In this document: in pieces, positions 1-64,000 of the stretch
How the letters are laid out: each line of letters opens with the position of its first letter
Position numbering within the stretch: the stretch's first letter is position 1
Origin: Streptosporangium sandarakinum
GTDB lineage: Bacteria; Actinomycetota; Actinomycetes; Streptosporangiales; Streptosporangiaceae
Direction: 5' to 3'
Assembly (NCBI RefSeq): GCF_013409935.1
Contig: NZ_JACCCO010000001.1
Coordinates: 2,046,001 to 2,110,000 of the forward strand
DNA length: 64,000 nt
Made by a program: the position numbers and the translations under genes
Notes under the pieces: generated by a model
What the model saw: only the letters and a program-made list of their open reading frames with translations
Databases searched by the model: none
What the model was told of the DNA's origin: nothing

Positions 1-860
1 ATCGGCTGCCGGACCGTGGTCAGCGGCGGTTCGGTGCAGTTCATCAGGGCGGAGTCGTCGTACCCGACCACCGACACGTCGGCCGGCACCGACAGCCCCG
101 ACCTGCGGGCCGCCCTGATCGCGCCGAGCGCGAGCGGGTCGCTGGCGCAGACCACGCCGGTGACCCCGGCCCGCAGCAGCCTCGCCGCCGCCGCGTGCCC
201 GCCCTCCAGGGAGAACATCGTGTGCTCGACCAGGGCGGGGTCCCCGCCGGCGGCGAGGAAGGTCTCCAGCTTGCGACGGGAGGGCATGTGGTCCTTCGGC
301 CCCAGCACCATGCCGACGCGCTCGTGGCCCAGGGACTTCAGGTGCCCGAGCGCCATCTCGGCCGCCACCTTGTCGTCGCAGGACACCTGCGGGAGACCCA
401 GGTGGTCGACGGCCGCGTTGACCAGCACGGCGGGCAGCCCGCGCTCCAGGATCAGCTCGTAGTGCGCGTGCGAGGCGTCGGCCTGGGCGTACAGGCCGCC
501 GGCGAAGACCACGCCCGACACCTGCTGCTGCAGCAGCAGGTCGACGTACTCCGCCTCGGAGACGCCGCCCACCGTCCGCGTGCACAGCACCGGGGTGAAG
601 CCCTGCTGGGCCAGCGCGCCGCCGACGACCTCGGCGAAGGCGGGGAAGATGGGGTTCTGCAGCTCGGGCAGGACCAGGCCGACCAGCCGGGCCCGGTCGC
701 CGCGCAGCTGGGTGGGCCGCTCGTAGCCGAGCACGTCGAGAGCCGTCAGCACCGCCTCCCGGGTCGTCTCCGAGACCCCGGGCTTCCCGTTGAGCACGCG
801 ACTGACCGTCGCCTCGCTCACCCCGACCTTCCTGGCCACCTCTGCAAGTCGTCGCGTCAT
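1..860 (-). CDS. LacI-family transcriptional regulator (3' end cut by window edge)
   Basis: A sugar-responsive repressor, partial here. Translation from the ATG at 860 begins MTRRLAEVARKVGVSEATVS, a LacI-type N-terminal helix-turn-helix, followed by the hinge and a periplasmic-binding-protein-like effector domain (LVGLVLPELQNPIFPAFAEV, later SVVGYDDSALMNCTEPPLTT). These are standard LacI/GalR landmarks in order. About 286 residues lie inside the window; the last ~50 are missing. The gene diverges from the secreted glucanase at 1147, with a perfect palindrome at 884-895 between them, so it probably represses that glucanase and itself. The inducer is not deducible, though an alpha-glucan breakdown product would fit the neighbour. 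Confidence 0.93.
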   Translation of the reverse strand, partial: MTRRLAEVARKVGVSEATVSRVLNGKPGVSETTREAVLTALDVLGYERPTQLRGDRARLVGLVLPELQNPIFPAFAEVVGGALAQQGFTPVLCTRTVGGVSEAEYVDLLLQQQVSGVVFAGGLYAQADASHAHYELILERGLPAVLVNAAVDHLGLPQVSCDDKVAAEMALGHLKSLGHERVGMVLGPKDHMPSRRKLETFLAAGGDPALVEHTMFSLEGGHAAAARLLRAGVTGVVCASDPLALGAIRAARRSGLSVPADVSVVGYDDSALMNCTEPPLTTVRQP

Positions 861-883
861 GCGCAAACCATACGACATCTGAA

Positions 884-895
884 GCAAATATTTGC
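884..895. promoter_or_regulatory. Candidate LacI operator, perfect 12-bp palindrome
   Basis: GCAAATATTTGC is its own reverse complement and sits 24 bp upstream of the lacI-type start in the divergent intergenic region. It is AT-rich in a very GC-rich setting. A weaker look-alike (CGAAATATTGCA, 1030-1041) lies nearer the glucanase start. The operator role is inferred from position and symmetry. Confidence 0.5.
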
Positions 896-1146
896 AGCCA
901 CTTGCGGGCCCGAACGTCAGCCGCTTGCGACCCGCGACAGCGGCTTTCCGCCCTGAAAACCCTTGTTGAGCAGCGATGATGCCGCACCTTCACGCAGGAG
1001 CGCGAAGTCAATTCATTGCGAAATTCAGTCGAAATATTGCAGGCATCGATTTGTCATTTTACGGTTCAGCCATCCAACCCGACGAAGGGCACGCTCCCCC
1101 GATCCCGGCACCCCCCCGGCGTTCCAGCCATGAGACAGAGGAACGG

Positions 1147-4100
1147 ATGAGACACAAGCGCGCCACACTACTCCGGCTGATCGCGGCGTTGGCCGCCTTC
1201 GGCCTCCTGATCGTCACCGGACCACCCCTCCCCGCCGCGGCCGCGGCCGGCCCGAACCTGGCGGCGGGCAAGGCCGCCACCGCCAGCGGGCACACCGACG
1301 TCTACGTCGCCGGCAACGCGACCGACGGCGACCCGTCCACCTACTGGGAGAGCCCGTCACACGCCTTCCCGCAGTGGATCCGGGTCGACCTGGGCACGAA
1401 CACGAGCGTCGACCGGGTCGTGGTGAAGCTCCCGCCCGGCTGGGAGCCGCGCACGCAGACGTTCTCGGTGCAGGGCAGCACCGACGGCGCCGCCTACACC
1501 ACGATCACCGGCCCCACGACGCGCACCTTCGACCCCGGCTCCGGCAACACGGTCACCGTCGACCTCCCCGCCACCGTCACCCGCTACGTCCGGCTGAACA
1601 TGACGGCCAACACCGGGTGGCCCGCGGCGCAGGTCTCCGAGCTGGAGGTGTACGGCGGCGCCGCCGGCGACACCCAGGCGCCCACCGCACCCGGCAACCT
1701 CGCCTACACCGAACCCGCCGCCGGCCAGATCAAACTGACCTGGACCGCCTCCACCGACAACGTCGGCGTCACCGGCTACGAGATCTACGCCGACGACGTC
1801 CTGCGCGCCACCGTCGCGGGCAACGTCCTCACCCACACCGACACCCAGCCCGCCAACGCCACCGTCACCTACCGGGTCCGGGCGAAGGACGCGGCCGGCA
1901 ACCGGTCGGCCCCGAGCAACGCCGTCACCCGCACCGGCAGCGGCGCCGGCTCCAACCTGGCCGTGGGCAAGCAGGTCAGCGCCTCCTCCTACGTCCACAC
2001 CTTCGTCGCGGCCAACGCGGTCGACAACGACACGGCCACCTACTGGGAGTCCGCGCCCGGCGCCTATCCCGCCACGCTCACGGTGAAGCTGGGCGCCAAC
2101 GCGAGCGTCACCTCGGTCGTGCTCAAGCTCAACCCCGACCCCGTCTGGGGCCGGCGCACCCAGACGATCGAGGTGCTGGGCCGCGAGCAGAGCGCCTCCT
2201 CCCTCACCACGCTGAAGGCGGCGGCGCCGTACACCTTCGACCCTGCCACCGGGAACGCCGTGACGATCCCGGTCAGCGGCGACGTCGCCGACGTCCAGCT
2301 CAGGTTCACCTCCAACACCGGGGCGCCCGGCGGGCAGGTCGCCGAGTTCCAGGTGATCGGCGTCCCGGCGCCGAACCCCGACCTGACGGTCACCGCCGTC
2401 TCCTGGACGCCCCAGTCGCCGGCGGAGAGCGACACCGTCACGTTGCGGGCCACCGTCCGCAACTCCGGCGACCGCGCCTCCGGCGCGACCGGCGTGAACT
2501 TCTACTTCGGCGCCACCAAGGTCGGCTCCGCCCCGCTGGCCGCACTGGCGGCCGGCGCCTCCGCGGAGGTCTCGGCGTCCGCCGGCCGGTGGGACGCCGG
2601 CTCCTACCCGGTGACCGCCAAGGTCGACGAGGCCGACGCGGTCGCCGAGCAGAACGAGCTGAACAACGCGCTCACCTCCTCCTCCCCGCTGGTCGTCAAG
2701 CCGGTCGACAGCTCCGACCTGACACCGGTGGCGAGCTGGACCCCGGGCAACCCGGCGAACGGCGCCACGGTGACCTTCTCCGTGGCGATCCGGAACAAGG
2801 GCAACATCGCGTCCGCGGGCGGCGGCCACGCCATCACGCTCACCGTGCTCAACGACGCCGGGACGGCGGTGCGCACCCTGACCGGCTCGTACAGCGGCGC
2901 GATCGCCGCGGGAGCCACCACCGCCCCGGTGAGCCTCGGAACGTGGACGGCGGCGAACGGCCGGTACACGGTCCGGACGGAGGTCGCGGCCGACGCCGGC
3001 GAGCTTCCGGTGAAGCGGGACGACAACACCGTGACGACCCCCCTGTTCATCGGCCGCGGCGCGAACATGCCCTACGACACCTACGAGGCGGAGGACGCCT
3101 CGATCGGCGGCGGCGCGACCGTCGTCGGACCCAACAGGACCGTCGGCGACCTGGCCGGCGAGGCGTCCGGCCGCAGGGCGGTGAAGCTCGCGACCACCGG
3201 CGCCTACGTCGAGTTCACCACCAGGGCCCCGACCAACACCCTCGTCACCCGGTTCTCCATCCCGGACGCGCCGGGCGGCGGCGGCATCGACGCCACCCTC
3301 GACGTCTACGTCGACGGCGTCTTCCACAAGGCGCTCAGCCTGACCTCGAAGTACGCCTGGCTGTACGGCCCCGAGGCGAGCCCCGGGAACTCCCCGTCCA
3401 TGGGCGGCCCCCGGCACATCTACGACGAGGCCAACATGATGCTCAACTCGACCGTCCCGAAGGGCAGCAGGATCAGGCTGCAGAAGGGCACGGCCAACAC
3501 CACCACCTACGCGATCGACTTCATCGACACCGAGCAGGTCACGCCGGTCCCCAACCCCGACCCCGCGCGGTACGTCGTCCCGTCCGGATTCACCCACCAG
3601 GACGTGCAGAACGCCCTGGACAGGGCGCGGATGGAGAACGGGTGGCTGGGCGTCTACCTGCCGCCGGGCGACTACCAGACCGCGCAGAAGTTCCAGGTGT
3701 ACGGCAAGCCCGTCAAGGTCGTCGGCGCGGGCCCCTGGTACACCCGGTTCCGCGCCCCCGTCACGCAGGAGAACACCGACGTCGGCTTCCGCGCCGAGTC
3801 CTCCGCCAACGGCTCGGCCTTCACCGGCTTCGCCTACTTCGGCAACTACACCTCCCGCATCGACGGCCCCGGCAAGGTGTTCGACTTCCAGAACGTCGCC
3901 GACATCGTCATCGACGGCATCTGGAGCGAGCACCTGGTCTGCCTCTACTGGGGCGCCAACACCGACCGGATGACGATCAGGAACTCCCGCATCCGCGACA
4001 TGTTCGCCGACGGCGTCAACATGACCAACGGCAGCACGGACAACCTCGTCAGCAACAACGCGGCCCGCTCCACCGGTGACGACAGCTTCGCCCTCTTCTC

Positions 4101-4728
4101 GGCCATCGACGCGGGCGGGGCCGACATGAAGGGCAACGTCTACGAGAACCTGACCGCGATCCTCCCCTGGCGCGCCGCCGGCATCGCGGTGTACGGGGGC
4201 TACGACAACGTCTTCCGCAACATCTACATCGCCGACACGCTCGTCTACTCCGGCATCACGATCAGCTCGCTCGACTTCGGCTACCCGATGAACGGCTTCG
4301 GGGCCGACCCGCCCACCAGGTTCGACAACATCTCGATCGTCCGGGCCGGCGGCCACTTCTGGGGGGCGCAGACCTTCCCCGGCATCTGGGTCTTCTCCGC
4401 CTCGAAGGTGTTCCAGGGCATCCGGGTCAGCAACGTCGACATCGTCGACCCCACCTACCACGGCATCATGTTCCAGACCGGCTACTCGGGAGGCAGGCCG
4501 CTGAACCCGGTCAAGGACACCGTCTTCACGAACATCTCGATCACCGGCGCCCACCGGAGCGGTGACGCCTACGACGCCAAGTCCGGCTTCGCCATCTGGG
4601 CCAACGAGCTGCCCGAACCCGACCAGGGACCGGCCGTGGGGTCGGTGACCTTCAACAACCTGAGGATGAGCGACAACTCCGTGAACATCAGGAACACGAC
4701 CTCGACGTTCACCATCACCGTCAACTGA
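1147..4728 (+). CDS. Secreted GH87-type alpha-1,3-glucanase (mycodextranase-like), multidomain
   Basis: A secreted enzyme expected to hydrolyse alpha-1,3-glucan. The start is the ATG at 1147, behind GAGGAAC and directly before a signal peptide (MRHKRATLLRLIAALAAFGL). The longer frame from 976 has no signal logic. Domains in order: discoidin/F5-8C-like module (~residues 35-155), fibronectin III (~175-265), second discoidin-like module (~270-400), two CARDB-like Ig domains (~405-520 and 525-635), a carbohydrate-binding-like segment (~640-800), and a C-terminal right-handed beta-helix catalytic domain. The catalytic domain has Asp955 (FADGVN) and Asp978/Asp979 (TGDDSFA). From memory of the family, GH87 enzymes use three Asp with exactly this +23/+24 spacing. 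A strong hairpin follows the stop. The divergent LacI regulator probably controls it. Mycodextranase (mixed alpha-1,3/1,4 substrate) remains possible. Confidence 0.88.
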   Translation: MRHKRATLLRLIAALAAFGLLIVTGPPLPAAAAAGPNLAAGKAATASGHTDVYVAGNATDGDPSTYWESPSHAFPQWIRVDLGTNTSVDRVVVKLPPGWEPRTQTFSVQGSTDGAAYTTITGPTTRTFDPGSGNTVTVDLPATVTRYVRLNMTANTGWPAAQVSELEVYGGAAGDTQAPTAPGNLAYTEPAAGQIKLTWTASTDNVGVTGYEIYADDVLRATVAGNVLTHTDTQPANATVTYRVRAKDAAGNRSAPSNAVTRTGSGAGSNLAVGKQVSASSYVHTFVAANAVDNDTATYWESAPGAYPATLTVKLGANASVTSVVLKLNPDPVWGRRTQTIEVLGREQSASSLTTLKAAAPYTFDPATGNAVTIPVSGDVADVQLRFTSNTGAPGGQVAEFQVIGVPAPNPDLTVTAVSWTPQSPAESDTVTLRATVRNSGDRASGATGVNFYFGATKVGSAPLAALAAGASAEVSASAGRWDAGSYPVTAKVDEADAVAEQNELNNALTSSSPLVVKPVDSSDLTPVASWTPGNPANGATVTFSVAIRNKGNIASAGGGHAITLTVLNDAGTAVRTLTGSYSGAIAAGATTAPVSLGTWTAANGRYTVRTEVAADAGELPVKRDDNTVTTPLFIGRGANMPYDTYEAEDASIGGGATVVGPNRTVGDLAGEASGRRAVKLATTGAYVEFTTRAPTNTLVTRFSIPDAPGGGGIDATLDVYVDGVFHKALSLTSKYAWLYGPEASPGNSPSMGGPRHIYDEANMMLNSTVPKGSRIRLQKGTANTTTYAIDFIDTEQVTPVPNPDPARYVVPSGFTHQDVQNALDRARMENGWLGVYLPPGDYQTAQKFQVYGKPVKVVGAGPWYTRFRAPVTQENTDVGFRAESSANGSAFTGFAYFGNYTSRIDGPGKVFDFQNVADIVIDGIWSEHLVCLYWGANTDRMTIRNSRIRDMFADGVNMTNGSTDNLVSNNAARSTGDDSFALFSAIDAGGADMKGNVYENLTAILPWRAAGIAVYGGYDNVFRNIYIADTLVYSGITISSLDFGYPMNGFGADPPTRFDNISIVRAGGHFWGAQTFPGIWVFSASKVFQGIRVSNVDIVDPTYHGIMFQTGYSGGRPLNPVKDTVFTNISITGAHRSGDAYDAKSGFAIWANELPEPDQGPAVGSVTFNNLRMSDNSVNIRNTTSTFTITVN

Positions 4729-4736
4729 TCCACCGA

Positions 4737-4762
4737 ACCGGTTCATCGGACCGGTTCATCGG
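4737..4762. repeat. 13-bp tandem direct repeat
   Basis: ACCGGTTCATCGG occurs twice back to back just after the glucanase stop, followed by a partial third copy (ACCGG). It lies immediately before the terminator hairpin. No function is evident. Confidence 0.8.
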
Positions 4763-4771
4763 ACCGGCCCA

Positions 4772-4801
4772 CCGGCCCCGGCGGCCTTCCGCCGGGGCCG
4801 G
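4772..4801 (+). terminator. Strong hairpin terminator after the glucanase gene
   Basis: Perfect 13-bp inverted repeat (CCGGCCCCGGCGG, loop CCTT, then its complement), 44 bp past the glucanase stop. It has no U-tract, as is common in actinomycetes. The rest of the 317-bp gap to the next gene shows nothing recognisable. Confidence 0.75.
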
Positions 4802-5045
4802 TCCCCGCCGGCCCTCCGGCGGTCCTCCCCGGTGCTCCGGCGGCCCCCGCCGGTTTTCTGTCGGTGGGACCCGGCAGGATCGCGGCACGCGCGAACCCGC
4901 CGCGGACCGGGCGGCCGCGGACGCCCCGGCGGTCACCCGACCGCCGGGGGCCGGACGCGACCGCCCGGCCCCGGTGCGGCCGCGCGTCCCCGGCCGCCCG
5001 CGCCGGGGTCACCGGCCCCCACCATCAGACCGAGGATCGCCCCGG

Positions 5046-7403
5046 ATGGAGCTCTCCCCCGCCGCCCGCCGGCTGCTCGCACTCATGACCGACCCGGCCG
5101 CGGAGTACCCGGCCACCTGGCCCGGCCGCGCCGAGCTCGGCCCCCACGACCTGGGGGCCCTGCTGCCCTTCGCCTACCGCGCCCCCGCGACCCCCGCCGG
5201 GACGTCGGCGAGGTTCATGGTGGAGGACGAGGCCCGGGAGCGCCAGCCGGCGTTCACCCCCGAGTCCTGCGCCGAGCTGTTCGCGGCGCTGGTCGACGGG
5301 CTGGCCACCCGCAAATGGGCCGACCTGCACCTCGGCGCCGCCTCGCTGGTGCGCTGCCCGGACGGACCGCCCCTCGCCGCGCTCGCGGCCCCCGCACGGA
5401 CGCTGGTGCGGTTCCTGCTGGACACCGGCCGGACCGACCAGCCGTACGCGCTGCTGGCCGTCGCGGGGCTCGCCGGATGTGACGGGCGAGATGACGACGG
5501 ACTCGGCGCGGAGGTGACCGGGACGATCGAAGCGGGCCGGGGCCCGATCGGCGCCGACGAACTCCGCCTGCTCGCGAGCTGGGACGCCGGACACCGGGCG
5601 CTGTTCCTGGAAACCCTGCGGAACAGGTCGTACGGCTCCCCGCCGCCGCTGCCCGGCGTCTGGGAACGGCTGGCGGACATCCCCGGGTACACCGCCTTCG
5701 CCCGCGCGGCCCTGGAGACCGCCGCCGCCCGGGTCGCCGCGATCCACGCGGGCGAGATCCCCTACCGCGCCGACCGCGCGTTCGAGGCGTCGGAGACCGA
5801 GGCGCTCGGCCGCGCCGTACGGCTGGCCCTGGCCCGTGACGAGGAGTGGCTGCCCGGCCTGCTCACCCCGCTGCTGACCGGGGTCGCGGTCGCCCCCGGC
5901 CCGGCGCGGACCCTGCCGTCGCAGGCGCTGCTGTACGAGATCGCCCGGGCCGTCGAGGACTTCCCGACCCCCGAGGCGGTCACCGCGCTGCGCGCCGCGC
6001 GCGGGGCGACGCGGCACGCGGGCGTGCCCAGGCAGCTCGACCGCATGCTCAAGCGGATCGACCACGCGCTGGCCGACCGGGTCGAGGTGGCCTTCCGGAT
6101 GCCGGACCTCGGCTTCGGACCCGGCGGTGTGCTCCGCGTGCCGGCCGGCGAGCACACGGGCGTGATCACGATCGGCGACGACGTCGAGCTGACCTGGCAG
6201 CGGGGCGAGAAGCGGTTCAGGAGCGTCCCGGCGGCGGTCCGCCGCGACCACCCCGGCGAGGTGAAGCACCTGCGCCAGCAGGTCCAGCAGGTCCGGCGGC
6301 AGCTGACCACCCTCGTCCGCGCGCTGGAGGGCGGCTACCCCGGCGAGACCGTCCACCCCTACGCCAGGTGGCGGGCCGAGATCGCCGACCATCCGATCAC
6401 CGGGGCCGTCGCCGGCCGCCTCATCTGGGAGTTCGAGCACTCCCCCGGGCGGTGGCGGAGCATGATGGGCGCCGAGCCCCGCGACGCGGCGGGAGAGCCG
6501 GTGGCCGCGCCGCCGCCCGACGCCCCGGTGCGGCTGTGGCACCCGGCCCGCGCCCCGCTCGCGGAGGTGACGGCCTGGCGCGACCGGGTGACCGGGGAGA
6601 GGATCCGCCAGCCGTTCAAGCAGGCGTTCCGCGAGGTCTACCTGCTCACCCCCGCCGAGGAGGCCGCCCGCTTCCACTCCGCCCGCTTCGCGGCCCACGT
6701 CGTGGCGTACCGCACGCTGTACGCCCTGTTCAGGCAGCGCGGCTGGACGTCGTCCATGCTCGGCCCCTGGGACGGCGGCGGGGAGGACGAGGCCCGGCGG
6801 GTGCTCGCCGGGGGCCGGTGGCGGGTCTCCCTCCTCCACTCCTACCTCTACGGGGAGACCGAGGAGCGCGCGGTCACCGGCCGGATCCGCTTCCACCGGA
6901 AGGTCTCCGGCGAGTGGTGCGAGGCGCCGCTCCCCGAGGTGCCGCCGCTGGTGTTCAGCGAGGCCATGCGCGACGTGGACCTGTTCGTCGCCCTGACCTC
7001 GATCGCCACCGACCCCGCCTGGACCGGCGACGACGACGGGCACCGCGACTACCGCCACGCGGCGTCCTCGGCTCCCCTGTCCCCGTCCGCGGAGGTCCGC
7101 CGCGACGCCCTCGCCCGCCTGCTCCCCCGCACCGCCATCGCCGGCCGCTGCACCCTCACCGACCGCCACCTCGTCGTCCGCGGCGACCTGCGCACCTACC
7201 GGATCCACCTCGGCAGCGCCAACGTCCTCATGGAACCCGGCGACGTCTACCTGTGCGTCGTCGCCGCGCCCGCCGCCGGGAAGGGTCTGTTCCTGCCCTT
7301 CGAGGACGACGGCCGCCTCGCCCTCATCCTCAGCAAGGCGTTCCTCCTGGCCCACGACACCGACATCACCGACGAGTCGATCCTCCGCCAGCTCAAGGGC
7401 TGA
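5046..7403 (+). CDS. DUF4132-family protein
   Basis: A 785-residue cytoplasmic protein of unknown biochemical role. The C-terminal half carries the DUF4132 pattern (WHPARAPLAEVTAWRDRVTG, then YLLTPAEEAARFHSARFA and FRQRGWTSSMLGPWDGGG), and the segment near the end (PLVFSEAMRDVDLFVALTSI) is also typical. The N-terminal ~350 residues are helical and poorly conserved. I chose ATG 5046 (MELSPAARRLLALM) behind GAGGA at 5031-5035; an upstream ATG in frame at 4974 gives only an Arg/Pro-rich extension. No signal peptide or membrane segment. Family members are often near WGR/MoxR-type genes, but none are seen here. It converges on the PfkB gene. Confidence 0.85.
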   Translation: MELSPAARRLLALMTDPAAEYPATWPGRAELGPHDLGALLPFAYRAPATPAGTSARFMVEDEARERQPAFTPESCAELFAALVDGLATRKWADLHLGAASLVRCPDGPPLAALAAPARTLVRFLLDTGRTDQPYALLAVAGLAGCDGRDDDGLGAEVTGTIEAGRGPIGADELRLLASWDAGHRALFLETLRNRSYGSPPPLPGVWERLADIPGYTAFARAALETAAARVAAIHAGEIPYRADRAFEASETEALGRAVRLALARDEEWLPGLLTPLLTGVAVAPGPARTLPSQALLYEIARAVEDFPTPEAVTALRAARGATRHAGVPRQLDRMLKRIDHALADRVEVAFRMPDLGFGPGGVLRVPAGEHTGVITIGDDVELTWQRGEKRFRSVPAAVRRDHPGEVKHLRQQVQQVRRQLTTLVRALEGGYPGETVHPYARWRAEIADHPITGAVAGRLIWEFEHSPGRWRSMMGAEPRDAAGEPVAAPPPDAPVRLWHPARAPLAEVTAWRDRVTGERIRQPFKQAFREVYLLTPAEEAARFHSARFAAHVVAYRTLYALFRQRGWTSSMLGPWDGGGEDEARRVLAGGRWRVSLLHSYLYGETEERAVTGRIRFHRKVSGEWCEAPLPEVPPLVFSEAMRDVDLFVALTSIATDPAWTGDDDGHRDYRHAASSAPLSPSAEVRRDALARLLPRTAIAGRCTLTDRHLVVRGDLRTYRIHLGSANVLMEPGDVYLCVVAAPAAGKGLFLPFEDDGRLALILSKAFLLAHDTDITDESILRQLKG

Positions 7404-7410
7404 ACCCGTA

Positions 7411-7430
7411 CCGGCCCGCTCGGCGGCCGG
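7411..7430. terminator. Possible shared terminator between convergent genes
   Basis: CCGGCC (7411-7416) pairs with GGCCGG (7425-7430) in the 42-bp gap between the DUF4132 gene and the PfkB kinase. The stem is short, so it is a tentative bidirectional terminator. Confidence 0.4.
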
Positions 7431-7445
7431 GGCGTCCCGGTTCGG

Positions 7446-8426
7446 TTACGGGGTGAGCGGTGCGAGGTCGCCGAGCTGGTGGTGCCAGGGCGGGTTGGCG
7501 CCCGCGACCTCGCAGGTGAGGGCGGCGACGCGGACCGCGAAGGCGAGGGCGTCGGACAGGTCGCCGGCGGTGAGGCCGGTCAGGCGTCCGCCGAGGAGGC
7601 CCCGGGCGCCCAGCCGGTGCAGCAGGCCGGCCGTGAAGGCGTCCCCCGCCCCGACGGTGTCGGCCACGTTCACCGCGGGGGCGGGGGACGCGAGCCGTAC
7701 GCCGTCGAAGGAGGCGGTCACGCCGTCCGCGCCCCGGGTGAGCAGGACGAGCCTTGCGCCGGCCGCGTGGCACTCCTCGCGGAACCCGTCGAAGTCGCCG
7801 AGGTGGTCGAGGTCCTCCTCGCTCACCTTGACGATGTCGGCGAGCGCCGCCCAGCGGGGCAGGCGGGCCCGGTAGACCGCCGGATCGACGAGCCCGGGAC
7901 GGACGTTCGGGTCGATGGAGATCGTGGCTCCGGCGCGGGCGCCGACCAGGAACTCCTCGATCCGCGCGGCGCCGGGCGCCATGACCAGGGCCAGGGAGCC
8001 GGTGTGCACCGCCGCGACCCCGCCGAGGTCGCGGGTGGCGAGCTCCTCCGCCGTCCACTGCCAGTCGGCGGTGCCCTCGGCGTGGAAGGAGTACTCGGCC
8101 CGGCCCTCCGTGTCGAGCGTCGCCACCGCCAGCGTGCTGGGCTCGGCGGCGCGCACGACGCCGGACAGGTCGACGCCGGAGGCGGTCAGGCGCTCGTGGA
8201 AGAGGCGGCCGAACGGGTCCGCGGAGATCCTGCCCAGGTAGCGGGCGGGGGTGCCGAGCCGGGCGAGCGCGACCGCGGCGTTGGCCGGGCCGCCGCCGGG
8301 GATGACGCGCAGCGCGAGCTCTCCCCGCCGGGACGCCCCGGGGTCGGCGAAGGCGTCGGCGACGCACTCGCCGACGACGGCCACGGCCGGGCCGGTCGTC
8401 CTCGTCCCCTCGGCTGGGGTGGTCAT
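7446..8426 (-). CDS. PfkB-family carbohydrate kinase (fructokinase-like)
   Basis: A 326-residue ribokinase-fold sugar kinase. Visible signatures are the N-terminal PfkB motif (VIPGGGPANAAVALARLG), the Asn-rich SIDPNVRPGL region typical of fructokinases, and the C-terminal ATP/anion-hole motif VADTVGAGDAFTAGLL with its catalytic Asp. The ATG at 8426 sits seven bases behind GAGGAGG. The kptA-like gene lies 70 bp upstream on the same strand and may be co-transcribed. The exact sugar (fructose, adenosine or another) cannot be read from sequence. Confidence 0.93.
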   Translation of the reverse strand: MTTPAEGTRTTGPAVAVVGECVADAFADPGASRRGELALRVIPGGGPANAAVALARLGTPARYLGRISADPFGRLFHERLTASGVDLSGVVRAAEPSTLAVATLDTEGRAEYSFHAEGTADWQWTAEELATRDLGGVAAVHTGSLALVMAPGAARIEEFLVGARAGATISIDPNVRPGLVDPAVYRARLPRWAALADIVKVSEEDLDHLGDFDGFREECHAAGARLVLLTRGADGVTASFDGVRLASPAPAVNVADTVGAGDAFTAGLLHRLGARGLLGGRLTGLTAGDLSDALAFAVRVAALTCEVAGANPPWHHQLGDLAPLTP

Positions 8427-8496
8427 GTGCCTCCTCTTCGGTCGGGCCTCTCGGTCTCCGGAACTCCGGCGGTCCTCACGGGAGAAGGGCCGCAGG

Positions 8497-9039
8497 TCAT
8501 CCGGGGAGGCGGATGAAGGCCGGCGGGACGTGCCCGGCCAGCCAGACGCCGTTGGCGCTGAGGTGGAAGACGTGCCCGGCGGCGTGCATGGCGGCGGCGT
8601 CCACGACGAGGACGACCGGCCTGCCGCGCCGGGCCCCCACCTTCTCCGCCGTCCGGCGGTCGGGTGACAGGTGGACGTGGTGGCGGCCCATCGGCCGCAG
8701 CCCCTCGGCGCGGATCGCGGCGAGGTTCGCCCCCACGGTGCCGTGGTAGAGGATAGGGGGCGGCTCCACCTCGGGCAGACCGAGGTCCACCGGCACCGAG
8801 TGGCCCTGGCTGGCGCGGATCCGTCCGCCCTCGATCGCGTACCGGCGTTTGTCGTTGTCCGCGACGACCTGCTCCAGCTCCGCCCGGGAGATCGGGAAGC
8901 CGTGCCCGGCCGCGGCGGCCAGCAGCGTCTCGATCTCCACCCAGCCGTGCTCGTCCAGCTTGATGCCGATCCGCTCGGGCCGGTGCCGCAGGTGCTTGGC
9001 GAGGTATTTGGAAACGCGCACCATCCGGCTCTCGTCCAT
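8497..9039 (-). CDS. kptA: RNA 2'-phosphotransferase (Tpt1/KptA)
   Basis: A 180-residue enzyme of the Tpt1/KptA family. In fungi it removes the splice-junction 2'-phosphate of tRNA using NAD+; bacteria lack that pathway, so the physiological substrate is unknown. Family landmarks: N-terminal winged-helix SKYLAKHLRHRPERIGIKLD, the RASQGHS motif, LYHGT, and the RHHVHLSPD segment carrying the catalytic and NAD-binding His/Arg residues. Length matches the bacterial family. The start is the ATG at 9037-9039. The PfkB kinase lies 70 bp downstream. Confidence 0.93.
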   Translation of the reverse strand: MDESRMVRVSKYLAKHLRHRPERIGIKLDEHGWVEIETLLAAAAGHGFPISRAELEQVVADNDKRRYAIEGGRIRASQGHSVPVDLGLPEVEPPPILYHGTVGANLAAIRAEGLRPMGRHHVHLSPDRRTAEKVGARRGRPVVLVVDAAAMHAAGHVFHLSANGVWLAGHVPPAFIRLPG

Positions 9040-9177
9040 CGCGTCCCTTCCCGGCCGCCCGTGGCCGTCACACGACTGGAAGATCCGCTCTCCTCCGGGC
9101 CGTCTGTGCTCACTGTTTCACGATCCGCCCGGGATCGAGGAACGGGGATTCCCGCCTGGCGGGAGCCGCCGGAGGCC

Positions 9178-9263
9178 GCAGGACGCCGCCGGACGCCGCT
9201 GGACGTGCCGGACGCCACCGGAACCAGAAGCCGCTGGAGGTCGCAGGACGCCGCCGGACGCCG
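9178..9263. repeat. Pair of 21-bp direct repeats in intergenic DNA
   Basis: GCAGGACGCCGCCGGACGCCG occurs at 9178-9198 and again at 9243-9263, within a GC-rich stretch of related GGACGCC units. The 339-bp gap 9040-9378 otherwise holds only the phoX terminator; I see no gene in it. Confidence 0.75.
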
Positions 9264-9308
9264 GAACGGCCCGCCGCGCCTTCCGAGGAGGACGCGGCGG
9301 GCCGTTCC
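9263..9308 (-). terminator. Hairpin terminator after the PhoX gene
   Basis: A perfect 16-bp inverted repeat: arm 9263-9278 (GGAACGGCCCGCCGCG) and complement 9293-9308, with a 14-base loop. It begins 70 bp beyond the phoX stop codon. No U-tract. Confidence 0.7.
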
Positions 9309-9378
9309 GCCTCACCGTCGAACACCGCGCGGCCGGCCGGCGTCCCGGTGGACGGCGCCGCCCGGCTCTCGCCGTGCG

Positions 9379-10782
9379 TCAGTGCGCGCCGTTGCCGGGG
9401 CGGCCCCACGGGCCGGTGATCGAGAAGACGTGGCCCGGGGTCTGGATGCAGGCGAACAGGATCCTGCCGTCCTGGCTGAAGGTCGGGCCGGTGAACTCGC
9501 TGTCGTTGAGATCGTTGCGGGCCATCGGGTAGGACTTGCCCTGGTCGGTGACGCCCACCAGGTGCTGGACGCCCTCGCCGTCCTCGGCCAGGATGACCCC
9601 GCCGTACGGCGAGACCGTGATGTTGTCCGGCCCGTCGAAGGCGCCGTCCTCGTCGGGGTCGGTGTTGACGCCGAAGATGGTCTTCAGCGTGACCGTCTGG
9701 CTCTTGGGGTCGTAGAACCACACCTGGCCGTCGTGCTCGTTGAGGCTGCCGTCGCTGTGCCGGGCGAAGCTGGCCACGAAGTACGCGCCGCCGTCGGCCC
9801 ACCAGGCGCCCTCCAGCTTGCGGCTGCGGGTGACCTGGTCGTCGGCGAACTGCTTGCGCGTCGAGACGCTGCGGGCGTCGCGGTCGGGCACCGGGACCCA
9901 CCGGACCCGGTAGCGGGTGCCCGGCCGGGTGGCCTGCGACAGGTCCTGGATGTGCTCGGAGCCGTGGTAGCAGCTCATCGCCTCCAGGGTGCCCGCGGTG
10001 TCGCCGCCCTCACTCTGGGCCAGGGCCTTGAGCGCGCCCTTGCCGCCCCGGAAGCGCGCGGGCGGGGTCCAGCGGTAGTACAGGCCGTTGGGACCGGAGG
10101 CGTCCTCGGTCTCGTAGATCGTGAAGTTCCGCGGATCGACGGCGACGGCCTCGTGCGAGTAGCGGCCGAGGAACTTCAGCGGCACCGGGTTCTGGTTGGC
10201 GTCGCGGTCGAAGGGGTCGACCTCGAAGACGTAGCCGTGGTCCTTCTGGTACTGCCCGCCGGCCCTCTGCTCGGTCTCCTCGCAGGTCAGCCAGGTGTTC
10301 CACGGGGTCTTGCCGCCGGCGCAGTTGTTGTGCGTGCCGGCCAGGCTGACGTACTCCCGGACGCGGTCGCCCCGGACGTCCACGTCGATGTTGGTCGTGC
10401 CGCCGCCGGCGCCCGGGTCGTAGGTGAGGCCGGGCAGGGCCGGCACCCGGTACGGCTCGCCGCCGCCGACCTCGTGGTTGTTCACCAGGGTGGTGCCGCG
10501 GCCGTGGGGGAAGGCTCCGGTGCCGTCGGGGTCGCTGGGCGTCGGCTCACCCGTCTCCAGCCTCGTCACACCGGCCTGAGCGACGATCTTGTAGGAGAAG
10601 CCCGCGGGCAGGGCCAGCAGACCGGCCGGGTCGTCGGCGAGCGGGCCGTACCCCAGCGCGGGCCGCGTCGCCGCGAACGCCGCGGGGCCGGCGATCGCCT
10701 CGATGCTGCCGGCGAACACGATGCCGAGGCCGCCTGCGGCGCTGCTACGAAGGAAGTTGCGGCGGGAAACGGGTGAGGACAC
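9379..10782 (-). CDS. PhoX-family phosphatase, Tat-exported
   Basis: A secreted alkaline-phosphatase-type enzyme of the PhoX/DUF839 family, which is Ca/Fe-dependent. The start is GTG 10782, six bases behind GGAGG, giving an N-terminus SSPVSRRNFLRSSAAGG with a twin-arginine motif and then a hydrophobic stretch ending AFAATRP. A longer frame from 10887 lacks a Tat layout. Family segments: TLVNNHEVGGGE, TWLTCEETE, YSHEAVAVDPR, TIYETEDASGPNGLYYRWTP and DNITVSPYGGVILAEDGEG. 467 residues. No Pho box was recognised upstream, so phosphate control is likely but not seen. Confidence 0.92.
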   Translation of the reverse strand: MSSPVSRRNFLRSSAAGGLGIVFAGSIEAIAGPAAFAATRPALGYGPLADDPAGLLALPAGFSYKIVAQAGVTRLETGEPTPSDPDGTGAFPHGRGTTLVNNHEVGGGEPYRVPALPGLTYDPGAGGGTTNIDVDVRGDRVREYVSLAGTHNNCAGGKTPWNTWLTCEETEQRAGGQYQKDHGYVFEVDPFDRDANQNPVPLKFLGRYSHEAVAVDPRNFTIYETEDASGPNGLYYRWTPPARFRGGKGALKALAQSEGGDTAGTLEAMSCYHGSEHIQDLSQATRPGTRYRVRWVPVPDRDARSVSTRKQFADDQVTRSRKLEGAWWADGGAYFVASFARHSDGSLNEHDGQVWFYDPKSQTVTLKTIFGVNTDPDEDGAFDGPDNITVSPYGGVILAEDGEGVQHLVGVTDQGKSYPMARNDLNDSEFTGPTFSQDGRILFACIQTPGHVFSITGPWGRPGNGAH

Positions 10783-10966
10783 GGATATCGCCTCCAGTTT
10801 GGAACGCTGACACCGATAGACCCAACTATGTGCAGGAAACACCCTTGTTGTCCCATTGTGTTCGCCGGATGAATCCCCGATGAACACTCCGTCCTGTGTA
10901 CGGCCCGCCTCTGTCCGCCTTCGCGCACCGCCGCCCCGGCCCCCGCCCCGGCGGCCGCGGCGGATG

Positions 10967-11440
10967 TCAGGCGGTCTCCACGGGCGTTCGGACGCCCAGC
11001 GCCTCCGCGACCGCGATCGTGTCCAGGTAGAAGGGGCGGATCTCGGTGATCAGGCCGTTCCCGAAGGTGATGAGCTGCATGACCGCCGTGTCGAGGACCC
11101 GGCCGGTGGCGCGCGCCCGCAGCCGGCCGAGGTTGAAGACGGCGACCCTGTCGCCGTCGACCACGTAGCGCTGCTCCATGAATTCCAGCGAGTCCCATGC
11201 CTCGCTCATCGCGGCCATGAACCCTTCGATGCCCTCCGGTCCGCGCCACGTGCCACCGTACGGAAGCCCCTCGGCCTGGTACATGATCACCTCGGGATCG
11301 AGGCAGGCCGCCATCTCCGAGAAGTCCGCCTTACCGGGTCCACCGGCGGCGATGTACCGCGCCTCGGCGGCGTAGAACCGCTCCAGCAGCGCCCGGGCCG
11401 TCCGCCCGCCGCCGTTGTCGTTGTCGTCGTTCAGCGTCAT
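10967..11440 (-). CDS. SnoaL-like / NTF2-fold protein
   Basis: A 157-residue protein from ATG 11440 (MTLNDDNDNGGGRTARALLE). It has the small alpha+beta barrel pattern of SnoaL-like polyketide cyclases and ketosteroid-isomerase relatives: LERFYAAEARYIAAGG, ACLDPEVIMYQAEGLPYGGT, WRGPEGIEGFMAAM, and a closing ITEIRPFYLDTIAVAEAL. Proteins of this fold do many things, so no substrate is proposed. It stands alone between phoX and the NUDIX gene. Confidence 0.8.
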   Translation of the reverse strand: MTLNDDNDNGGGRTARALLERFYAAEARYIAAGGPGKADFSEMAACLDPEVIMYQAEGLPYGGTWRGPEGIEGFMAAMSEAWDSLEFMEQRYVVDGDRVAVFNLGRLRARATGRVLDTAVMQLITFGNGLITEIRPFYLDTIAVAEALGVRTPVETA

Positions 11441-11598
11441 ACGGGCAATCGTGCCGGGCCGGGGACGGCGGGATATGGCGGTGACCGGACCTCGCACTCA
11501 CGAACCGGCGGTCACCCGTACGGGCGCGCCGCCGCGGGCCGGCGACGGCACGCCCCGGGACCGGCCTTTCCGGACGGGGGCGGCCGGTTCCACGTCCC

Positions 11599-12264
11599 CT
11601 AAAGGGGAGGCTCCGGGTGGTGCCAGGGCAGGATCAGCGGCTCCGCCGGGAGGTCGCCGGTCAGCAGCCTGTCGAGCAGACCGGGGAGGCCGGACGGGAT
11701 GACGTGGTCACCGGTCGCCCGCAGTTCGGGAAGCGGCCACCAGCGGAAGGTGTCCAGCAGGGAGCGTTCGAGGTCCTCCATGCCGGAGAGGTCCACCGTC
11801 GGCTCGGGGACGCGCAGCAGGAAGTAGTGATCCCAGGCGTAGAACAGCCGGTCGTCGTTGTCGGCCCAGTGGCCCCGGGAGACGGCGACGACCTGGCCGA
11901 AGTCCTCCGGGGGGACTACCTGGCCCGTCTCCTCGCGCAGCTCGCGGGCGGCGGCCTCGGCCAGTTCCTCGCCGGGGTCGACACCGCCGCCCGGGGTGAA
12001 CCAGGCGAGGCCGGAGTTCTTGACCAGGCCGCGGCCCCGGAACAGCAGGACCCGGTCGTGGCCGTCGAGGAGCAGGACGCGGGCGGAGGGACGCACGACG
12101 ACGCCGGGCAGCGGGTCGCGGGGAACCGCTCCGGGCGCGGAACCGCCGGCCGCCGTTCCGGGGAGGGGGCCGCCGGGCGCCGCGCCGGGACCGCCGGGTG
12201 TCTCTTCGGGCAGGGGACCGCCGGGCACGGCGCCGGGATTCGCTTCGGGCATGGTGGCGAGCAT
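11599..12264 (-). CDS. NUDIX hydrolase with low-complexity N-terminus
   Basis: A 221-residue protein with an intact Nudix box (GGGVDPGEELAEAAARELRE followed by ETG), which binds Mg2+ for hydrolysis of nucleoside diphosphate derivatives. The first ~55 residues are a Gly/Pro/Ala-rich repeat (units like PGGPLPEETPGG and PGGPLPGTAAGG), unlike the normal family start, so the catalytic domain really begins near VVVRPSARVLLLDG. The start at 12264 has GGGAGGG eight bases upstream; ATG 12252 is the alternative. The substrate cannot be told from sequence. Confidence 0.88.
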   Translation of the reverse strand: MLATMPEANPGAVPGGPLPEETPGGPGAAPGGPLPGTAAGGSAPGAVPRDPLPGVVVRPSARVLLLDGHDRVLLFRGRGLVKNSGLAWFTPGGGVDPGEELAEAAARELREETGQVVPPEDFGQVVAVSRGHWADNDDRLFYAWDHYFLLRVPEPTVDLSGMEDLERSLLDTFRWWPLPELRATGDHVIPSGLPGLLDRLLTGDLPAEPLILPWHHPEPPL

Positions 12265-12330
12265 AGGAGGCCGCCCTCCCTTTCCGCGATCTTCAGCGCC
12301 TCCGGCCCGGCCGGCGTCGGCCCGTCGCCG

Positions 12331-13130
12331 TCAGCGGACCAGGCGGAAGAACGCGCGGACCTCTTCGACGAACAGTCCGGGCTGCTCCATCGCGGCGAAG
12401 TGGCCGCCTCGGTCCGGTTCGCCCCAGTGCCGGATGTCGGTGAAGCGTCTGGCGGCCCATCGCCGTGAGGGCCGCGGGTTCTCCTTCGGGAAGATCGAGC
12501 ATCCGGCCGGCACCGCCACGGTGTCGGTCACCTCGTCCGTGAAGACGCGCCGGATCCGCTCGAAGCTCTCCCAGTAAAGCCGCGCCGCGGAGGCCCCGGT
12601 TCCCGGCAGCCAGTAGAACATGAGGTTGTCGATCAACTCGATCCACGCCGCGGCGATCCGCTCGACGTCCCAGCCCCGGCCGGCCGGTTTGTCACTGAAG
12701 CCGTAGCCGGGCGGTGACGGGCACACGACGTGGAAGGCGTCGCGGGCGTCGCCACCGTGGGCCGGCGGATCGGTCAGCGGGCCGATCACCTTCAGGAACT
12801 CCACGACGGAGCCGGGCCAGCCGTGCGTGAGGACGACCGGCAACGCGTCGTCGTACGGCGAGCGGACGTGGAGGAAGTGGACGCCGAGCCCGGCGATCAC
12901 GGTACGGAAATGCGGCAGGGCGTTCAGACGCCTCTCGGTGACCCGCCAGTCGTACTCTCCGGCCCAGTAGCGGCACAGGTCCCGCAGGTAGCCGAGGGGA
13001 ACGCCCTGCGACCAGTCGTCGACGGTCTCCTTCTCCGGCCATCTGGTGCGCGTCAGGCGCTCGCGCAGGTCGCGCAGGTCGGACTCGGGGATGTCGAGGC
13101 GGAACGGGGTCGCCGGTGGGCGGGGGTCAC
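12331..13130 (-). pseudogene. Epoxide hydrolase (EHN + alpha/beta hydrolase), internally deleted
   Basis: A remnant of a microsomal-type epoxide hydrolase. The EHN N-terminal domain (PFRLDIPESDLRDLRERLTR), the oxyanion HGWPGS and PSPPGYGFSDKP segments and the C-terminal His region (GGHFAAMEQPGLF) are intact. At 12630-12640 the reading jumps from AAWIELI directly to DNLMFYWLPGTGASAARLYW. Family members carry about 100 residues there, including the catalytic Asp of the GGDWG motif, so the nucleophile is gone. No ATG/GTG/TTG exists in frame upstream. The natural start is GTG 13130, overlapping the MFS stop as GTGA, but it is one base out of frame. Both defects point to a pseudogene, though the frame stays open to its end. 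Confidence 0.75.
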
Positions 13131-14515
13131 GTTCGTGAACGCGCGAGAAGAGGGGGAAGCGCGGTGGCCGCGGCCAGACCGGCCGCCAGGGGAAGGACCG
13201 CGATGAGGAGGGCGGCCCTCAGCTCCAGGGCCGCTCCGAGCACGGCGATGCCCGTGGGCGCCGCCAGGATCGCGGTGCCGGAGGCGAGCGCGCCGTACGC
13301 CGCCGACCTGGCCGCCGTGAGACCGGGGACGCCGACGAGCCTGGCGAGCGTGACCGGGTAGAGCGGCGCGACGCCGAGCCCGGCCAGCGTGAGCCCCGCG
13401 GCGACCGGGGCGGGAGCACCGGGCAGCGCGACGAGGAGCGTTCCGGCGGCGGCGAGCCCGCACCCCACGGGGATGACCGGGAACCCCCGGCCGACCAGCC
13501 TCGCCGCCGCCAGACGGCCCGCCGCCATCCCGACGAGGAACGCCGTGGCCGCCGCGGCGGACCCGCCGTCGGACAGCCCTGTGTCCCGCAACCGCGCCGT
13601 GGCCCAGATCGTGAAGCAGAACTCGATGGACACGGCGGCCACGATCGCCGCCCACGCACCCGCGGTCCGTCGCGTCCGGCCGCGCGTCCCCGCGTCCGCC
13701 GCCGGAGCCGGCGCACCGGACGGGTCTTTCCCCGCCGGGGACGTGTCACCTGACCGGTCTTCCCCGGCCGGGGACGTGTCACCGGGCCGGTCGACCACGG
13801 AGAAGGGCGCCGGAGTGGAGCCTTCGGCGTCCACTGGGGACGCCGCACGCGGGCGGGTGTCGGCCGCGAGGAAGAGCAGCGGCGGAACGGCCAGCAGGAG
13901 GGCGAGCCGTCCGTCGGCCCCGGCGGTCTCCAGAGCGCCGATGGCGGGCGGGCCGAGCATCGCGCTGACGCTCCCGACGGCGTTGGCGCGGGCCAGGCCG
14001 GCGGCCGCGCCCGGACCGCGGAGCAGGGCCGGGGTCACCAGGACGATGCCGGCCGCGCCCAGCCCCAGCAGCAGCGCCCCGGCCGCCGCGACGGCCGCGG
14101 CCGCTCCGGTCGCCAGGAGGACGGCTCCGGCGGCGGTGACGAGGGCCGCGGCGAAGAGGGCCGGCCGGCTGCCGGAGCGCAGGAGCATGCTCCCGGCGGC
14201 CCCGACGGCGAGCAGGCCGGCTCCGAAGGACGACGCCAGCCACGCCAGGTTCTCCGGCGGAGTGCCCAGATCACCGGCGAGCAGCACCAGGCACGCGCCG
14301 AGACTGTTGACGCTGAAACCCAGCGCCGCCTGCGCGACTCCGACCTGCCGGGTCACGCTCCGCTCCCCCGCCGGGACCCGCCGGCCCGTCCGCCGCTCTC
14401 CGGTCCCGGAAGCACCGGCCCCGCCCTTCCGGGTCTCCCGCGCCGCTCCGGCCGCCGAGGGCCCGGCGCCGGGACGCCCCGTGCCGTCCGGACCGGCCGG
14501 CTCGTTCCCGCTCAC
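13127..14515 (-). CDS. MFS transporter
   Basis: A 462-residue major-facilitator-type membrane protein with about twelve hydrophobic segments in two bundles. They are separated by a hydrophilic loop (~residues 225-275) containing a near-repeat (GDTSPAGED / GDTSPAGKD). The N-terminal ~55 residues are a Gly/Arg-rich cytoplasmic extension. The GTG start at 14515 overlaps the stop of the upstream HAD remnant (GTGA), and its own stop overlaps the GTG of the epoxide hydrolase remnant, so all three were once translationally coupled. It is the only intact member left. The substrate is unknown. Confidence 0.85.
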   Translation of the reverse strand: MSGNEPAGPDGTGRPGAGPSAAGAARETRKGGAGASGTGERRTGRRVPAGERSVTRQVGVAQAALGFSVNSLGACLVLLAGDLGTPPENLAWLASSFGAGLLAVGAAGSMLLRSGSRPALFAAALVTAAGAVLLATGAAAAVAAAGALLLGLGAAGIVLVTPALLRGPGAAAGLARANAVGSVSAMLGPPAIGALETAGADGRLALLLAVPPLLFLAADTRPRAASPVDAEGSTPAPFSVVDRPGDTSPAGEDRSGDTSPAGKDPSGAPAPAADAGTRGRTRRTAGAWAAIVAAVSIEFCFTIWATARLRDTGLSDGGSAAAATAFLVGMAAGRLAAARLVGRGFPVIPVGCGLAAAGTLLVALPGAPAPVAAGLTLAGLGVAPLYPVTLARLVGVPGLTAARSAAYGALASGTAILAAPTGIAVLGAALELRAALLIAVLPLAAGLAAATALPPLLARSRT

Positions 14516-14841
14516 AGCGCCGCCGGCAGAAGCGCCTGGCCGCGCCGGGCCGCCGGCAACCGGATGACGGCGTTCAGGTGCGAAGCGGGATCACCCGCCT
14601 GTCCCTCGACGGTGCCGTCGCCGAACGACGGCAGATAGACCTGGTGGCCGACGGCGGCGTCGTCCAGTCCGGGCAGCAGCAGGCGCACGGTGCGATCCGC
14701 CGGATCGCCGTGGGCGTGCGCGAGCACCGCCTCGGCGGGCACGCCGTACTCGCGCGCCCAGGTCCTCCAGGCTCGCTCGACCAGGGTGCCGTCCATGTCC
14801 AGGAGCACCGTCCCGACCGTCCGCAGGTCCAACCGCGGCAT
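14512..14841 (-). pseudogene. HAD phosphatase, N-terminal stub
   Basis: 109 residues starting MPRLDLRTVGTVLLDMDGTL. The nucleophile motif DMDGTLV is present, but the next residues run straight into ERAWRTWAREYGV, where HAD sugar phosphatases have DS plus several residues: a small in-frame deletion. After LLPGLDDAAVG the sequence stops resembling HAD, and everything downstream (core motifs II-IV) is absent. The ATG at 14841 has a good AAGGGGG site. The gene leads the MFS operon and diverges from the ROK regulator. I read it as a decayed gene, although a stable short product cannot be excluded. Confidence 0.65.
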
Positions 14842-14858
14842 GGGCCCTACCCCCTTCC

Positions 14859-14883
14859 TATAAACTCGCCTCACGAGAATAAA
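14859..14883. promoter_or_regulatory. Candidate ROK operator between divergent genes
   Basis: An imperfect palindrome with arms TATAAACTCG and CGAGAATAAA around CCTCA, in the 52-bp gap between the HAD remnant and the ROK regulator. Its T/A-rich outer halves and CTCG/CGAG core resemble ROK-family operators. The assignment is inferred from position and symmetry. Confidence 0.45.
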
Positions 14884-14893
14884 GGGGGAGACA

Positions 14894-16102
14894 GTGTCGA
14901 CCGCAAGCCCCGCGAGCCGATCTCTTTCGTTCCGCACCCGCGACTCCCGCTGGCGCGGCGCGCTGGCCGTACTCCAGGAGATGCGGCGCGAGCCCGGTGT
15001 CACCCGGGCCGCCGTGGCACAGCGGCTCGGCCTGAGCAGCGGCTCGGCCACCGAGATCACCGCCAGGCTGCGCGAACTCGCGCTGCTCGCCGAGACGCCC
15101 GCCGCGGCGTCGGGGCGCGGCCGGCCGACCACCGTGCTCGGCCCGCACCCGGACGGCCCCGTCGTCGTCGCGGTGGACCTGCGGCAGGAGGACTACCGAT
15201 GCGCCGTCGCGGCGCTCGACGGCAGACCCGAGGTGCTGGAGGCCGAGGCCCACGCCGACCGCGCCGCCGGCCGCGCCGTCGGCACGGTCGCGCGGGCGGT
15301 GCGCCACGCCTGCGACCGCTACGGCGACCGCGTCCGGTTCGTCTCGGTGGCGGTCGCCGCGACCGTGCGGCACGGGAGGATCGCACAGTCCGCGGCCCTC
15401 GGCTGGGACGCCGTGGACCTTGGCGCCCTCGCCCCGCACCCGGGCGTGCCGCTGCTGGTCGGCAACGACGCGACGCTCGCCGGCGTCGCGGAGTCCCGGT
15501 ACGGCGCCGCCGCCGGCACCGCCGTGGCCCTGCACGTCACGATCGAGGTGGGTGTCGGCGGCACATTGATCGTCGACGGCCGCCCCGTCGAGGGGATGAC
15601 GGGCGCCGGCGGCGAGTTCGGTCACCTCCCGTTCGGCGACCGGGGGCTGCGCTGCCCGTGCGGAGCCCGGGGCTGCTGGGACCTCGCCGTCGACGGCCGG
15701 GCCATCGCCCGCCACCTGGGCGACCCCCCGCCCCGCGACCCGCGCACCTACGCCCGGACGGCTCTGGACAGGATGGCGGAGGACGCCGCCGTCCGGTCCG
15801 CGGTGAACCGTGTCGCGGGTGACTTCGCCTCCGGCCTGGCCGGGCTGGTCAACGCCCTCGACCCCGGCGTCGTCACGCTCGGCGGTCTCGCGGAGCCGCT
15901 CCGGGCGGCGGCCGCGCCGAGGTTCGCCGCCGCCCTGCGGGACGGGCTCATGAGGTTCCGCCGAGCGGATCCGCCACCCGTGGTCGCCGCCGCTCTCGGT
16001 GAGGACGGCGCGCTGCACGGGGCCGCGGCCGTCGCGCTGGACCGATTCCTCACCGAGGAGGGCCTGGCCGCGTGGGCGTCCGCACGCGCCGGCCGCGGGT
16101 GA
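14894..16102 (+). CDS. ROK-family transcriptional regulator
   Basis: A 402-residue ROK protein. The N-terminal winged helix (ALAVLQEMRREPGVTRAAVA and QRLGLSSGSATEIT, ~residues 20-70) is followed by a sugar-kinase-like ASKHA domain with the glucokinase-type EFGHLPFGDRG segment and the zinc-binding CPCGARGCWD motif. The DNA-binding domain marks it as a repressor of the NagC/XylR type and not a kinase. The GTG start at 14894 follows GGGGGAG. It diverges from the HAD-MFS-epoxide hydrolase operon, its most likely target, with a palindrome in between. The effector sugar is unknown. Confidence 0.92.
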   Translation: MSTASPASRSLSFRTRDSRWRGALAVLQEMRREPGVTRAAVAQRLGLSSGSATEITARLRELALLAETPAAASGRGRPTTVLGPHPDGPVVVAVDLRQEDYRCAVAALDGRPEVLEAEAHADRAAGRAVGTVARAVRHACDRYGDRVRFVSVAVAATVRHGRIAQSAALGWDAVDLGALAPHPGVPLLVGNDATLAGVAESRYGAAAGTAVALHVTIEVGVGGTLIVDGRPVEGMTGAGGEFGHLPFGDRGLRCPCGARGCWDLAVDGRAIARHLGDPPPRDPRTYARTALDRMAEDAAVRSAVNRVAGDFASGLAGLVNALDPGVVTLGGLAEPLRAAAAPRFAAALRDGLMRFRRADPPPVVAAALGEDGALHGAAAVALDRFLTEEGLAAWASARAGRG

Positions 16103-16203
16103 GGCCGGTGGCCGCGGGACCGGCCGGGGTGGTGCCAGGACCACCCCGGGGTCTCCACTCCGCGCCAGTGCGCGGCGGATGCCGCGCCGGTTGGGTCGAC
16201 GGT

Positions 16204-16905
16204 ATGACAACGACCTCGTTCGACTTCCCGGGCCGCTGGGTGGAGGGTGCCGGGCTCGTCCTCGGGCCTTCCCTGATGCTCGCCGGCGTGCTGCTCCGCG
16301 CCGGCTTCGACGGCTTCTTCCCAGAGCAGCTCGCGGCGTTCGCCGAGAATCCCGTCCTGATGACCGCCTCCTACGGCGCCTTCGCCGTGGGGAACGTCCT
16401 GCTGTGGCCCGCCGTCATCGCGCTGGTCCGGCGGGTGTGGGCGGTACGGCCGCGGTGGGCGCTGTGGGGCGGCGTGATGGTCATGTCCGGCCTGCTCGCC
16501 CGCTCCTTCCACTCCGGGGTCAGCCACCTGGCCTTCCAGCTCGTCGACGTCCAGGGGATCGGGGCGGCCCAGAGGGCGGTGGCCGACTCCTACGGCGCCT
16601 TCCACCCGTTCCACCCGCTGTCTCCCGCGATCTTCTTCGGCTGGATCGTGCTGGCCGTCGGGGCGTGGCGGGCGGGTGTGCTCGGGATCGCCAGGTCCGT
16701 CGCCCTGGCCTTGACGAGCGCGCTGCCGATCGGCGTGCTGAAGGGGACGGGGCCGATGTCGGTGGTCGCCGTCCTCGGCCTGTGCGCGGCGCTGGTACCG
16801 CTGGGGATCGGCGTCCTGCGGAACGGCCCCGCACCCAGGTGGTGGGCCTACCCGCTGGCGCTGGGGGTGGGCGCCGCCGCCGTTCTCCTCGGCATGGCCG
16901 GTTGA
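16204..16905 (+). CDS. Multi-pass membrane protein of unknown function
   Basis: A 233-residue hydrophobic protein with about six membrane spans (for example VLGPSLMLAGVLLRAGF, AFAVGNVLLWPAVIALV, MSVVAVLGLCAALVPLGIGV). The start is ATG 16204 (MTTTSFDFPGRW); the longer frame from 16072 adds Arg/Pro-rich sequence with no supporting ribosome site. A conserved-looking HSGVSHLAFQ segment sits in the middle. I do not recognise the family. Confidence 0.75.
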   Translation: MTTTSFDFPGRWVEGAGLVLGPSLMLAGVLLRAGFDGFFPEQLAAFAENPVLMTASYGAFAVGNVLLWPAVIALVRRVWAVRPRWALWGGVMVMSGLLARSFHSGVSHLAFQLVDVQGIGAAQRAVADSYGAFHPFHPLSPAIFFGWIVLAVGAWRAGVLGIARSVALALTSALPIGVLKGTGPMSVVAVLGLCAALVPLGIGVLRNGPAPRWWAYPLALGVGAAAVLLGMAG

Positions 16906-17012
16906 CGCCACCTCTTAGCGCCGAATGATGGTATTGCCGATTTATGGGGTTACGTGGCCGGTCATCCGGCATGGAGCGGGTAAGGAGGGGTGGCCGGAGG
17001 AAGGGGGACCCG

Positions 17013-17357
17013 ATGAGCGAGCAGGACGACCGGAGAGAGCGCCTGGAGAAGATCGCGCACGAGCACGTGGAACACCTGTCGGGCGAGACCGCGCTGGGTC
17101 ACACCGACCCGGCGGCGCGAGGAGAACGCGTCACCGAGGAGACTCCGGGCGCGACGGGGGGCGGCGAGGGCCAGGTCCAGGGCATCGGCGACATGGCGGG
17201 GACCGGCACCCGCGCTCCCCTGGGCGATGAGAGCACCGGGGGAGAGGCCGCCCGCGAGGCGATCGGCGCCGAACCCGGCGAGTCCGGCGAGGTCGAGGAC
17301 CGCAGCACCGGGGAGGCGTCCCGGGAAGAGGTGACCGGAGACCAGGGCGGCGGCTGA
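17013..17357 (+). CDS. Small hydrophilic, probably disordered protein
   Basis: 114 residues starting MSEQDDRRERLEKIAHEHVE at ATG 17013, behind GGAGGAAGGGGG. Almost every residue is charged, Gly, Thr or Ser; no hydrophobic core, Cys or Trp. The N-terminal ~25 residues could form a helix; the rest, rich in GE/EE pairs, looks disordered. No assigned function. It is followed by a strong terminator shared with the convergent HigA-like gene. Confidence 0.65.
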   Translation: MSEQDDRRERLEKIAHEHVEHLSGETALGHTDPAARGERVTEETPGATGGGEGQVQGIGDMAGTGTRAPLGDESTGGEAAREAIGAEPGESGEVEDRSTGEASREEVTGDQGGG

Positions 17358-17408
17358 CGGGCCGGGCACGTCGGCGGATCGTCCGCCGGGCGAGAAGCGG
17401 CGACCATG

Positions 17409-17448
17409 GTCACGGCCGCGGCGCCAGGACGGCGTCCGCGGCCGTGAC
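17409..17448. terminator. Strong bidirectional hairpin
   Basis: Arms 17409-17421 (GTCACGGCCGCGG) and 17436-17448 are perfectly complementary, and the inner CGCC/GGCG extends the stem. It lies between the convergent small hydrophilic protein and HigA-like gene. The rest of the 270-bp gap (17358-17627) shows no gene. Confidence 0.75.
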
Positions 17449-17627
17449 GGCGGGGCCGGAGCGACGGTGTCGATCGCGGCGGTACCGGCCGGGCCCCGAG
17501 ACGGGCATGATCTTCGACGCCCGAACCGCCACGGGCGTGGTCCCGGCATCCGGTTCGCCAGGGCGTGGTTCCCGGCACAGCGCTCCGGTCCGCGTGGCGA
17601 ACCGCAGCCACCGAGACCCGAGGATCG

Positions 17628-18725
17628 TCAAAGGCCGGTCTCCAGATCGACCCTCTCCTTCAGGTCATCGCCGTAGCCGGCGGGCCAGATGCCGTCGTGC
17701 TGGAGCCGCCCCGCGACGATGCCGGGTGACACTCCGATCTCATGGGCGAACGCGCGGGCGGAATCCGGAGATGTGATCGTGCGCAACCGTGAGGAGTGCT
17801 CTTCGGGAATCAGCAGGTCACACGCGAACCGATCGGCCTCCCCTTCCCTCGGGTCGTCGGCGGATCCACCATCGTCGATCCACGTGTCGCCCTTCCCGTG
17901 CAGCAGGATGTGGCCGATCTCGTGGAAGAAGGTGAACCAAAGGTGATCGTCTGTTCTGCGGCGAAGACTCAACAGGAGTGTGACCTTGTCACCGGACACC
18001 CATCTTGTCGCTCCGCTGACGCGCGCGCCGTCGAACTCCCTGACGAAAACCATCGCGACCCCGTACCGCGCGCAGACGTCCCGCATCATCGACGCGGCGA
18101 GTTCGGGGGGCTGAGAGGTCAGCCGCCGCAGACGAGGCAGCGCACGCCGAAGACCCGGACCGTCGAACGGCCCGCACTCGATGTCGCGTGCCGCGAGCTC
18201 TCCCAGCCGAAGCCAGGCGGCGACCGCACCGGGGCGGGTCACGGACGGCTCCGCCCTGCGGAAGGCGGCGGCCGGTCGCTCGTACAGTTCACGCCATGTC
18301 GCCAGATGCGCGACCCCGAAGAAGGCGAGAAGCTGCTGCACCCGGGAGATGTCATCCGTCGGCTCCTCGGGGAGGATCCCCCGGACCACCAGTTCGCGAA
18401 CCGGTATCTCATCCAGCCACGGAACCGCTTCCAGCAGCTCCTTTTCCAGCCTGAGCCGTTGCAGGGCGGACCGGTAGTCCGCTTCCAGGCGGTTCCAGAG
18501 CCTGGCGGGCATACCGGTCACGAGTTCCAGCCGCTGCGCGATCTCGTGACTCAGCGGTACCAATCCCTGGACCAGCCTGTTGAGATGCTTCGCGCTGAGT
18601 CCCAGCCTGGTCGCCAGCTCACGCTGGGTCATGCCGAGTTCGTCGAGGTACTCGCGGATCGTCTCCCCCGGCGGCACGGCGTAGTCGGGGGCGCCAGAAG
18701 GATGGAACTCGGTCGCCGGCATCAT
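17628..18725 (-). CDS. HigA-type antitoxin: XRE helix-turn-helix fused to ImmA/IrrE metallopeptidase
   Basis: A 365-residue protein. The N-terminal HigA-like XRE domain (GETIREYLDELGMTQRELAT and LSAKHLNRLVQG, residues ~20-75) precedes a helical linker and a C-terminal ImmA/IrrE (M78-type) domain with the zinc-protease motif FFHEIGHILLHGK and a downstream EGEADRFACDLLIPE carrying the third ligand region. It lies 28 bp downstream of the HigB-like toxin in the same operon, the normal HigBA order. The fused protease-like domain is larger than a plain ~100-residue HigA and suggests regulated self-cleavage or a stress input. The start could be 18725 or 18722 (tandem ATG). Confidence 0.88.
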   Translation of the reverse strand: MMPATEFHPSGAPDYAVPPGETIREYLDELGMTQRELATRLGLSAKHLNRLVQGLVPLSHEIAQRLELVTGMPARLWNRLEADYRSALQRLRLEKELLEAVPWLDEIPVRELVVRGILPEEPTDDISRVQQLLAFFGVAHLATWRELYERPAAAFRRAEPSVTRPGAVAAWLRLGELAARDIECGPFDGPGLRRALPRLRRLTSQPPELAASMMRDVCARYGVAMVFVREFDGARVSGATRWVSGDKVTLLLSLRRRTDDHLWFTFFHEIGHILLHGKGDTWIDDGGSADDPREGEADRFACDLLIPEEHSSRLRTITSPDSARAFAHEIGVSPGIVAGRLQHDGIWPAGYGDDLKERVDLETGL

Positions 18726-18753
18726 CTTCCACGCTCCTTTCTCGCTTGGCGGT

Positions 18754-19077
18754 TCATCCGTGGTAGTCGACGATCTCTATGACCAGCGCGGCTTCTTCCT
18801 CCGCCAGCCCCTGGTCGGCCTTCTCCTTGGGCGTCATGAGCCGGAACACGAGACGCCAGCCCCGGTGAAGGTCCATCGCGTGGCAGCCCGAGTAGTTCCC
18901 GCGCAGGGGGTGGCAGCGCCCCGGCATGCAGAAGAGGTCGTCAAGGGTGTTCGCGACACGGAGGGCCTGCAGCCGCTGCCCGAGCTTCCGGGCCCCCTCG
19001 GCACCATAGGCCGCGCGCATCTCCCGGTCCGACTGGCAGACGAGCTGGAGACGACGGTCCGCATAGAACACCTCCAA
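18754..19077 (-). CDS. HigB/RelE-type toxin
   Basis: A 107-residue RelE/ParE-superfamily protein: EVFYADRRLQLVCQSDREMR, ARKLGQRLQALRVANTLDDL, then GRCHPLRGNYSGCHAMDLHR, GWRLVFRL and the closing ALVIEIVDYHG. These match HigB-like ribosome-dependent mRNA interferases. Translation appears to start at TTG 19077, seven to eight bases after AGAGGAGG; no in-frame ATG lies nearby. It is the first gene of the toxin-antitoxin operon with the HigA-ImmA gene, behind a near-perfect palindrome. Confidence 0.85.
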   Translation of the reverse strand: MEVFYADRRLQLVCQSDREMRAAYGAEGARKLGQRLQALRVANTLDDLFCMPGRCHPLRGNYSGCHAMDLHRGWRLVFRLMTPKEKADQGLAEEEAALVIEIVDYHG

Positions 19078-19098
19078 CTCGCCGGCCTCCTCTGAGTA

Positions 19099-19115
19099 TT
19101 AACCAGATTGGTAAA
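19099..19115. promoter_or_regulatory. Candidate operator/promoter of the HigBA operon
   Basis: TTAACCA-GAT-TGGTAAA: two 7-bp arms with one mismatch, 21 bp upstream of the toxin start and strikingly AT-rich for this genome. Toxin-antitoxin operons are typically autoregulated at such palindromes by the antitoxin. Confidence 0.55.
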
Positions 19116-19209
19116 CGAGGAACTCCCCTTGCGGACAAGATAACGTCACCGGACGTGCTCGGCGACCCGTTCGCCCAGGGCGGAGAGTTCCCGGCCCGTC
19201 CTGAGATTC

Positions 19210-19854
19210 ATGGAACAGGCACACCTCACCGGCTGGACAGCCGACCGGCCCGCGACCGGCTCAGGAGCGCCCGTATGTGACGTACCGTGCCGCGGGGGAA
19301 GGCTGCAGGAAAGGGCGGATCTCGGGCCGCGGTGCCGGCTGCCGTCCTCGGACCGGGGAGGCATCACGGACCTGGAGGTCGCCGTCCTCGTCGGGCTGCA
19401 GGCGTCGGGCAAGTCCACCTTCTACCGCCGCTGCCTGGCGGCGACGCACGTCCATGTGAGCAAGGACGCCTTCCCCACCGCCCGCCACCGGCAGCGCCGC
19501 CAGCTCCGGCTGATCGTCGAGGCGCTGGAGGAGGGGCGGCACGTGGCGGTGGACAACACCAATCCCTCCGCCGAGGAGTGGAGTCCGCTCATCGTGACGG
19601 CCAGGGAGTACGGCGCCAACCCGGTGGCCTACTGGTTCCCTCCCGACCTCGCCGCGTCCCTGGACCGCAACGCCGTACGGCTCGGCCGCGCGCGGGTACC
19701 CGAGGTCGGCGTCCACGCCACCTTCAAACGGCTCCGCCGCCCCCGCCTGTCGTACGGGTTCGACGTGGTCCACATCGTGACCTTCGACGGCCACGGCGGC
19801 TTCACCGTGCGAACCCTGGAAGATCCGCCTGATCCTCCCCTGCGCCTGCGATGA
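19210..19854 (+). CDS. P-loop (AAA/PNK-like) kinase
   Basis: A small ATP-binding protein of the polynucleotide-kinase-like P-loop group. The Walker A is VGLQASGKSTFYRRCL, followed by HVHVSKDAFPTARHRQRRQL, the Walker-B-like HVAVDNTNPSAEEW, and ATFKRLRRPRLSYGFDVVHI. In relatives the protein begins a few residues before the Walker A, so the first ~52 residues here are probably not translated. However, ATG 19210 is the only canonical in-frame start; a start near ITDLEV at ~19363-19374 would need ATC or CTG behind GGGGAGG. The substrate (nucleic acid end or small molecule) is unknown. Confidence 0.8.
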   Translation: MEQAHLTGWTADRPATGSGAPVCDVPCRGGRLQERADLGPRCRLPSSDRGGITDLEVAVLVGLQASGKSTFYRRCLAATHVHVSKDAFPTARHRQRRQLRLIVEALEEGRHVAVDNTNPSAEEWSPLIVTAREYGANPVAYWFPPDLAASLDRNAVRLGRARVPEVGVHATFKRLRRPRLSYGFDVVHIVTFDGHGGFTVRTLEDPPDPPLRLR

Positions 19855-20048
19855 TCCGAGGTGGTACTCACGAGGTCGGATCGGCGCTCCCGCGGCTCCG
19901 CCACCGTGAAGTGCCCGTTCATCGTGCTCTTCCTGTCACGCGGGACAGGATGGCCGGTCGCGGGAGGTGCTCTCGGAGCCGAACCGCGTTCTGTGGATGA
20001 CTTCCGTCACCGCCCGCAAAAGTGCCGATGCCCTTACGCCGGCGTGTG

Positions 20049-20081
20049 GGGGCCACGGCTCACGACGGTCGGCGTGGCCCC
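20049..20081. terminator. Hairpin after the GH114 gene
   Basis: GGGGCCACG (20049-20057) pairs perfectly with CGTGGCCCC (20073-20081), eight bases past the GH114 stop on the minus strand and in front of the convergent P-loop kinase. The remainder of 19858-20088 is non-coding. Confidence 0.65.
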
Positions 20082-20088
20082 GCCGAGA

Positions 20089-20886
20089 TCAGGCGGGGCA
20101 GGTCCCGCGCTTGGCGGTGAGGTCGAGGGTCTTCTTGATGGAGCTCAGACCGAGCCGCTTGGACTCCGGGCAGAACTTGCCGAGCGCCACGGAGTACTCG
20201 GCGTGGAAGACCGGCTTGCCCGCCTTGATGAACGGGGTCAGCGCGGAGCACTCGCGATACTCGGCGCACTGCTCGTTCACCGCGAAGTCGAAGTCTCCGA
20301 CCAACTGCGGGATCTGGTCGAGATCGTTCTTCAGCCCGATCGCGAGGCCGCGCTCGTGCGCGACCTCGGCGAGCATCCGGTTGAAGGCGAGCTGGTGCTT
20401 GGCGGTGACCGGGAAACCGGAGTCCTGCTGGTAGGCGTCCACCAGGTCGGCCTCGACGCCGTCGAAACCCTTGGCCTTGCACTGGTCGAGCCGGGCCGAC
20501 CAGATGCGCTTGACGACGTCGACCTGCCGGATGTCGACCCACCGCTCCTGCGGCCAGCCGTCGACCGGCTTTCCGAGGACCGACTTCGGGAAGTTCTTGA
20601 AGTCGGGACGCCCCTGCTCGGCCGCCCCGATGTCGATGTAACAGACGACCTTGCGTCCCATGCCGTGCAGGGCGGTCACCGTCGAGGCAGGTGTGTCGAA
20701 CATGTCGACGTCGTACACGTCGGCCTTCACCGAGGTGTCGATCTTTCCGGAGAGCTGCCACTGCCAGGTCAGCCCGGCCTTGGGTTGCCATCGATCGCCG
20801 GGGGCGGCGTGCGCCGGGGCCTGGAGGGCGGCGACGCCGACCGCGGCCAGGGCCAGGGCCAGGATTCGAGGGGTCTTGATGATCAT
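20089..20886 (-). CDS. Secreted GH114-type endo-alpha-1,4-polygalactosaminidase
   Basis: A 265-residue secreted glycosidase-fold protein. It has a signal peptide (MIIKTPRILALALAAVGVAA, cleaved near AHA). The TIM-barrel family landmarks are KVVCYIDIGAAEQGR, KGFDGVEADLVDAY, AHERGLAIGLKNDL and FDFAVNEQCAEY. GH114 enzymes hydrolyse polygalactosamine exopolysaccharide. The start is ATG 20886. Monocistronic, with its own terminator. Confidence 0.85.
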   Translation of the reverse strand: MIIKTPRILALALAAVGVAALQAPAHAAPGDRWQPKAGLTWQWQLSGKIDTSVKADVYDVDMFDTPASTVTALHGMGRKVVCYIDIGAAEQGRPDFKNFPKSVLGKPVDGWPQERWVDIRQVDVVKRIWSARLDQCKAKGFDGVEADLVDAYQQDSGFPVTAKHQLAFNRMLAEVAHERGLAIGLKNDLDQIPQLVGDFDFAVNEQCAEYRECSALTPFIKAGKPVFHAEYSVALGKFCPESKRLGLSSIKKTLDLTAKRGTCPA

Positions 20887-20988
20887 GAAACGGGACTATA
20901 GCCGGGCGGCGATGGCGAATCCCCCGGAACCGAGAGGTTCGCCGTCACCCCGCCGGCCGTCCACCCGTCGACCGTCGCGAATCAGGGG

Positions 20989-22041
20989 TCACTGAGCGGC
21001 GGCACGGTCCGCGAGCGGGCGACGGCGCCGCGCGGCGTCGGTCAGCGCGACCGGGCGCCAGGCGCCGTCCGGCTGGTAGACGTCGGTCCCCGGCGGGACG
21101 ATCTCGTCGATCCGGTCGAGGGTCGCGTCGTCGAGCGTGAGCGTGGCGCCCTTCAGTGACGCCTCCAACTGCTCCATCGTCCGCGGCCCGAGGATCACCG
21201 AGGTGACGCCGGGATGTGCCGCGGCGAATGCCACGGCCAGCTCCGGCAGTGAGCAGCCGATGTCGTCGGCGACCTCGATGAGCCGTTCCACGACGGCCAG
21301 CTTGGCGGCGTTCACCGGAAGCGAGGGGTCGAAGCGTGCCGGCATCAGCGCCGCACGGCCGGTGGTGAGGTCGATGGGCCGGCCCGCGCGGTACCTTCCG
21401 GTCAGGAACCCCGAGGCCAGCGGACTCCACGTCAGCACGCCCATCCCCAGCCGCCGGCAGACCGGCAGCACGGAGGTCTCCACGCCCCGGGCCAGCAGCG
21501 AGTACGGCGGCTGCTCGGTCCTGAAGCGCAGCAGGCCCCGGCGCTCGGCCACGTGGTACGCCTCGACGATCTCGTCGGCCGGGAACGTGGAGCAGCCGAA
21601 GGCGCGGATCTTCCCCTGATGGACGAGGTCGCTCAGCGCGGAGAGCGTCTCCTCGACGTCGGTCGCGTGGTCGGGGCGGTGGATCTGGTAGAGATCGATC
21701 CAGTCGGTCCCCAGACGCCTGAGGCTGTCCTCGACCGCCCTGATGATCCACCGCCGGGAGTTGCCGCCCCGGTTGGGGCCCTCACCCATCGGGAAGTGCA
21801 CCTTGGTGGCGAGCACGACGTCGTCACGACGGCCGCGCAGCGCCTTCCCGACGATCTCCTCCGACTCCCCCGCCGAGTACATGTCCGCGGTGTCGACGAA
21901 GTTGATCCCCCGGTCGAGGGCCGCGTGGACGATGCGGACGCACTCGTCGTGATCGGGATTGCCGACGGCGCCGAACATCATGGCGCCGAGACAGTGGACG
22001 CTCACCTCGATGCCGGTGCCGCCGAGGACTCGGTAACGCAT
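20989..22041 (-). CDS. Aldo/keto reductase
   Basis: A 350-residue NADPH-dependent oxidoreductase with a (beta/alpha)8 fold. The catalytic tetrad is complete: Asp50 and Tyr55 (NFVDTADMYSAGESEE), Lys80 (LATKVHFP) and His121 (YQIHRPD). The C-terminal cofactor region reads SVILGPRTMEQLEASL. The start is ATG 22041 (MRYRVLGGTGIEVS), the normal family N-terminus, with GGGAG upstream; the longer frame from 22116 is an artefact. The substrate is not predictable. Confidence 0.93.
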   Translation of the reverse strand: MRYRVLGGTGIEVSVHCLGAMMFGAVGNPDHDECVRIVHAALDRGINFVDTADMYSAGESEEIVGKALRGRRDDVVLATKVHFPMGEGPNRGGNSRRWIIRAVEDSLRRLGTDWIDLYQIHRPDHATDVEETLSALSDLVHQGKIRAFGCSTFPADEIVEAYHVAERRGLLRFRTEQPPYSLLARGVETSVLPVCRRLGMGVLTWSPLASGFLTGRYRAGRPIDLTTGRAALMPARFDPSLPVNAAKLAVVERLIEVADDIGCSLPELAVAFAAAHPGVTSVILGPRTMEQLEASLKGATLTLDDATLDRIDEIVPPGTDVYQPDGAWRPVALTDAARRRRPLADRAAAQ

Positions 22042-22172
22042 GCCCGGACTCCCTGGGGATCGCAGACGGAATGATCGCAAGTCGGACCCTAGGTCCTGGA
22101 GCGCGCTCCACGGCAAGCCCCTCCCGCACGCGTGCCCGAGGTTCCGGCCCTCCGTTCGCCCTCCGCACGCCG

Positions 22173-22210
22173 CCTGTGGCGCCCGCAGGCGGGGCTGCGG
22201 GCGCCACAGG
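22173..22210 (-). terminator. Hairpin terminator after the giant phosphoesterase gene
   Basis: A perfect 16-bp stem: arm 22173-22188 (CCTGTGGCGCCCGCAG), loop GCGGGG, complement 22195-22210. It starts 53 bp beyond the stop of the 1,840-residue gene and precedes the aldo/keto reductase. Confidence 0.78.
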
Positions 22211-22262
22211 TTCGGGAGTCACCGCGAAGGCCGTGGCCTCGGCGGTTTCGGCGGCCGGTGCG

Positions 22263-25200
22263 TCACGGGCTGACGGTCACCCGGACCGCCGGAGCCGTGC
22301 CGACCCGGACGTCCAGGATGATCGGCTTGCCGGCGCGGAGTGCGGCGCGGGCGTCGCCGCGGAGGTCGAGCTTCAGGTCCCGGGTCATACCGGGCTGGAG
22401 CGTGACCTTTTCGGTGTCGAGCGGGTCGCCGTCGTAGGTGACGGTGACCTGTTCCCGGCACTTCTCCTCTCCGGCGCAGACCAGGGTGATCACCGCCTGG
22501 GCGGGGGCGTTCCCCTGTGTCTTGACCGTGGCGGTGACGCTGTCGTCGAGCACTCTCATCCCCGGAGTCCCCGGAGTCCCCGGAGTCCCCGGGACGAGCG
22601 GGGCGACGTGGCGTTCCGTGTCTCCGGAGGTGTTGAGCGCGAGCGTCGTCCCGTCCGGCCGGCTCAGGAGGACGGTGAGCGCGGCGCCGCCCTGGTCGTC
22701 GAGGCGGACCTCGCCGAGGTGGGCGATGTCGTCCTCGGCCGGAGCCGACGCAGAGGCGCCGGCCTTCAGCAGGAGGAACGACAGCTGCTCGCCCGCCCCG
22801 GCGGTTCCGGCGGACACCGTCACGGTGACGGTGCCGTCGCCGTTCACGACCGCCTCGTGGCGGATGCCAGCGGACTCGGACGCCTCGGCGGCCGGCGGGT
22901 TCGCGGCGGCGCGGACCGCCCCTGCCTCGACAGGGGCCTCACCCGCGGCGGCGGGCCGTACCGCTGCCGCCTGGGTGGCGGGCGCCGCGCTCGCCTCGGC
23001 GGCGGGTGCCGCCGGGCCGCGCAGAACGGGCCGGCCGAGGCCGGCGTCCCACTGCCATACGGACTCGAAGTCGAAGCCGAGTCTGTCGGCCCAGAAGGCC
23101 TGGTCGCCGACCTCGTCCCGGGTCGCGGTGGCGCCGTTGAGCGTGGCCGGGCCGGTCGCGGTCTCGGTCTGCGACCGCGCCACCACGGTCTCGGCCGCCC
23201 AGTTGCCGCTGAGCGTGGCGACGTTGTTCGCCAGCACCCGGCCCAGGAAGCGGTGCGCCCAGGAGGGCGCGGTGACCGCCGGGTTGAGCGCGATCGAACC
23301 GCGGATGGTGGTGCCGGTGTAGCCGTAGCCGGCCACGCCGCCGTCGTTGCGGGTGTCCGCGGTGACGGTGCCCGTGGCGAAGACCCGCTCCGTGGTGGAA
23401 CCGGCCAGGGCCACGCCGATCACTCCGCCCGCCTCGGTGGTGAGCGCGCGCACGTTCGCCGTGGAGTAGGAGTCCCGCACGATGCCCTGCGAGTCGCCGA
23501 CGAGGCCGCCCACGCGCGAGCCCGCGGTCACGGACCCGGAGACCCACACGCGTTCGACGGTGCCGGTGCTGCTGCCGGCCAGAATGCCGACGCGCGCGGT
23601 GGTGGTGTTCACTCTGGCGTCGAGGACCGCGAGGTCGTGGACGTGCCCGGAGATCTGGGTGAACAGCCCGCCGGTGGTGGACGTCAGGCCCGTGATGGTG
23701 TGGCCGGCGCCGTCCAGTTCGCCGGTGAACGGCCCCGGCAGGCTGGTGAACGGCGTGCCGGTCAGGTCGAGGTCGGCGGCGAGCACGTAGTCGTAGGACG
23801 GGTGCCTGCCCATCAGGGTCAGGTCCTCGACGCTGTCGACGACGTGGAAGCCGCGCCCGTCGGCCGGCAGCCCGGGCCCCGGGGCCGGTTCGAGCGTCTC
23901 GGGCGCCATCCGCAGCGTCGGGCGCCTGGCGACGCCGTCCCACTGCCAGACGGTCTCGAAGTCCCAGCCGCGCTCCTCGTAGAAGGTCTGCCTCTGGATC
24001 TCCGAGGTGGCGACCACGTTGCCCTTCTGGTTGTCGGCCGCGGGCGGGTCGGTCAGCGACTGCCCGCTGATCGGCACGGACCGGCTGACGTGGTTGTCTT
24101 CTAGCGTGGCGGTCTGCCCCGTGTAGACGCGGCCGACGATGGCGTGCGCGTGGCTCGACGCGGAGATGTTCGCGTTCAGCGCGACCGTGTGGCTCACCCG
24201 GGTGTCGGTGTAGCCGTAGGCGGCCACGCCGCCCGCGGACGCGCCGCCCGCGGAGACCGCGCCGGTGGCCAGGACGTTCTCGGTGACCGACCCACCGACG
24301 GAGACGCCGACGGCACCGCCGGCGTACTGGGTCGCGGCGCGCACGTTCACCGTGGAGACGCTGTCGCGGACGGTGCCGAAGTGGTGACCGGTGATGCCGC
24401 CGGCATAGCTGTTCGCGGTCAGCGACCCGTCGGCGCGGACCCGCTGGATCGTGCCGTGGTTCTGGTCGGCGACCAGTCCGGCGGTCGAACGGTCGGTGGT
24501 GGCATCACCCCGGACCACCAGGTCCTCGATCGTGCCGCGGTTGTCGGCGAACAGGCCCGGCCCCTGGTCGGGCAGGGCGGCCAGTCCGGAGACCGTATGC
24601 CCGTCGCCGTCGAAGACGCCCGTGAAGGCGGTGGTGCGGCCGATCTGGGCACGGGCGAGCCCGGTCAGGTTCAGGTCCGCGGTCAGCCGGTAGTGACCGG
24701 CCGGGTCGTTGTCGACCTTGGACAGGTCGTCCGGGGAGTCGATCAGGTACGGGGACTTCTCGGTGCCCTCGCCGGCCAGGCCCTCGCGCAGGGTCACGGC
24801 GGGCCGCAGCGGCTTCCCGGACGCCAGGGAGTCCCAGGTGAACAGCTTGACGGTCGAGCTCGGCGCCACCGGCAGCGGAGTGCCGAAGCGGACGTACTGC
24901 TCACGGCCGAGGTGGTCGAGTGCGACGTCGAGGGTGCGCACGTCGATCATCCGCTGCTGCGAGCTGTCGTACGCCGCGGCCATGACGGTGACCTTGTCCA
25001 GGCTGCCCGGGGAGGACAGGAGCCCCACACCTTTCAGCTCACGGTTCTCGATCCCGGCCGAGGAGACCTTCCAGGAGCCGTGCGGCTTGGCGACGGTCAC
25101 CTCGTCGACCAGGCGCCCGTCGATCGTGTACGTCGACAGCCGCAGTCCGGCGTCGGTCACCTTCAGGACGCCGCCCATCTGGACGTTCTCGTCGAAGACC

Positions 25201-27785
25201 TTGTCGTCCCACCAGAACCGCTGGTTGTCGTAGAACTTCGGGCCGGACGACCCCATGGTCACGAACGTGGTGCCGGCGACCTCCTCCTCGGGGGTCCTGG
25301 CCAGGCGTCCTTCGTAGATCGTGGATCGTTTGTAGACGTGGTCGTGCCCGCCGACGTACAGGTCGACGCCGAGCCGGTCGAGCACGCGTGTGACCTTCTC
25401 CCGGTCGATGTCCATGCCGCCGTCGTCGGCGTGCTGGCCGCCGTAGTAGGAGAAGTGCCCGATGACGACGTTCCACGTCGCGTCCGAGGCGCGTACGTCG
25501 TCGACCAGCCAGTCGAGCTGCTCGTCCAGGCGCACGTTGGAGTTCAGCACGGAGAAGTGGACGTCGCCGCGGTCGAAGGAGTAGTTGCTCTCACCGATCA
25601 CACCGTTGCGCGGCAGCGCGAACGTGTTGGTGAAGATCGCGCCCGGCTGCCTGCCGACCGCGTCGTAGTCGAGGTCCTCGTAGGTCTCGTGGTTGCCGAC
25701 CAGGCCCGCGTACTGCAGGTCGAGCCCGGACAGGAAGGAGCCGTGGATCTCGGCCCACTTCTCCCCCCTGCCGCCGCGGTCGACGAGGTCGCCGACCTGG
25801 ACCACGGTGCCGCCGCCCGGCGTCCGGCTCCTCAGCCGGTCGAGCACCCGCCGCGGCAGGGTGAGGTCGCCGGCGTTTCCGTCGGGCACCTGCACGTCGC
25901 CCAGGACGTAGACCGGCTCCCCCTTGGCGCCGCCTGCGAGGAACTCGCCCCGCGCGCCGGTCCAGGCCGACGCGTCGGCGGGTGCGGGGGCGCGGCCGTC
26001 GCGGGCCACGCCGAACCGGAACCGGTAGGTCGTGCCGACCTTCAGCCCGGTCAGGCGGAACTCGTGGGAGCGCAGCGTCTGGCCCGTGATGGAGTGCTGG
26101 TAGACGGGCTCGCCGTCGCCCACCACGTTGACCTCGTACGGGCGGTCGTTCGTCGAGGTGAGCACCTCCGCCCCGGCCCAGTCGTCCGAACCTGCGGGCA
26201 GGACCTGCGCGTAGACCCGCTCGACGGCGCGGTCGGTGGTGACCGCGATTCCGGCGGAGCCGGGTTTCTCACCGACGGACGCGTTGCCGCCGAAGCGGAA
26301 CACGCCCGCCGGGTCCGGCGCCTTCCGGGAGACCTGGATGCGGAGCAGCTCGGCGTTGGTGTTACCGAGGTCGTCGGTCGCCTTCACGACCACGAAAGCG
26401 TCGTCGTAGGAGCGGATCCGGAAGGCGTCGCCGGAGACCGGTACCCTGCCCGCCGAGTCGAACACCTCGAACGTGATGGCCGGCTGGGCTCCGGAGTCGT
26501 CGGTGGCCGTCGCCTGCGGCAGGGTTATCGTGTCGCCGTACCGCGCCGTGGCGGGGAAGTCGCCCGGGACGGTGATCCGCGGGGCGTAGTTCGCGCCGCG
26601 GACGGTCTTCCCGATCCAGATCGGGGCGGAGACCAGGAAGTTGCCGTCGGCCTGGTCGGCGCGGACGTAGTAGAAGTCGCCGTCCCGGACGTCCAGCCTG
26701 GTCTTCAGCGTCAGGTCGTTGCCGCTGATCCCGCCGAAGTCGTGGGCGACCGCACCGCCGTTGGTGATGAGGCGCGCGGAGGTGAAGGAGTCCCCGGCGT
26801 CCGGGTCGGTGAGGCGGAGGTCGACGTCCAGGGTGGCGGTGCCGCCCGGCAGGATCGTGCCCATGAGCTTGTCGTTGCCGCCGAACGCGAGGACCGCGTT
26901 GACGTCGGCGGTCGAGTAGAGGCTGCGGTCCCGCATCGCCGCGTACAGCGAGTCCAGGGAGTGTCCCCCGGCCCACACGCCGGTGATCGACGGGTTCCCG
27001 GACACCCAGGTCGCGGAGTGCTCGTCGCCGTTCCACGTCGGGGCCAGGTGCCAGCCTGCGTCCAGCGCCTTCTGGAACTCGCCCACCGCGTCGGCGGACT
27101 TGACCTCGATGAGCTCCATCCGTTCGTCGGCGGCCGGGTCCAGGCCCTTGAAGCCGAAGAACTCGCCCTTGGACGTGGTGGACGGGTGGTTGAACTGGCC
27201 GATCGCCTTCGGGTCCCGCTTCAGCCGCGCCAGGAACGTGAAGTAGTCGTATTTCATGTCGCCGGTGCCGAACGCGTTGCCGTACCCGTCGACGCTGCCC
27301 TTCTCGGTCGCCCGCGCCGTCACGTGCCAGTCGGCGCCGAACACGTTGATGTGACCGGTGCCGTCGTACCAGGTGTTCTCGATCGCCGGGACCGCGACCA
27401 GGCCGTCCTGGCCCGCGTTGAACTTCGCGGCGCTCTCGTGCAGATAGCGCCATTCGGCGGAGTCGGCGTCCCGCCAGTCCTCGACGAAGTCGTCGCCGTT
27501 GCGGATGTCCCACATGACGTCGTGCTCGGACACCGCGAAGAAGTCGGCGTCGGTCTCGCCGCGGACGTGTTCGTAGGCGTCCGGCGGCAGCTCGACACCG
27601 TCGCTCACCGAGGTGTGCGCGTGGAACTCGCCGGTGTACAGGGATTTGCCGAGGTAGACCGGCCGTTTCTCGTCGGCCGCCGTGGCCGGGGAGACCGGCA
27701 TGAGGGCCAGTGCGCCGGCCACGAGCGCGACCGCGGTGATCGCGCCGGACCAGGCGGGTGTTCGGGATGCGCTGCTGCGCGTCAT
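22263..27785 (-). CDS. Giant secreted protein: PHP-like + calcineurin-like phosphoesterase + GLUG-type repeats
   Basis: A 1,840-residue exported protein. A signal peptide ends near residue 37 (PATAADEKR). A CehA/McbA-like PHP metallohydrolase region follows (~45-330: GEFHAHTSVSDG, FAVSEHDVMWD, QFNHPST). Next come Ig-like stretches, then a complete calcineurin-like phosphoesterase (~620-900) with its metal motifs YVLGDVQ, VQVGDLVDRG, GLVGNHETY, VVIGHFSYYG and GGHDHVYKRS. Two GLUG/pectate-lyase-like beta-solenoid blocks follow (~1030-1260 and ~1330-1580; FTGVFDGDGHTVSGL, FTGELDGAGHTITGL, many AGGVxGYGYT turns), and a Gly/Ala-rich beta tail with a short GTP tandem repeat. Probable substrate: an extracellular phosphoester. 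Monocistronic, with a hairpin after it. Confidence 0.85.
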   Translation of the reverse strand: MTRSSASRTPAWSGAITAVALVAGALALMPVSPATAADEKRPVYLGKSLYTGEFHAHTSVSDGVELPPDAYEHVRGETDADFFAVSEHDVMWDIRNGDDFVEDWRDADSAEWRYLHESAAKFNAGQDGLVAVPAIENTWYDGTGHINVFGADWHVTARATEKGSVDGYGNAFGTGDMKYDYFTFLARLKRDPKAIGQFNHPSTTSKGEFFGFKGLDPAADERMELIEVKSADAVGEFQKALDAGWHLAPTWNGDEHSATWVSGNPSITGVWAGGHSLDSLYAAMRDRSLYSTADVNAVLAFGGNDKLMGTILPGGTATLDVDLRLTDPDAGDSFTSARLITNGGAVAHDFGGISGNDLTLKTRLDVRDGDFYYVRADQADGNFLVSAPIWIGKTVRGANYAPRITVPGDFPATARYGDTITLPQATATDDSGAQPAITFEVFDSAGRVPVSGDAFRIRSYDDAFVVVKATDDLGNTNAELLRIQVSRKAPDPAGVFRFGGNASVGEKPGSAGIAVTTDRAVERVYAQVLPAGSDDWAGAEVLTSTNDRPYEVNVVGDGEPVYQHSITGQTLRSHEFRLTGLKVGTTYRFRFGVARDGRAPAPADASAWTGARGEFLAGGAKGEPVYVLGDVQVPDGNAGDLTLPRRVLDRLRSRTPGGGTVVQVGDLVDRGGRGEKWAEIHGSFLSGLDLQYAGLVGNHETYEDLDYDAVGRQPGAIFTNTFALPRNGVIGESNYSFDRGDVHFSVLNSNVRLDEQLDWLVDDVRASDATWNVVIGHFSYYGGQHADDGGMDIDREKVTRVLDRLGVDLYVGGHDHVYKRSTIYEGRLARTPEEEVAGTTFVTMGSSGPKFYDNQRFWWDDKVFDENVQMGGVLKVTDAGLRLSTYTIDGRLVDEVTVAKPHGSWKVSSAGIENRELKGVGLLSSPGSLDKVTVMAAAYDSSQQRMIDVRTLDVALDHLGREQYVRFGTPLPVAPSSTVKLFTWDSLASGKPLRPAVTLREGLAGEGTEKSPYLIDSPDDLSKVDNDPAGHYRLTADLNLTGLARAQIGRTTAFTGVFDGDGHTVSGLAALPDQGPGLFADNRGTIEDLVVRGDATTDRSTAGLVADQNHGTIQRVRADGSLTANSYAGGITGHHFGTVRDSVSTVNVRAATQYAGGAVGVSVGGSVTENVLATGAVSAGGASAGGVAAYGYTDTRVSHTVALNANISASSHAHAIVGRVYTGQTATLEDNHVSRSVPISGQSLTDPPAADNQKGNVVATSEIQRQTFYEERGWDFETVWQWDGVARRPTLRMAPETLEPAPGPGLPADGRGFHVVDSVEDLTLMGRHPSYDYVLAADLDLTGTPFTSLPGPFTGELDGAGHTITGLTSTTGGLFTQISGHVHDLAVLDARVNTTTARVGILAGSSTGTVERVWVSGSVTAGSRVGGLVGDSQGIVRDSYSTANVRALTTEAGGVIGVALAGSTTERVFATGTVTADTRNDGGVAGYGYTGTTIRGSIALNPAVTAPSWAHRFLGRVLANNVATLSGNWAAETVVARSQTETATGPATLNGATATRDEVGDQAFWADRLGFDFESVWQWDAGLGRPVLRGPAAPAAEASAAPATQAAAVRPAAAGEAPVEAGAVRAAANPPAAEASESAGIRHEAVVNGDGTVTVTVSAGTAGAGEQLSFLLLKAGASASAPAEDDIAHLGEVRLDDQGGAALTVLLSRPDGTTLALNTSGDTERHVAPLVPGTPGTPGTPGMRVLDDSVTATVKTQGNAPAQAVITLVCAGEEKCREQVTVTYDGDPLDTEKVTLQPGMTRDLKLDLRGDARAALRAGKPIILDVRVGTAPAVRVTVSP
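22560..22593. repeat. 9-bp tandem repeat inside the giant gene
   Basis: A 9-bp unit (CCCCGGAGT) is repeated about 3.5 times, encoding a Gly-Thr-Pro run in the C-terminal tail. It is a coding microsatellite and may vary in length between strains. Confidence 0.85.
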
Positions 27786-28601
27786 GTTTCTACCGTTTCA
27801 GGTGGTTCCGGTGTGCCGATCACAGAAATCACAGCAGACGAAACGGCTTGTTTAGAATACGGGCAATGAAGATGAACGAGCAGTTAATTCTGACAATGCT
27901 CGCATTTTATCCAAAATCCGCAGTTCGCCCCTGAAACGGCTCGCCGAGTAGGGGATCACCGCCGCGACGGCCGCGACACCGCCCCTCCGGCGCCCTCCGC
28001 CGCGCCCCCTCGCGGCCGCCATGCCGGGCCCGGCGGACGGGTCCGGCTCCAGCCGCCGGCGCCGACGACACCCCGCCCGGTGAGGTCGTTGCCGTCGCGT
28101 GGCGCGACAGGTGACCACGAAGGGCCTTCCGGGCCGAGGGCGGGCCGGGGCGAAACCTTTTCACCGGAAGCCCCGCGCCCGTTTCCGGGCATCGCGATTC
28201 ATCCCGGCCCAGGCGCGCCGACGCTCTTCCGATGACATAAAGAGAGAAATGCCCGGGTTGATCTTATTGGAATCGACCCGGCGGCGGAAATTTCGACCAT
28301 CGCCGGAAGTGACCTCATGGGCTCGATCCCCCCGCACGATATCGGTAAATCCGAACGGCCTGCGAGCATACGACTCTCGAACCGGTCGGCCCCGCCTTTT
28401 TCTCACCGGCACACGCCGAACGATAACGCCCGGCGGCCGCGCCGTCTCTCAATCGAAAGGATCTGGAATCATGGCCCGCCGTACGGGCCGGCCGAATCAC
28501 CAATGCGCCGAAGATACGATCGACCGATTTCCGGCGCAAGGCTTTTCAGCCCAGCCCGAAAGGCGCAGGTGGTTGCCGGTCGCATCAGGCCCGGCGCGGA
28601 T
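27786..28601. other. Gene-free stretch, probable promoter region
   Basis: No convincing gene in ~816 bp. 27830-27910 and 28190-28560 are distinctly A/T-richer than the flanks, which suits the promoter of the giant phosphoesterase gene. The reading frames here are Arg-rich, start without ribosome sites and match nothing I know. Confidence 0.6.
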
Positions 28602-28646
28602 CCTGCGGGCGTCCCGCGCTACGCGCCGATGCGGGACGCCCGCAGG
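28602..28646 (-). terminator. Hairpin terminator after the AA10 gene
   Basis: A perfect 16-bp inverted repeat (arm 28602-28617 CCTGCGGGCGTCCCGC; complement 28631-28646; 13-base loop), 38 bp past the stop codon of the polysaccharide monooxygenase. Confidence 0.78.
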
Positions 28647-28683
28647 TGTGGCCCGGTGGTCTACCGGGCCGTTCGAGGAGGGG

Positions 28684-29424
28684 TCACGCGGGCTGCCAGA
28701 GCGCCGGGACGTTCGACGGCTCCCAGCCGGGCAACGCGGTGTGCGCCTGGAGGCACCGGTAGGTGCGTCCGCTGTAGGTGACCAGGTCACCGGCCTTGTA
28801 GGCCGTGCCGGAGGTCCAGGCGCCGCCGGGCGTCGCCGAAGGAGTCGGGGTGGGGGTCGGCGTGGGGGTGGGGGTGGGCGTCGGGGTCGGGGTCGGCGTC
28901 GGGTCCGGGCCGCCGGGGCCCACCTGGAGGTCGACGCAGTTGTAGAAGGCGTTCTCGGTGTCGGCGATGTTCCAGATGGCCAGCAGCTTGATCCGGCCGG
29001 TCCGTCCGCCCAGGTTCACCGTGTGCGTGACGACGGACCCCGGCTGCCTACCGCGGTCGTCGATGACCGCGATCCGCTCGTTGCCGATGTAGTACTCCCA
29101 CGTGCTGGTGGCGTGGCGGGCCTCGATCAGCCACTTGAAGGTGACCGTGTTGCCGACCGTAGTGGCAGGCCAGGCCTTCCTGTCGTCGTCGAGCGGAGCC
29201 CATCGGGGGTCACCGGCGCTGCAGTTGCGCTGACCCTTGGGGCCTTCGACGCTCTGCGGCTCCCAGATGATCTGCCCGCAGTTGGGGACCTTGCCGGCGG
29301 CACACCATGCCTGCCGGCTCGGCGGGTCCGAGATGTAGCCGTGGGCCGAAGCGGGCGAGGCGATCACCACCACCGATGTGGCGGCGACGATGAGCGCTGC
29401 CAGGGGTGCTAACAGTTTCCGCAT
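28684..29424 (-). CDS. AA10 lytic polysaccharide monooxygenase with CBM5/12
   Basis: A 246-residue secreted copper oxygenase that cleaves chitin or cellulose. Signal peptide residues 1-27; cleavage after ASA exposes His28 (HGYISDPPSR), the first ligand of the copper histidine brace, with His104 (LIEARHATSTWEY) the second. The AA10 core runs to ~195, followed by a Pro-Thr tandem linker and a C-terminal CBM5/12 chitin-binding module (AWTSGTAYKAGDLVTYSG, ending PSNVPALWQPA), which favours chitin. ATG 29424 follows GGAAGGG. Codon 5 is TTA, a rare leucine codon read by the bldA-type tRNA in actinomycetes. A palindrome lies upstream at 29465. Confidence 0.95.
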   Translation of the reverse strand: MRKLLAPLAALIVAATSVVVIASPASAHGYISDPPSRQAWCAAGKVPNCGQIIWEPQSVEGPKGQRNCSAGDPRWAPLDDDRKAWPATTVGNTVTFKWLIEARHATSTWEYYIGNERIAVIDDRGRQPGSVVTHTVNLGGRTGRIKLLAIWNIADTENAFYNCVDLQVGPGGPDPTPTPTPTPTPTPTPTPTPTPSATPGGAWTSGTAYKAGDLVTYSGRTYRCLQAHTALPGWEPSNVPALWQPA

Positions 29425-29464
29425 GTCACCCTTCCTCTGTTGGGGGGTAGTAATGCGAATATAA

Positions 29465-29477
29465 AGGAAAGTTTCCT
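29465..29477. promoter_or_regulatory. Palindrome upstream of the AA10 gene (CsnR-like site)
   Basis: AGGAAAGTTTCCT, 41 bp upstream of the start and inside an AT-rich promoter region. From memory, Streptomyces chitosanase genes are repressed by a ROK protein (CsnR) at a GTTAGGAAA-TTTCCTAAC-type palindrome; the minus strand here reads GTTAGGAAACTTTCCTTTA, close to that. The function is inferred. Confidence 0.5.
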
Positions 29478-29534
29478 AACAATAAACCACATTGTGGAAT
29501 CCCGACACAGATGGATGTCAGGGAGGTGAACGCC

Positions 29535-29747
29535 ATGGATCCGGCCCGAAACACCGCCCACCGCCGGTCGTGCGCCCGGTCCGCACCCCGAGCACGCCAC
29601 CGCGTGGGGGTCGTGACCGCGCCGCCGCGACGGCGAGGAGCCGTCGCGGCGGGACAGGTCCAGACATCCGTCGGCACCACCGAGACCGGACCTGTGCGCA
29701 CGCCGGCACAGGCCATCGGCACCGATCCGGCTCCGGAGCCGCCCTGA
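29535..29747 (+). CDS. Doubtful small ORF
   Basis: A possible 70-residue product (MDPARNTAHRRSCARSAPRA...), supported only by a good GGGAGGTG site six bases before the ATG. Third-position GC is lower than in neighbouring genes and the composition is Arg/Pro/Thr-rich with no recognisable domain. It is the only candidate in the 340-bp gap between the AA10 gene and the next gene. Confidence 0.25.
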   Translation: MDPARNTAHRRSCARSAPRARHRVGVVTAPPRRRGAVAAGQVQTSVGTTETGPVRTPAQAIGTDPAPEPP

Positions 29748-29764
29748 CGTCAGGGGTGCCCGAA

Positions 29765-30295
29765 CTACTCGGGCGAGGCCGAATCGAACCGGCAGCGGGG
29801 CATGTTCGGCGGGGGATGGGCGGAGACGTCGACGTGTTCGGCTCCGGCGAATCCCCACCCCTCCCAGCGCTCGCCGCCCGCCTCCGTGCGGTCTCCCTGC
29901 GTGTAGTACCAGACCGTCGCCTCACCGCCCTGGACACGCCCGAGCTCCCAGCAGACGAACCAGCTTCTCCGCGTTTCCAAGGTCCCTATCCTCTCCGTGC
30001 CGTCCACGGTGAGGTAGAGGGGTGTCTCGGATCGGTTGGCGCACACGAAGTCTCTGGTCCACGCATAGCCGTCGTGTCCGGCGTCGGTGTGCTTGACTCC
30101 GCCGCGCTCGGTGCAGGACTTCACGCTCTCCGCATCGGCCCCGAAGCGGTCGCCCAAGCGCCAGACCAGGATCCCGCCCATGACCAGGACCACCAGCGCC
30201 GCCACCGACCATGCGCGACTTCTCCGCAGGACCGACCGACGTCCACGCGCGTTCCCCGGCGAAACCGGCAGAACCGACGAGTCCGATGGGTCCAA
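29765..30295 (-). CDS. Single-span membrane protein of unknown function
   Basis: A 176-residue protein: a short basic cytoplasmic N-terminus, one membrane segment (SVAALVVLVMGGILVW, ~residues 31-46), then an extracellular domain with several Cys (SCTERGG, DFVCANRS, FVCWELGR, RCRFDS) and many aromatic residues, likely disulfide-stabilised. The start is tentative: TTG 30295 has no clear ribosome site. It lies 66 bp downstream of the XRE regulator on the same strand, so the two may form a small operon. Family not recognised. Confidence 0.6.
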   Translation of the reverse strand: MDPSDSSVLPVSPGNARGRRSVLRRSRAWSVAALVVLVMGGILVWRLGDRFGADAESVKSCTERGGVKHTDAGHDGYAWTRDFVCANRSETPLYLTVDGTERIGTLETRRSWFVCWELGRVQGGEATVWYYTQGDRTEAGGERWEGWGFAGAEHVDVSAHPPPNMPRCRFDSASPE

Positions 30296-30361
30296 TAGGT
30301 CTGATGGGTCCGGCGGTGCGGGGAGAGCCCGATCCGGAGACGTCAGGTGGTCATCCGGCCG

Positions 30362-30649
30362 CTAGACAGGCTGCCATGGCCCGGGTTCCGCTTCGGGGAT
30401 CTGAACGGTCTGTACCCGCACCCACCGCCGGTGCAGTTCGAGTATCTGTGTTCGGCTCGCCTGGCATTCCCTGGCGAACTGCTCCAGAAGCATGAAGCTC
30501 GGCGGCACGCCCTCTCCTGAGCAGTAGCGGTGGAGAGTGGATTTGCTGACACCGAGCCGCCTGGCGAGAGCGTCGTAACTACGGCCGGTCTTTTCTCTCA
30601 TATGGCGTAGATGCGCGGCTAATTCTGCGACGGCGGATGGCTCTGACAA
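30362..30649 (-). CDS. XRE-family DNA-binding protein
   Basis: A 95-residue protein that is essentially one helix-turn-helix domain: AELAAHLRHMREKTGRSYDA, LARRLGVSKSTLHRYCSGEG, then PSFMLLEQFARECQAS. The TTG start at 30649 has AAGGAG six bases upstream, better than any alternative. Actinomycete proteins of this kind often head short operons with a membrane protein; here the next gene downstream is the 176-residue single-span protein. Confidence 0.8.
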   Translation of the reverse strand: MSEPSAVAELAAHLRHMREKTGRSYDALARRLGVSKSTLHRYCSGEGVPPSFMLLEQFARECQASRTQILELHRRWVRVQTVQIPEAEPGPWQPV

Positions 30650-30915
30650 CTCCTGCTCCTTGAGTTGCGGCCCGATCTTAACTCCCGAAGGGCAACAGCG
30701 GAGTCGGCAGAGTTTCCCGCCCGAATCCCATTACGGTCCCATCGCGTGCGGGATCGCGCTGGTCGACGCGGTCCGCTGTCCCATCGTTTCCACGCCGTCC
30801 CAGATCTCTTGTCCCGGGGTGGAGGGCCGGTCATGGTGAGACCGCCGGGCCGGCCGAGATCCTCAACCATGCCCACTCCCCACCGGTCGCAAGGACCGCC
30901 GCTCTCAGGAGACGC

Positions 30916-31123
30916 ATGACCATGCCTCCGTTCGCTTCCCCGCGCTCCAGGTATCAACGAACAGCGCGTTCCGCGCTGGTGAGCGCGGCGGCCGCCGCCG
31001 CGCTCACTCTTCTCATCGGCGGCCTGCCGAGCCTTCCGGCGCACGGCGCGACCTCCGCGGACACCGCCGTCCAGCGGACCGCGCTGGCCGCCCCCAACCT
31101 GCAGTTGCCTTTCCCCTGCGGGC
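30916..31123 (+). pseudogene. Truncated secreted peptidase (M23-like N-terminus)
   Basis: Good ribosome site (AGGAGACGC), ATG 30916 and a complete signal peptide (SALVSAAAAAALTLLIGGLP, cleavage near AHG), followed by PNLQLPFPCGQ, the way actinomycete M23 lysostaphin-like peptidases begin their mature part. Similarity ends abruptly at ~31121, where sequence from an integrase gene begins in another frame. The catalytic domain is missing. Confidence 0.6.
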
Positions 31124-31594
31124 AGCAGCCCCACCGTAGGAACCGAGTGGACCGATGACGGCCAGGTGCAGGAGGACCGCGGGCTGAAGGGGCGTCCCCG
31201 CAGGGCCAAACGCCCCGTGCCGATCCCGTCCGAGCCGGTGGCGATCCTGCGCGGGCACATCGCCCGGTACGGCACGGCCCCGGACGGGCGCCTGTTCCGC
31301 ACTGAGCGCGGCGGGGTACTCCAAGCGTCGGCCTACTCCCGGACCTGGGAGGCCGCGCGTTGTCTGGCGCTCACGCCGTCCCAGGTGGAGAGCGAATCGG
31401 CGCGACGGCCGTACGACCTGCGGCACGCGGGCGTGTCTCTCCGGCTCGACGCCGGAATCCCGGCAACCCAGGTAGCCGAGTGGGCGGGGCACAGCGTGGA
31501 AGTCCTGCTCAAGATCTACGCCAAGTGCGTGGACGGCCATGACCACGTCTGGCACGGCATGCTCGACCGCGCGCTCGGAGACGACGCCGGTTAA
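31124..31594 (+). pseudogene. Tyrosine recombinase/integrase, C-terminal fragment
   Basis: The translation enters mid-protein (SPTVGTEWTDDGQVQEDRGL) and continues through PVPIPSEPVAILRGHI, ARRPYDLRHAGVSLRLDAGI, QVAEWAGHSVEVLLKIYA to a normal end. These are the C-terminal catalytic boxes (DLRH, GHS and the nucleophile Tyr in IYA) of actinomycete phage/AICE-type integrases. The core-binding domain and the first catalytic Arg region are absent, so it cannot be active. It is fused to the secreted peptidase stub immediately upstream. Confidence 0.8.
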
Positions 31595-31984
31595 GCCTCC
31601 TCCAACCGGGGCCAGTCTCCCCGAAGAGCCGTCTGGACCCAGGGGGTGCGCCTTCCAGGTCTAGAGGGCTGTCTGGAGACCAATTCGGTGCTCTACCAGC
31701 GCTCCAGGGGCTAGAGGCCCCCCCCGAAAAGCCCGGAAGGGCCCTTCGTCCCTTCAAAGACGTGTATCTAAAGATCAGTATCGAAGCCGGAAAGGACATG
31801 GATTGATCACCCGTCTTCCCCGTGATCCCGTCACCCTCATCAGCCTGTCGGAGTTGCCGTCCAGCACCCCCGGCCGCAGTGCTCGCGAGTGCCCCTGCGG
31901 ATGGAGCCGGTACCTAGTGCGGTGACCACAACCGTTCACCGGGCTTACCGGCGGGACGATTCCGACGGGCGGTCTTTGCTATCG
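31595..31984. other. Non-coding island DNA after the integrase fragment
   Basis: 390 bp without a supported gene. It contains a tRNA-like D-arm stretch on the minus strand (around 31686-31697, TAGAGCACCG), the 12-bp palindrome GAAGGGCCCTTC near 31736, and the IS630-like end at 31914-31943. Confidence 0.55.
31914..31943. repeat. Solo IS630-like terminal repeat
   Basis: CTAGTGCGGTGACC...GTTCACCGGG: 30 bp matching the ends at 35238 and 36583 in both flanks of the motif (CTAGTGC-GTGACC and GTTCACCG). No transposase lies next to it, so it is a lone end left by excision, deletion or a one-ended event. Confidence 0.6.
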
Positions 31985-32254
31985 CTACGATCTGTCCACG
32001 GATCGACCCGCCTCCCCGAGGGTGTGCAAGAGCCGCTCCCGGGCGGCATCCAGGCGTCCGCTGTAGTCCGGCATGAAGACCTCGACCAGTGAAGTCTCCA
32101 GCGTCCCGGCGATCAGGTGTAGCGGTGACCAGACCGCACGGTCCTCGCCAACCAAGTCGTCGAACTCCGCAGTGCCGATCACGCGGTCGAGCCAGTCAGA
32201 GAGCACCAGGGCCTGATCCTGCGTCAGCTTGATCGTGAACTCTCTATCCACCAT
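31985..32254 (-). CDS. Conserved small hypothetical protein
   Basis: An 89-residue acidic protein (MVDREFTIKLTQDQALVLSD, WLDRVIGTAEFDDLVGEDRA, VWSPLHLIAGTLETSL). It has a good coding profile, no signal or membrane segment, and resembles short proteins scattered through actinomycete accessory regions. No known function. It lies inside the accessory region between the solo IS end and the zinc ATPase. Confidence 0.65.
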   Translation of the reverse strand: MVDREFTIKLTQDQALVLSDWLDRVIGTAEFDDLVGEDRAVWSPLHLIAGTLETSLVEVFMPDYSGRLDAARERLLHTLGEAGRSVDRS

Positions 32255-32387
32255 CCTGCCGAGGGCAGCGTTGCTCGGCGCGGCGGACGTTTGCGGTCAC
32301 CGCACCAGCTGGGAACCTAGGCATCCGCCTAGGTGATCTTCCCTCTGGGCGATCCAGCATCGGCGGCCGCGCGGCCCTGAGGGCGCA

Positions 32388-34418
32388 TCAGATCGCGGCG
32401 GCTCGCTTCCAGGCGGCATCGCGCAGCAGGCGCAGACCGTTGAGACCGACGATGACGGTAGAGCCTTCGTGCCCGGCCACGCCGAGCGGCAGCGGTAGCT
32501 CACCGAGCAGGTCCCAGGCCACCAGTACGGCGATGAACGTGGCGGCGATGACGAGGTTGGCGATCACCAGGCGGCGGGCGCGGCGGGCCAGAGCGAGGAC
32601 CGCCGGGACGGTGGCCAGGTCGTCGCGGGTGATGACGGCGTCGGCGGCTTGCAGGGTGAGGTCGGCGCCGGAGCTCCCCATCGCGATCCCGGCGTGCGCA
32701 CTGGCCAGAGCGGGGGCGTCGTTGACGCCGTCGCCGACCAGGGCCAGCCGGGCGCCGTGCTGCCGCAGTTCGTGAACGGCGTTGACCTTGTCCTGCGGCA
32801 GCAGCTCGGCCCGCACGTCGGTGATGCCCGTCTGTTCGGCCACGCGGGCCGCGGCGCGGGGATTGTCACCGGTCAGCAGGACGGGGGCTGTGCCGGTCAG
32901 GCCGGTCAGCTGCGTCACCGCCTGTGCCGCGCCGGGGCGGATGCGGTCGGCCAAGGCGAGCGCCGCGACGGGGCGGCCGTCCAGGAGCATCAGCACGGCG
33001 CTGTGCCCGTCGTCTTCGAGGCCGACCACGACTTGGCGGGCCCGCTCGGCATCGCCGGACATGGTGCCGGTTACGGTCTGCTTCAGCAGGTGGGCGGGGC
33101 TGCCGATCTCGACCAGGTGCCCATCGACGCGGGCACGCACGCCGCGTCCGGGCAGGGCGGCGAAGTCGGCGGCCTCGGGCAGCGACAGTCCCTTGCGGTG
33201 GGCGGCGGCGACGATGGCGCGGCCGAGCGGATGTTCCGAGCCCTGCTCGGTCGCGGCCGCCAGCATGAGCAGCCGGTCGGCCTGCGCCTCGGCCCCACCC
33301 TCTGATCCACTTGCCGCGGTGGTCGCCGCGCCGGGCAGGACGCGCAGCCGGGTCAGATGCGGGCTGCCTTCGGTCAGGGTGCCGGTCTTGTCGAAGGCGA
33401 CCCGGTCGACGTCGGCCAGGTGCTCCATCACCACCGCGGACTTGACCAGCACGCCGTTGCGGCCGGCGGTGGCGATCGCGGCCAGCAGCGGCGGCATGGT
33501 GGCCAGCACCACCGCGCACGGCGAGGCCACGATCATGAACGTCATCGCCCGCAGCAGGGCCTCCTGCACCGGGGTGCCCCACAGCAGGGGCAGCGTGAAC
33601 AGGGCGAGGGTGGCGGCCACCATGACGATCGAGTAGCGCTGCTCGACCTTCTCGATGAACAGCTGGGTGCGGGCCTTGGTGGCGCCGGCCTGCTCGACCA
33701 TGGCCACGATCCGGGCGATCACCGTCTCGCCGGCGGGCCGGGTGACCTGGACGCGCAGCGCGCCGGTGCCGTTCACCGTCCCGGCGAACACCTCATCGCC
33801 GCTCTGCTTGTCGGCCGGGAGGCTCTCGCCGGCGATGGAGGCCTGGTCGACGTCGCTGGCCCCGTCCACCACCCGCCCGTCGGCGCCGATGCGCTCGCCG
33901 GGCCGCACCACGATGACGTCGCCGACGCGCAGGTCGGCGGCCGCCACGATCTCCTCCTCGCCCGCGGCGGACAGGCGGGCGGCCTGGTCGGGCGCCAGGT
34001 TCAGCAGGTCGCGCACCGAGTCCTCGGTGCGTTTGGTGGCCACCGCCTCCAGTGCGCCGGAGGTGGCGAAGATGACGATCAGGAGTGCCCCGTCGAAGAC
34101 CTGACCGATCGCCGCGGCGCCGATCGCGGCGACGACCATGAGCAGATCGACGTCCAGGGTCTTCTCGCGCAGGGCCTTCAGCCCGGCCAGGCCCGGTTCC
34201 CAGCCGCCGGCGGCGTAGCAGGTCAGATACAGCGCCCACCGCAGCCAGGCAGGCGCGCCGGTGAGCTGCGCGGCGCCACCCGCGGCGAACAGCGCGGTGG
34301 CCGCCAGAGCCCAGCGCACCTCGGGCAGCGAGCCCGCTCCCGAGCGCCACCAGCGCAGCCGCCGGGACGCGGGTGCCGGCCGTACGGCGGCCTCGAACGT
34401 GGTCAGATCAGTCGTCAC
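32388..34418 (-). CDS. P1B-type heavy-metal ATPase (Zn/Cd/Co type)
   Basis: A ~676-residue metal-exporting ATPase. The membrane metal site is the SPC motif (MIVASPCAVVLATMP, Cys301), typical of Zn/Cd/Co pumps of the ZntA/CadA/CtpD group. The catalytic core is complete: phosphorylated Asp343 in DKTGTLTEG, SEHPLG (HP motif), and the hinge VGDGVNDAPAL. There is no N-terminal HMA domain, only a ~35-residue tail. GTG 34418 is preferred; TTG 34421 is one codon earlier. It diverges from the ArsR-type regulator, with the operator between them, and sits between IS ends. Confidence 0.92.
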   Translation of the reverse strand: MTTDLTTFEAAVRPAPASRRLRWWRSGAGSLPEVRWALAATALFAAGGAAQLTGAPAWLRWALYLTCYAAGGWEPGLAGLKALREKTLDVDLLMVVAAIGAAAIGQVFDGALLIVIFATSGALEAVATKRTEDSVRDLLNLAPDQAARLSAAGEEEIVAAADLRVGDVIVVRPGERIGADGRVVDGASDVDQASIAGESLPADKQSGDEVFAGTVNGTGALRVQVTRPAGETVIARIVAMVEQAGATKARTQLFIEKVEQRYSIVMVAATLALFTLPLLWGTPVQEALLRAMTFMIVASPCAVVLATMPPLLAAIATAGRNGVLVKSAVVMEHLADVDRVAFDKTGTLTEGSPHLTRLRVLPGAATTAASGSEGGAEAQADRLLMLAAATEQGSEHPLGRAIVAAAHRKGLSLPEAADFAALPGRGVRARVDGHLVEIGSPAHLLKQTVTGTMSGDAERARQVVVGLEDDGHSAVLMLLDGRPVAALALADRIRPGAAQAVTQLTGLTGTAPVLLTGDNPRAAARVAEQTGITDVRAELLPQDKVNAVHELRQHGARLALVGDGVNDAPALASAHAGIAMGSSGADLTLQAADAVITRDDLATVPAVLALARRARRLVIANLVIAATFIAVLVAWDLLGELPLPLGVAGHEGSTVIVGLNGLRLLRDAAWKRAAAI

Positions 34419-34431
34419 CAAAGCATCTTAT

Positions 34432-34455
34432 ATGCGCAGTAACGCAGATACGCAT
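34432..34455. promoter_or_regulatory. ArsR/SmtB-type operator
   Basis: Arms ATGCG (34432-34436) and CGCAT (34451-34455) flank a 14-base centre with an internal ACGCAGATA segment, in the 65-bp divergent gap between the P-ATPase and its regulator. Length and position fit the imperfect dyads bound by ArsR-family metal sensors. Confidence 0.55.
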
Positions 34456-34483
34456 GCAGTGAGGTTCGAGGTAGGCTGGCCCT

Positions 34484-34885
34484 ATGCACACCTCGCTATC
34501 CGACTTCGACATGCCGAACGAGGAGCAGGTGCATCTGGCCGCCGAGGCCTTCCGCCTGCTGTCCGACCCCACCCGCATCAAGATCCTGTGGGCGCTTCTG
34601 CAGGGCGAGTCCAACGTCGCCTGCCTGGCCGAGCTCGCCGACGCCGCCCCCACCGCGGTCAGCCAGCACCTGGCCAAACTCCGGCTGGCCGGCCTCGTCA
34701 AAGGACGCCGCGAGGGCACGTTCGTGTACTACAGCGCCGCCGACGAGCACGTGCGGCGCCTGCTGGCCGAAGGGCTGTTCCACGCCGACCACCTCGACCG
34801 GGCCGGTCATGCTGATGAGGTCGGCCCCGCCGAAGCCCAGCCGGACGAGCCCCTGGCCGAACGAGCGGCCGCGCACACCCGCTGA
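34484..34885 (+). CDS. ArsR/SmtB-family zinc-type metalloregulator
   Basis: A 133-residue winged-helix repressor (RLLSDPTRIKILWALLQGES; AAPTAVSQHLAKLRLAGLVK). The C-terminal helix carries Asp87-x-His89, ten residues, His100-x-x-His103, exactly the alpha5 metal site of SmtB/CzrA-type Zn/Co sensors. A Cys in VACLAE replaces the usual ELCVC motif of Cd/As sensors. Zinc or cobalt should therefore relieve repression of the divergent SPC-type ATPase. The last ~25 residues are an acidic tail. Confidence 0.92.
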   Translation: MHTSLSDFDMPNEEQVHLAAEAFRLLSDPTRIKILWALLQGESNVACLAELADAAPTAVSQHLAKLRLAGLVKGRREGTFVYYSAADEHVRRLLAEGLFHADHLDRAGHADEVGPAEAQPDEPLAERAAAHTR

Positions 34886-35237
34886 CCCCGTCCAGTCGGC
34901 GGCACATGGCCTGTCAGTAAGGATCTTGTCACCTGGTACACGCGACAGTTCCGACCGATCAGAACGTCAGCTCTGCCGGGTCTCCCGAAATCACATCCGT
35001 CCAGGTCAGCGCCCTAGGACGCCCGAACGCCATGATCCGGCCACCGCCCCGCCCCGGTTGTCCACAGCCGTGACCACTCCGGCCGCCACCCGCCGTCCGG
35101 GCCCTCTGACCAGCGCAGACGCTCTACTTCGCGCCTGGTGACACCGACCCGAGCGCCGGGCCGAAAAGGGCCGCTTTGCCGCCTCCACCGTCTATGACCC
35201 GCACGGAAGCCACCCAGGCGTTCACCTAGCCAGGAAC
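34886..35237. other. Gene-free stretch
   Basis: About 350 bp between the metalloregulator and the IS630-like left end. No reading frame with a start, ribosome site and recognisable product, and no hairpin strong enough to call. Confidence 0.5.
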
Positions 35238-35267
35238 CTAGTGCTGTGACCGGGGAGGTTCACCGTG
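35238..35267 (+). repeat. IS630-like left terminal repeat
   Basis: CTAGTGCTGTGACC...GGTTCACCGTG, pairing with the complement of 36554-36583 at 25 of 30 positions. Confidence 0.7.
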
Positions 35268-35322
35268 ATCGGAAGGCGGCTCGTGAGACGAGCGCACGCG
35301 AAACCCCTGGTATTACTGGGGC

Positions 35323-35700
35323 ATGCCGGAAGAGACCGCACGCTCCGCGATCGACACGTTCATCTCCGCGTTCAACGCCTCGGACGACAGCCATGTGACC
35401 GCCCTGCTCTCCCGGGCCCTGACCTCAGACGTGGTCTTCTGGGGGCCGTTGGGGCGCAGCGAAGGAATCGGGGCGGTCGAGCGGTTCGTGCTGGACATCC
35501 GACGCCACCCGGCGGGGACCGGCACGATGGTGCGCTGCTCAGCGGTGGACATGCCTGACGAATGGGCCCGGTACCAGTGGGTCTTCACCACGCCTGATGG
35601 AGGCCCCCGCCTGGCGGGAACGGATGTCGTCCATCTGCGACGGAGCCTCATCGACCAGGTCATCGTCTTCGCGGGGGAGATCGAGCCGTTCGCCTCCTGA
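35323..35700 (+). CDS. SnoaL-like / NTF2-fold protein (IS passenger)
   Basis: A 125-residue NTF2-like protein: ARSAIDTFISAFNASDDSHV, VVFWGPLGRSEGIGAVERFV, MPDEWARYQWVFTTPDGGPR, and HLRRSLIDQVIVFAGEIEPF. The pattern matches small SnoaL-like nuclear-transport-factor-2 proteins; no catalytic residues can be assigned. ATG 35323, without a strong ribosome site. It lies within the IS630-like ends, convergent with the decayed transposase, so it may be cargo or an original chromosomal neighbour captured by the ends. Confidence 0.75.
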   Translation: MPEETARSAIDTFISAFNASDDSHVTALLSRALTSDVVFWGPLGRSEGIGAVERFVLDIRRHPAGTGTMVRCSAVDMPDEWARYQWVFTTPDGGPRLAGTDVVHLRRSLIDQVIVFAGEIEPFAS

Positions 35701-35771
35701 GTCATCCTTCTGTCGCCGTCCTTCTCCTGAACCTGCCCCGTCGGCGTTCGGGGGCCGCTGTTCGCGGTTGG

Positions 35772-36496
35772 TCAGGCCGCGGTGTTGAGGGGGCGTCCGC
35801 CCCAGCGAATGCCCTCTTCGCTGCGGGTGCGGGCGCGTTCCTTGCGCTGGGCGGCGAGTACGTCGGGGTGGCGGGCGTTGGTGTTGCGCCAGCGCAGGTA
35901 GCAGGAGCCTGCGGTGGGCCGGATCCCCAGGGGCCGAACTCGTCGAAGGCGAAGACCCGGTCCGGGAAGCGTTCCAGCACCTGCTCGACCCGGTCGAGCT
36001 TGGCGTCGCGATCAGGGTCGGGTGACTCCTTCCAGGTCTTGGTGCGCTGGAAGGTGATGCCGCGGCGCCGGAGCAGGCACCGTAAGGCTTCACGGCCGAT
36101 GCGGATGACACGTCCGTGCACTTTCCGCGGGTAGGCGGCGAGCTTGCGCAACGACCAGCGGGTGAAGGGCTGGCCGAGCTTGGTGGGGCGGGTGGTGGCC
36201 GTCTGGATGACGAAGCCTTCCTCGTCAGGGCTGAGCCGGCGGGGACGGCCTCCCGCCCAGCGAGGGTCCAGGCAGGCCAGGCCGATCTCGTTGAACCGGT
36301 GGATCACGTCCCGGACGGTGTCCTCGTCGGCCTGGCCCAGCTGGGCGGTCACAGGCACCCGGTTCCCGCCGGCCGAGGCCGGCAGCATCATCGCGCGCCG
36401 GTAGCGCACCGAGTTGGTGCTGCCCCGGCGCACGGTCTGCTGCAGCTTCTGCCCCTCCTGGTCGGTCAGCCTGCGTAAACGGACAGGCTCAGCCAC
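35772..36496 (-). pseudogene. IS630-family transposase, deleted and frameshifted
   Basis: The N-terminal half is normal: GTG 36496, helix-turn-helix region (TVRDVIHRFNEIGLACLDPR), RWSLRKLAAYP, then the first catalytic Asp in FAFDEFGPWG. At the GGGG run near 35935 the frame shifts by one. The shifted frame reads GIRPTAGS and then, after a deletion of most of the DDE domain near 35905-35915, YLRWRNTNARHPDVLAAQRK to a normal-looking end (GGRPLNTAA) at 35772. The second Asp and the Glu are lost, so it is inactive. Confidence 0.8.
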
Positions 36497-36553
36497 CGCG
36501 CCTCCAGCGCTCGGATCGGACGTCACCGCACATCCAACCGTCACGATCACCAA

Positions 36554-36583
36554 CCCGGTGAACCTTCCGGGTCAGAGCACTGG
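36554..36583 (-). repeat. IS630-like right terminal repeat
   Basis: The minus strand reads CCAGTGCTCTGACC...GGTTCACCGGG, the inverted partner of the 35238 end. Confidence 0.7.
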
Positions 36584-36729
36584 ACGACGAGCACGAGCAC
36601 GTTCAGAAGCACTTCGAGTGGGGTCATGGCGTAGCCCCTAACACCCTGAAGCCAAGATGGCAGTGGGACCTCGGGATAGCCGTTGTTCACAGCACCTCCC
36701 CCACGCCCTGGCGCAGACTCGCCTACGGG

Positions 36730-37132
36730 ATGACCAAGCTCGCCCAGCGGGAAGGTGGCTATGACGTCCCCACGGTCCCCGACCCGTTCGCCGGCCGCCC
36801 TTGGGACGACTCGGACCGCCCTCGGATGGTGCCGTATCGCCATGACGACCGAGTCCGTGGTTTTGCCTGCCTTACGGATGCGCCCACCGTCGGGCGCCTA
36901 CTCCCCCTCAGGGGAGTTCGCCGAGATCAGCGATGGACCTGTTCGTGCCGGCATCGCTTTGATCTGGGTGGCTTATCACCGGCGAGGCCAAGGAGTCGGT
37001 GCCGCCCTCGTAAGGGCCGCCGCTCATCACGCCGGCACTGTCATCACAGACATGTCTTGGAGCGTGCCCTTCACAGAGTCAGGCAGAGCGCTTGCCGCCA
37101 AGATCAACCCGGATGGGTCCTGGCTTGCCTGA
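36730..37132 (+). pseudogene. Frameshifted GNAT-like acetyltransferase
   Basis: Two overlapping frames make one protein-like sequence. The first reads DSDRPRMVPYRHDDRVRGFA up to ~36890. The frame one base further (+1) continues GPVRAGIALIWVAYHRRGQG, VGAALVRAAAHHAG and DMSWSVPFTESGRALA to the stop at 37132. The second part contains the acetyl-CoA-binding RRGQGVG loop of GNAT enzymes. A one-base indel near 36890 explains the break. It could also be a sequencing error. Confidence 0.5.
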
Positions 37133-37240
37133 GTCCCTACCTGTCCAGACACCCTCGGCAAGATCGGTACACCCCTGGTACGCGACCAGTGGCACACGGC
37201 TGGATCCGGTGGCACAGGGCGGCACACCCCGGAAAGCGAA

Positions 37241-37264
37241 ACGACCTGCGTTGCCGCAGGTCGT
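37241..37264 (-). terminator. Terminator downstream of tRNA-Arg
   Basis: ACGACCTGCG, loop TTGC, CGCAGGTCGT: a perfect 10-bp stem followed on the minus strand by TTTCGCTTT. It lies 24 bp beyond the tRNA 3' end, as expected for that transcript. Confidence 0.8.
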
Positions 37265-37288
37265 TGAGGGTTTCCCCTGGTAGATCGC

Positions 37289-37363
37289 TGGTGCCCCCTG
37301 CAAGATTCGAACTTGCGCTCCCGGCTCCGGAGGCCGGTGCTCTATCCCCTGAGCTAAGGGGGC
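37289..37363 (-). tRNA. tRNA-Arg (anticodon CCG), CCA encoded
   Basis: The 75-nt minus-strand sequence folds as a full cloverleaf: acceptor GCCCCCT pairing with AGGGGGC, D-arm with TAGCTCAGGGGATAGAGC, anticodon stem CCGGC/GCCGG around the loop CTCCGGA (anticodon CCG, reading CGG arginine), T-arm containing GTTCGAATC, discriminator A and an encoded CCA. Its 3' end faces the accessory region to the left, which holds an integrase fragment, so it is a plausible past attachment site. Confidence 0.95.
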
Positions 37364-37465
37364 CAACGAGTGAAAGATTACCAGGTTCTGGAGGTGGACT
37401 GATACTCGAAGCGCGGAGGGGAGATCACAGGAGGCGAACGGCTTCGTCCGGCGGGGCGGATGGCG

Positions 37466-38458
37466 TCACCGAGGGCTCGGGCGGACGGCTCCTCGGTAGC
37501 GGGCGCGGTAGTAGGGGGAGACGGCGAAATTCGTCATCCTGACGACGTCGCCGGTCTTGGGGGCGTGGACCATGACGCCGTCCTTGACGTAGATGCCCAC
37601 ATGGGTGGGGTCTCCTGTGCCGCCTCCGAAGAAGACCAGGTCACCGGCCCGGAGCCGGGAGAACGGCACCCGGCGGCCCTGCCTGAACTGGCTGCCGGTG
37701 TAGTGGGTGAGCGCGACGCCCGCCCTGGACCAGGCGTGCAGGGCGAGCCCCGAGCAGTCGAAGCCGCCACCGGTCGGCCCCGCGCCGGACCCGCCTCCCC
37801 AGACGTACGGCCTGCCGAGCTGGCGGAGGGCCGCGGTCACGGCCGTCCGGCCGGATGAGGTACGGCGCGGCCGCGGAGAGGGAGCGGGTGAGGCGGGGCG
37901 TGACCGCGGAGAGGGGGCGGACGAAGGGCCGGACGAGGGGCCGGGCTTCCCCGCCTCGCCGGATGGTCCGCCCTTCTCATGGGACGGCCCGGCCTCGGCC
38001 GCGCTCGGGGGCACGGCCCCGATCACGCCCGGATCAGCGGCCCCGGGCCCGGCGGGGCCCGTGCCGGGAACCTTCTCCGGCGGCTCACCCCCGGAGCCCG
38101 GAACCCCCCGTGGCGGCGTGGAGGGTGGAGGCGCCCACGGCGACACGGAGCCGAGAGCCGGAGGCGCCGGCGGCGCGAAGTCGTGGGCCGGAGGCGCCGG
38201 CGGCGCGGAGTCGAAAACCGGGGGCGCCGGCGGAGTGGGGGCCGGAACCGCCCGGCGGGCCTCGCAGGCGGCGACGAGGGCGTCCCGCACCTCGCTCTCG
38301 ATCCATCTCCGGATGCCGTCCGGCATCCCGGCCCCGAGGAGGGGGCGGATGCTCAACAGGAGCCGCACGGCGTCGGGGCAGTGCCGGGCCGGAGACTCCT
38401 GCGGCGCTCCCGCCAGGGTCGCCGTGAGAGCGGTGGCGGCGAGGAATGCGGTGATCAT
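37466..38458 (-). CDS. Secreted NlpC/P60 peptidoglycan hydrolase
   Basis: A 330-residue secreted protein. It has a signal peptide (MITAFLAATALTATLAG), a ~60-residue N-terminal region with two Cys, and a long Pro/Ala/Ser-rich linker (~80-215) with PPAPP tandem units. The C-terminal NlpC/P60 domain has the catalytic Cys235 (GGFDCSGLALHAW), His286 (DPTHVGIYV) and the third position in MVHAPKTGD. Such enzymes cut D-Glu-mDAP links in cell-wall peptides. The start is ATG 38458 behind GGGAGGAC; the frame upstream of it has no signal logic. Confidence 0.92.
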   Translation of the reverse strand: MITAFLAATALTATLAGAPQESPARHCPDAVRLLLSIRPLLGAGMPDGIRRWIESEVRDALVAACEARRAVPAPTPPAPPVFDSAPPAPPAHDFAPPAPPALGSVSPWAPPPSTPPRGVPGSGGEPPEKVPGTGPAGPGAADPGVIGAVPPSAAEAGPSHEKGGPSGEAGKPGPSSGPSSAPSPRSRPASPAPSPRPRRTSSGRTAVTAALRQLGRPYVWGGGSGAGPTGGGFDCSGLALHAWSRAGVALTHYTGSQFRQGRRVPFSRLRAGDLVFFGGGTGDPTHVGIYVKDGVMVHAPKTGDVVRMTNFAVSPYYRARYRGAVRPSPR

Positions 38459-38734
38459 GTGTCCTCCCAGGTTCGGCGGATGACCGGGGCCCAGGATCGG
38501 CCGGAACATGTGATCACCAAGGAGCCGAACGGGATTCTGTGGACAACGCGGCACCGCCCACAGCGGGTGACGCGCCGCTGCCCGCCGGTTTCATCGCCCG
38601 CGGGCACGGTGGCGTCCCCAACGGCGGGCGGCGCGCCTTCCGGCCCTCGGCTCCCGCGGCTTTTCCGGGCGCCGCCGGTACGCGTCCGGCGAAAACCACG
38701 CGTGGCCCCGCTCCCACGGGTTAGCCTCACGGCC

Positions 38735-39124
38735 GTGGGCGAGGTTCTGGGCAAGGTACTGGTGGTGGATGACGACGAGGTCATCCGGCAGCTCATCGCG
38801 GTCAACCTGACCCTTGAGGGGTTCCAGGTGGAGACCGCCTTCGACGGGCAGGACTGCCTGGACAAGGTGCGGGACGTGATGCCCGATGTGATCACGCTGG
38901 ATGTCATGATGCCCCGGCTCGACGGCTGGATGACCGCCACGAAGCTGCGGAGAAACGAGGGGACCAGTCACATCAAGGTCGTTCTGATCACCGCGCGGGC
39001 GCAGGAGGACGACAAGCGGCGCGGGTTCGGCATCGGGGTCGACGCCTACCTCACCAAGCCGTTCGACCCGGCCGAGCTGATCCAGGTCGTCCGCGACCTG
39101 GCCGTCTCCACCCGGAGCCGCTGA
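38735..39124 (+). CDS. Stand-alone CheY-like response regulator
   Basis: A 129-residue single receiver domain: acidic pocket LVVDDDEV, phospho-acceptor Asp in VITLDVMMPRLDG, Thr in VLITARAQED, and the conserved Lys in YLTKPFDPAEL. No output domain follows. The likely start is GTG 38735; no strong ribosome site is visible. A CCACG-CGTGG palindrome (38696-38705) lies 30 bp upstream. No kinase is adjacent, so the partner is unknown. Confidence 0.88.
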   Translation: MGEVLGKVLVVDDDEVIRQLIAVNLTLEGFQVETAFDGQDCLDKVRDVMPDVITLDVMMPRLDGWMTATKLRRNEGTSHIKVVLITARAQEDDKRRGFGIGVDAYLTKPFDPAELIQVVRDLAVSTRSR

Positions 39125-39165
39125 CTCCCCGGCCGCCGCGCCGGTTCCCGATGCCCGCGGGGTCC

Positions 39166-42090
39166 CTACAGAAGGCCCTCCCTGCGGGCCACGGCGGCGG
39201 CCTGGGTGCGGGAGGAGACGCCGAGCTTGCCCAGGATGTTGGAGACGTGCACGCTCACCGTCTTCTGCGCGATGAACAGCCGTTCGCCGATCTCGCGGTT
39301 GGCCAGGCCCTCGGCGACCAGCGTGAGCACCTCCCGCTCCCGCCCGGTGAGCGCGCCCGGGCGCGACCCGGCGGGCGTCCGCCCCCGCGTGCCGTCCCGT
39401 GTCTCCCGCCCCTCGGCGGCCCCTGACCCGGACCCCGCCGCGGCTCCCGCCACCGACCCCGCCACGCCCCCGAAAGCGCCCCCGGAAGCGTCCCCGGGCC
39501 CGGTCCCGGAAGCGGCCCCGGACGGCGCCTCGGACTCGGCCGCGGGGAATCGCGCCCGGCGGCCCAGATCGGCCAGGGCGTCGCCCAGCGGCCGGGCGCC
39601 GAGCGACGCGGCGACCCGGACGGCCCGCCTCCACTCCTCAAGAGCCGCGGCGTGGTCTCCCGAGACGAGCAGCGCCTCGGCCAGCCGCCACCGCGAGCGC
39701 GCGGTCTCGTAGACGAACCCGTAGTCGAACGCCTCGACCGCGGCCCGCCAGGCCCCGACGTCGGCGCGGCCGTGCGCGCGGTGCCATTCGGCCTCGGCCC
39801 TCGCCAGCCAGGCGTGCCCCTCGGCCCCCATCCCGGGCCGGACCGGGCCGCGGGCACGGGCCAGCAGCTCGTCGGCGCCGTCGGTACGGCCCAGCTCGGC
39901 CAGCGCCCACAGCCCGACCGCCCCGATGCGGATGTTGCCCATGTAGGCCGGGTCGAGGGCGTCGAGGACGGCGGTCACGTGGTCCAGGGCGAGGGCGGGG
40001 GCGCCGTTCCACAGGGCGTGCTCGGCGGCCAGCGCCCGCGACATGTAGACGACCAGGGAGTCGGACCAGAAGGGACGCACCCAGGTCAGCCGCTCGTCCA
40101 CCTCGGGCAACCCCATGGCGACCTCGACGTACAGCGCGAAGGACGACAGAATCGCCTCATGGTTCGTGCCGACGCGCACGCCGAACCCCGAGCCCTCTCT
40201 GCGGGCCCGCACCCAGTCCCCCGCCGTGTAGTGGATCAGCAGCTGGAGGAACCGCAGGTCGGTGCCGAAGGTGCTCCAGGACAGGCCGCTGTCCTCGGCC
40301 AGCCGGACGCCGCGCTCGGCGATCACGGCTGCCTCCGCCATCGAGCCGTGCTCGAACGTGAGCCGGGCGTGCTGGAAGATCGCCCGCAGGTCGACGGCCA
40401 GGTCGCCGGACTCCTGGGCGGCGGCGGCGCCGAACAGCTCCCCGGCCCGGCCGGGGTCGCCGTCGTACTCGGCGCAGGAGGCGAGAGTGATCATCGCGCT
40501 CTTCTGCGCGTCGCGGGCCCCGGTGTCCCCCGCGATCTCCAGGGCGCGTTCGGCGAGCGGCCCGATCTCCGCATCGCGGGCGGTGGGGATGAGCGTGCGG
40601 GCGAGGGTGGCCAGCGCCCGCGCCAGTACGGCCGTGCCCGGGGCGGCCGCCGCCACGGCCTCCTCCGCGGCGGCGACGGCCGCCGGCACGTCGTCGGAGT
40701 CGTAGAGGTAGTAGGCGAGCCGCTCGCGGGTCTCGGCCGTCGGGGGCAGCTCCCGCAGCTGGGCGATGGCCCGGTGGTTGTCGCCCATGTCGGCCGCGGC
40801 GGCGGCGGTGCGCATGGCGAGCCGTACGCGGTCCGTCCCGGCGCGGCGCTCGGCGTCGGGGACGCGGTCCCAGAGCCCGAGCGCCTGCTCGAAGTGGCGG
40901 TGCGCCTCGGCGGGCGCGCCGAGGCGCTCGGCCCGCCGGCCCGCCTCGACGGAGGCCGACATCGCCTCGGCGAGGTCGTGTCCGGCGAGGTAGTGGTAGG
41001 CCAGCTCGGCCGCGGCGCCCTCGCGGGCGGTGAGCAGCCGGGCGAACTCCGAGTGCATCCGGGTCCGCTCGCCGGGCAGCAGGTCGGTGTAGACGACCTC
41101 CTGGAGCAGGGCGTGGCGGAAGGCGTAGCCGTACTCCCCGTCGGGGCGGAGCAGCCCCTGGGAGACGATCTCCCGCATGGCGTCCTCGAAGGCGAGGTCG
41201 TCCAGGCCGGACGCCTCCTGGAGCAGGGCGTGGTCGACGCGCCGCCCCGCGACGGCGGCGGTGCGCAGCACCCGCTGGGCGGCGTCGGAGAGCGGTTCGA
41301 CCCGGGAGAGCAGCAGGTCGGCCAGGCCGTCGCTCATCGAGCAGCCGTCGGTCACCGCCTCCAGGAGCTCCTCGGCGTAGAACGGATTTCCCTCGGCCCG
41401 GTCGACGACCTCGCTGATGACCTGCGGATCCGTCCCGCCGAGTTCGGAGAGGTGGTCGGCCATCTCGTCGGGACCGAGCGGGCTCAGCTCGACGGCGGTC
41501 ACCGAGGGGAGGCGCTTGAGCTCGGCGAGGACGCGGCGCAGCGGGTGGCGGCGGTGCAGGTCGTCGGTGCGGTAGGTGCCGACCAGGCAGACGCGCTCGG
41601 TCTGCAGCATCCGGCTGAGGAAGACGAGCAGGTCGCGGGTGGAGCGGTCGGCCCAGTGGAGGTCCTCCAGGATCAGCAGCACGGGCCTCGTCGCCAGGAA
41701 GCCCAGCATCGAGCCGAAGAGCTGCTGCTGGGTGAGGGCCGAGGCTGTCTCGGCGCCGAGGTCGACACCGCCGGGCAGCAGCCTGCCGAGTATCGGGCGT
41801 GCCTCGATCTCCGCGCGCAGCTCCGCGGGCGCGCCGCGCAGGGCGTCGGCCAGCGGGAGGTACGGCAGCGCGTCGCCCAACTCGGCGCACTGCCCGACCA
41901 GTACGGCGAAGCCGGCCGCCTCGGCCCGTTCGGCCAGCTCAGTGACCAGGCGGGTCTTGCCGATCCCGGCGTCGCCACCGATGAGGGCCACCCCGGCCAG
42001 TCCCGCGGCTGCGGAGTCGAGGACCGCGGCCAGGCGGGTGAGCTCCGCCGATCGCCCGATAAGCGCGTTCAGCGCCTTTTGCCAGCCCAC
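39166..42090 (-). CDS. LAL-type LuxR regulator (AAA ATPase + TPR + HTH)
   Basis: A 974-residue Large ATP-binding LuxR-family regulator, cytoplasmic. Walker A GGDAGIGKTRLV (~residues 39-50), Walker B VLLILEDLHWADRS, a long helical repeat region (TPR-like, ~350-850), an Ala/Gly/Ser-rich linker, and a C-terminal LuxR HTH (LTGREREVLTLVAEGLANRE, IGERLFIAQKTVSVHVSNIL). Starts at GTG 42090. In actinomycetes such proteins activate sugar or secondary-metabolite genes. The alpha/beta hydrolase lies just upstream on the same strand (13 bp away). Confidence 0.93.
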   Translation of the reverse strand: MGWQKALNALIGRSAELTRLAAVLDSAAAGLAGVALIGGDAGIGKTRLVTELAERAEAAGFAVLVGQCAELGDALPYLPLADALRGAPAELRAEIEARPILGRLLPGGVDLGAETASALTQQQLFGSMLGFLATRPVLLILEDLHWADRSTRDLLVFLSRMLQTERVCLVGTYRTDDLHRRHPLRRVLAELKRLPSVTAVELSPLGPDEMADHLSELGGTDPQVISEVVDRAEGNPFYAEELLEAVTDGCSMSDGLADLLLSRVEPLSDAAQRVLRTAAVAGRRVDHALLQEASGLDDLAFEDAMREIVSQGLLRPDGEYGYAFRHALLQEVVYTDLLPGERTRMHSEFARLLTAREGAAAELAYHYLAGHDLAEAMSASVEAGRRAERLGAPAEAHRHFEQALGLWDRVPDAERRAGTDRVRLAMRTAAAAADMGDNHRAIAQLRELPPTAETRERLAYYLYDSDDVPAAVAAAEEAVAAAAPGTAVLARALATLARTLIPTARDAEIGPLAERALEIAGDTGARDAQKSAMITLASCAEYDGDPGRAGELFGAAAAQESGDLAVDLRAIFQHARLTFEHGSMAEAAVIAERGVRLAEDSGLSWSTFGTDLRFLQLLIHYTAGDWVRARREGSGFGVRVGTNHEAILSSFALYVEVAMGLPEVDERLTWVRPFWSDSLVVYMSRALAAEHALWNGAPALALDHVTAVLDALDPAYMGNIRIGAVGLWALAELGRTDGADELLARARGPVRPGMGAEGHAWLARAEAEWHRAHGRADVGAWRAAVEAFDYGFVYETARSRWRLAEALLVSGDHAAALEEWRRAVRVAASLGARPLGDALADLGRRARFPAAESEAPSGAASGTGPGDASGGAFGGVAGSVAGAAAGSGSGAAEGRETRDGTRGRTPAGSRPGALTGREREVLTLVAEGLANREIGERLFIAQKTVSVHVSNILGKLGVSSRTQAAAVARREGLL

Positions 42091-42103
42091 GACGGCGAGT
42101 ATG

Positions 42104-42865
42104 TCATGACTCGCCGATAGCGCCCTTCGGCCGGTCGCCCGCCGGCACGGGCGCGCCCGCGTCGCCGTCCGGCCGGTCGCAGGACAGGTCTCGCAGGTCC
42201 TCCAGCAGGCGGGCCAGCGGCCCCGGCGCGGCCAGCGCGCCCAGGTGTCCCCGGCGGGGCAGCAGGATCAGCCGCCCGTTCCGGCAGGCGCGCAGGAAGT
42301 CGCGCTCGTTCGCCCGGAGCGGGTCACGGGCGCCGTTGACCAGCCACACCCGGCCCGGGTAGGCGGCCAGCGCCGCGAGGTGGTCGTACCCGGTGACGGC
42401 TTCGACGACCTGCGGCAGCACCTCGCACGACAGTCCCCCGGCGACCATCGCCGCACCGGCCGGGCCGGGCAGGAGGCCGCGGAGGAGACGGGCGCTGACC
42501 CGGTCGGCGCGCGCCGGGTTCCGCGCGGCCAGGGAGGCGGCGAACCGGTAGGGGACGGTCGTCAGCCGGCTGTTCGAGGTGCATCCGAGGGCGGCCAGCC
42601 CCGCGACCCGCCCGGGGAAGCGGCCCGCGGCGGCGATGCCGACGTAGCCGCCCAGGGAGAGCCCGGCCACGAACGCCCGGCCGCCGAGCGCGTCGATCGC
42701 GTCGGCCACCGCCGACGCGGCTCCCTCCATCGTGAACGGCTCGCCCCGGCGCGAGCCGTGTCCGGGCAGGTCGGGAGCGGCGACCGGGCCGCCGATCCGG
42801 GCGGCCACGGGGTCCCACATGGTCGCACTGACCCGGATTCCATGGACGAGGACGACCGGCAGCAT
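42104..42865 (-). CDS. Alpha/beta hydrolase
   Basis: A 253-residue serine hydrolase: oxyanion region VVLVHGIRVSATMW, DLPGHGSRRGE, nucleophile Ser in FVAGLSLGGYVGI, Asp in NGARDPLRANE, and His in PRRGHLGALA complete the triad. The start is ATG 42865 (MLPVVLVHG) seven bases after GGAGG; the frame to 42907 is a weak extension. It is transcribed away from the TetR gene across two palindromes, so it is probably the TetR target. The substrate is unknown. Confidence 0.9.
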   Translation of the reverse strand: MLPVVLVHGIRVSATMWDPVAARIGGPVAAPDLPGHGSRRGEPFTMEGAASAVADAIDALGGRAFVAGLSLGGYVGIAAAGRFPGRVAGLAALGCTSNSRLTTVPYRFAASLAARNPARADRVSARLLRGLLPGPAGAAMVAGGLSCEVLPQVVEAVTGYDHLAALAAYPGRVWLVNGARDPLRANERDFLRACRNGRLILLPRRGHLGALAAPGPLARLLEDLRDLSCDRPDGDAGAPVPAGDRPKGAIGES

Positions 42866-42900
42866 CACTGACCTCCACGCTTCGAGGGCGTACCGAGCGG

Positions 42901-42926
42901 ACTGCAACGCAACGATGCGTTGCAGT
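42901..42926. promoter_or_regulatory. TetR operator 1, perfect palindrome
   Basis: Perfect 11-bp arms (ACTGCAACGCA / TGCGTTGCAGT) around ACGA, 35 bp upstream of the hydrolase start. Confidence 0.7.
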
Positions 42927-42950
42927 TCGGTATGCCGCCATTAAAACACA

Positions 42951-42964
42951 ACGCACCGTTGCGT
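42951..42964. promoter_or_regulatory. TetR operator 2
   Basis: ACGCA-CCGT-TGCGT repeats the core of operator 1 (ACGCA / TGCGT) 25 bp away, next to the AT-rich CATTAAAACA promoter-like stretch. The two sites share the AACGCA/TGCGTT half-site. Confidence 0.6.
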
Positions 42965-43139
42965 GGTTATAGTCGGTACGGCACGGCACCGGCACCACAC
43001 CGCCGCGGGACCGCACGGGACCCTCCACGATCGCGCGGGACCTGACGGCATCGGGCGGCGTCGGGCGGCACGGGACGGTGAACCCGAACGGCACCGCACG
43101 GGACCGCGGAGAGCGAAGAACAGGGAGCAGGGAGCAGGG

Positions 43140-43709
43140 ATGGCACCGCGCAAGGAGCAGCAGATCTTCCGGGCCACGCTGGACCTGCTGGCCGAGAAGG
43201 GCTACGACGGGCTGACCGTCGAGGGGGTGGCGGAGCGGTCGGGGGTCAACAAGACCACGATCTACCGGTGGTGGCCGTCGAAGGCGGCGCTGCTGGCCGC
43301 CGCGCTGGTGGAGGCGGACCTGCTGACGCTGGAGCAGCCCGACACCGGCAGCCTCAGGAAGGATCTGGAGGCGCTGGTCACCGGCATGGCCGGGCTGCTC
43401 ACCCGCCCGCCGTCGGCGGACGTGGCGCTGGCCGCGCTCGGCGCCGCCGTACGTCATCCCGAGATGGCCGCCGCGGCCCGGCGCTTCTTCACCGAGCGGC
43501 TCGCCGGGGAGGCGGAGATCTTCGAGCGGGCGCGGCGGCGCGGCGAGCTGCCGGCCTCGGCCGACCCGCTGCTGATCATGGACCTGCTCGGCGGCGCGGT
43601 GTGGCTGCGCGTGGCCTTCCGCGGCATGCCGCTGGACGACGGTTTCGCCGCGAGGGCGGTGTCCGCGGTCCTCGACGGGGTGGTCCGCGAGGACGGGACC
43701 TGCCCTTGA
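43140..43709 (+). CDS. TetR-family transcriptional regulator
   Basis: A 189-residue TetR/AcrR repressor. The HTH is in the first 50 residues (QQIFRATLDLLAEKGYDGLT, VEGVAERSGVNKTTIYRWWP), followed by an effector domain with ALAALGAAVRHPEMAAAARR, a TetR_C-like segment. ATG 43140 is preceded by repeated AGGGAGC units that supply the ribosome site. Divergent from the alpha/beta hydrolase with two palindromes between, so it probably represses that hydrolase and itself. Confidence 0.93.
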   Translation: MAPRKEQQIFRATLDLLAEKGYDGLTVEGVAERSGVNKTTIYRWWPSKAALLAAALVEADLLTLEQPDTGSLRKDLEALVTGMAGLLTRPPSADVALAALGAAVRHPEMAAAARRFFTERLAGEAEIFERARRRGELPASADPLLIMDLLGGAVWLRVAFRGMPLDDGFAARAVSAVLDGVVREDGTCP

Positions 43710-43750
43710 CCCGGGACGACGGCTGACGACGTCGACGCGGACGGTGCGGG

Positions 43751-44989
43751 TCAGCCCGCGAGCGCGGCCGTGACGCGGTCCAGGATCGGGTACGGCACCA
43801 GCCCGTAGGCGTGGAAGTCGACCGCGTCCGCCCCGGCCGCCCGGGCCGCCCGGACCTTGGCGGCGAGCCGGTCGGCCGAGTCGGTGTCGGGCGGGCCGGG
43901 CCGCAGCACGACCCGCAGCTCCCGCTCCTCGCCCGCCGAGCGGCGGTAGGCGCCCACGTCGTCGGCCACCCGGACGGCGTCGCGGGCGTAGCCGAACGCG
44001 CCGAGCGAGGGCACCAGGTCGCCCAGCGCCACCAGGTCCACGCCGAGCTGCCAGGCGTCGTGCGCGGCGAGTCCGGGGGCGGGCAGACCGTCGTCGTGGC
44101 CCTTCACCGCGCCGGTCCCGTCGAGGAAGACGAGCCTGGAACCCTCGGCGGCGACGGCGGCGGAGACCTCCGAGACCAGCGAGGTCACCGCCTCCGAACG
44201 GGCCCTGGCGTAGGCGACCGCCTCGGGTCCGGCGTAGGCGGTCAGCGCCGCCCGGGTCACCTCGCCCTGCGCCGGCGGGTCGCCGCCGAGCACGCCGCCC
44301 ACGATCCGCGCGCACTCCTCGCGCGCCGCCTCGGCGTTGACGCCCAGGTCGGTCGCGCGCCGCATGCAGAAGTCGCAGAAGCACAGGCCGAACAGGAACG
44401 CGTCCATCGGCCCGAGGGGGACGTGGCCGCGCCCGGGGCCGTGCCCCCGGCCGGAGCCGCCGAAGCCGCAGGGGCCGCCGAAGGCGCCGAAGTGCAGCGC
44501 CTCGGCGACCACGCTGTCCACCCCCTGCCTGGCCACCGCCCGGCCCAGCGCCGCCGCGTAGGAGCGGACGTCCGGGTGGGAGGGGCACAGGTCGGCGGGC
44601 GCGCCCCGGTCGCCGAAGCAGCTCCGCACGGTCACGTCGGGGGCGGCGAGGCCCAGCGTGGCGTTCCGCAGGAAGACCGCCCAGCCGTGCAGCCGCAGGC
44701 CGCGCCGGGCGGTGTCCGCGCGCAGGGCGGCCAGCGGCTCCTCGGCGGCCCCGGCCTGGACGGGCGGGGTCAGGCGCAGCCCGGCGAACAGGTCCGCGGG
44801 CGGTGTGAAGTGGACCCCGTCCGCGCGCAGCGTCACCCGGGCCGGGCCGTGGGGCGTGATGTCGCGGGACCGCTCGCCGGCCGCCGCCACGGTCACGCCC
44901 GCGACGCCGTACCCGGCGATCCGGTCGAGGACCGCCGCGCGGCCCTCCCCGCGCACGTCCTCGACGTGGACGCGTAGCGAGCTGTCCAA
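43751..44989 (-). CDS. Unrecognised protein, last gene of the D-amino-acid operon
   Basis: About 412 residues, no signal peptide. I recognise relatives only as uncharacterised actinomycete proteins. Alternating segments suggest a TIM-barrel: RIAGYGVAGVTVAA, RRGLRLHGWAVFLRNATLGL, GVDSVVAEALHFGAFGG, LVFLDGTGAVKGHDDGLPAP, DAVDFHAYGLVP. Conserved-looking features are GDRGAPADLCPSHPDVRSYA and a cluster LCFCDFC of three closely spaced Cys, possibly a metal site. The start is probably TTG 44989 behind GAAGGGCGG (GTG 45004 alternative). It sits 50 bp after ridA at the end of an operon with a deacylase and a D-serine-dehydratase-like enzyme, so it may act on a D-amino-acid product. Confidence 0.7.
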   Translation of the reverse strand: MDSSLRVHVEDVRGEGRAAVLDRIAGYGVAGVTVAAAGERSRDITPHGPARVTLRADGVHFTPPADLFAGLRLTPPVQAGAAEEPLAALRADTARRGLRLHGWAVFLRNATLGLAAPDVTVRSCFGDRGAPADLCPSHPDVRSYAAALGRAVARQGVDSVVAEALHFGAFGGPCGFGGSGRGHGPGRGHVPLGPMDAFLFGLCFCDFCMRRATDLGVNAEAAREECARIVGGVLGGDPPAQGEVTRAALTAYAGPEAVAYARARSEAVTSLVSEVSAAVAAEGSRLVFLDGTGAVKGHDDGLPAPGLAAHDAWQLGVDLVALGDLVPSLGAFGYARDAVRVADDVGAYRRSAGEERELRVVLRPGPPDTDSADRLAAKVRAARAAGADAVDFHAYGLVPYPILDRVTAALAG

Positions 44990-45039
44990 ACCGCCGCCCT
45001 TCACCCGGAACCGGAGTCGGAGTCGAAGCCGGTCAGACT

Positions 45040-45426
45040 TCAACGCCCCTTGTAGGCGACGAAGTCGATCTCGACGAGGATGTCCATGAGGTCGGACCCG
45101 ACGGTGGTGCGGACCGGGTAGGGCCGGGTGAAGTAGGACTTGTAGACCTCGTTGTAGGCGGCGAAGTCGCGCTTGAGGTGCTGAAGGTGGACGGTCGCCT
45201 TCACCACGTCGTCGAAGCCCAGGCCGTGGGCGGCCAGGATCGCGCCGAGGTTGCGCATGACCTGGTGGGTCTGCTCGGCCACGTCGGTCCCGACGACCTC
45301 GCCGGTCTCGGGGTGCAGCGGCCCCATGCCGGAGGTGTAGACGAAGTCCCCGACGACGAGACCCTGGGAGTACGCCCCGACCGGCGCCGCACCCTCGGCG
45401 GTGCGCAGCTCCTGCTTGACGCTCAT
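45040..45426 (-). CDS. ridA: RidA-family enamine/imine deaminase
   Basis: A 128-residue Rid protein that hydrolyses reactive enamines/imines formed by PLP-dependent dehydratases. Landmarks: PVGAYSQGLVVGDFVYTSGM, VMRNLGAILAAHGLGFDDVV, and Arg106 in YPVRTTVG, the residue that anchors the substrate carboxylate in active RidA. The start is ATG 45426 six bases behind GGAGG. Its place next to a D-serine-dehydratase-like enzyme makes chemical sense, because that enzyme releases 2-aminoacrylate. Confidence 0.92.
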   Translation of the reverse strand: MSVKQELRTAEGAAPVGAYSQGLVVGDFVYTSGMGPLHPETGEVVGTDVAEQTHQVMRNLGAILAAHGLGFDDVVKATVHLQHLKRDFAAYNEVYKSYFTRPYPVRTTVGSDLMDILVEIDFVAYKGR

Positions 45427-45577
45427 CAACTACCTCCAGCGTGGGAACCCGGCCCGCGGGGCCGGGAGGAGGCACGGCACGGCGCCACGCCTCCGATCGG
45501 GTCGCATGTCCGCGCCCACCGGCTCGGCGGGCGACGAACGATCGAAAACAACTTAAACAGAGGGAAATATACGGAAT

Positions 45578-46699
45578 TCAGAAGAAAGTGGTAACAAGAT
45601 CGACGACACGGTAGTCGTCGTCCACCACCGGGATGACCCGCCACTTGTCGAAGGCGGTGCACGGGTGGGAGATGCCGAACGGCACCAGCTCGCCCGGCGT
45701 GGCCCGCGATCCGGGTGCCAGCCGTACGACCGCGTGCTGGTCCTGCATCCTGATCACCTCCGAGCCCGTGAGGACTCCGCGCGGCACCGGGAACCCCTCG
45801 TCGAAGGGGGCGTCGCGCTTGCCGAGCCCGACGACGGCCAGCCCCGGCTCGGGGGTGCTCAGCACGTGCGCCCAGACCTCCAGCGCCGCCTGCAGCTCGC
45901 CCTCGATGCGGTTGTACGGCGTGTGCTCGCGGTAGTGGCCGTCGTCGTGGGTGACGTAGGCGCCGCTGCGCAGCACGATCCTGGCCTGGCAGGCGGCGAG
46001 CTCCCGGCCGACCACGTCGAACCACTGGCTGCCGCCCACCGACAGGATCGGGTCGCGCACCCGCAGGTGCGCGAGCGCCTCCAGCATCCGGCCGAGGTAG
46101 GCCCGCACCTCCTCGGCCGTGCCCAGCACCCCTTCGTACCCGGCGACCCCGGCGAGCTCAACGCCCTCGGCCGCCTGCGCCGCCCCGGCGACCTCCAGCA
46201 GCTCATCCAGCGTACGGCTGCCGCACCGCGCGCCCGCGACACCCAGCTCGGCCAGCACCCGGAACGGCCTGGCACCCGCGTGCGCCGACAGCGTCTCCAC
46301 CCCCGCCACCGAGTCCACGAAACACAGGAACTCGGCCGCGGGGTCCTCCTCCAGCCACGCGGCGACGGCGTCGAGCCCGGCGGGGTCGAAGAACTGGTTG
46401 GCCAGGACGATCCGGGAGACCCCGAACTCGCGCAGGATGAGGACCTGGCTCGGGGTGGCGGCCGTCATCCCCCACGCGCCCGCGTCCAGCTGGGCGCGGA
46501 CCAGCTCGGGGGACATGGTCGTCTTGGCGTGCGGGGCGAGCAGCATGCCGTGCCGCGCGGCGAAGTCCGCGAGCGTGGCGATGTTGTGCTCCAGCGCGGA
46601 GCGGCGCGCCACCATGACCGGGAAGCTGAAGGCCCCGCCGAACAGCGAGGACCCCACCGCCTTCGCGGGGTCCACGATCCCCTTCACCGTCGCCGTCAC
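45578..46699 (-). CDS. D-serine-dehydratase-like PLP enzyme (fold III, DSD1 type)
   Basis: A 373-residue alanine-racemase-fold PLP enzyme. The PLP lysine is Lys59 in LAPHAKTTMSPELV. The zinc pair is His345-x-Cys347 in ISHPCTAFDKW, the metal-binding mark of eukaryotic-type D-serine dehydratases and D-threonine aldolases. Other family segments: GMTAATPSQVLILREFGV, RCGSRTLDELLEVA, LRSGAYVTHDDGHY. It should convert a D-hydroxy-amino acid to a keto acid plus ammonia, or cleave it. The start is GTG 46699 with AGGGAG seven bases upstream. It lies between the deacylase and RidA in one operon. Confidence 0.88.
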   Translation of the reverse strand: MTATVKGIVDPAKAVGSSLFGGAFSFPVMVARRSALEHNIATLADFAARHGMLLAPHAKTTMSPELVRAQLDAGAWGMTAATPSQVLILREFGVSRIVLANQFFDPAGLDAVAAWLEEDPAAEFLCFVDSVAGVETLSAHAGARPFRVLAELGVAGARCGSRTLDELLEVAGAAQAAEGVELAGVAGYEGVLGTAEEVRAYLGRMLEALAHLRVRDPILSVGGSQWFDVVGRELAACQARIVLRSGAYVTHDDGHYREHTPYNRIEGELQAALEVWAHVLSTPEPGLAVVGLGKRDAPFDEGFPVPRGVLTGSEVIRMQDQHAVVRLAPGSRATPGELVPFGISHPCTAFDKWRVIPVVDDDYRVVDLVTTFF

Positions 46700-46930
46700 C
46701 GCACGCTCCCTTCGTCTCCCCGCAGTCCCGGAGGACGGTGCCTCCACGCCGCGAGGGTCCTGGTGATCCCGCGGGCGCCGGACGCCGCCGGTCCCGCCGA
46801 CCCTATCCTCGCGGTCCGGGGGGCCACAGGGGAAACGGACGCCGCGCGGGAGGCGGAGCCGGGCCCACCGGGACCGCCGGGGAGGCACGGGGCCGGGTCC
46901 ACCGGGACGCGGGGGAACGAACGGAGCCGC

Positions 46931-48454
46931 TCACGGCCGCAGCGCCCGCCCGGGGGTGGCGCCGGTGAGCCGTCCCGCGGCCAGGACCGGCACGCCGGAG
47001 ACGAGGACGTCGTCCACGCCGGCGGCCGGGACGCGGGGGGACTCGTAGGTGGCCAGGTCGCGGACGGCGGCGGCGTCCACGACGGCGAGGTCGGCGATCT
47101 GGCCGGGGCGGACCAGGCCCCGGCGGGGCAGGCCGAAGCGGCGGGCGGGGTGGGAGGCCAGGTGAACGGCGGCCTGCGCGAGGCTCCAGTCGCCGGTCTC
47201 GCGGACGTGGTGGCCGAGCATGCGGGCGAACGCCCCGTACCCCCGGGGATGGGGGTGCCCGCCGACGTAGATGCCGTCGGAGCCGCCCGTGTGGGCCGGG
47301 TGGCGCAGGATCGCGCGGACCGACTCCTCCCCCTCGGGGCCCTCGTCCGGGCGGGCCGTCACGCAGCCGGCCGAAAGGCGGGTGTCGAGGAGGATCCGGC
47401 GGCAGAACTCCCCCGGGCCGGTCCCGGCCTTCGCGGCGGCCTCCGGGAGCGTCATCCCCTCGGCCCACTCGGCCCCGGGCACGTGGGAGAGGGTGATCCT
47501 CGGCCAGAGGGATTCGTCCCATTCGACCGGCTCGGAGGCGAGGATCTCCAGCGCCCGCTCGGTGTCGGCGGCCGGGATCCGCGCGGGCAGCGCGACCATC
47601 GCCAGGATCGTGCTGCCGCGCAGGTAGGGGTAGCTGTCGAAGGTGACGTCCAGCCCTTCGTCGAGGGCCGCGTCGAGGGGCGGCAGCAGGACGGACGCCG
47701 GGCCGTGGTAGTGCGACACGTGGACGGCGGCGCCGGACGCGCGGGCGATGGCGGCCACCTCGGCCATGCCGGTCGCGGCCCGCTCGCCGTACGCGCGCAT
47801 GTGGGTGACGTACGGCAGGCCGCCCAGCGGCGCGCACAGCGCGGCGATCTCCGCGGCGTCGGCGTAACGGCCGGGGGCGTACTCCAGCCCGGTGGACAGC
47901 CCCGCCGCGCCCTCCTCCAGGCCGCGCTCGACCCGGGCGAGCATCGCGGCCAGCTCCTCCCGGGTGGCGGCCCGCTCGGCGGGGCCCATCACGTCGTAGC
48001 GGATCGTGCCGTGCGGCAGCAGGTAGGCGGTGTTGAGCGCGGTCGTCCTGTCGTGGCCGTCCAGCAGCTCGCGGACGCTCAGCGGCCCGTCGGCCCAGGG
48101 GTGGACGCCGTTGACGGCCGCGAAGTAGCGGGTGACGTAGGCGAGGGTCCCGGGGGTGGTGGCCGGGGCGAAGGACAGGCCGTCCTGGCCGAGGACGAAC
48201 GTGGTCACGCCCTGGCGGAGCGCGGCGAGCTGCACCGCCGGGTCGCCCGCCAGGGCGTCGCCGTGGACGTGGCAGTCGACCAGGCCGGGCATGACGTGCC
48301 GTCCCGAGGCGTCGACGACCGTGGCGGCCTCGGCGCCGTCCAGCCTCCCCACCGCGACGATCTCGTCCGCGACGACGCCGACATCCGCGGGGAAGGCGGG
48401 GGCTCCCGTGCCGTCCAGCACCCGGCCGCCCTGAACCAGCACATCAAAGATCAT
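46931..48454 (-). CDS. N-acyl-D-amino-acid deacylase (D-aminoacylase)
   Basis: A 507-residue amidohydrolase-superfamily zinc enzyme that frees D-amino acids from N-acylated forms. The metal-binding region is PGLVDCHVHGDALAG, followed by GLSTGLEYAPGRYA, YVTHMRAYGERA, VHVSHYHGPAS, the catalytic Asp in GGSDGIYVGGHPHPRG, and a C-terminal ALRP tail. Matches the D-aminoacylase family in length and motif order. The start is ATG 48454. First gene of the four-gene operon; its product would feed the D-serine-dehydratase-like enzyme next in line. Confidence 0.9.
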   Translation of the reverse strand: MIFDVLVQGGRVLDGTGAPAFPADVGVVADEIVAVGRLDGAEAATVVDASGRHVMPGLVDCHVHGDALAGDPAVQLAALRQGVTTFVLGQDGLSFAPATTPGTLAYVTRYFAAVNGVHPWADGPLSVRELLDGHDRTTALNTAYLLPHGTIRYDVMGPAERAATREELAAMLARVERGLEEGAAGLSTGLEYAPGRYADAAEIAALCAPLGGLPYVTHMRAYGERAATGMAEVAAIARASGAAVHVSHYHGPASVLLPPLDAALDEGLDVTFDSYPYLRGSTILAMVALPARIPAADTERALEILASEPVEWDESLWPRITLSHVPGAEWAEGMTLPEAAAKAGTGPGEFCRRILLDTRLSAGCVTARPDEGPEGEESVRAILRHPAHTGGSDGIYVGGHPHPRGYGAFARMLGHHVRETGDWSLAQAAVHLASHPARRFGLPRRGLVRPGQIADLAVVDAAAVRDLATYESPRVPAAGVDDVLVSGVPVLAAGRLTGATPGRALRP

Positions 48455-48713
48455 GCCCGGATTGAACCATCCGCCGCGCTCCGGCGCACTCCCCCGCCCG
48501 CGCCGGGCCTTCGCGGGGCCCGCGGATGAGGACCAGGTCGTCGCGGCGCGCTCCCCCGCCCGCGCGGGGCCTCGCGACCCGGAAGCCCACGGCGTCCGCG
48601 CGGGGTCCTCTCCCCGGCCGGTCCCCCACCGACGGGCCGGTGACGCCCGGAGCCGGTGGGCGATGGCATCCTTCAAAGGCCAGGAACCTCCCCCGCAGGA
48701 AGGCCGTCGTCCC

Positions 48714-50099
48714 GTGCGCACAAGGCAGTTCCTCCCTCGCCCCCGCCGTCCCCGCGACGCCCCGGTCCGGGCCGCGGCCCCGATGGCGGCCCCGATGGCG
48801 GCGGCGCTGGCCGCGGCGGTGCTCGCGGTGGCGGGCTGCGCCGCGGACGGCGGTACGGCCCGCGGCCCCGGCTCCGCCGCCGCCCGGACCCCCGCGGCGA
48901 GCGGGACCGGCGGGGCGACCGGCACACCCGCCCCGGCGGGGACGGACGCGCCCCGCGTGCCGTTCGGCGGGCACGCGGGCCGCTACGCCGCCGGGACGCT
49001 GCGCCCGAGCGGCGACCAGGCCGCCCTCGACGCGAAGGTCGTCGAGCACTACCGGCGGTGGAAGGCCGCCTTCGTCAGGCGGGACTGCGGCCGCGACCGG
49101 TACCAGATCCTCTCCCCCGACGCCGACCACCCGTACGTGGCCGAGGCCCAGGGCTACGGCATGGTCGTCACCGCCACCATGGCCGGGGCGGACCCGGACG
49201 CGAAGAAGATCTTCGACGGGCTCCTGCGGTACGTCCTGGCCCACCCCTCGTCGATCACCCCCGGCCTGCTCGCGGCCGAGCAGGACGCCTCGTGCAAGAG
49301 CGTGAACGGCGGCGACTCCGCCACCGACGGCGACCTCGACGTCGCCTACGGCCTGCTCCTGGCCGACCGGCAGTGGGGAAGCTCGGGCGCCTTCGACTAC
49401 CGCGGGCTGGCGCTCGACCGGATCCGCGCGATCAAGGAGGGCGAGATCAACCCGGTCACCAGGCTCACCAAACTGGGCGACTGGACCGACCGCGGCGACG
49501 AGTACTACTGGGTCAGCCGGTCCTCCGACTGGATGATCGGCCACTTCCGGGCCTTCCGCCGCGCCACCGGCGACCCGTTCTGGGACGCCGTGACCGACGC
49601 CCACCAGGACCTGATCGCCGCCCAGCAGGCGCGGTACGCCCCGGGCACCGGGCTGCTGGCCGACTTCGTGGTCGGCACCCGCACCGCCCCGAAGCCCGCG
49701 CCCCGGGAGGTCCTGGAGGACCCCCACGACGGCGCGTACTGGTGGAACGCCTGCCGTACCCCCTGGCGGATCGGCGACGACGCGGTGACCTCCGGAGACG
49801 CCCGGTCGCTCGCCGCGGTCCGCCGGATGAGCGCCTGGATCAGGAAGGAGACCGGCGGGGACCCCGGCCGGATCGGCGCCGGCCGCACCCTCGCCGGCCG
49901 CCGCCTCTCCGGCGACACCGAACTCGCGTTCTCCGCCCCGTTCGCGGTGGCGGCGATGGCCGACCCCGGCGGCCAGGCGTGGCTGGACGCCCTGTGGGAC
50001 GAGATGGCCGCCACCGCGTTCACCCGCCGGGACTACTTCTCCGCCAGCGTCACCCTCCAGGCGATGATCACGGTGTCCGGCAATCGCTGGACGCCCTGA
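48714..50099 (+). CDS. GH8-family glycosidase, lipoprotein
   Basis: A 461-residue exported lipoprotein. The start is GTG 48714 behind AGGAAGG; ATG 48663 is the alternative. The signal peptide ends in the lipobox VAGC (Cys42), with a Thr/Ala/Gly-rich spacer to ~80. The (alpha/alpha)6-barrel GH8 domain has the general-acid Glu in VAEAQGYGMVVTATMAG and the base Asp in SATDGDLDVAYGLLLAD; later ELAFSAPFAVAAM and FSASVTLQAM. GH8 enzymes cut beta-1,4-glucans or chitosan. The 3' end overlaps the convergent histidine kinase by 32 bp. Confidence 0.9.
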   Translation: MRTRQFLPRPRRPRDAPVRAAAPMAAPMAAALAAAVLAVAGCAADGGTARGPGSAAARTPAASGTGGATGTPAPAGTDAPRVPFGGHAGRYAAGTLRPSGDQAALDAKVVEHYRRWKAAFVRRDCGRDRYQILSPDADHPYVAEAQGYGMVVTATMAGADPDAKKIFDGLLRYVLAHPSSITPGLLAAEQDASCKSVNGGDSATDGDLDVAYGLLLADRQWGSSGAFDYRGLALDRIRAIKEGEINPVTRLTKLGDWTDRGDEYYWVSRSSDWMIGHFRAFRRATGDPFWDAVTDAHQDLIAAQQARYAPGTGLLADFVVGTRTAPKPAPREVLEDPHDGAYWWNACRTPWRIGDDAVTSGDARSLAAVRRMSAWIRKETGGDPGRIGAGRTLAGRRLSGDTELAFSAPFAVAAMADPGGQAWLDALWDEMAATAFTRRDYFSASVTLQAMITVSGNRWTP

Positions 50100-52815
50100 C
50101 CGGGTGGCGGGCCAGCACCTCCCTGGCCCGCTCCCTGGCGAGGTTCCAGCCGTTCCACGGGTCCGGCGAGGCCAGCTCGTTGCGTTCGACCACGGTCCGC
50201 AGCACGCAGCTGCGGACCGGCTCGGGCAGCCGGTCCAGCACCGGTACGGCCTCCGCCCCCAGGCCGCCCAGGTAGCGGTGGTCGATCCGGTCCGGGCCCC
50301 GGACGGCGATCTGGGTCTCGGCGACCCGCAGGTCCGGGTTCCACGCGGCGAAGGCCAGCAGCGCCCCCCCGGTCATCGCGACCATGGTCCTGGGCAGCCA
50401 CCGGGCGGCGCGACGCCGGACGAGCCGTACGGCGCCGGCCACGAGCACCAGCGCGAAGACGGCGCCCAGCCACCAGATCGCCGCCTCCACCGAGGCCCGC
50501 AGCCGGGTGAAGCCGTAGGCGCCGACGTACAGGTCCAGCCGGTGCAGGGCCGAGACCAGGACGACCATGGTCAGCGCGCAGAGCGGGCCGAGCAGCCCGG
50601 CCATCAGCCAGCGCTCCCGGCCCCGCAGCCTGAGGGCCCCCGAGGCGACCGCCACGATCGCCAGCACGAACACGCTGACCACGGCGAGCTGGAAGAACCC
50701 CGAGCGGGCGTACTGGGCGTAGGTCAGGCCGGTCGCCGACACCAGCCACCTGGAGGTGCCGAACAGGACCGTGAGCTGCATCGCCACGAACACGCCGAAC
50801 AGCAGGTCGAGCGCGACGAGCGGCAGCACCCACAGCCCCCGGCTCACCGCCGGGCGCGTGCCCGGCCCCTCCGGCTCGGCCGCCGGCCGCAGACCGACCA
50901 GCACGGCGGAGGCGGTCACCGCCGCGAAGAGGCCGAACAGCAGGATCCGCAGCGGCAGCGCCCCCGCGCCCAGCAGGTCCCGCACGCTGAAGACCCGGGC
51001 GACGGCCTCGGCGAAGACCGCGTCGGCCGAGGCGAACAGCGCGCCGAACACCGCCACCAGCACGGCGCTCAGCGCGACCCCGGTGAGCACCGGCATGATC
51101 CGCCGCCGCAGCGGCAGCCCCCTCGCCGGCCGAACCGGCGCGGCCAGGAACCACGGCACCGGCAGCAGCCCCAGCACCACCGACGCCCCGCCCCGCAGCA
51201 CGTCCGCCCAGCCGCGCCCGGCCCCCGACAGGGCGAGCGCGGCCAGCAGGAACCCGGCCGGCAGGAGCGGCCCGGCGAGCCAGTCGGCGTCCCGGAACGC
51301 CGCCACCGCGACCAGCCCGTAGGCGATCAGACCGAGCACCGCCGACCAGGGGGTGACGCGACGCCGTACGGCGGGCAGCGCCGCCGCCCCCATGGCCACG
51401 GCGACCAGGACGAACCCCAGGCTCATCGCGCTGCCCGGGAGCGCGACCGCGGCGAGGAGCCCGACGGCGGCGCACGCCGGAGGCGCCCACCGGGGGGTGA
51501 GGGGCAGCTCGGGCCGGGGCAGCACGGGCGGCGCCACGTACTCCCCGGTCGTCCCCGGCGGGGCCGGGGAGGGCTCCGCCGCCTTCCCGTGCGCGGACGG
51601 GGCGGGCGCCGGGCCGGCCTCCGGTGGTCCGGGCAGTGGCCGGACCGGAACGGTGAACGTCACCGGTCGCCCGTCCGCGGAGGGGGCCGGGACCTCCCAC
51701 CGGGACGGCCCCGGGATCTCCGGTTCCGACGGATCAGGGAGTCCGCTTCCGGCCGGGGCCGGGACGGGTAGCGGCCTGATCGGGACGGGCGCCGCCGTGG
51801 GCGGGACGGCGCCCGCGGCGGCGCGCCGCGGCAGGTCGACCGCGACGCGGCAGCCGGGGCCGTCCTCCACCCGGATGGAGCCGCCGTGCAGCTCGACGAT
51901 CTCCTTGGTGATGGCCAGCCCCAGCCCGGCGCCGCCGTCGTCGGCCGCGCGGCCGGCGTCCAGGCGGGAGAACCGCTCGAAGACCCGGGTCCGCTCGGCC
52001 TCCGGGATGCCGGGCCCCTCGTCGGTGACGCGCAGCCGCACCCCGCCGTCCCGCGGGGCCGCCGCCAGCACCACGGCGCCGCCGTCGGGGCTGTGCCGTA
52101 CGGCGTTGTCCAGCAGGTTGGCGAGCACTTGGGCCAGCAGGTCGGGGTCGGCGCGCACGCCCAGCCCCCCGGGCACCTCGCAGCGGGCGGCGACCCCGTC
52201 CCTGGCCAGCACGGCCTCGCGCAGCGCCTGCTCGCACAGGGGCCGCAGTTCGACGTTCTCCAGCTCGATCAGCCGGGCCCCCGACTCCAGCCGAGACAGG
52301 TCCAGGAGCTGGGTGACCAGCCGGCCGAGCCGCTCGGTCTGGGCCAGCGCCGTCTCCAGCGTCGCCTGGTCGGGCGCGGAGACGCCGTCCACCACGTTCT
52401 CCAGCACGGCGCGCAGCGCGGTGATCGGCGTGCGGAGCTCGTGGCTGACGTCGGCCACCAGCGCGCGCCGCTGCCGGTCCACCTCGCCCAGGTCGGCCGC
52501 CATGGCGTTGAACGCGCGGGCCAGCTCGCCCACCTCGTCGCGGGAGGTCGCGGTGACGCGCAGGCCGTACCGGCCCTTGGCGATGGTCTGCGCGGCGGCG
52601 GCCATCTCGCGCAGCGGCTTGGTCATCCCCCGCGCGAGGAGCTGCATGATGACCAGGGCGAGCACGGCGGCCACCGCGACGCGGACGTTGCGCGAGTAGC
52701 CGGAGTTGATGCCGACCTCGTTGACCACGAACGCCACCACCACGGCCAGCAGGATCACCAGCCCGAGCTTGACCTTGATCCGGCCCAGGAAGTCGAGGGG
52801 CCTCACGCGGAGCAC
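50068..52815 (-). CDS. Sensor histidine kinase fused to a DUF4153-like membrane domain
   Basis: A 915-residue membrane protein. Residues 1-335 are a small histidine kinase: two transmembrane helices (~16-34, 44-62) with almost no external loop, HAMP, phospho-acceptor His125 (DVSHELRTPITALRAVLE), and an HATPase domain (NLLDNAVRHSP, DEGPGIPEAE, GAGLGLAITKEIVELH). A ~110-residue Pro-rich linker then leads to ~460 residues with about twelve membrane spans resembling DUF4153/DUF4173 proteins (FLLAALALSGAGRGWADVLR, VFVAMQLTVLFGTSRW). It pairs with the OmpR-type regulator 67 bp upstream. The start is GTG 52815 or GTG 52806. Confidence 0.88.
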   Translation of the reverse strand: MLRVRPLDFLGRIKVKLGLVILLAVVVAFVVNEVGINSGYSRNVRVAVAAVLALVIMQLLARGMTKPLREMAAAAQTIAKGRYGLRVTATSRDEVGELARAFNAMAADLGEVDRQRRALVADVSHELRTPITALRAVLENVVDGVSAPDQATLETALAQTERLGRLVTQLLDLSRLESGARLIELENVELRPLCEQALREAVLARDGVAARCEVPGGLGVRADPDLLAQVLANLLDNAVRHSPDGGAVVLAAAPRDGGVRLRVTDEGPGIPEAERTRVFERFSRLDAGRAADDGGAGLGLAITKEIVELHGGSIRVEDGPGCRVAVDLPRRAAAGAVPPTAAPVPIRPLPVPAPAGSGLPDPSEPEIPGPSRWEVPAPSADGRPVTFTVPVRPLPGPPEAGPAPAPSAHGKAAEPSPAPPGTTGEYVAPPVLPRPELPLTPRWAPPACAAVGLLAAVALPGSAMSLGFVLVAVAMGAAALPAVRRRVTPWSAVLGLIAYGLVAVAAFRDADWLAGPLLPAGFLLAALALSGAGRGWADVLRGGASVVLGLLPVPWFLAAPVRPARGLPLRRRIMPVLTGVALSAVLVAVFGALFASADAVFAEAVARVFSVRDLLGAGALPLRILLFGLFAAVTASAVLVGLRPAAEPEGPGTRPAVSRGLWVLPLVALDLLFGVFVAMQLTVLFGTSRWLVSATGLTYAQYARSGFFQLAVVSVFVLAIVAVASGALRLRGRERWLMAGLLGPLCALTMVVLVSALHRLDLYVGAYGFTRLRASVEAAIWWLGAVFALVLVAGAVRLVRRRAARWLPRTMVAMTGGALLAFAAWNPDLRVAETQIAVRGPDRIDHRYLGGLGAEAVPVLDRLPEPVRSCVLRTVVERNELASPDPWNGWNLARERAREVLARHPVRASSDCRTP

Positions 52816-52882
52816 ATCCCGTGGTCGGTGGGGAGGGGGGTGGAGGCGGAGGGGCCCGGCCGGCGGGTGGGGGCGCCCACGG

Positions 52883-53572
52883 TCACGGGCGGACGAGGGC
52901 GTAGCCGACGCCGTGGACGGTCCGCACGACGCCGGGCCCCAGCTTGCGGCGCAGCGCCCGCACGTGGCTGTCGACCGTCCGGGTGGCGGCGGCCTCGGAG
53001 AAGCCCCAGATGTCGGAGAGCAGGCGTTCCCGCTCGAAGACCTGGCCGGGCCGCTCCGCCATGCGGCACAGCAGGTCGAACTCGGTCCGGGTGAGCTGCG
53101 CCTCGGCGCCCCGGGTGTAGACCCGCCGCTCGGCGACGTCGATCTCGACGTCGCCGATCCGGATCACCGTGTCCGGTCCGGCGAGCTGGGAGGCCCGCTC
53201 CACCCGCCGCAGCAGCGCGTGCACCCGGGCCACCAGCTCGCGCATGCTGAACGGCTTGGTCATGTAGTCGTCGGCCCCGACGCCGAGCCCTACAAGCAGG
53301 TCCGTCTCCTCGGCCAGCGCGGTGAGCATGAGCACGGGCACCGGCCGGGCCGCCTGCATCCGCCGGCACACCTCCAGACCGTCGAGGCCGGGCAGCAACC
53401 GGTCGAGCACCACCACGTCGGGCCGCGACCTCGCGTACGCCGCCAGCGCCGCCTCGCCCTCCCCGACGGCCCGCACGTCGAAGCCCTCCGCGGTCAGCCG
53501 GTGCCGTACGGCCCGCGCGATCGTCTCGTCGTCCTCCACCAGGAGGACGCGTCGTTGCTGAGGGGTTGCCAT
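52883..53572 (-). CDS. OmpR-family response regulator
   Basis: A 229-residue regulator: receiver domain with acidic LLVEDDE, phospho-acceptor Asp57 (VVVLDRLLPGLDG), Thr in LMLTALAEET, Lys in YMTKPFSMREL; then a winged-helix DNA-binding domain (LTRTEFDLLCRMAERPGQVF, TVDSHVRALRRKLG, VHGVGYALV). Start ATG 53572. It is the partner of the fused histidine kinase immediately downstream; both likely form one operon. Confidence 0.95.
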   Translation of the reverse strand: MATPQQRRVLLVEDDETIARAVRHRLTAEGFDVRAVGEGEAALAAYARSRPDVVVLDRLLPGLDGLEVCRRMQAARPVPVLMLTALAEETDLLVGLGVGADDYMTKPFSMRELVARVHALLRRVERASQLAGPDTVIRIGDVEIDVAERRVYTRGAEAQLTRTEFDLLCRMAERPGQVFERERLLSDIWGFSEAAATRTVDSHVRALRRKLGPGVVRTVHGVGYALVRP

Positions 53573-53672
53573 AGGCGGAGCGTAGACCGGGGCGGTGCAG
53601 ACGATCCGCGGATAATTGTGAAGGTTTCGCGCACCCGCGCCGGGAGGGCGCGGGTGCGCGAAGACCCGGCGG

Positions 53673-54617
53673 TCAGATCATGATCAGCCGGCGACCGGTG
53701 ATCCGGTAGCCGATCCGGGCGAACGCCGCCGCCATGGGCGCGTTGCCCACGTCGGTGCTGTCCCTGACCTCGGGCTCGCCCTCGGCGGTGAAGATGTGCA
53801 GCGTCTCGGCGACGAGATCGTCGATGTAGTGGCGGCCCCGGTACGCGGGGTCCACCCCGATGTAGCCGATCGTGGCGGCGGTGGCGTTGCGGGTGGGCAT
53901 CGTGATGCCCACCACGTCGCCCGCGGCGTCGTAGGCCAGCCGCCAGCGGTGGCGTCCGCCGGGGAAGTCCGCGATGTCCTCCAGGGTCGCCTCCGCGGTC
54001 TTCCGCGGCCCCTGCTCGGCGAGACGGTGGCGGTCCCAGGCGTCGAGGCTGCCCTCGGTGATCCGGGTCAGCACGTCGAGGACGGCCTCGTCGTCGTCGG
54101 CCGGGGCGAAGGTGAGCCGGGTGGAACGGGGCGGCAGGCCGTACTCGGGGATCCAGCGCAGGTTGAGCCGCTCCACGGAGTGGCGCAGCCCGGCCCGCTC
54201 GGCCGCCTCGACCCGGTCGGCGACGTCGGCGACGGCGTCGGGGCGGTCGTGCCAGTCGGCGGGCAGGAACAGGTGGAAGTCGGGGCGGTCCCCGACGGGC
54301 GAGGAGTAGTCCGGCGTGACGAGCGCGGCGTAGGCGGCCCGCAGCAGGGCCGCACCCACCTCGACGCGGTCGGAGCCGGTGCCCGGGTCGAACCAGTCGA
54401 GGCTGAACGGGTGCTCCGCGCCGGGCGGGCCCCAGAAGGCGGCGCGGGCCACCACCTCCTCGCCGCGCAGCGCGACCCAGAGCCAGTCGGGCCGGTCGTA
54501 GCCCAGCTTCTCGAAGGGGGCGTGGCGGACGCCGACACCGGAGGCGGGCAGCGGGCCGTAGGCGTGGAAAAGGTGGAGGTCGTCCGCGGTGAGCGGGCGG
54601 AAAATCAGGTCAGACAC
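53673..54617 (-). CDS. GNAT-family acetyltransferase
   Basis: A 314-residue two-domain GNAT protein. The second domain holds the acetyl-CoA-binding region (TIGYIGVDPAYRGRHYIDDL) and the closing NAPMAAAFARIGYRITGRR typical of the family. The GTG start at 54617 has GGAGA five bases upstream. A 15-codon leader ORF and a small hairpin precede it (54630-54700), hinting at translational control. The substrate is unknown; relatives include housekeeping and antibiotic-modifying enzymes. Confidence 0.87.
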   Translation of the reverse strand: MSDLIFRPLTADDLHLFHAYGPLPASGVGVRHAPFEKLGYDRPDWLWVALRGEEVVARAAFWGPPGAEHPFSLDWFDPGTGSDRVEVGAALLRAAYAALVTPDYSSPVGDRPDFHLFLPADWHDRPDAVADVADRVEAAERAGLRHSVERLNLRWIPEYGLPPRSTRLTFAPADDDEAVLDVLTRITEGSLDAWDRHRLAEQGPRKTAEATLEDIADFPGGRHRWRLAYDAAGDVVGITMPTRNATAATIGYIGVDPAYRGRHYIDDLVAETLHIFTAEGEPEVRDSTDVGNAPMAAAFARIGYRITGRRLIMI

Positions 54618-54629
54618 GTTTTCTCCGAA

Positions 54630-54644
54630 AAAGCGGTGCGCTTT
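54630..54644 (-). promoter_or_regulatory. Small hairpin between leader ORF and acetyltransferase
   Basis: AAAGCG-(3 nt)-CGCTTT on the minus strand, immediately followed by TT, between the leader stop and the gene's ribosome site. Short, but with a terminator- or attenuator-like shape and well placed. Confidence 0.4.
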
Positions 54645-54652
54645 CCCGGGTC

Positions 54653-54700
54653 TCAGGCTTCCTGTCGCCTGAGGCGGGAGCGCGTGACGAGGGTGGACAT
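54653..54700 (-). CDS. 15-codon leader peptide
   Basis: Encodes MSTLVTRSRLRRQEA, a very basic peptide with four Arg codons of mixed type. The ATG has a strong ribosome site (GGAGGTGAGGAG) and the stop comes 35 bp before the acetyltransferase start. A short Arg-rich upstream ORF with a better ribosome site than the gene itself suggests a translational attenuator; no experiment is implied. Confidence 0.45.
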   Translation of the reverse strand: MSTLVTRSRLRRQEA

Positions 54701-55001
54701 CGGCTCCTCACCTCCTGTCTTCTGTCGCGTCGCCGGCCGAACCTCGGTCGGCGAGGCCGTAAGAGTATCGGGGGAGCGCCGGGTCATCAACCGGTCATCC
54801 GGCCGATGGGCGGACAACCGTTCCGCCGAGGCCGGCGGCCGGAGGACCGGGTCCGTTCCGCCGATCCCGACGACCTGTCGGGGTCGGTGGCCGGAGCTCC
54901 CGGTCGCCCGTTCCGTCCACCGGTATTTCGGTGATGCGAAAGATCCTGGTTCGTTGGTCCATATCGCGCTAAGTGACTATGTTTCTGTGCTCGATGGGAC
55001 A

Positions 55002-56645
55002 GTGAACGGGGTGAACGGGATCGACACTCGACTGTTAGCGGGCCGCTACCGGCTGCTCAACCCGCTCGCCGAGGGCGGGATGGGCACCGTCTGGCTTGCC
55101 GCCGACGAGATGCTCGGCCGTGACGTGGCGGTCAAGGAAGTACGGCTGCCGCCCGACCTCGACCCCGCCCGGCGGCAGGAGCTGTGCGACGCGGCGCTGC
55201 GCGAGGCCAACCTGGCGGCCAGGATCAAGCACCCGTCCATCGTCACCGTCCACGACGTGATCGTCGAGCAGGACCGGCCGTGGCTCGTCATGGAGCTGCT
55301 GTCCGGCGCGTCGCTTGAGCAGACGGTCCGCGACGGGCGTCCGCTGCCGGTTCGCCAGGCCGCCAGGATCGGCGTGAGCGTCGCGGGCGCGCTCATCGCC
55401 GCGCACGCGGCCGGGGTGGTGCACCGGGACGTCAAGCCCGGCAACGTCTTCCTCACCAGGACCGGCCGGGCCGTGCTGACCGACTTCGGCATCGCCGTCG
55501 TCGAGGACGAGGCCACCGCGGCGCAGACCGGCCGCCTGGTCGGCTCGCCCAACTACATCGCCCCGGAACGGCTGCGCGGCGAGCGGGGCGGGCCCGCCTC
55601 GGACCTGTGGTCCCTGGGCGCCACGCTCTACTTCGCCGTCGAGGGCCTGCCGCCGCACCCGGCGGACACCCCCGTCTCGGCGATCAGCCGGGTGCTGACC
55701 GAGCCTCCCCGGCCGCCTGAGCGGGCCGGCGCCCTGGGCCCGCTGCTGCTCGGCATGCTCGCCTCCCGGCCCGAGGACCGGCCGTCCTTCGACGCGGTCG
55801 CCCAGGCCCTGCGCGAGCTCGCCGCGGGCCGGCCGGCCGCCGTGCCCCCCGGCCCGTCCCCCACCCCGCCCTTTTCCCCGGCCTCGGAACGGGACGCCTT
55901 CCCGCGGCACGGGAAGGGGCCGGAGCCCGCCCAGGCCCCCGTCCCCGCCGCGCGCGTGACGGACCGTCCCGGAGTCCGGGTCGCGCTGTGGGCGGCCGCC
56001 GAGGTGGCGGCGATCGCGGCCGTCATCGGGGCGACCATGGGCGTGACCCACCTCACCGGCGCCTCCGCCGCCGCCCCGGTCGAACCGGCCCGGCTGAGCG
56101 GGAAGCCGGGCGCCTTCGCCGTACCCGTGGACCTGTGCAAGCAGATCACCGCGGCCGACCTCAGGGAACTCCTGCCGGCGGTGAACGCCAAGGGGGTGCC
56201 GCTCAACACCGGCGGCTGCGCGTGGGCGGTCCCCGGGGTCGGCCTGCGGATCGACCCCCTCGGCAACGGCCAGGCCAAGCCGTGGGGCAAGAGCCCCCGT
56301 GAGGCCCACGAACTGCTGGTGAACCAGCGCAACGGCACCGTGCCGACCGGGACGATCCTCTGGAGCTGGTCGGAGATCAAGGCCGCCCCCCGGTCCACCC
56401 GCACCACCGGCCCGCTGCCGGTGAAGCCGGTCGGGGACGAGGCGTTCGGCTACGACTACTACGAGAACCGGAAGACCGGCCGCCTGGAGCAGAGCCACGT
56501 GGTCTTCCGCGTCGACAACCTGGTGCTGGACGTCGGATACACGGTGGTGGACGGCGGCAAGGACGCCCCGGCGATCCAGGCCGGCGCCCACACCGCCGCC
56601 GCCTGGATCGCGAACGCGCTGAACAAGCAGAAGGCGAGCGGATGA
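55002..56645 (+). CDS. Membrane Ser/Thr protein kinase (active) with extracellular two-Cys domain
   Basis: A 547-residue PknB-type kinase. All catalytic elements are present: Gly loop (AEGGMGTVWLA), Lys45 (DVAVKEV), HRDVKPGN with Asp143, DFGIAVVED with Asp161, APERL, and DLWSLGATLYFAVEG. A Pro-rich juxtamembrane stretch precedes one membrane helix (WAAAEVAAIAAVIGATMGV). The ~180-residue extracellular domain has Cys in VDLCKQITAADLREL and GGCAWAVPG, then DEAFGYDYYENR and VVFRVDNLVLDV. The start is GTG 55002 (GTG 55011 possible). Codon 12 is TTA, a candidate bldA-type control point for the whole overlapping cluster. Confidence 0.9.
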   Translation: MNGVNGIDTRLLAGRYRLLNPLAEGGMGTVWLAADEMLGRDVAVKEVRLPPDLDPARRQELCDAALREANLAARIKHPSIVTVHDVIVEQDRPWLVMELLSGASLEQTVRDGRPLPVRQAARIGVSVAGALIAAHAAGVVHRDVKPGNVFLTRTGRAVLTDFGIAVVEDEATAAQTGRLVGSPNYIAPERLRGERGGPASDLWSLGATLYFAVEGLPPHPADTPVSAISRVLTEPPRPPERAGALGPLLLGMLASRPEDRPSFDAVAQALRELAAGRPAAVPPGPSPTPPFSPASERDAFPRHGKGPEPAQAPVPAARVTDRPGVRVALWAAAEVAAIAAVIGATMGVTHLTGASAAAPVEPARLSGKPGAFAVPVDLCKQITAADLRELLPAVNAKGVPLNTGGCAWAVPGVGLRIDPLGNGQAKPWGKSPREAHELLVNQRNGTVPTGTILWSWSEIKAAPRSTRTTGPLPVKPVGDEAFGYDYYENRKTGRLEQSHVVFRVDNLVLDVGYTVVDGGKDAPAIQAGAHTAAAWIANALNKQKASG

Positions 56646-58246
56646 ACGACCCAGACGTCACCCGGCCCCAGGGCAGGCGCGGCCGCAGGCACGCCGCCCC
56701 CGAGGCGGAGCCCGCCGCCGGGGCGGCGCTGCCCGCCGTGCTGGAGCAGTCCCCGGGTGAGCAGATCTCGCTGGAGCACGCGGTCGCGCGGGGCGGGCCG
56801 ATGGCGCCGCGCCAGGCCGCGGCGGTCGGCCTGGCCGTACTGGACCAGATCGTCGCCGTGCACGGCCGGGGGACGCTCCACGGTGACGTGCGGCCTGGCT
56901 CGGTGCTGCTCGGCCCGAACGACCGGGTCACCCTCCTCGGGCCGACCTTCCGGTCGCCGACCTTCACCGCCCCCGAGGGGGTGACGGGCCCGGCCGCCGA
57001 CCTGTGGTCGCTCGGCGCGACCGTCTACACCGCCGTCGAGGGCCGCCCGCCGGCCCCCGGCGGGTCGCTGGACAACGCCGGCCCGCTCGGGCCGATCCTG
57101 TCCCACCTGCTGTCCGGGGACCCGGGGCGGCGGCCCGACCCGGGGCCGCTGCGCAACGTCCTGCTGGAGATCTCCCTGACCGGCGCGGCTCCGGCGACGC
57201 CGTTCCAGCCGCCCGTCCCGGCCCAGGCCCTCCCGCCGGCCCCCGGTACGGCGCAGCGGGACGCCCAGGGGTCCCCGGCGGGCCCGCCGCCCGCGCTTCC
57301 CACCGGCTCCGGACCGGCGGGACCGGCCCGGGAGCAGGCGGGTCAGGGGAACGCGGTCGCGGACCCGCCGGACGACGACCCCGCCGCCAACCCCGAGGCG
57401 ACCGCGCCGCGCCCGGCCATCACCGGTATGGGACCGGCGCCGGTGACGGCCGCCCCCGGCGTGCCCGTCCCGCACGAGGCGGGCCAGGGTCCGGGGGCGC
57501 CGGAGGCGGCGTCCGGGTCCGGGCGGGCGTCCCGCTCCCGGCGCCAGGAGGGTCCGACCGGCCCGACCGAGTACGCCCGGGGCAGGTCCGGGGTGCTGGT
57601 TCCCAAGCCGATCGTGGCGCTGACCGGCGTCCTGGTCGTCGGCATGGCGGCCGTCATCGGCTACCTGCTCGCCTCGGCGCCCGGCGACCCCGCCGCGGAC
57701 GAGCCGGTCGCGTCCGCCTCCGCCGGGCCCGGGGGCCGGTTCGCCGCCCCGCCCCGCGCCTGCGACATGCTCGACGAGAAGCAGGCCGGGGAGCTGGTGC
57801 CGGGCTTCCGCAGCTCGGAGGTCGAGCCCGGCGTCTGCGACTGGCTCAACCAGCAGGACTGGCGCAAGCCGAGCACGCAGAAGTACGACCTGCAGGTGCG
57901 GCTGGTCGCCATGAAGCAGAGCGACTCCGGCGTGCAGCGGGCCAAGGAGTACCTCGCGGGCAAGAAGAAGGACTTCGTCAGGGACGCCGAGTTCGCCACC
58001 CCCAAGCCCGCCCCGCCCGGCGACCTGAAGGGCATCGGCGAGGAGGCGTTCACCACCGGCAAGTACAGCAAGATCAACCTTTACGGCGGGTCGTACAAGG
58101 TGAGCGTGGTCTTCCGGGTCAGCAACCTGATCGGCGAGGTCGAGTACGAACAGGGTGGCGTCGAGAAGGACGCCGAGGGCAGGCTCGCCGCGGGGGCGCA
58201 GAAGGCCGCCCGCTGGGTCGTCGAGTCCCTCAGGACCAATGGCTGA
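56642..58246 (+). CDS. Membrane pseudokinase with extracellular two-Cys domain
   Basis: A 534-residue relative of the kinase before it, overlapping it by ATGA. It lacks the whole ATP-binding N-lobe (no Gly loop, no catalytic Lys). HRDVKPGN is replaced by HGDVRPGSVLL and DFG by LLGPTFR, so it cannot phosphorylate, although AADLWSLGATVYTAVEG keeps the C-lobe fold. A long Pro/Gly/Ala linker, one membrane helix (PIVALTGVLVVGMAAVIGYL) and the extracellular domain follow (RACDMLDEKQAGELVPG, VCDWLN, IGEEAFTTG, VVFRVSNLIGEVEY). Probable partner or regulator of the neighbouring kinases. Confidence 0.88.
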   Translation: MNDPDVTRPQGRRGRRHAAPEAEPAAGAALPAVLEQSPGEQISLEHAVARGGPMAPRQAAAVGLAVLDQIVAVHGRGTLHGDVRPGSVLLGPNDRVTLLGPTFRSPTFTAPEGVTGPAADLWSLGATVYTAVEGRPPAPGGSLDNAGPLGPILSHLLSGDPGRRPDPGPLRNVLLEISLTGAAPATPFQPPVPAQALPPAPGTAQRDAQGSPAGPPPALPTGSGPAGPAREQAGQGNAVADPPDDDPAANPEATAPRPAITGMGPAPVTAAPGVPVPHEAGQGPGAPEAASGSGRASRSRRQEGPTGPTEYARGRSGVLVPKPIVALTGVLVVGMAAVIGYLLASAPGDPAADEPVASASAGPGGRFAAPPRACDMLDEKQAGELVPGFRSSEVEPGVCDWLNQQDWRKPSTQKYDLQVRLVAMKQSDSGVQRAKEYLAGKKKDFVRDAEFATPKPAPPGDLKGIGEEAFTTGKYSKINLYGGSYKVSVVFRVSNLIGEVEYEQGGVEKDAEGRLAAGAQKAARWVVESLRTNG

Positions 58247-59738
58247 TCCGGGCCTTCCCGTCCTCGCGGGCCGCTACCGGGCGATCGACCGCCTCGGCGC
58301 GGGTGGAATGGGCGTGGTCTGGCGCGCCCGGGACGAGCTGCTGCACCGCGAGGTGGCGATCAAGGAGGTCAAGCTCGGCCCCGGGCTGCCGGAGGCGCAG
58401 CGCGCCGAGATGCGCGAGCGCACCCTGCGCGAGGCCAGGGCCGCCGCCCGGCTGGGCCACCCGTCCATCGTGACCGTGCACGACGTCATCTCCCAGGACG
58501 GCCGGCCGTGGATCGTGATGGACCTCATCCGGGGCCGGTCCCTGCAGCAGGTGGTCCGCGCCTCCGGGCCGATCGACCCGCGGCGGGCCGCCGCCATCGG
58601 GGTGGCCGTGCTGGACGCGCTGGCCCTCGCGCACAGCCGGGGCATCATGCACCGCGACGTGAAGCCGGCCAACATCATGCTGGCCGACGACGGCGGGGTG
58701 CTGCTGACCGACTTCGGCATCGCCACGCTGGAGGGCGACGTCCAGCTCACCTCCCCCGACGCGCTCGTCGGCTCCCCCGGGTACATCGCCCCGGAGCGGC
58801 TGCGCGGCACCGGCGACGGCCCCGCGGCCGACCTGTGGTCGCTGGGCGCGGCCCTCTACACCGCCGTCGAGGGGCGCGGGCCGTTCCACCGGGGCTCCTC
58901 CGCCGCCACCCTCGGCGCGGTGCTCACCGAGGAGACCCCGGTCCCCGCGCGGGCGGGCGAGCTGGCCCCGGTGCTGCTCGCCGTACTGGACAAGGATCCC
59001 CGGCGGCGGCCCGGGGAGGCCGCCCTGCGCGCGGCCCTGCAGCGGGTGGCCCGGGGGCTGCCCGCCGGGCCGCTCTTCCCCGAGGAGCGGACGGGGCCGG
59101 CCCGGACGGCGAGGCGGGGCCGCACCGGTCTCCTCGTGGGGGCGGGACTGGCGGTGGTGGCCGCCGCGGTGGCCGGAACCGTGGTGCTGACCTCCTCGGA
59201 CGACCCCGCGAGGTCCGCCCCCAGCGGGCCCGACCCGCGCGCCGGGCGGTTCACCACCGCCCCCGCCCCCTGCTCCCTGCTGACCCCCGCCCAGGTCCGG
59301 GCTGCGGGCCCGACCGGCAAGCCGCTCCCGATGGGCGCCATGGACGGCCACGGCCCCTCGTGCACCTGGGACGGCGGGCCGGGCGCTCCGCAGGTCCGCG
59401 TCACCGTCACCCACCACAAACCCGTGCCGGGGAAGACCGCGCCGGAGACGGCGCGGGCGTTCTTCGCCGCCGACCGCACCAAGACCGCCGCCGACGCCGG
59501 AACGGGCCTCGTCGGCTCGGTCGGCCCGCTGCGCGACACGGGCCGGATCGGCGCCGAGGCGTTCGCCTTCGACCTGGCCTCCCTCGACCGCGTCTACTCG
59601 ACGGTCCACTTCCGGGTCAGCAACGTGCTGGTCGAGGTGGACGTGTCGCGGAAGGGAAAGCGGCCCGACGCCGCGCTGCGCGGGAACGCGCTCACCGTCG
59701 CGCGGCAGATCGCCGAGGAGCTGAACAGCCGTGACTGA
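58239..59738 (+). CDS. Membrane Ser/Thr protein kinase (active) with extracellular two-Cys domain
   Basis: A 499-residue kinase, ATG 58239 overlapping the previous stop by eight bases. Complete catalytic set: GAGGMGVVWRA, Lys42 (EVAIKEVKL), HRDVKPANIM with Asp140, DFGIATLEG with Asp158, APERL, DLWSLGAALYTAVEG. One membrane helix (GLLVGAGLAVVAAAVAGTVV), then the extracellular domain (APCSLLTPAQVRAAGPTG, SCTWDGG, IGAEAFAFD, VHFRVSNVLVEVDV). More similar to the first kinase than to housekeeping PknA/PknB, and without PASTA repeats. Confidence 0.92.
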   Translation: MADPGLPVLAGRYRAIDRLGAGGMGVVWRARDELLHREVAIKEVKLGPGLPEAQRAEMRERTLREARAAARLGHPSIVTVHDVISQDGRPWIVMDLIRGRSLQQVVRASGPIDPRRAAAIGVAVLDALALAHSRGIMHRDVKPANIMLADDGGVLLTDFGIATLEGDVQLTSPDALVGSPGYIAPERLRGTGDGPAADLWSLGAALYTAVEGRGPFHRGSSAATLGAVLTEETPVPARAGELAPVLLAVLDKDPRRRPGEAALRAALQRVARGLPAGPLFPEERTGPARTARRGRTGLLVGAGLAVVAAAVAGTVVLTSSDDPARSAPSGPDPRAGRFTTAPAPCSLLTPAQVRAAGPTGKPLPMGAMDGHGPSCTWDGGPGAPQVRVTVTHHKPVPGKTAPETARAFFAADRTKTAADAGTGLVGSVGPLRDTGRIGAEAFAFDLASLDRVYSTVHFRVSNVLVEVDVSRKGKRPDAALRGNALTVARQIAEELNSRD

Positions 59739-61065
59739 GCAGACCCGCGCGCCCAGCAACCTGCTGGCCGGACGCTACCGCCTGCTGGAGCGCCGCGACC
59801 GCACCGGAACCGCCTGGCGCGCCCGCGACGAGGTGCTCCACCGCGACGTCACCGTCTCGGAGGTGCGGCTCCCGCCGCCGGGCCCGCACCGGGACTGGCT
59901 CCTCGGCCAGGTACGGGCCGCCGCCGACCTGCGCCACCCCGGCGTGGTCACCCTGCACGACGTGATCTCCGCCCCGGACCGGATGTGGCTGGTGCTGGAG
60001 TCGATCGACGGCCGCTCGCTGCTGCAGACCGTACGCGCCGAGGGGCCGCTCGCCCCCGAGCGGGCGGCCGATGTGGGCCTGCGGGTGCTGGACGCGCTGA
60101 CCGCCGCCCACGGCAGGGGCGTCCGCCTGTCCGCCACCCCCGACACCGTGCTGCTCGGCGCGGACGGCCGGGTCGTGCTGACCGGCGTGGCCGGCCCCGT
60201 GTCCGCCGACGACCTGCGGGACCTGGGCGCCACCCTGTTCACCGCCCTGGAGGGCCGGGCCCCGGCCACGGGCTCCCTCCCGCCGCTGGTGGGCGGCATA
60301 CCCCTGGCGGACCCCGATCCCACCACCGGGACGGTGACGCACGGCCCGCTCGCGCCGCTGGTGGAGGGGCTGCTGGCGGCCGACCCGGCGCACCGCCCCG
60401 ACGCCACCTCGGTCCGCCTCACGCTGGAGCGGATCGCCCCCGCCCCTCCCGCGTCCCGGCGCAGGCACCTCATCACGGCCGCGGTGGCGGCCGTCGCGCT
60501 CCTGGCCGGCGCCGCGTTCTGGCTCTGGCCCCGCGCCTCCGGCCCGGCCACCCCGCCGATCACGCTACCCGCCTCCTTCGCCACCGCCCCCGACCCCTGC
60601 TCTCTGATCTCCAAGGAGCAGGCGGCCGAGCTGACCCTGACCGCCGAGCCGCGGCCCGTGGGGAAGACCGAGTGCGACTGGGGCACCGAGGACAGCAGCC
60701 TGCCGGAGAGCCTCCAGTACACGCTCACCGTCGAGGTCCTGCGCTACCCGACGGACGAGAGGGCCCACGCGGACCACGCGCGCTTCATGGCCTCCGAGGC
60801 GAAACAGGACAGGACCTCGGCCGGCGTCCCGCTGCGGCGGGTCAGGCCCGCGACCCCGCAGTCCGGCATCGCGACGGAGGCGTACACCTTCACCACCACC
60901 AACGGGATCACCTACAACAGCGGCGTGGTCTTCCGCGCGGCCAACCTCGTGGTCGCGGTCCAGTACCAGCGCGGCGGGGGCGCCGAGGACCCCGGCGACC
61001 GCACCCGCTCGGGATCGTTGCGGGCGACCCGGTGGGTCCTGGAAGCCCTGTCCCGGGCGCGCTGA
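59731..61065 (+). CDS. Membrane pseudokinase with extracellular two-Cys domain
   Basis: A 444-residue pseudokinase, GTG 59731 overlapping the previous stop (GTGACTGA). The N-lobe is kept in outline (LLAGRYRLLERRDRTGTAWR), but the Gly loop is degenerate, the catalytic Lys is Ser (DVTVSEV where the partners have DVAVKEV), HRD is replaced by RLSATPDTVLL and DFG by TGVAG. One membrane helix (ITAAVAAVALLAGAAFWLWP) and the extracellular domain (PDPCSLISKEQAAELTLT, ECDWGTED, IATEAYTFT, VVFRAANLVVAVQY) follow. Distinct in decay pattern from the pseudokinase at 56642. Confidence 0.88.
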   Translation: MTEQTRAPSNLLAGRYRLLERRDRTGTAWRARDEVLHRDVTVSEVRLPPPGPHRDWLLGQVRAAADLRHPGVVTLHDVISAPDRMWLVLESIDGRSLLQTVRAEGPLAPERAADVGLRVLDALTAAHGRGVRLSATPDTVLLGADGRVVLTGVAGPVSADDLRDLGATLFTALEGRAPATGSLPPLVGGIPLADPDPTTGTVTHGPLAPLVEGLLAADPAHRPDATSVRLTLERIAPAPPASRRRHLITAAVAAVALLAGAAFWLWPRASGPATPPITLPASFATAPDPCSLISKEQAAELTLTAEPRPVGKTECDWGTEDSSLPESLQYTLTVEVLRYPTDERAHADHARFMASEAKQDRTSAGVPLRRVRPATPQSGIATEAYTFTTTNGITYNSGVVFRAANLVVAVQYQRGGGAEDPGDRTRSGSLRATRWVLEALSRAR

Positions 61066-61129
61066 GCCATATCGGCGCCCGCCACGCCGACCACGGCCTC
61101 AGCGCCCCCGTCCCCGGGCGCGCTGAGCC
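61052..61129. repeat. Duplicated 17-bp gene end
   Basis: CCCGGGCGCGCTGAGCC, which contains the TGA stop of the last pseudokinase (61052-61068), recurs exactly at 61113-61129. Probably a small duplication; no function seen. Confidence 0.75.
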
Positions 61130-61196
61130 GTACCCGGGGTTCGCGGGGACCGGCGAGGGCTCCGGGGCGGGCCGGCGCGGTGATCGCGGACGGACA

Positions 61197-61206
61197 AGAT
61201 ATATCT
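61197..61206. promoter_or_regulatory. AT-rich palindrome upstream of a small membrane protein
   Basis: AGATATATCT, a perfect 10-bp palindrome about 95 bp upstream of the gene at 61302, standing out in very GC-rich DNA. A candidate regulator-binding or promoter element. Confidence 0.35.
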
Positions 61207-61301
61207 CGCCCGGAACCCGGGGGGCGGGCCCGCTCGTTGGACGGGCGACGCAGAATGGACCAAAGGCGGGGCGCCGGCTCCGCGTTCGGAGGATGTTGAG
61301 G

Positions 61302-61496
61302 ATGTCGCCCGTCCAGAAGTACGCCATCGGGGCCGCCGCGGTGATCGTGCTCGCCCTGATCCTGCCCCTGCCGAGCGTGGTCACCTGGTTGATCATCCTG
61401 GGCGTCGTCGCCGCCCCGGTGGTCGGCTACCTCATGCTCGACCCGTCCCAGCGCGCGCGGCTCCGCCGCGCCCGCAGGCGCGGCATCGGCCGCTGA
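61302..61496 (+). CDS. Small two-span membrane protein
   Basis: 64 residues: MSPVQKYAIGAAAVIVLALI, LPLPSVVTWLIILGVVAAPV, ending with a strongly basic tail (RARLRRARRRGIGR). Two membrane helices with the Arg-rich end inside. The start is ATG 61302, nine bases after GGAGG; ATG 61293 is too close to that site. No known function. Confidence 0.65.
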   Translation: MSPVQKYAIGAAAVIVLALILPLPSVVTWLIILGVVAAPVVGYLMLDPSQRARLRRARRRGIGR

Positions 61497-61536
61497 CGGC
61501 CCCCGAGCGGCCGTCTGGGCCCCGGGGACCGGGTGC

Positions 61537-61860
61537 TCAGGCGGCTGTGGGGGCCGCGGCGAGTTCGGTCTCCACGCGGCGGGTGACCCGGCGCTCGAAC
61601 ACGAACGACAGGAACGGGACCGTGCCCGCGAGCATCACGCCCAGGACGTACGGCCACGACCAGCGGGCCTTCATCCCGAGGTTCATCGCGGCGACGAGGT
61701 AGAGCATGTAGAGGAAGCCGTGGATCGGCGAGACGACCTTCGACGGCCCCGCGACGTCGAACCCGTACCGCAGCACGATGCATGTGCACAGGACGAGCAG
61801 CATGATCCCGACGATGTAGGCCAGGACGCGAAAGGGCTTGAGGGCGGATTCCACGGTCAT
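61537..61860 (-). CDS. DUF3817 membrane protein
   Basis: A 107-residue protein with three membrane spans and the DUF3817 pattern: KPFRVLAYIVGIMLLVLCTC, SPIHGFLYMLYLVAAMNLGM, WSWPYVLGVMLAGTVPFLSF. ATG 61860. It is commonly found near SURF1-like genes in this group. The biochemical role is unknown. Confidence 0.88.
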   Translation of the reverse strand: MTVESALKPFRVLAYIVGIMLLVLCTCIVLRYGFDVAGPSKVVSPIHGFLYMLYLVAAMNLGMKARWSWPYVLGVMLAGTVPFLSFVFERRVTRRVETELAAAPTAA

Positions 61861-61903
61861 CTACCTCGGTCTGTGAGTTTTCGGCACTGCAACGATATGC
61901 GGC

Positions 61904-62659
61904 TCAGGCGGTGGCCGGTTCGGCGCCGGAGTCCCGGTCCCCAGAACGGCTGCGGACCATGTCGCGCAGGAAGTGCCACCACATGAAGACGGCGAACAAC
62001 CCGAAGATCCACCACTGGGCGGCGTAGGCGAGGTTGCGCCAGGTGAGCCCGCCCGGTTCGGTCGGCGGGGGCACGTTCACCGGCTTGGCCGCGACGGCCG
62101 GGGCGGGCGACTGGGCGGCGGCGACCACGAACCCGTCGCGCAGGCCGGTGCCCGGCCACAGGTTGATCAGCTCGGGCGACGACACGGTCAGCACCTGCCC
62201 CGCAGGAAGCGCCCGCGCCCTGCGCGGCACGCTGTCGGTGGGCTCCGAGGGCTGCAGCCTCCCGGTCACGGTCACCGTCCCCTCCGGCACCGCGGCGACG
62301 GCCGGGTCGTCGGCCCGGGGCACCCACCCGCGCACGACGGGGATCACGGTGCCGTCCCCGAGGTCGAGCGGGGCGAGCAGCCACAGGCCGCCGTCGCGCT
62401 CGGCCACCAGGAGCTGCCTGGACCGCTCGAACGTCCCCTGCGCCGTCACCCGGCGGCTGACCGCGTCGCTCGTCAGGTGGCTTCCCTGCCGGGCGAGGGT
62501 CTGCACGGCCACCGGGGCGGGGTCACGCGCCGCGCGGGGCTTCCCGGAGTCCTCGAAGACGCCGAGCTGCCACCGGCCGAGCAGCGCGCACGCGATGAGG
62601 GCCCCGACCGCGAGCAGGTGGAGCACCAGCGCGCGGGGCGAGAACAGGATGCGGAGCAT
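61904..62659 (-). CDS. SURF1-family protein (cytochrome oxidase assembly)
   Basis: A 251-residue membrane protein with SURF1 landmarks: an N-terminal helix ending LLGRWQLGVFED, the soluble domain (VTAQGTFERSRQLLVAERDG, WLLAPLDLGDGTVIPVVRGW), and the C-terminal NLAYAAQWWIFGLFAVFMWW helix. SURF1 helps heme a insertion into cytochrome c oxidase. ATG 62659. It lies upstream of DUF3817 on the same strand. Confidence 0.93.
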   Translation of the reverse strand: MLRILFSPRALVLHLLAVGALIACALLGRWQLGVFEDSGKPRAARDPAPVAVQTLARQGSHLTSDAVSRRVTAQGTFERSRQLLVAERDGGLWLLAPLDLGDGTVIPVVRGWVPRADDPAVAAVPEGTVTVTGRLQPSEPTDSVPRRARALPAGQVLTVSSPELINLWPGTGLRDGFVVAAAQSPAPAVAAKPVNVPPPTEPGGLTWRNLAYAAQWWIFGLFAVFMWWHFLRDMVRSRSGDRDSGAEPATA

Positions 62660-62892
62660 GACACCACGCTATCCGCCCGGATCGGCGGTCCCGTCCCCAG
62701 CGTCGCGACTCACCGGTGTCCCAGGCCACCCGGGTCCCCCGGGTCACTCCGGGAACCCCGGGCGCCGGCCACGCCGGGCACCGCCGGGAACACCGAAGCG
62801 ACATCGGAGAAGCATTGGGGAAGCGTCCGTGCTCTTCGCGAAAATGGCATGAGCGGTGGTGGAAGAACCCGCGATATCGCTAAAGTCATCCC

Positions 62893-63060
62893 ATGTCTGA
62901 TCCGCAGATTGACCCGGCCGGCAACACCCAGCAGTTCCGCGCGTTCGCCCAAGGGGCGGAGCCGGAGGCGGCCCCCCAGAAGAAGTCGCCGGCCGTGCCG
63001 ATCGCGATAGCGGTCGCGGTGCTGGTCATCATCGCCGTGGTCGCCTACCTCATGCTCTGA
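62893..63060 (+). CDS. Small tail-anchored membrane protein
   Basis: 55 residues: MSDPQIDPAGNTQQFRAFAQ, a short polar stretch (GAEPEAAPQKKS), then a C-terminal membrane helix (PAVPIAIAVAVLVIIAVVAY). ATG 62893; the frame ends at 63060 just before a clear terminator, which supports it as a real transcribed gene. No known function. Confidence 0.65.
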   Translation: MSDPQIDPAGNTQQFRAFAQGAEPEAAPQKKSPAVPIAIAVAVLVIIAVVAYLML

Positions 63061-63122
63061 AGACACCCTGTTCGCGGGCCGGGCGGCCCGCGACTCGGAC
63101 GAGACACGCTAACGAAGCAGCG

Positions 63123-63149
63123 GCGCCGGTGGGGTTCCCCGGCGCTTTT
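63123..63149 (+). terminator. Rho-independent terminator with U-tract
   Basis: GCGCC (63123-63127) pairs with GGCGC (63141-63145), the inner GGGG-TT-CCCC extends the stem, and TTTT follows. It terminates the small membrane-protein gene at 62893; the TnpB 3' end lies just beyond. Confidence 0.8.
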
Positions 63150-63184
63150 CCGTGGCCTGTGGGCGTGCTTTGATAAGCGCGCTC

Positions 63185-64000
63185 TCAGGCAGCTTCCGGC
63201 TTGCGCCGGAGCGTTCCCCGTTTCCGGGGTTCCCGTTTCGCCGGTGCGCGCCCGGCGCGGACGCCGGGTCTTACCGCTCCTCCACGGGCGTTTAGCGTCT
63301 CCCCGCGACTCTGGGCGACGTCGGCCGCGAGCGCGGCCAGGTTGAGCGCGGCGTTGTGGTCGCGGTCGGCGACCAGGCCACACTCGGTGCATGCGTAGGT
63401 GCGTTCGGACAGGGCGAGCTTGGCTTTCACCGCGCCGCAACCCGAACAAGTCTTGCTGGAGGGAAACCACCGGTCGGCGACGATGAGCCTGCCGCCACTC
63501 CAGGTGGTCTTGTAGGTGAGCTGGCGCCGCGCTTCGGCCATGCCGACATCGGCGACCGCCCGGGCCAGACGCCGGTTGGCGAGCATCCCGGACACCGGTT
63601 GGCGAGCATCCCGGACACGTTGAGGTCTTCGACCACGACCGTGCCCCAGGTGGCCGCCAAGCGGCTGGTGAGCTTGTGCAGGCCGTCGCGCCGCTGGTTG
63701 GCCACGCGGGCGTGCGCCTTGCCCAGGGCGGCTCTGGTCTTGGCCCAGCGGGCCGACGGCTGACGCCTGGCGCCGTCGGGGGAGCGCGGCCCGATACGGC
63801 GGTCGAGTTGCTTGTTCAACCGGCGCAGCCGCCTGAGCGCCGCCCGGTGGTGTTTGGGGCTGGCGATGACCTCGCCGGTGGACAGCACCGCGAGGTCCTT
63901 GACACCGAGATCCACCCCGACCACGGCATCCGGTCTGGCCGGGACGCGGTCGGCATGGTCGATCTCGCAGGTGAACGCGACGAACCAGCGGCCCCCTTCA
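63185..64000 (-). pseudogene. tnpB: TnpB (IS200/IS605-type), broken by tandem duplication; 5' part beyond window
   Basis: The conserved TnpB core is present in two frames. Frame one holds the RuvC-I Asp (VVGVDLGVKDLAVLSTGEV), the helical region and the RuvC-II Glu (GTVVVEDLNVSGMLANR). After an exact 23-bp tandem duplication (63572-63617) the frame changes, and the rest continues: LTYKTTWSGGRLIVADRWFP, zinc-ribbon CSGCG / CTECG, and RuvC-III Asp in DRDHNAALNLA. No TnpA is visible in the window. Removing one duplicate copy restores a single frame, so the damage looks recent. The guide-RNA-bearing right end would be expected just past 63185. Confidence 0.88.
63572..63617. repeat. Exact 23-bp tandem duplication inside tnpB
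   Basis: The 23-bp unit at 63572-63594 is repeated without change at 63595-63617. Because 23 is not a multiple of three, it shifts the tnpB frame after ANR. It also re-creates an SGMLANR codon run in the second frame. Confidence 0.9.

Follow-up and report, generated by a model that had tools for sequence, protein, structure and literature searches.

The actinobacterial receptor kinases of the PknB/PknA type have a single membrane helix plus an outer domain, a layout shared by the proteins K1-K4 described here; PknB is the best solved match for K3, for the K4 profile and for the C-lobe model of K2. A cluster of related kinases is also known from Streptomyces coelicolor, where the five eSTPKs SCO4775-4779 have been linked to sporulation and to building of the spore wall, and their genes, 93-173 bp apart, are transcribed individually; the accessible part of that account yielded nothing on pseudokinases or sensor exchange (PMC4416010). 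Receptors with a polymorphic recognition part are exemplified by ComP of the ComQXPA system (PMC6334282) and TraA of the myxobacteria (PMC6372800).

The locus considered here lies in a stretch of 64,000 nucleotides from the soil actinomycete Streptosporangium sandarakinum (the window). Like SCO4775-4779, as far as these are described in the accessible account, it is a cluster of related kinases, but its genes overlap or nearly so, and unlike the PknB/PknA type it is a four-gene operon mixing live and dead members. It also differs from the PASTA kinases: against the NCBIfam model NF033483 (cut-off 450) K1 and K3 reach only 226.5 and 222.9 bits, in both cases through the kinase part only.

Organization of the locus

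Four overlapping genes follow each other in the order kinase K1, half-kinase K2, kinase K3 and pseudokinase K4, and each product has a single membrane helix and one DUF3558-like sensor:

55002..56645, forward strand: K1, membrane Ser/Thr kinase whose catalytic motifs are intact (kinase 55041-55811, helix 55980-56045, sensor 56109-56642)
56642..56645, forward strand: ATGA in which the K1 stop overlaps the K2 start, suggesting translational coupling
56642..58246, forward strand: K2, half-kinase (conserved N-terminal peptide 56642-56683, C-lobe remnant 56765-57172, HGD 56879-56902, disordered linker, helix 57608-57673, sensor 57734-58243)
58239..59738, forward strand: K3, membrane Ser/Thr kinase (kinase 58269-59048, helix 59127-59189, sensor 59244-59735)
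59731..61065, forward strand: K4, pseudokinase (pseudokinase part 59770-60435, helix 60469-60528, sensor 60574-61062)
within 59848-59865, forward strand: beta-3 Lys of K4 replaced by Ser
60574..61062, forward strand: sensor domain of K4, the part swapped as a cassette among relatives
61293..61496, forward strand: small membrane protein of 67 aa just downstream of K4, matched in 24 other loci

The overlaps in the window are 4 bases for K1-K2 and 8 bases each for K2-K3 and K3-K4; coordinates and motifs confirm the alternation of kinases and pseudokinases with these overlaps, as given in a preliminary description of the locus.

In a comparison set with one genome per species, a clear K2 was found in 31 genomes from 11 genera. 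This count leaves aside G008, where contig breaks divide the operon, and takes the Planobispora locus L003, which is the same as G123, once; the 67-row tree and the sets of 19 and 21 genomes used below are selections of the available loci. All four genes stand in the same order in 28 of the 31 genomes, and ten genera preserve both their linkage and their order; because of this recurrence the arrangement is more than chance. The 4-base K1-K2 overlap is present in 16/16 loci checked (13 as called, three after start correction) and the 8-base K2-K3 overlap in 15/16. For K3-K4, the 8-base overlap is no general feature: of 16 loci that have K3 and K4 (in one of the 16, a K4 remnant), four show it and the others have gaps of 9-165 bases as called.

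The locus is also found in reduced form. K4 is absent in G003 and broken in G012, while in G029 K3 and K4 are both gone from the locus, leaving a dead K1 and K2; these cases do not bear out the suggestion that the proteins form obligate hetero-receptors. Six loci show an alternative arrangement: after two live kinases comes a protein that has no kinase part and carries two sensors in tandem, which again totals four sensors.

Catalytic states of the kinase parts

In the window, K1 and K3 retain the Gly loop, VAVKEV/VAIKEV, HRDVKP and DFG, and with 144.2 and 155.4 bits against the Pkinase profile PF00069 (cut-off 31.7) they qualify as live Ser/Thr kinases. K2 is missing the N-lobe, has HGDVRPGS and no DFG, and matches the profile by its C-lobe only (24.9 bits); K4 has VTVSEV in place of the Lys-containing motif, has lost HRD and DFG along with most of the activation segment, and falls slightly below the cut-off at 31.1 bits. 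With scores under the cut-off and catalytic residues lost, neither K2 nor K4 counts as a Pkinase member. The motifs noted at the outset thus hold for all four genes: Gly loop, Lys, HRD and DFG kept in the first and third, the N-lobe gone and HGD present in the second, Lys changed to Ser and HRD/DFG lost in the fourth.

Across genomes, every checked catalytic residue is present in 30/30 K3, in no K2, in 0/28 K4, and in 28/31 K1 (G015, G019 and G029 falling short). The last count understates how often K1 is dead or altered: G007 and G014 have another residue in place of its catalytic-loop Lys, and G013 has HHD for HRD. The beta-3 position of the 28 K4 kinase rows, which exclude the broken G012 copy, is occupied by S (14), T (8), A (5) or K (1), and the HRD Asp position by A, T, G, S or L; the K4 of G099 is the sole one to retain both Lys and DFG Asp. 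The K2 remnants keep the HRD Asp in 23/27 cases, and in 4/31 genomes K2 has no kinase domain at all, consisting of linker, helix and sensor only.

Although catalytically dead, these kinase parts are under purifying selection, with dN/dS of 0.21-0.66 for K2 (six pairs, the C-lobe hitting 0.66 in one) and 0.24-0.47 for K4 (five pairs); live kinase parts range over 0.04-0.38, the near-neutral linkers over 0.29-1.85 and the K4 sensor over 0.39-0.90. By alignment, K4 retains PknB-type dimer residues: the equivalents of PknB L33 and D76 are found in 27/28 and 28/28 K4, the beta-3 Lys in 1/28. The two residues are common in live kinases (7/11 and 11/11 outgroup kinases, respectively), and are just two of the 26 columns, out of 85 in the K4 N-lobe, conserved at a level of at least 0.95. 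K2, missing its N-lobe, is unable to use the PknB dimer face.

The sensor domains

All four sensors of the window carry C, CxW, GxGxEAF-like and VxFRxxNL motifs, and in an alignment of 16 rows C24, C54, W56, A84 and R138 are invariant. Within this operon, the other sensors are only 21-29% identical to that of K3; accordingly, the "one shared sensor domain" of the preliminary description stands as one family with shared motifs, not as one sequence. Profile searches bear out the expected homology and likeness to DUF3558 (PF12079): K1, K3 and K4 of the window score 17.5, 26.7 and 21.2 bits against a cut-off of 34.1, while whole K2 gives no match at E up to 1 and its sensor alone 14.0 bits. At an E limit of 0.01, 21/25 K4 orthologues also match (lowest E 1.2e-10), as do 5/12 K2 sensors at a limit of 1 (lowest E 0.0002). 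The sensors are hence related to DUF3558 and not members by the curated cut-off. Both cysteines of the K4 sensor are kept in 26/29 cases, the sensor stretch of the broken G012 K4 being included here and in one of the trees.

AlphaFold models K4 as a kinase-like fold plus sensor (mean pLDDT 85.3, pTM 0.53), with the helix near residues 245-266, and K2 as a C-lobe plus sensor (mean pLDDT 72.6, pTM 0.41). The K2 sensor sequence has no convincing match among solved structures (best E 1.8). The best 50 Foldseek matches of the K4 and K2 models all looked like kinases or kinase complexes, with AMPK chains ranking above bacterial PknB for K4, so these matches add no relative of the sensor fold to DUF3558.

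Origin of the dead members

Judged by its sensor, K2 falls together with intact kinases from three genomes, G018, G094 and G130 (support 78/88, not starred), two of which have a dead K3-type gene instead. These observations make it unlikely that a ready-made live/dead pair was duplicated, as had been supposed. Given the K4 of G099 and the HRD Asp of the K2 remnants, the most parsimonious ancestor shared by K2 and K4 would have had Lys, HRD Asp and DFG Asp; most simply, then, the duplicated ancestor, whether a pair or not, would have been alive. Against this, the best tree splits K2+K4 from K1+K3 (49/77; 70 in a larger tree), and the AU test (p 0.075) does not reject, at the 0.05 level, a tree in which live and dead gene-2 proteins are set apart. 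In a FastTree phylogeny of full kinase domains (disregarding three "outgroup" rows, OUTL060, that are actually genes of the G011 locus) the dead domains cluster, G094_3 and G130_3 among them, but the sensors of both fall on the K3 side; we read this clustering as long-branch attraction and use the sensors for orthology instead.

Exchange of the K4 sensor

The K4 sensor is an exchanged cassette. In four sister pairs whose kinases are 90-93% identical, the K4 sensors are just 26-30% identical, whereas the sensor classes occur across genera, class II sensors of different genera being up to 62% identical. Median pair identity of the K4 sensor is 0.33 and its correlation with K1/K3 kinase identity 0.29, against 0.69-0.93 for the other parts, the yardstick including the K1 and K3 kinases themselves. 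AU tests on the K4 sensor reject three sister pairs (p 1e-39, 4e-52, 7e-4) that are sisters in the K4 kinase part (support 100/99, 60/87, 99/98), and on the tree of the other parts the sensor class changes eight times, where three is the minimum possible. Rapid divergence is seen in the K3 sensor too (median identity 0.52, with dS raised in two pairs), while the K2 sensor tracks the other parts in trees and distances and the K1 sensor in distances.

In two pairs the edges of the exchange are sharp: identity breaks within one reading frame and returns downstream, for which reason hidden paralogues behind the K4 classes were rejected. In G001/G011 and G004/G005 the DNA after K4 is entirely different, so the right edge is not placeable, and in G001/G011 identity drops already from codon 181, ahead of the helix. 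No linked, co-varying ligand gene was seen next to the K4 sensor in the two clean pairs. Since the sensor class of K4 switches between sisters while the other sensors track the locus far better, the single extracellular signal envisaged earlier is unlikely as a fixed one.

A model for the receptor and its alternatives

To the computed gene order, catalytic states, K2 kinase loss, K4 dimer residues, purifying selection and K4 sensor exchange, we add a proposed physical assembly, a putative transmission of signals and the predicted binding of a variable ligand by the exchanged sensor. We give an even chance to a Ser/Thr receptor kinase built as a hetero-oligomer, where signaling would fall to K3 and K1 and K4 would be an exchangeable subunit that determines specificity. 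K1-K4 would be co-translated and seated in the membrane with their related DUF3558-like sensors outside; K3, usually together with K1, would signal via PknB-type back-to-back dimerization and trans-phosphorylation. K2 would be a sensor co-receptor, its kinase part vestigial or a scaffold, and K4 a pseudokinase retained as a dimerization adaptor, plugging a variable, exchangeable sensor into the complex and thereby setting its specificity. More tentatively, K4 might be a polymorphic recognition subunit: a limited number of sensor types, common to many species, would be swapped by recombination on a conserved K1-K2-K3 core, the type determining who or what is recognized and the pseudokinase adaptor accepting any of them.

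Alternatively, common descent might have left four separate receptors in one operon, with K1 and K3 acting as independent homodimers and K2 and K4 as ligand-titrating decoys or dominant-negative sensors. The low identity of the paralogous sensors to that of K3 and the loss of K4 (in one genome also K3) while the rest stays speak for this; nonetheless we hold it unlikely, as the K1-K2-K3 order and overlaps are kept across ten genera, K4 retains PknB-type dimer residues, and the alternative arrangement in six loci likewise has four sensors.

Exposed, class-forming, recombining domains are typical of surface antigens, and the K4 sensor, with its separate classes and sharp-edged exchange in two pairs, could vary in escape from phages or antagonists binding it while the receptor's own ligand stays constant. 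Such escape is rather doubtful: variation of this kind is clear only in the K4 sensor, the K1 and K2 sensors tracking the other parts, and the cytoplasmic part of K4 is constrained. Neutral decay, with the K2 and K4 kinases on the way to loss and K4 sensors differing by drift and occasional recombination, would fit the absent or broken K4 of G003 and G012, the four genomes missing the K2 kinase part, the near-neutral linkers and the dN/dS of the K4 sensor, but is improbable in view of dN/dS at or below 0.66 in all 11 comparisons of dead kinase parts, the retained sensor cysteines, and class II sensors that are more alike between genera than the sensors of sisters.

Comparison with known systems

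The hetero-oligomeric receptor with an exchangeable K4 has partial parallels. Among described pseudokinases, K4 resembles the ActPs3 (MviN/MurJ) group, as characterized in the accessible part of the review, in the degradation of all catalytic motifs, the activation-loop deletion and the helix after the kinase domain, a likeness of motifs and layout; in contrast to MviN, K4 bears a DUF3558-like sensor that varies, and it is encoded beside live kinases (PMC12599244). The terms Streptosporang-, tandem and extracellular had no hits in that review (PMC12599244). ActPs2, defined by beta-3 Lys to Arg and HRD Asp to Asn, is a poor fit, as K4 has S, T, A or K and A, T, G, S or L at these positions.

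From what is accessible on ComP and TraA, the locus may work like these receptors without being a member of either group: the variable sensor in this case belongs to a pseudokinase encoded within a Ser/Thr kinase operon, and no co-varying gene is seen beside it in the two clean pairs, unlike in comQ/comX. The locus offers a natural comparison, with related sensors side by side, catalysis lost in different members across lineages and one dead member with a swappable sensor; if the model is true, it would be a bacterial system for testing pseudokinase function and receptor specificity via simple domain swaps. In the HER3/ERBB3 type of receptor a dead subunit may act through a live partner; K4 may be compared to it as a dead receptor subunit, the lineage and outer domain being unrelated.

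The four-gene operon and its catalytic state

The four genes overlap by 4, 8 and 8 bases, as the preliminary description had it, and the C-terminal part of each product consists of a membrane helix and a sensor domain:

K1, 55002-56645, forward strand: intact Ser/Thr kinase with one membrane helix and an outer sensor
K2, 56642-58246, forward strand: half-kinase with the same helix and sensor arrangement
K3, 58239-59738, forward strand: intact Ser/Thr kinase, likewise
K4, 59731-61065, forward strand: pseudokinase, likewise
Small membrane protein of 67 aa, 61293-61496, just downstream of K4: matched in 24 other loci

The genome of 7.65 Mb contains 53 kinase places by a PF00069 search. Within the window, K1 and K3 carry the full set of catalytic motifs, while K2 begins at the hinge with a short N-terminal peptide, conserved across the 16 orthologues compared, followed by a C-lobe that reads HGDVRP where HRDVKP is expected and lacks the DFG. 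K4 has both lobes, with the Lys replaced by Ser, the HRD and DFG lost and the activation segment mostly deleted. The K2 of S. pseudovulgare (G009) is 96% identical to that of the window.

These states recur across relatives. K3 retains the Lys, alpha-C Glu, HRD Asp, Asn and DFG Asp in 30/30 genomes. K1 is complete in 28/31, the incomplete versions being those of genomes G019 (Lys to Arg), G029 (Lys to Arg and HRD to HRG) and G015 (DFG to GFG). The catalytic-loop Lys of K1 is also changed in G007 (HRDVN, locus L056) and G014 (HRDVQ, L063), and K1 of G013 (L062) has HHD (HHDVK); these altered loops might be a further step of K1 decay. K4 is complete in none of 28, with only that of G099 retaining both the Lys and the DFG Asp. 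A K2 C-lobe remnant is seen in 27/31 genomes, and the HRD Asp survives in 23 of these; in the other four genomes (G019, G105, G135 and G156) the kinase domain is absent and the linker, helix and sensor remain, so that the constant feature of K2 throughout is its sensor. By simple Nei-Gojobori counts, which carry no error bars, the K2 remnant is under purifying selection in the genus (dN/dS 0.21-0.66, six pairs), the values being 0.24-0.47 for K4 (five pairs), 0.04-0.38 for the live kinases and 0.29-1.85 for the linkers.

Distribution and gene order

A strong K2 match is present in 15 of the 16 genomes of the genus; the remaining one, G008, has its operon divided among contigs. A scan with the K2-sensor profile, limited to 15 candidates per genome, took in 200 family genomes out of a larger group and matched 60 at E-values up to 1e-6, of which 26 fell below 1e-60. 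The synteny search covered those 31 genomes in which K2 is clear, 15 within the genus and 16 spread over ten other genera; 28 of them have the order K1-K2-K3-K4. The exceptions are G003, which is without K4, G012, whose K4 is a broken remnant, and G029, whose locus comprises K1 and K2 only. Genes for DUF3817 and SURF1 proteins adjoin the kinases in 24 of the 31 fetched loci, and were not seen within the flank compared in the other seven. The kept order and the recurring neighbors indicate that the locus was mostly inherited in place. The initial observation is real, and the four-gene set is older than it could reveal; the proposed obligate pair of pairs is borne out only in part.

The 67-aa protein persists where K4 (G003, G012) or K3 and K4 (G029) are missing. 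In G029 (L095) the K1 that stands alone with K2 is catalytically dead, so that the locus encodes a receptor pair but no live kinase. Nonomuraea typhae (L007, 5638-8283) encodes a K2-like half-kinase with HGDIRPGN; a further kinase match, also degenerate-looking, precedes it within a single long frame running from stop to stop.

The sensor domain and the origin of live and dead members

Profile comparisons indicate that the sensor is a distant DUF3558 relative. The DUF3558-like character that had been suggested for it stands to that extent, with the profile matching 21 of 25 K4 orthologues at E-values up to 0.01 (best 1.2e-10) and 5 of 12 K2 sensors at up to 1, though the window sensors score under the Pfam cut-off. 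Two Cys, one Trp, one Ala and one Arg are invariant in a 16-row alignment of all sensor types, and both Cys are present in K1 31/31, K2 31/31, K3 30/30 and K4 26/29. AlphaFold models give the sensors of K4 and K2 high local confidence. Across the class, the combined sensor profile (E up to 1e-8) matched at least 22 of 197 sampled genomes, a lower bound with 17 candidates scored per genome: 9 belong to the family of Streptosporangium and 13 to one other genus, whose best matches are frames of 289-435 aa, and one of 850, that we take to be mostly DUF3558-kind lipoproteins. Sensor-family matches outside the family (G350, G057, G384 and others) are mostly short frames, often near neighbors, and may have supplied the kinase sensors.

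In the sensor tree (LG+C20, 67 selected rows), K1, K2 and K3 of the four-gene loci each form a starred clade and K4 a clade with support 87/85. Gene 1 of more distant clusters joins the K1 sensors (100/99). Their gene 2 goes with the K2 sensors (78/88), whether live, as in G018, G094 and G130, or dead, as in G030 and G138. A K3-side group (99/95) unites live genes of G018, G030 and G138 with gene 3 of G094 and G130, which is dead in both. The state orders are live-live-dead-dead in G094 and G130 and live-dead-dead-live in G030 and G138, with G018 showing three live genes before its contig ends. A topology joining the G094/G130 gene 3 to K4 was rejected (p 0.011). Two others were not: one with this gene outside the K3-side group (p 0.083), and one in which live gene 2 is kept separate from the dead K2 and K4 types (p 0.075). 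The preliminary description had envisaged duplication of a kinase-pseudokinase pair; most likely, catalytic death arose more than once, in different members. The trees contain a weakly supported split of K2 and K4 from the rest (49/77; 70 in a larger tree), and a dead common ancestor of the two is unlikely given the residues retained by K2 and by the K4 of G099.

A second arrangement, seen in six fetched loci (G018d, G088, G106, G153, G172, G210; L103, L120, L121, L122, L123, L124), has two live kinases and, after them, a membrane protein that lacks a kinase domain and bears two sensors in tandem. The total is again four sensors, which fits the idea that sensors rather than kinases are what is counted. 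In the tree these tandem sensors have long branches on the K3 side, so the arrangement probably arose separately.

Exchange of the K4 sensor

What surprises most is that the sensor of K4, the last pseudokinase, is exchangeable. Over the 19 genomes of the inner group, the median pair identity is 0.33 in the K4 sensor and 0.72 in the kinase part of K4; the correlation of the sensor with K1/K3 kinase identity is 0.29, as against 0.69-0.93 for the other parts. At thresholds of 0.40-0.45 the K4 sensors fall into four classes of 10, 6, 2 and 1 genomes, the largest of which splits in two at 0.50 and further at 0.55. Four close pairs (G007/G014, G004/G005, G001/G011 and G095/G131) have K1/K3 kinases 90-93% identical and K4 sensors of different classes, 26-30% identical, whereas the remaining three of the seven closest pairs share a class (82-90%). 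Conversely, class II is common to G004, of the genus, and G123, taken as Planobispora (62% identical). The window genome and S. pseudovulgare share one class at 88%.

The exchange has sharp edges in two pairs. In G007/G014 the K4 DNA is 88-98% identical up to codon 260, helix included, and 38-65% from there to the stop, with dS at 2.0 in the sensor versus 0.125 in the kinase part; in G095/G131 the break lies near codon 240. In both pairs the alignment returns less than about 100 bases past the stop, with 85% identity over 1430 and 87% over 1455 bases respectively, the latter dipping to 48% at bases 421-480. The control pairs G081/G167 and G123/G147 show no such break, being 72-100% identical in every segment compared. 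As a separate observation, the DNA past K4 is wholly different in the sister genomes G001/G011 and G004/G005 (L050, L053, L054, L060), and the first 150 bases past K4 are alike by eye in G001 and G005, both of K4 class I.

AU tests on the K4 sensor rejected the sister pairs G007/G014 (p 1e-39), G001/G011 (4e-52) and G095/G131 (7e-4), values that are optimistic because the tested groups were named after the distances had been seen; the K4 kinase part recovers the same three as sisters (100/99, 60/87 and 99/98). Class II is a starred group in the tree of the K4 sensor and, with the same caveat on p-values, was rejected for the K4 kinase part and for the sensors of K2 and K3. In the K3 sensor, the best tree separates G095 from G131, with their enforced pairing not rejected (p 0.059), and the group G001, G004, G005 and G011 is not rejected either (p 0.095). 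On a tree built from the K1 kinase and sensor, K2 sensor, K3 kinase and K4 kinase, there are eight class changes (minimum three); of the nine sister pairs whose classes are assigned, six differ. Among the matches listed from the open-licence literature, we recognized no report of this four-gene operon, of a DUF3558-type kinase sensor or of sensor exchange in a bacterial Ser/Thr kinase.

Mechanistic interpretation

The preliminary description suggested obligate hetero-receptors for one extracellular signal. Two main rivals bear on such a reading: that the members are separate receptors sharing one operon, and that the K4 sensor changes as an escape from a phage or antagonist binding that domain. 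Under the hetero-receptor reading, the anatomy suggests that K3, and usually also K1, would be the engines, and exchange of the K4 sensor would change the specificity. K2, without a dimer face, could participate only via its helix, sensor or C-lobe. PknB-type kinases are activated as back-to-back dimers of their N-lobes, and K4 retains the equivalents of PknB L33 in 27/28 and D76 in 28/28 sequences, with the Lys in 1/28, as would be expected of a dimer partner. As 26 of 85 K4 N-lobe columns are equally conserved and outgroup kinases mostly carry both residues, this likeness to PknB is support, not proof, of such a role for K4.
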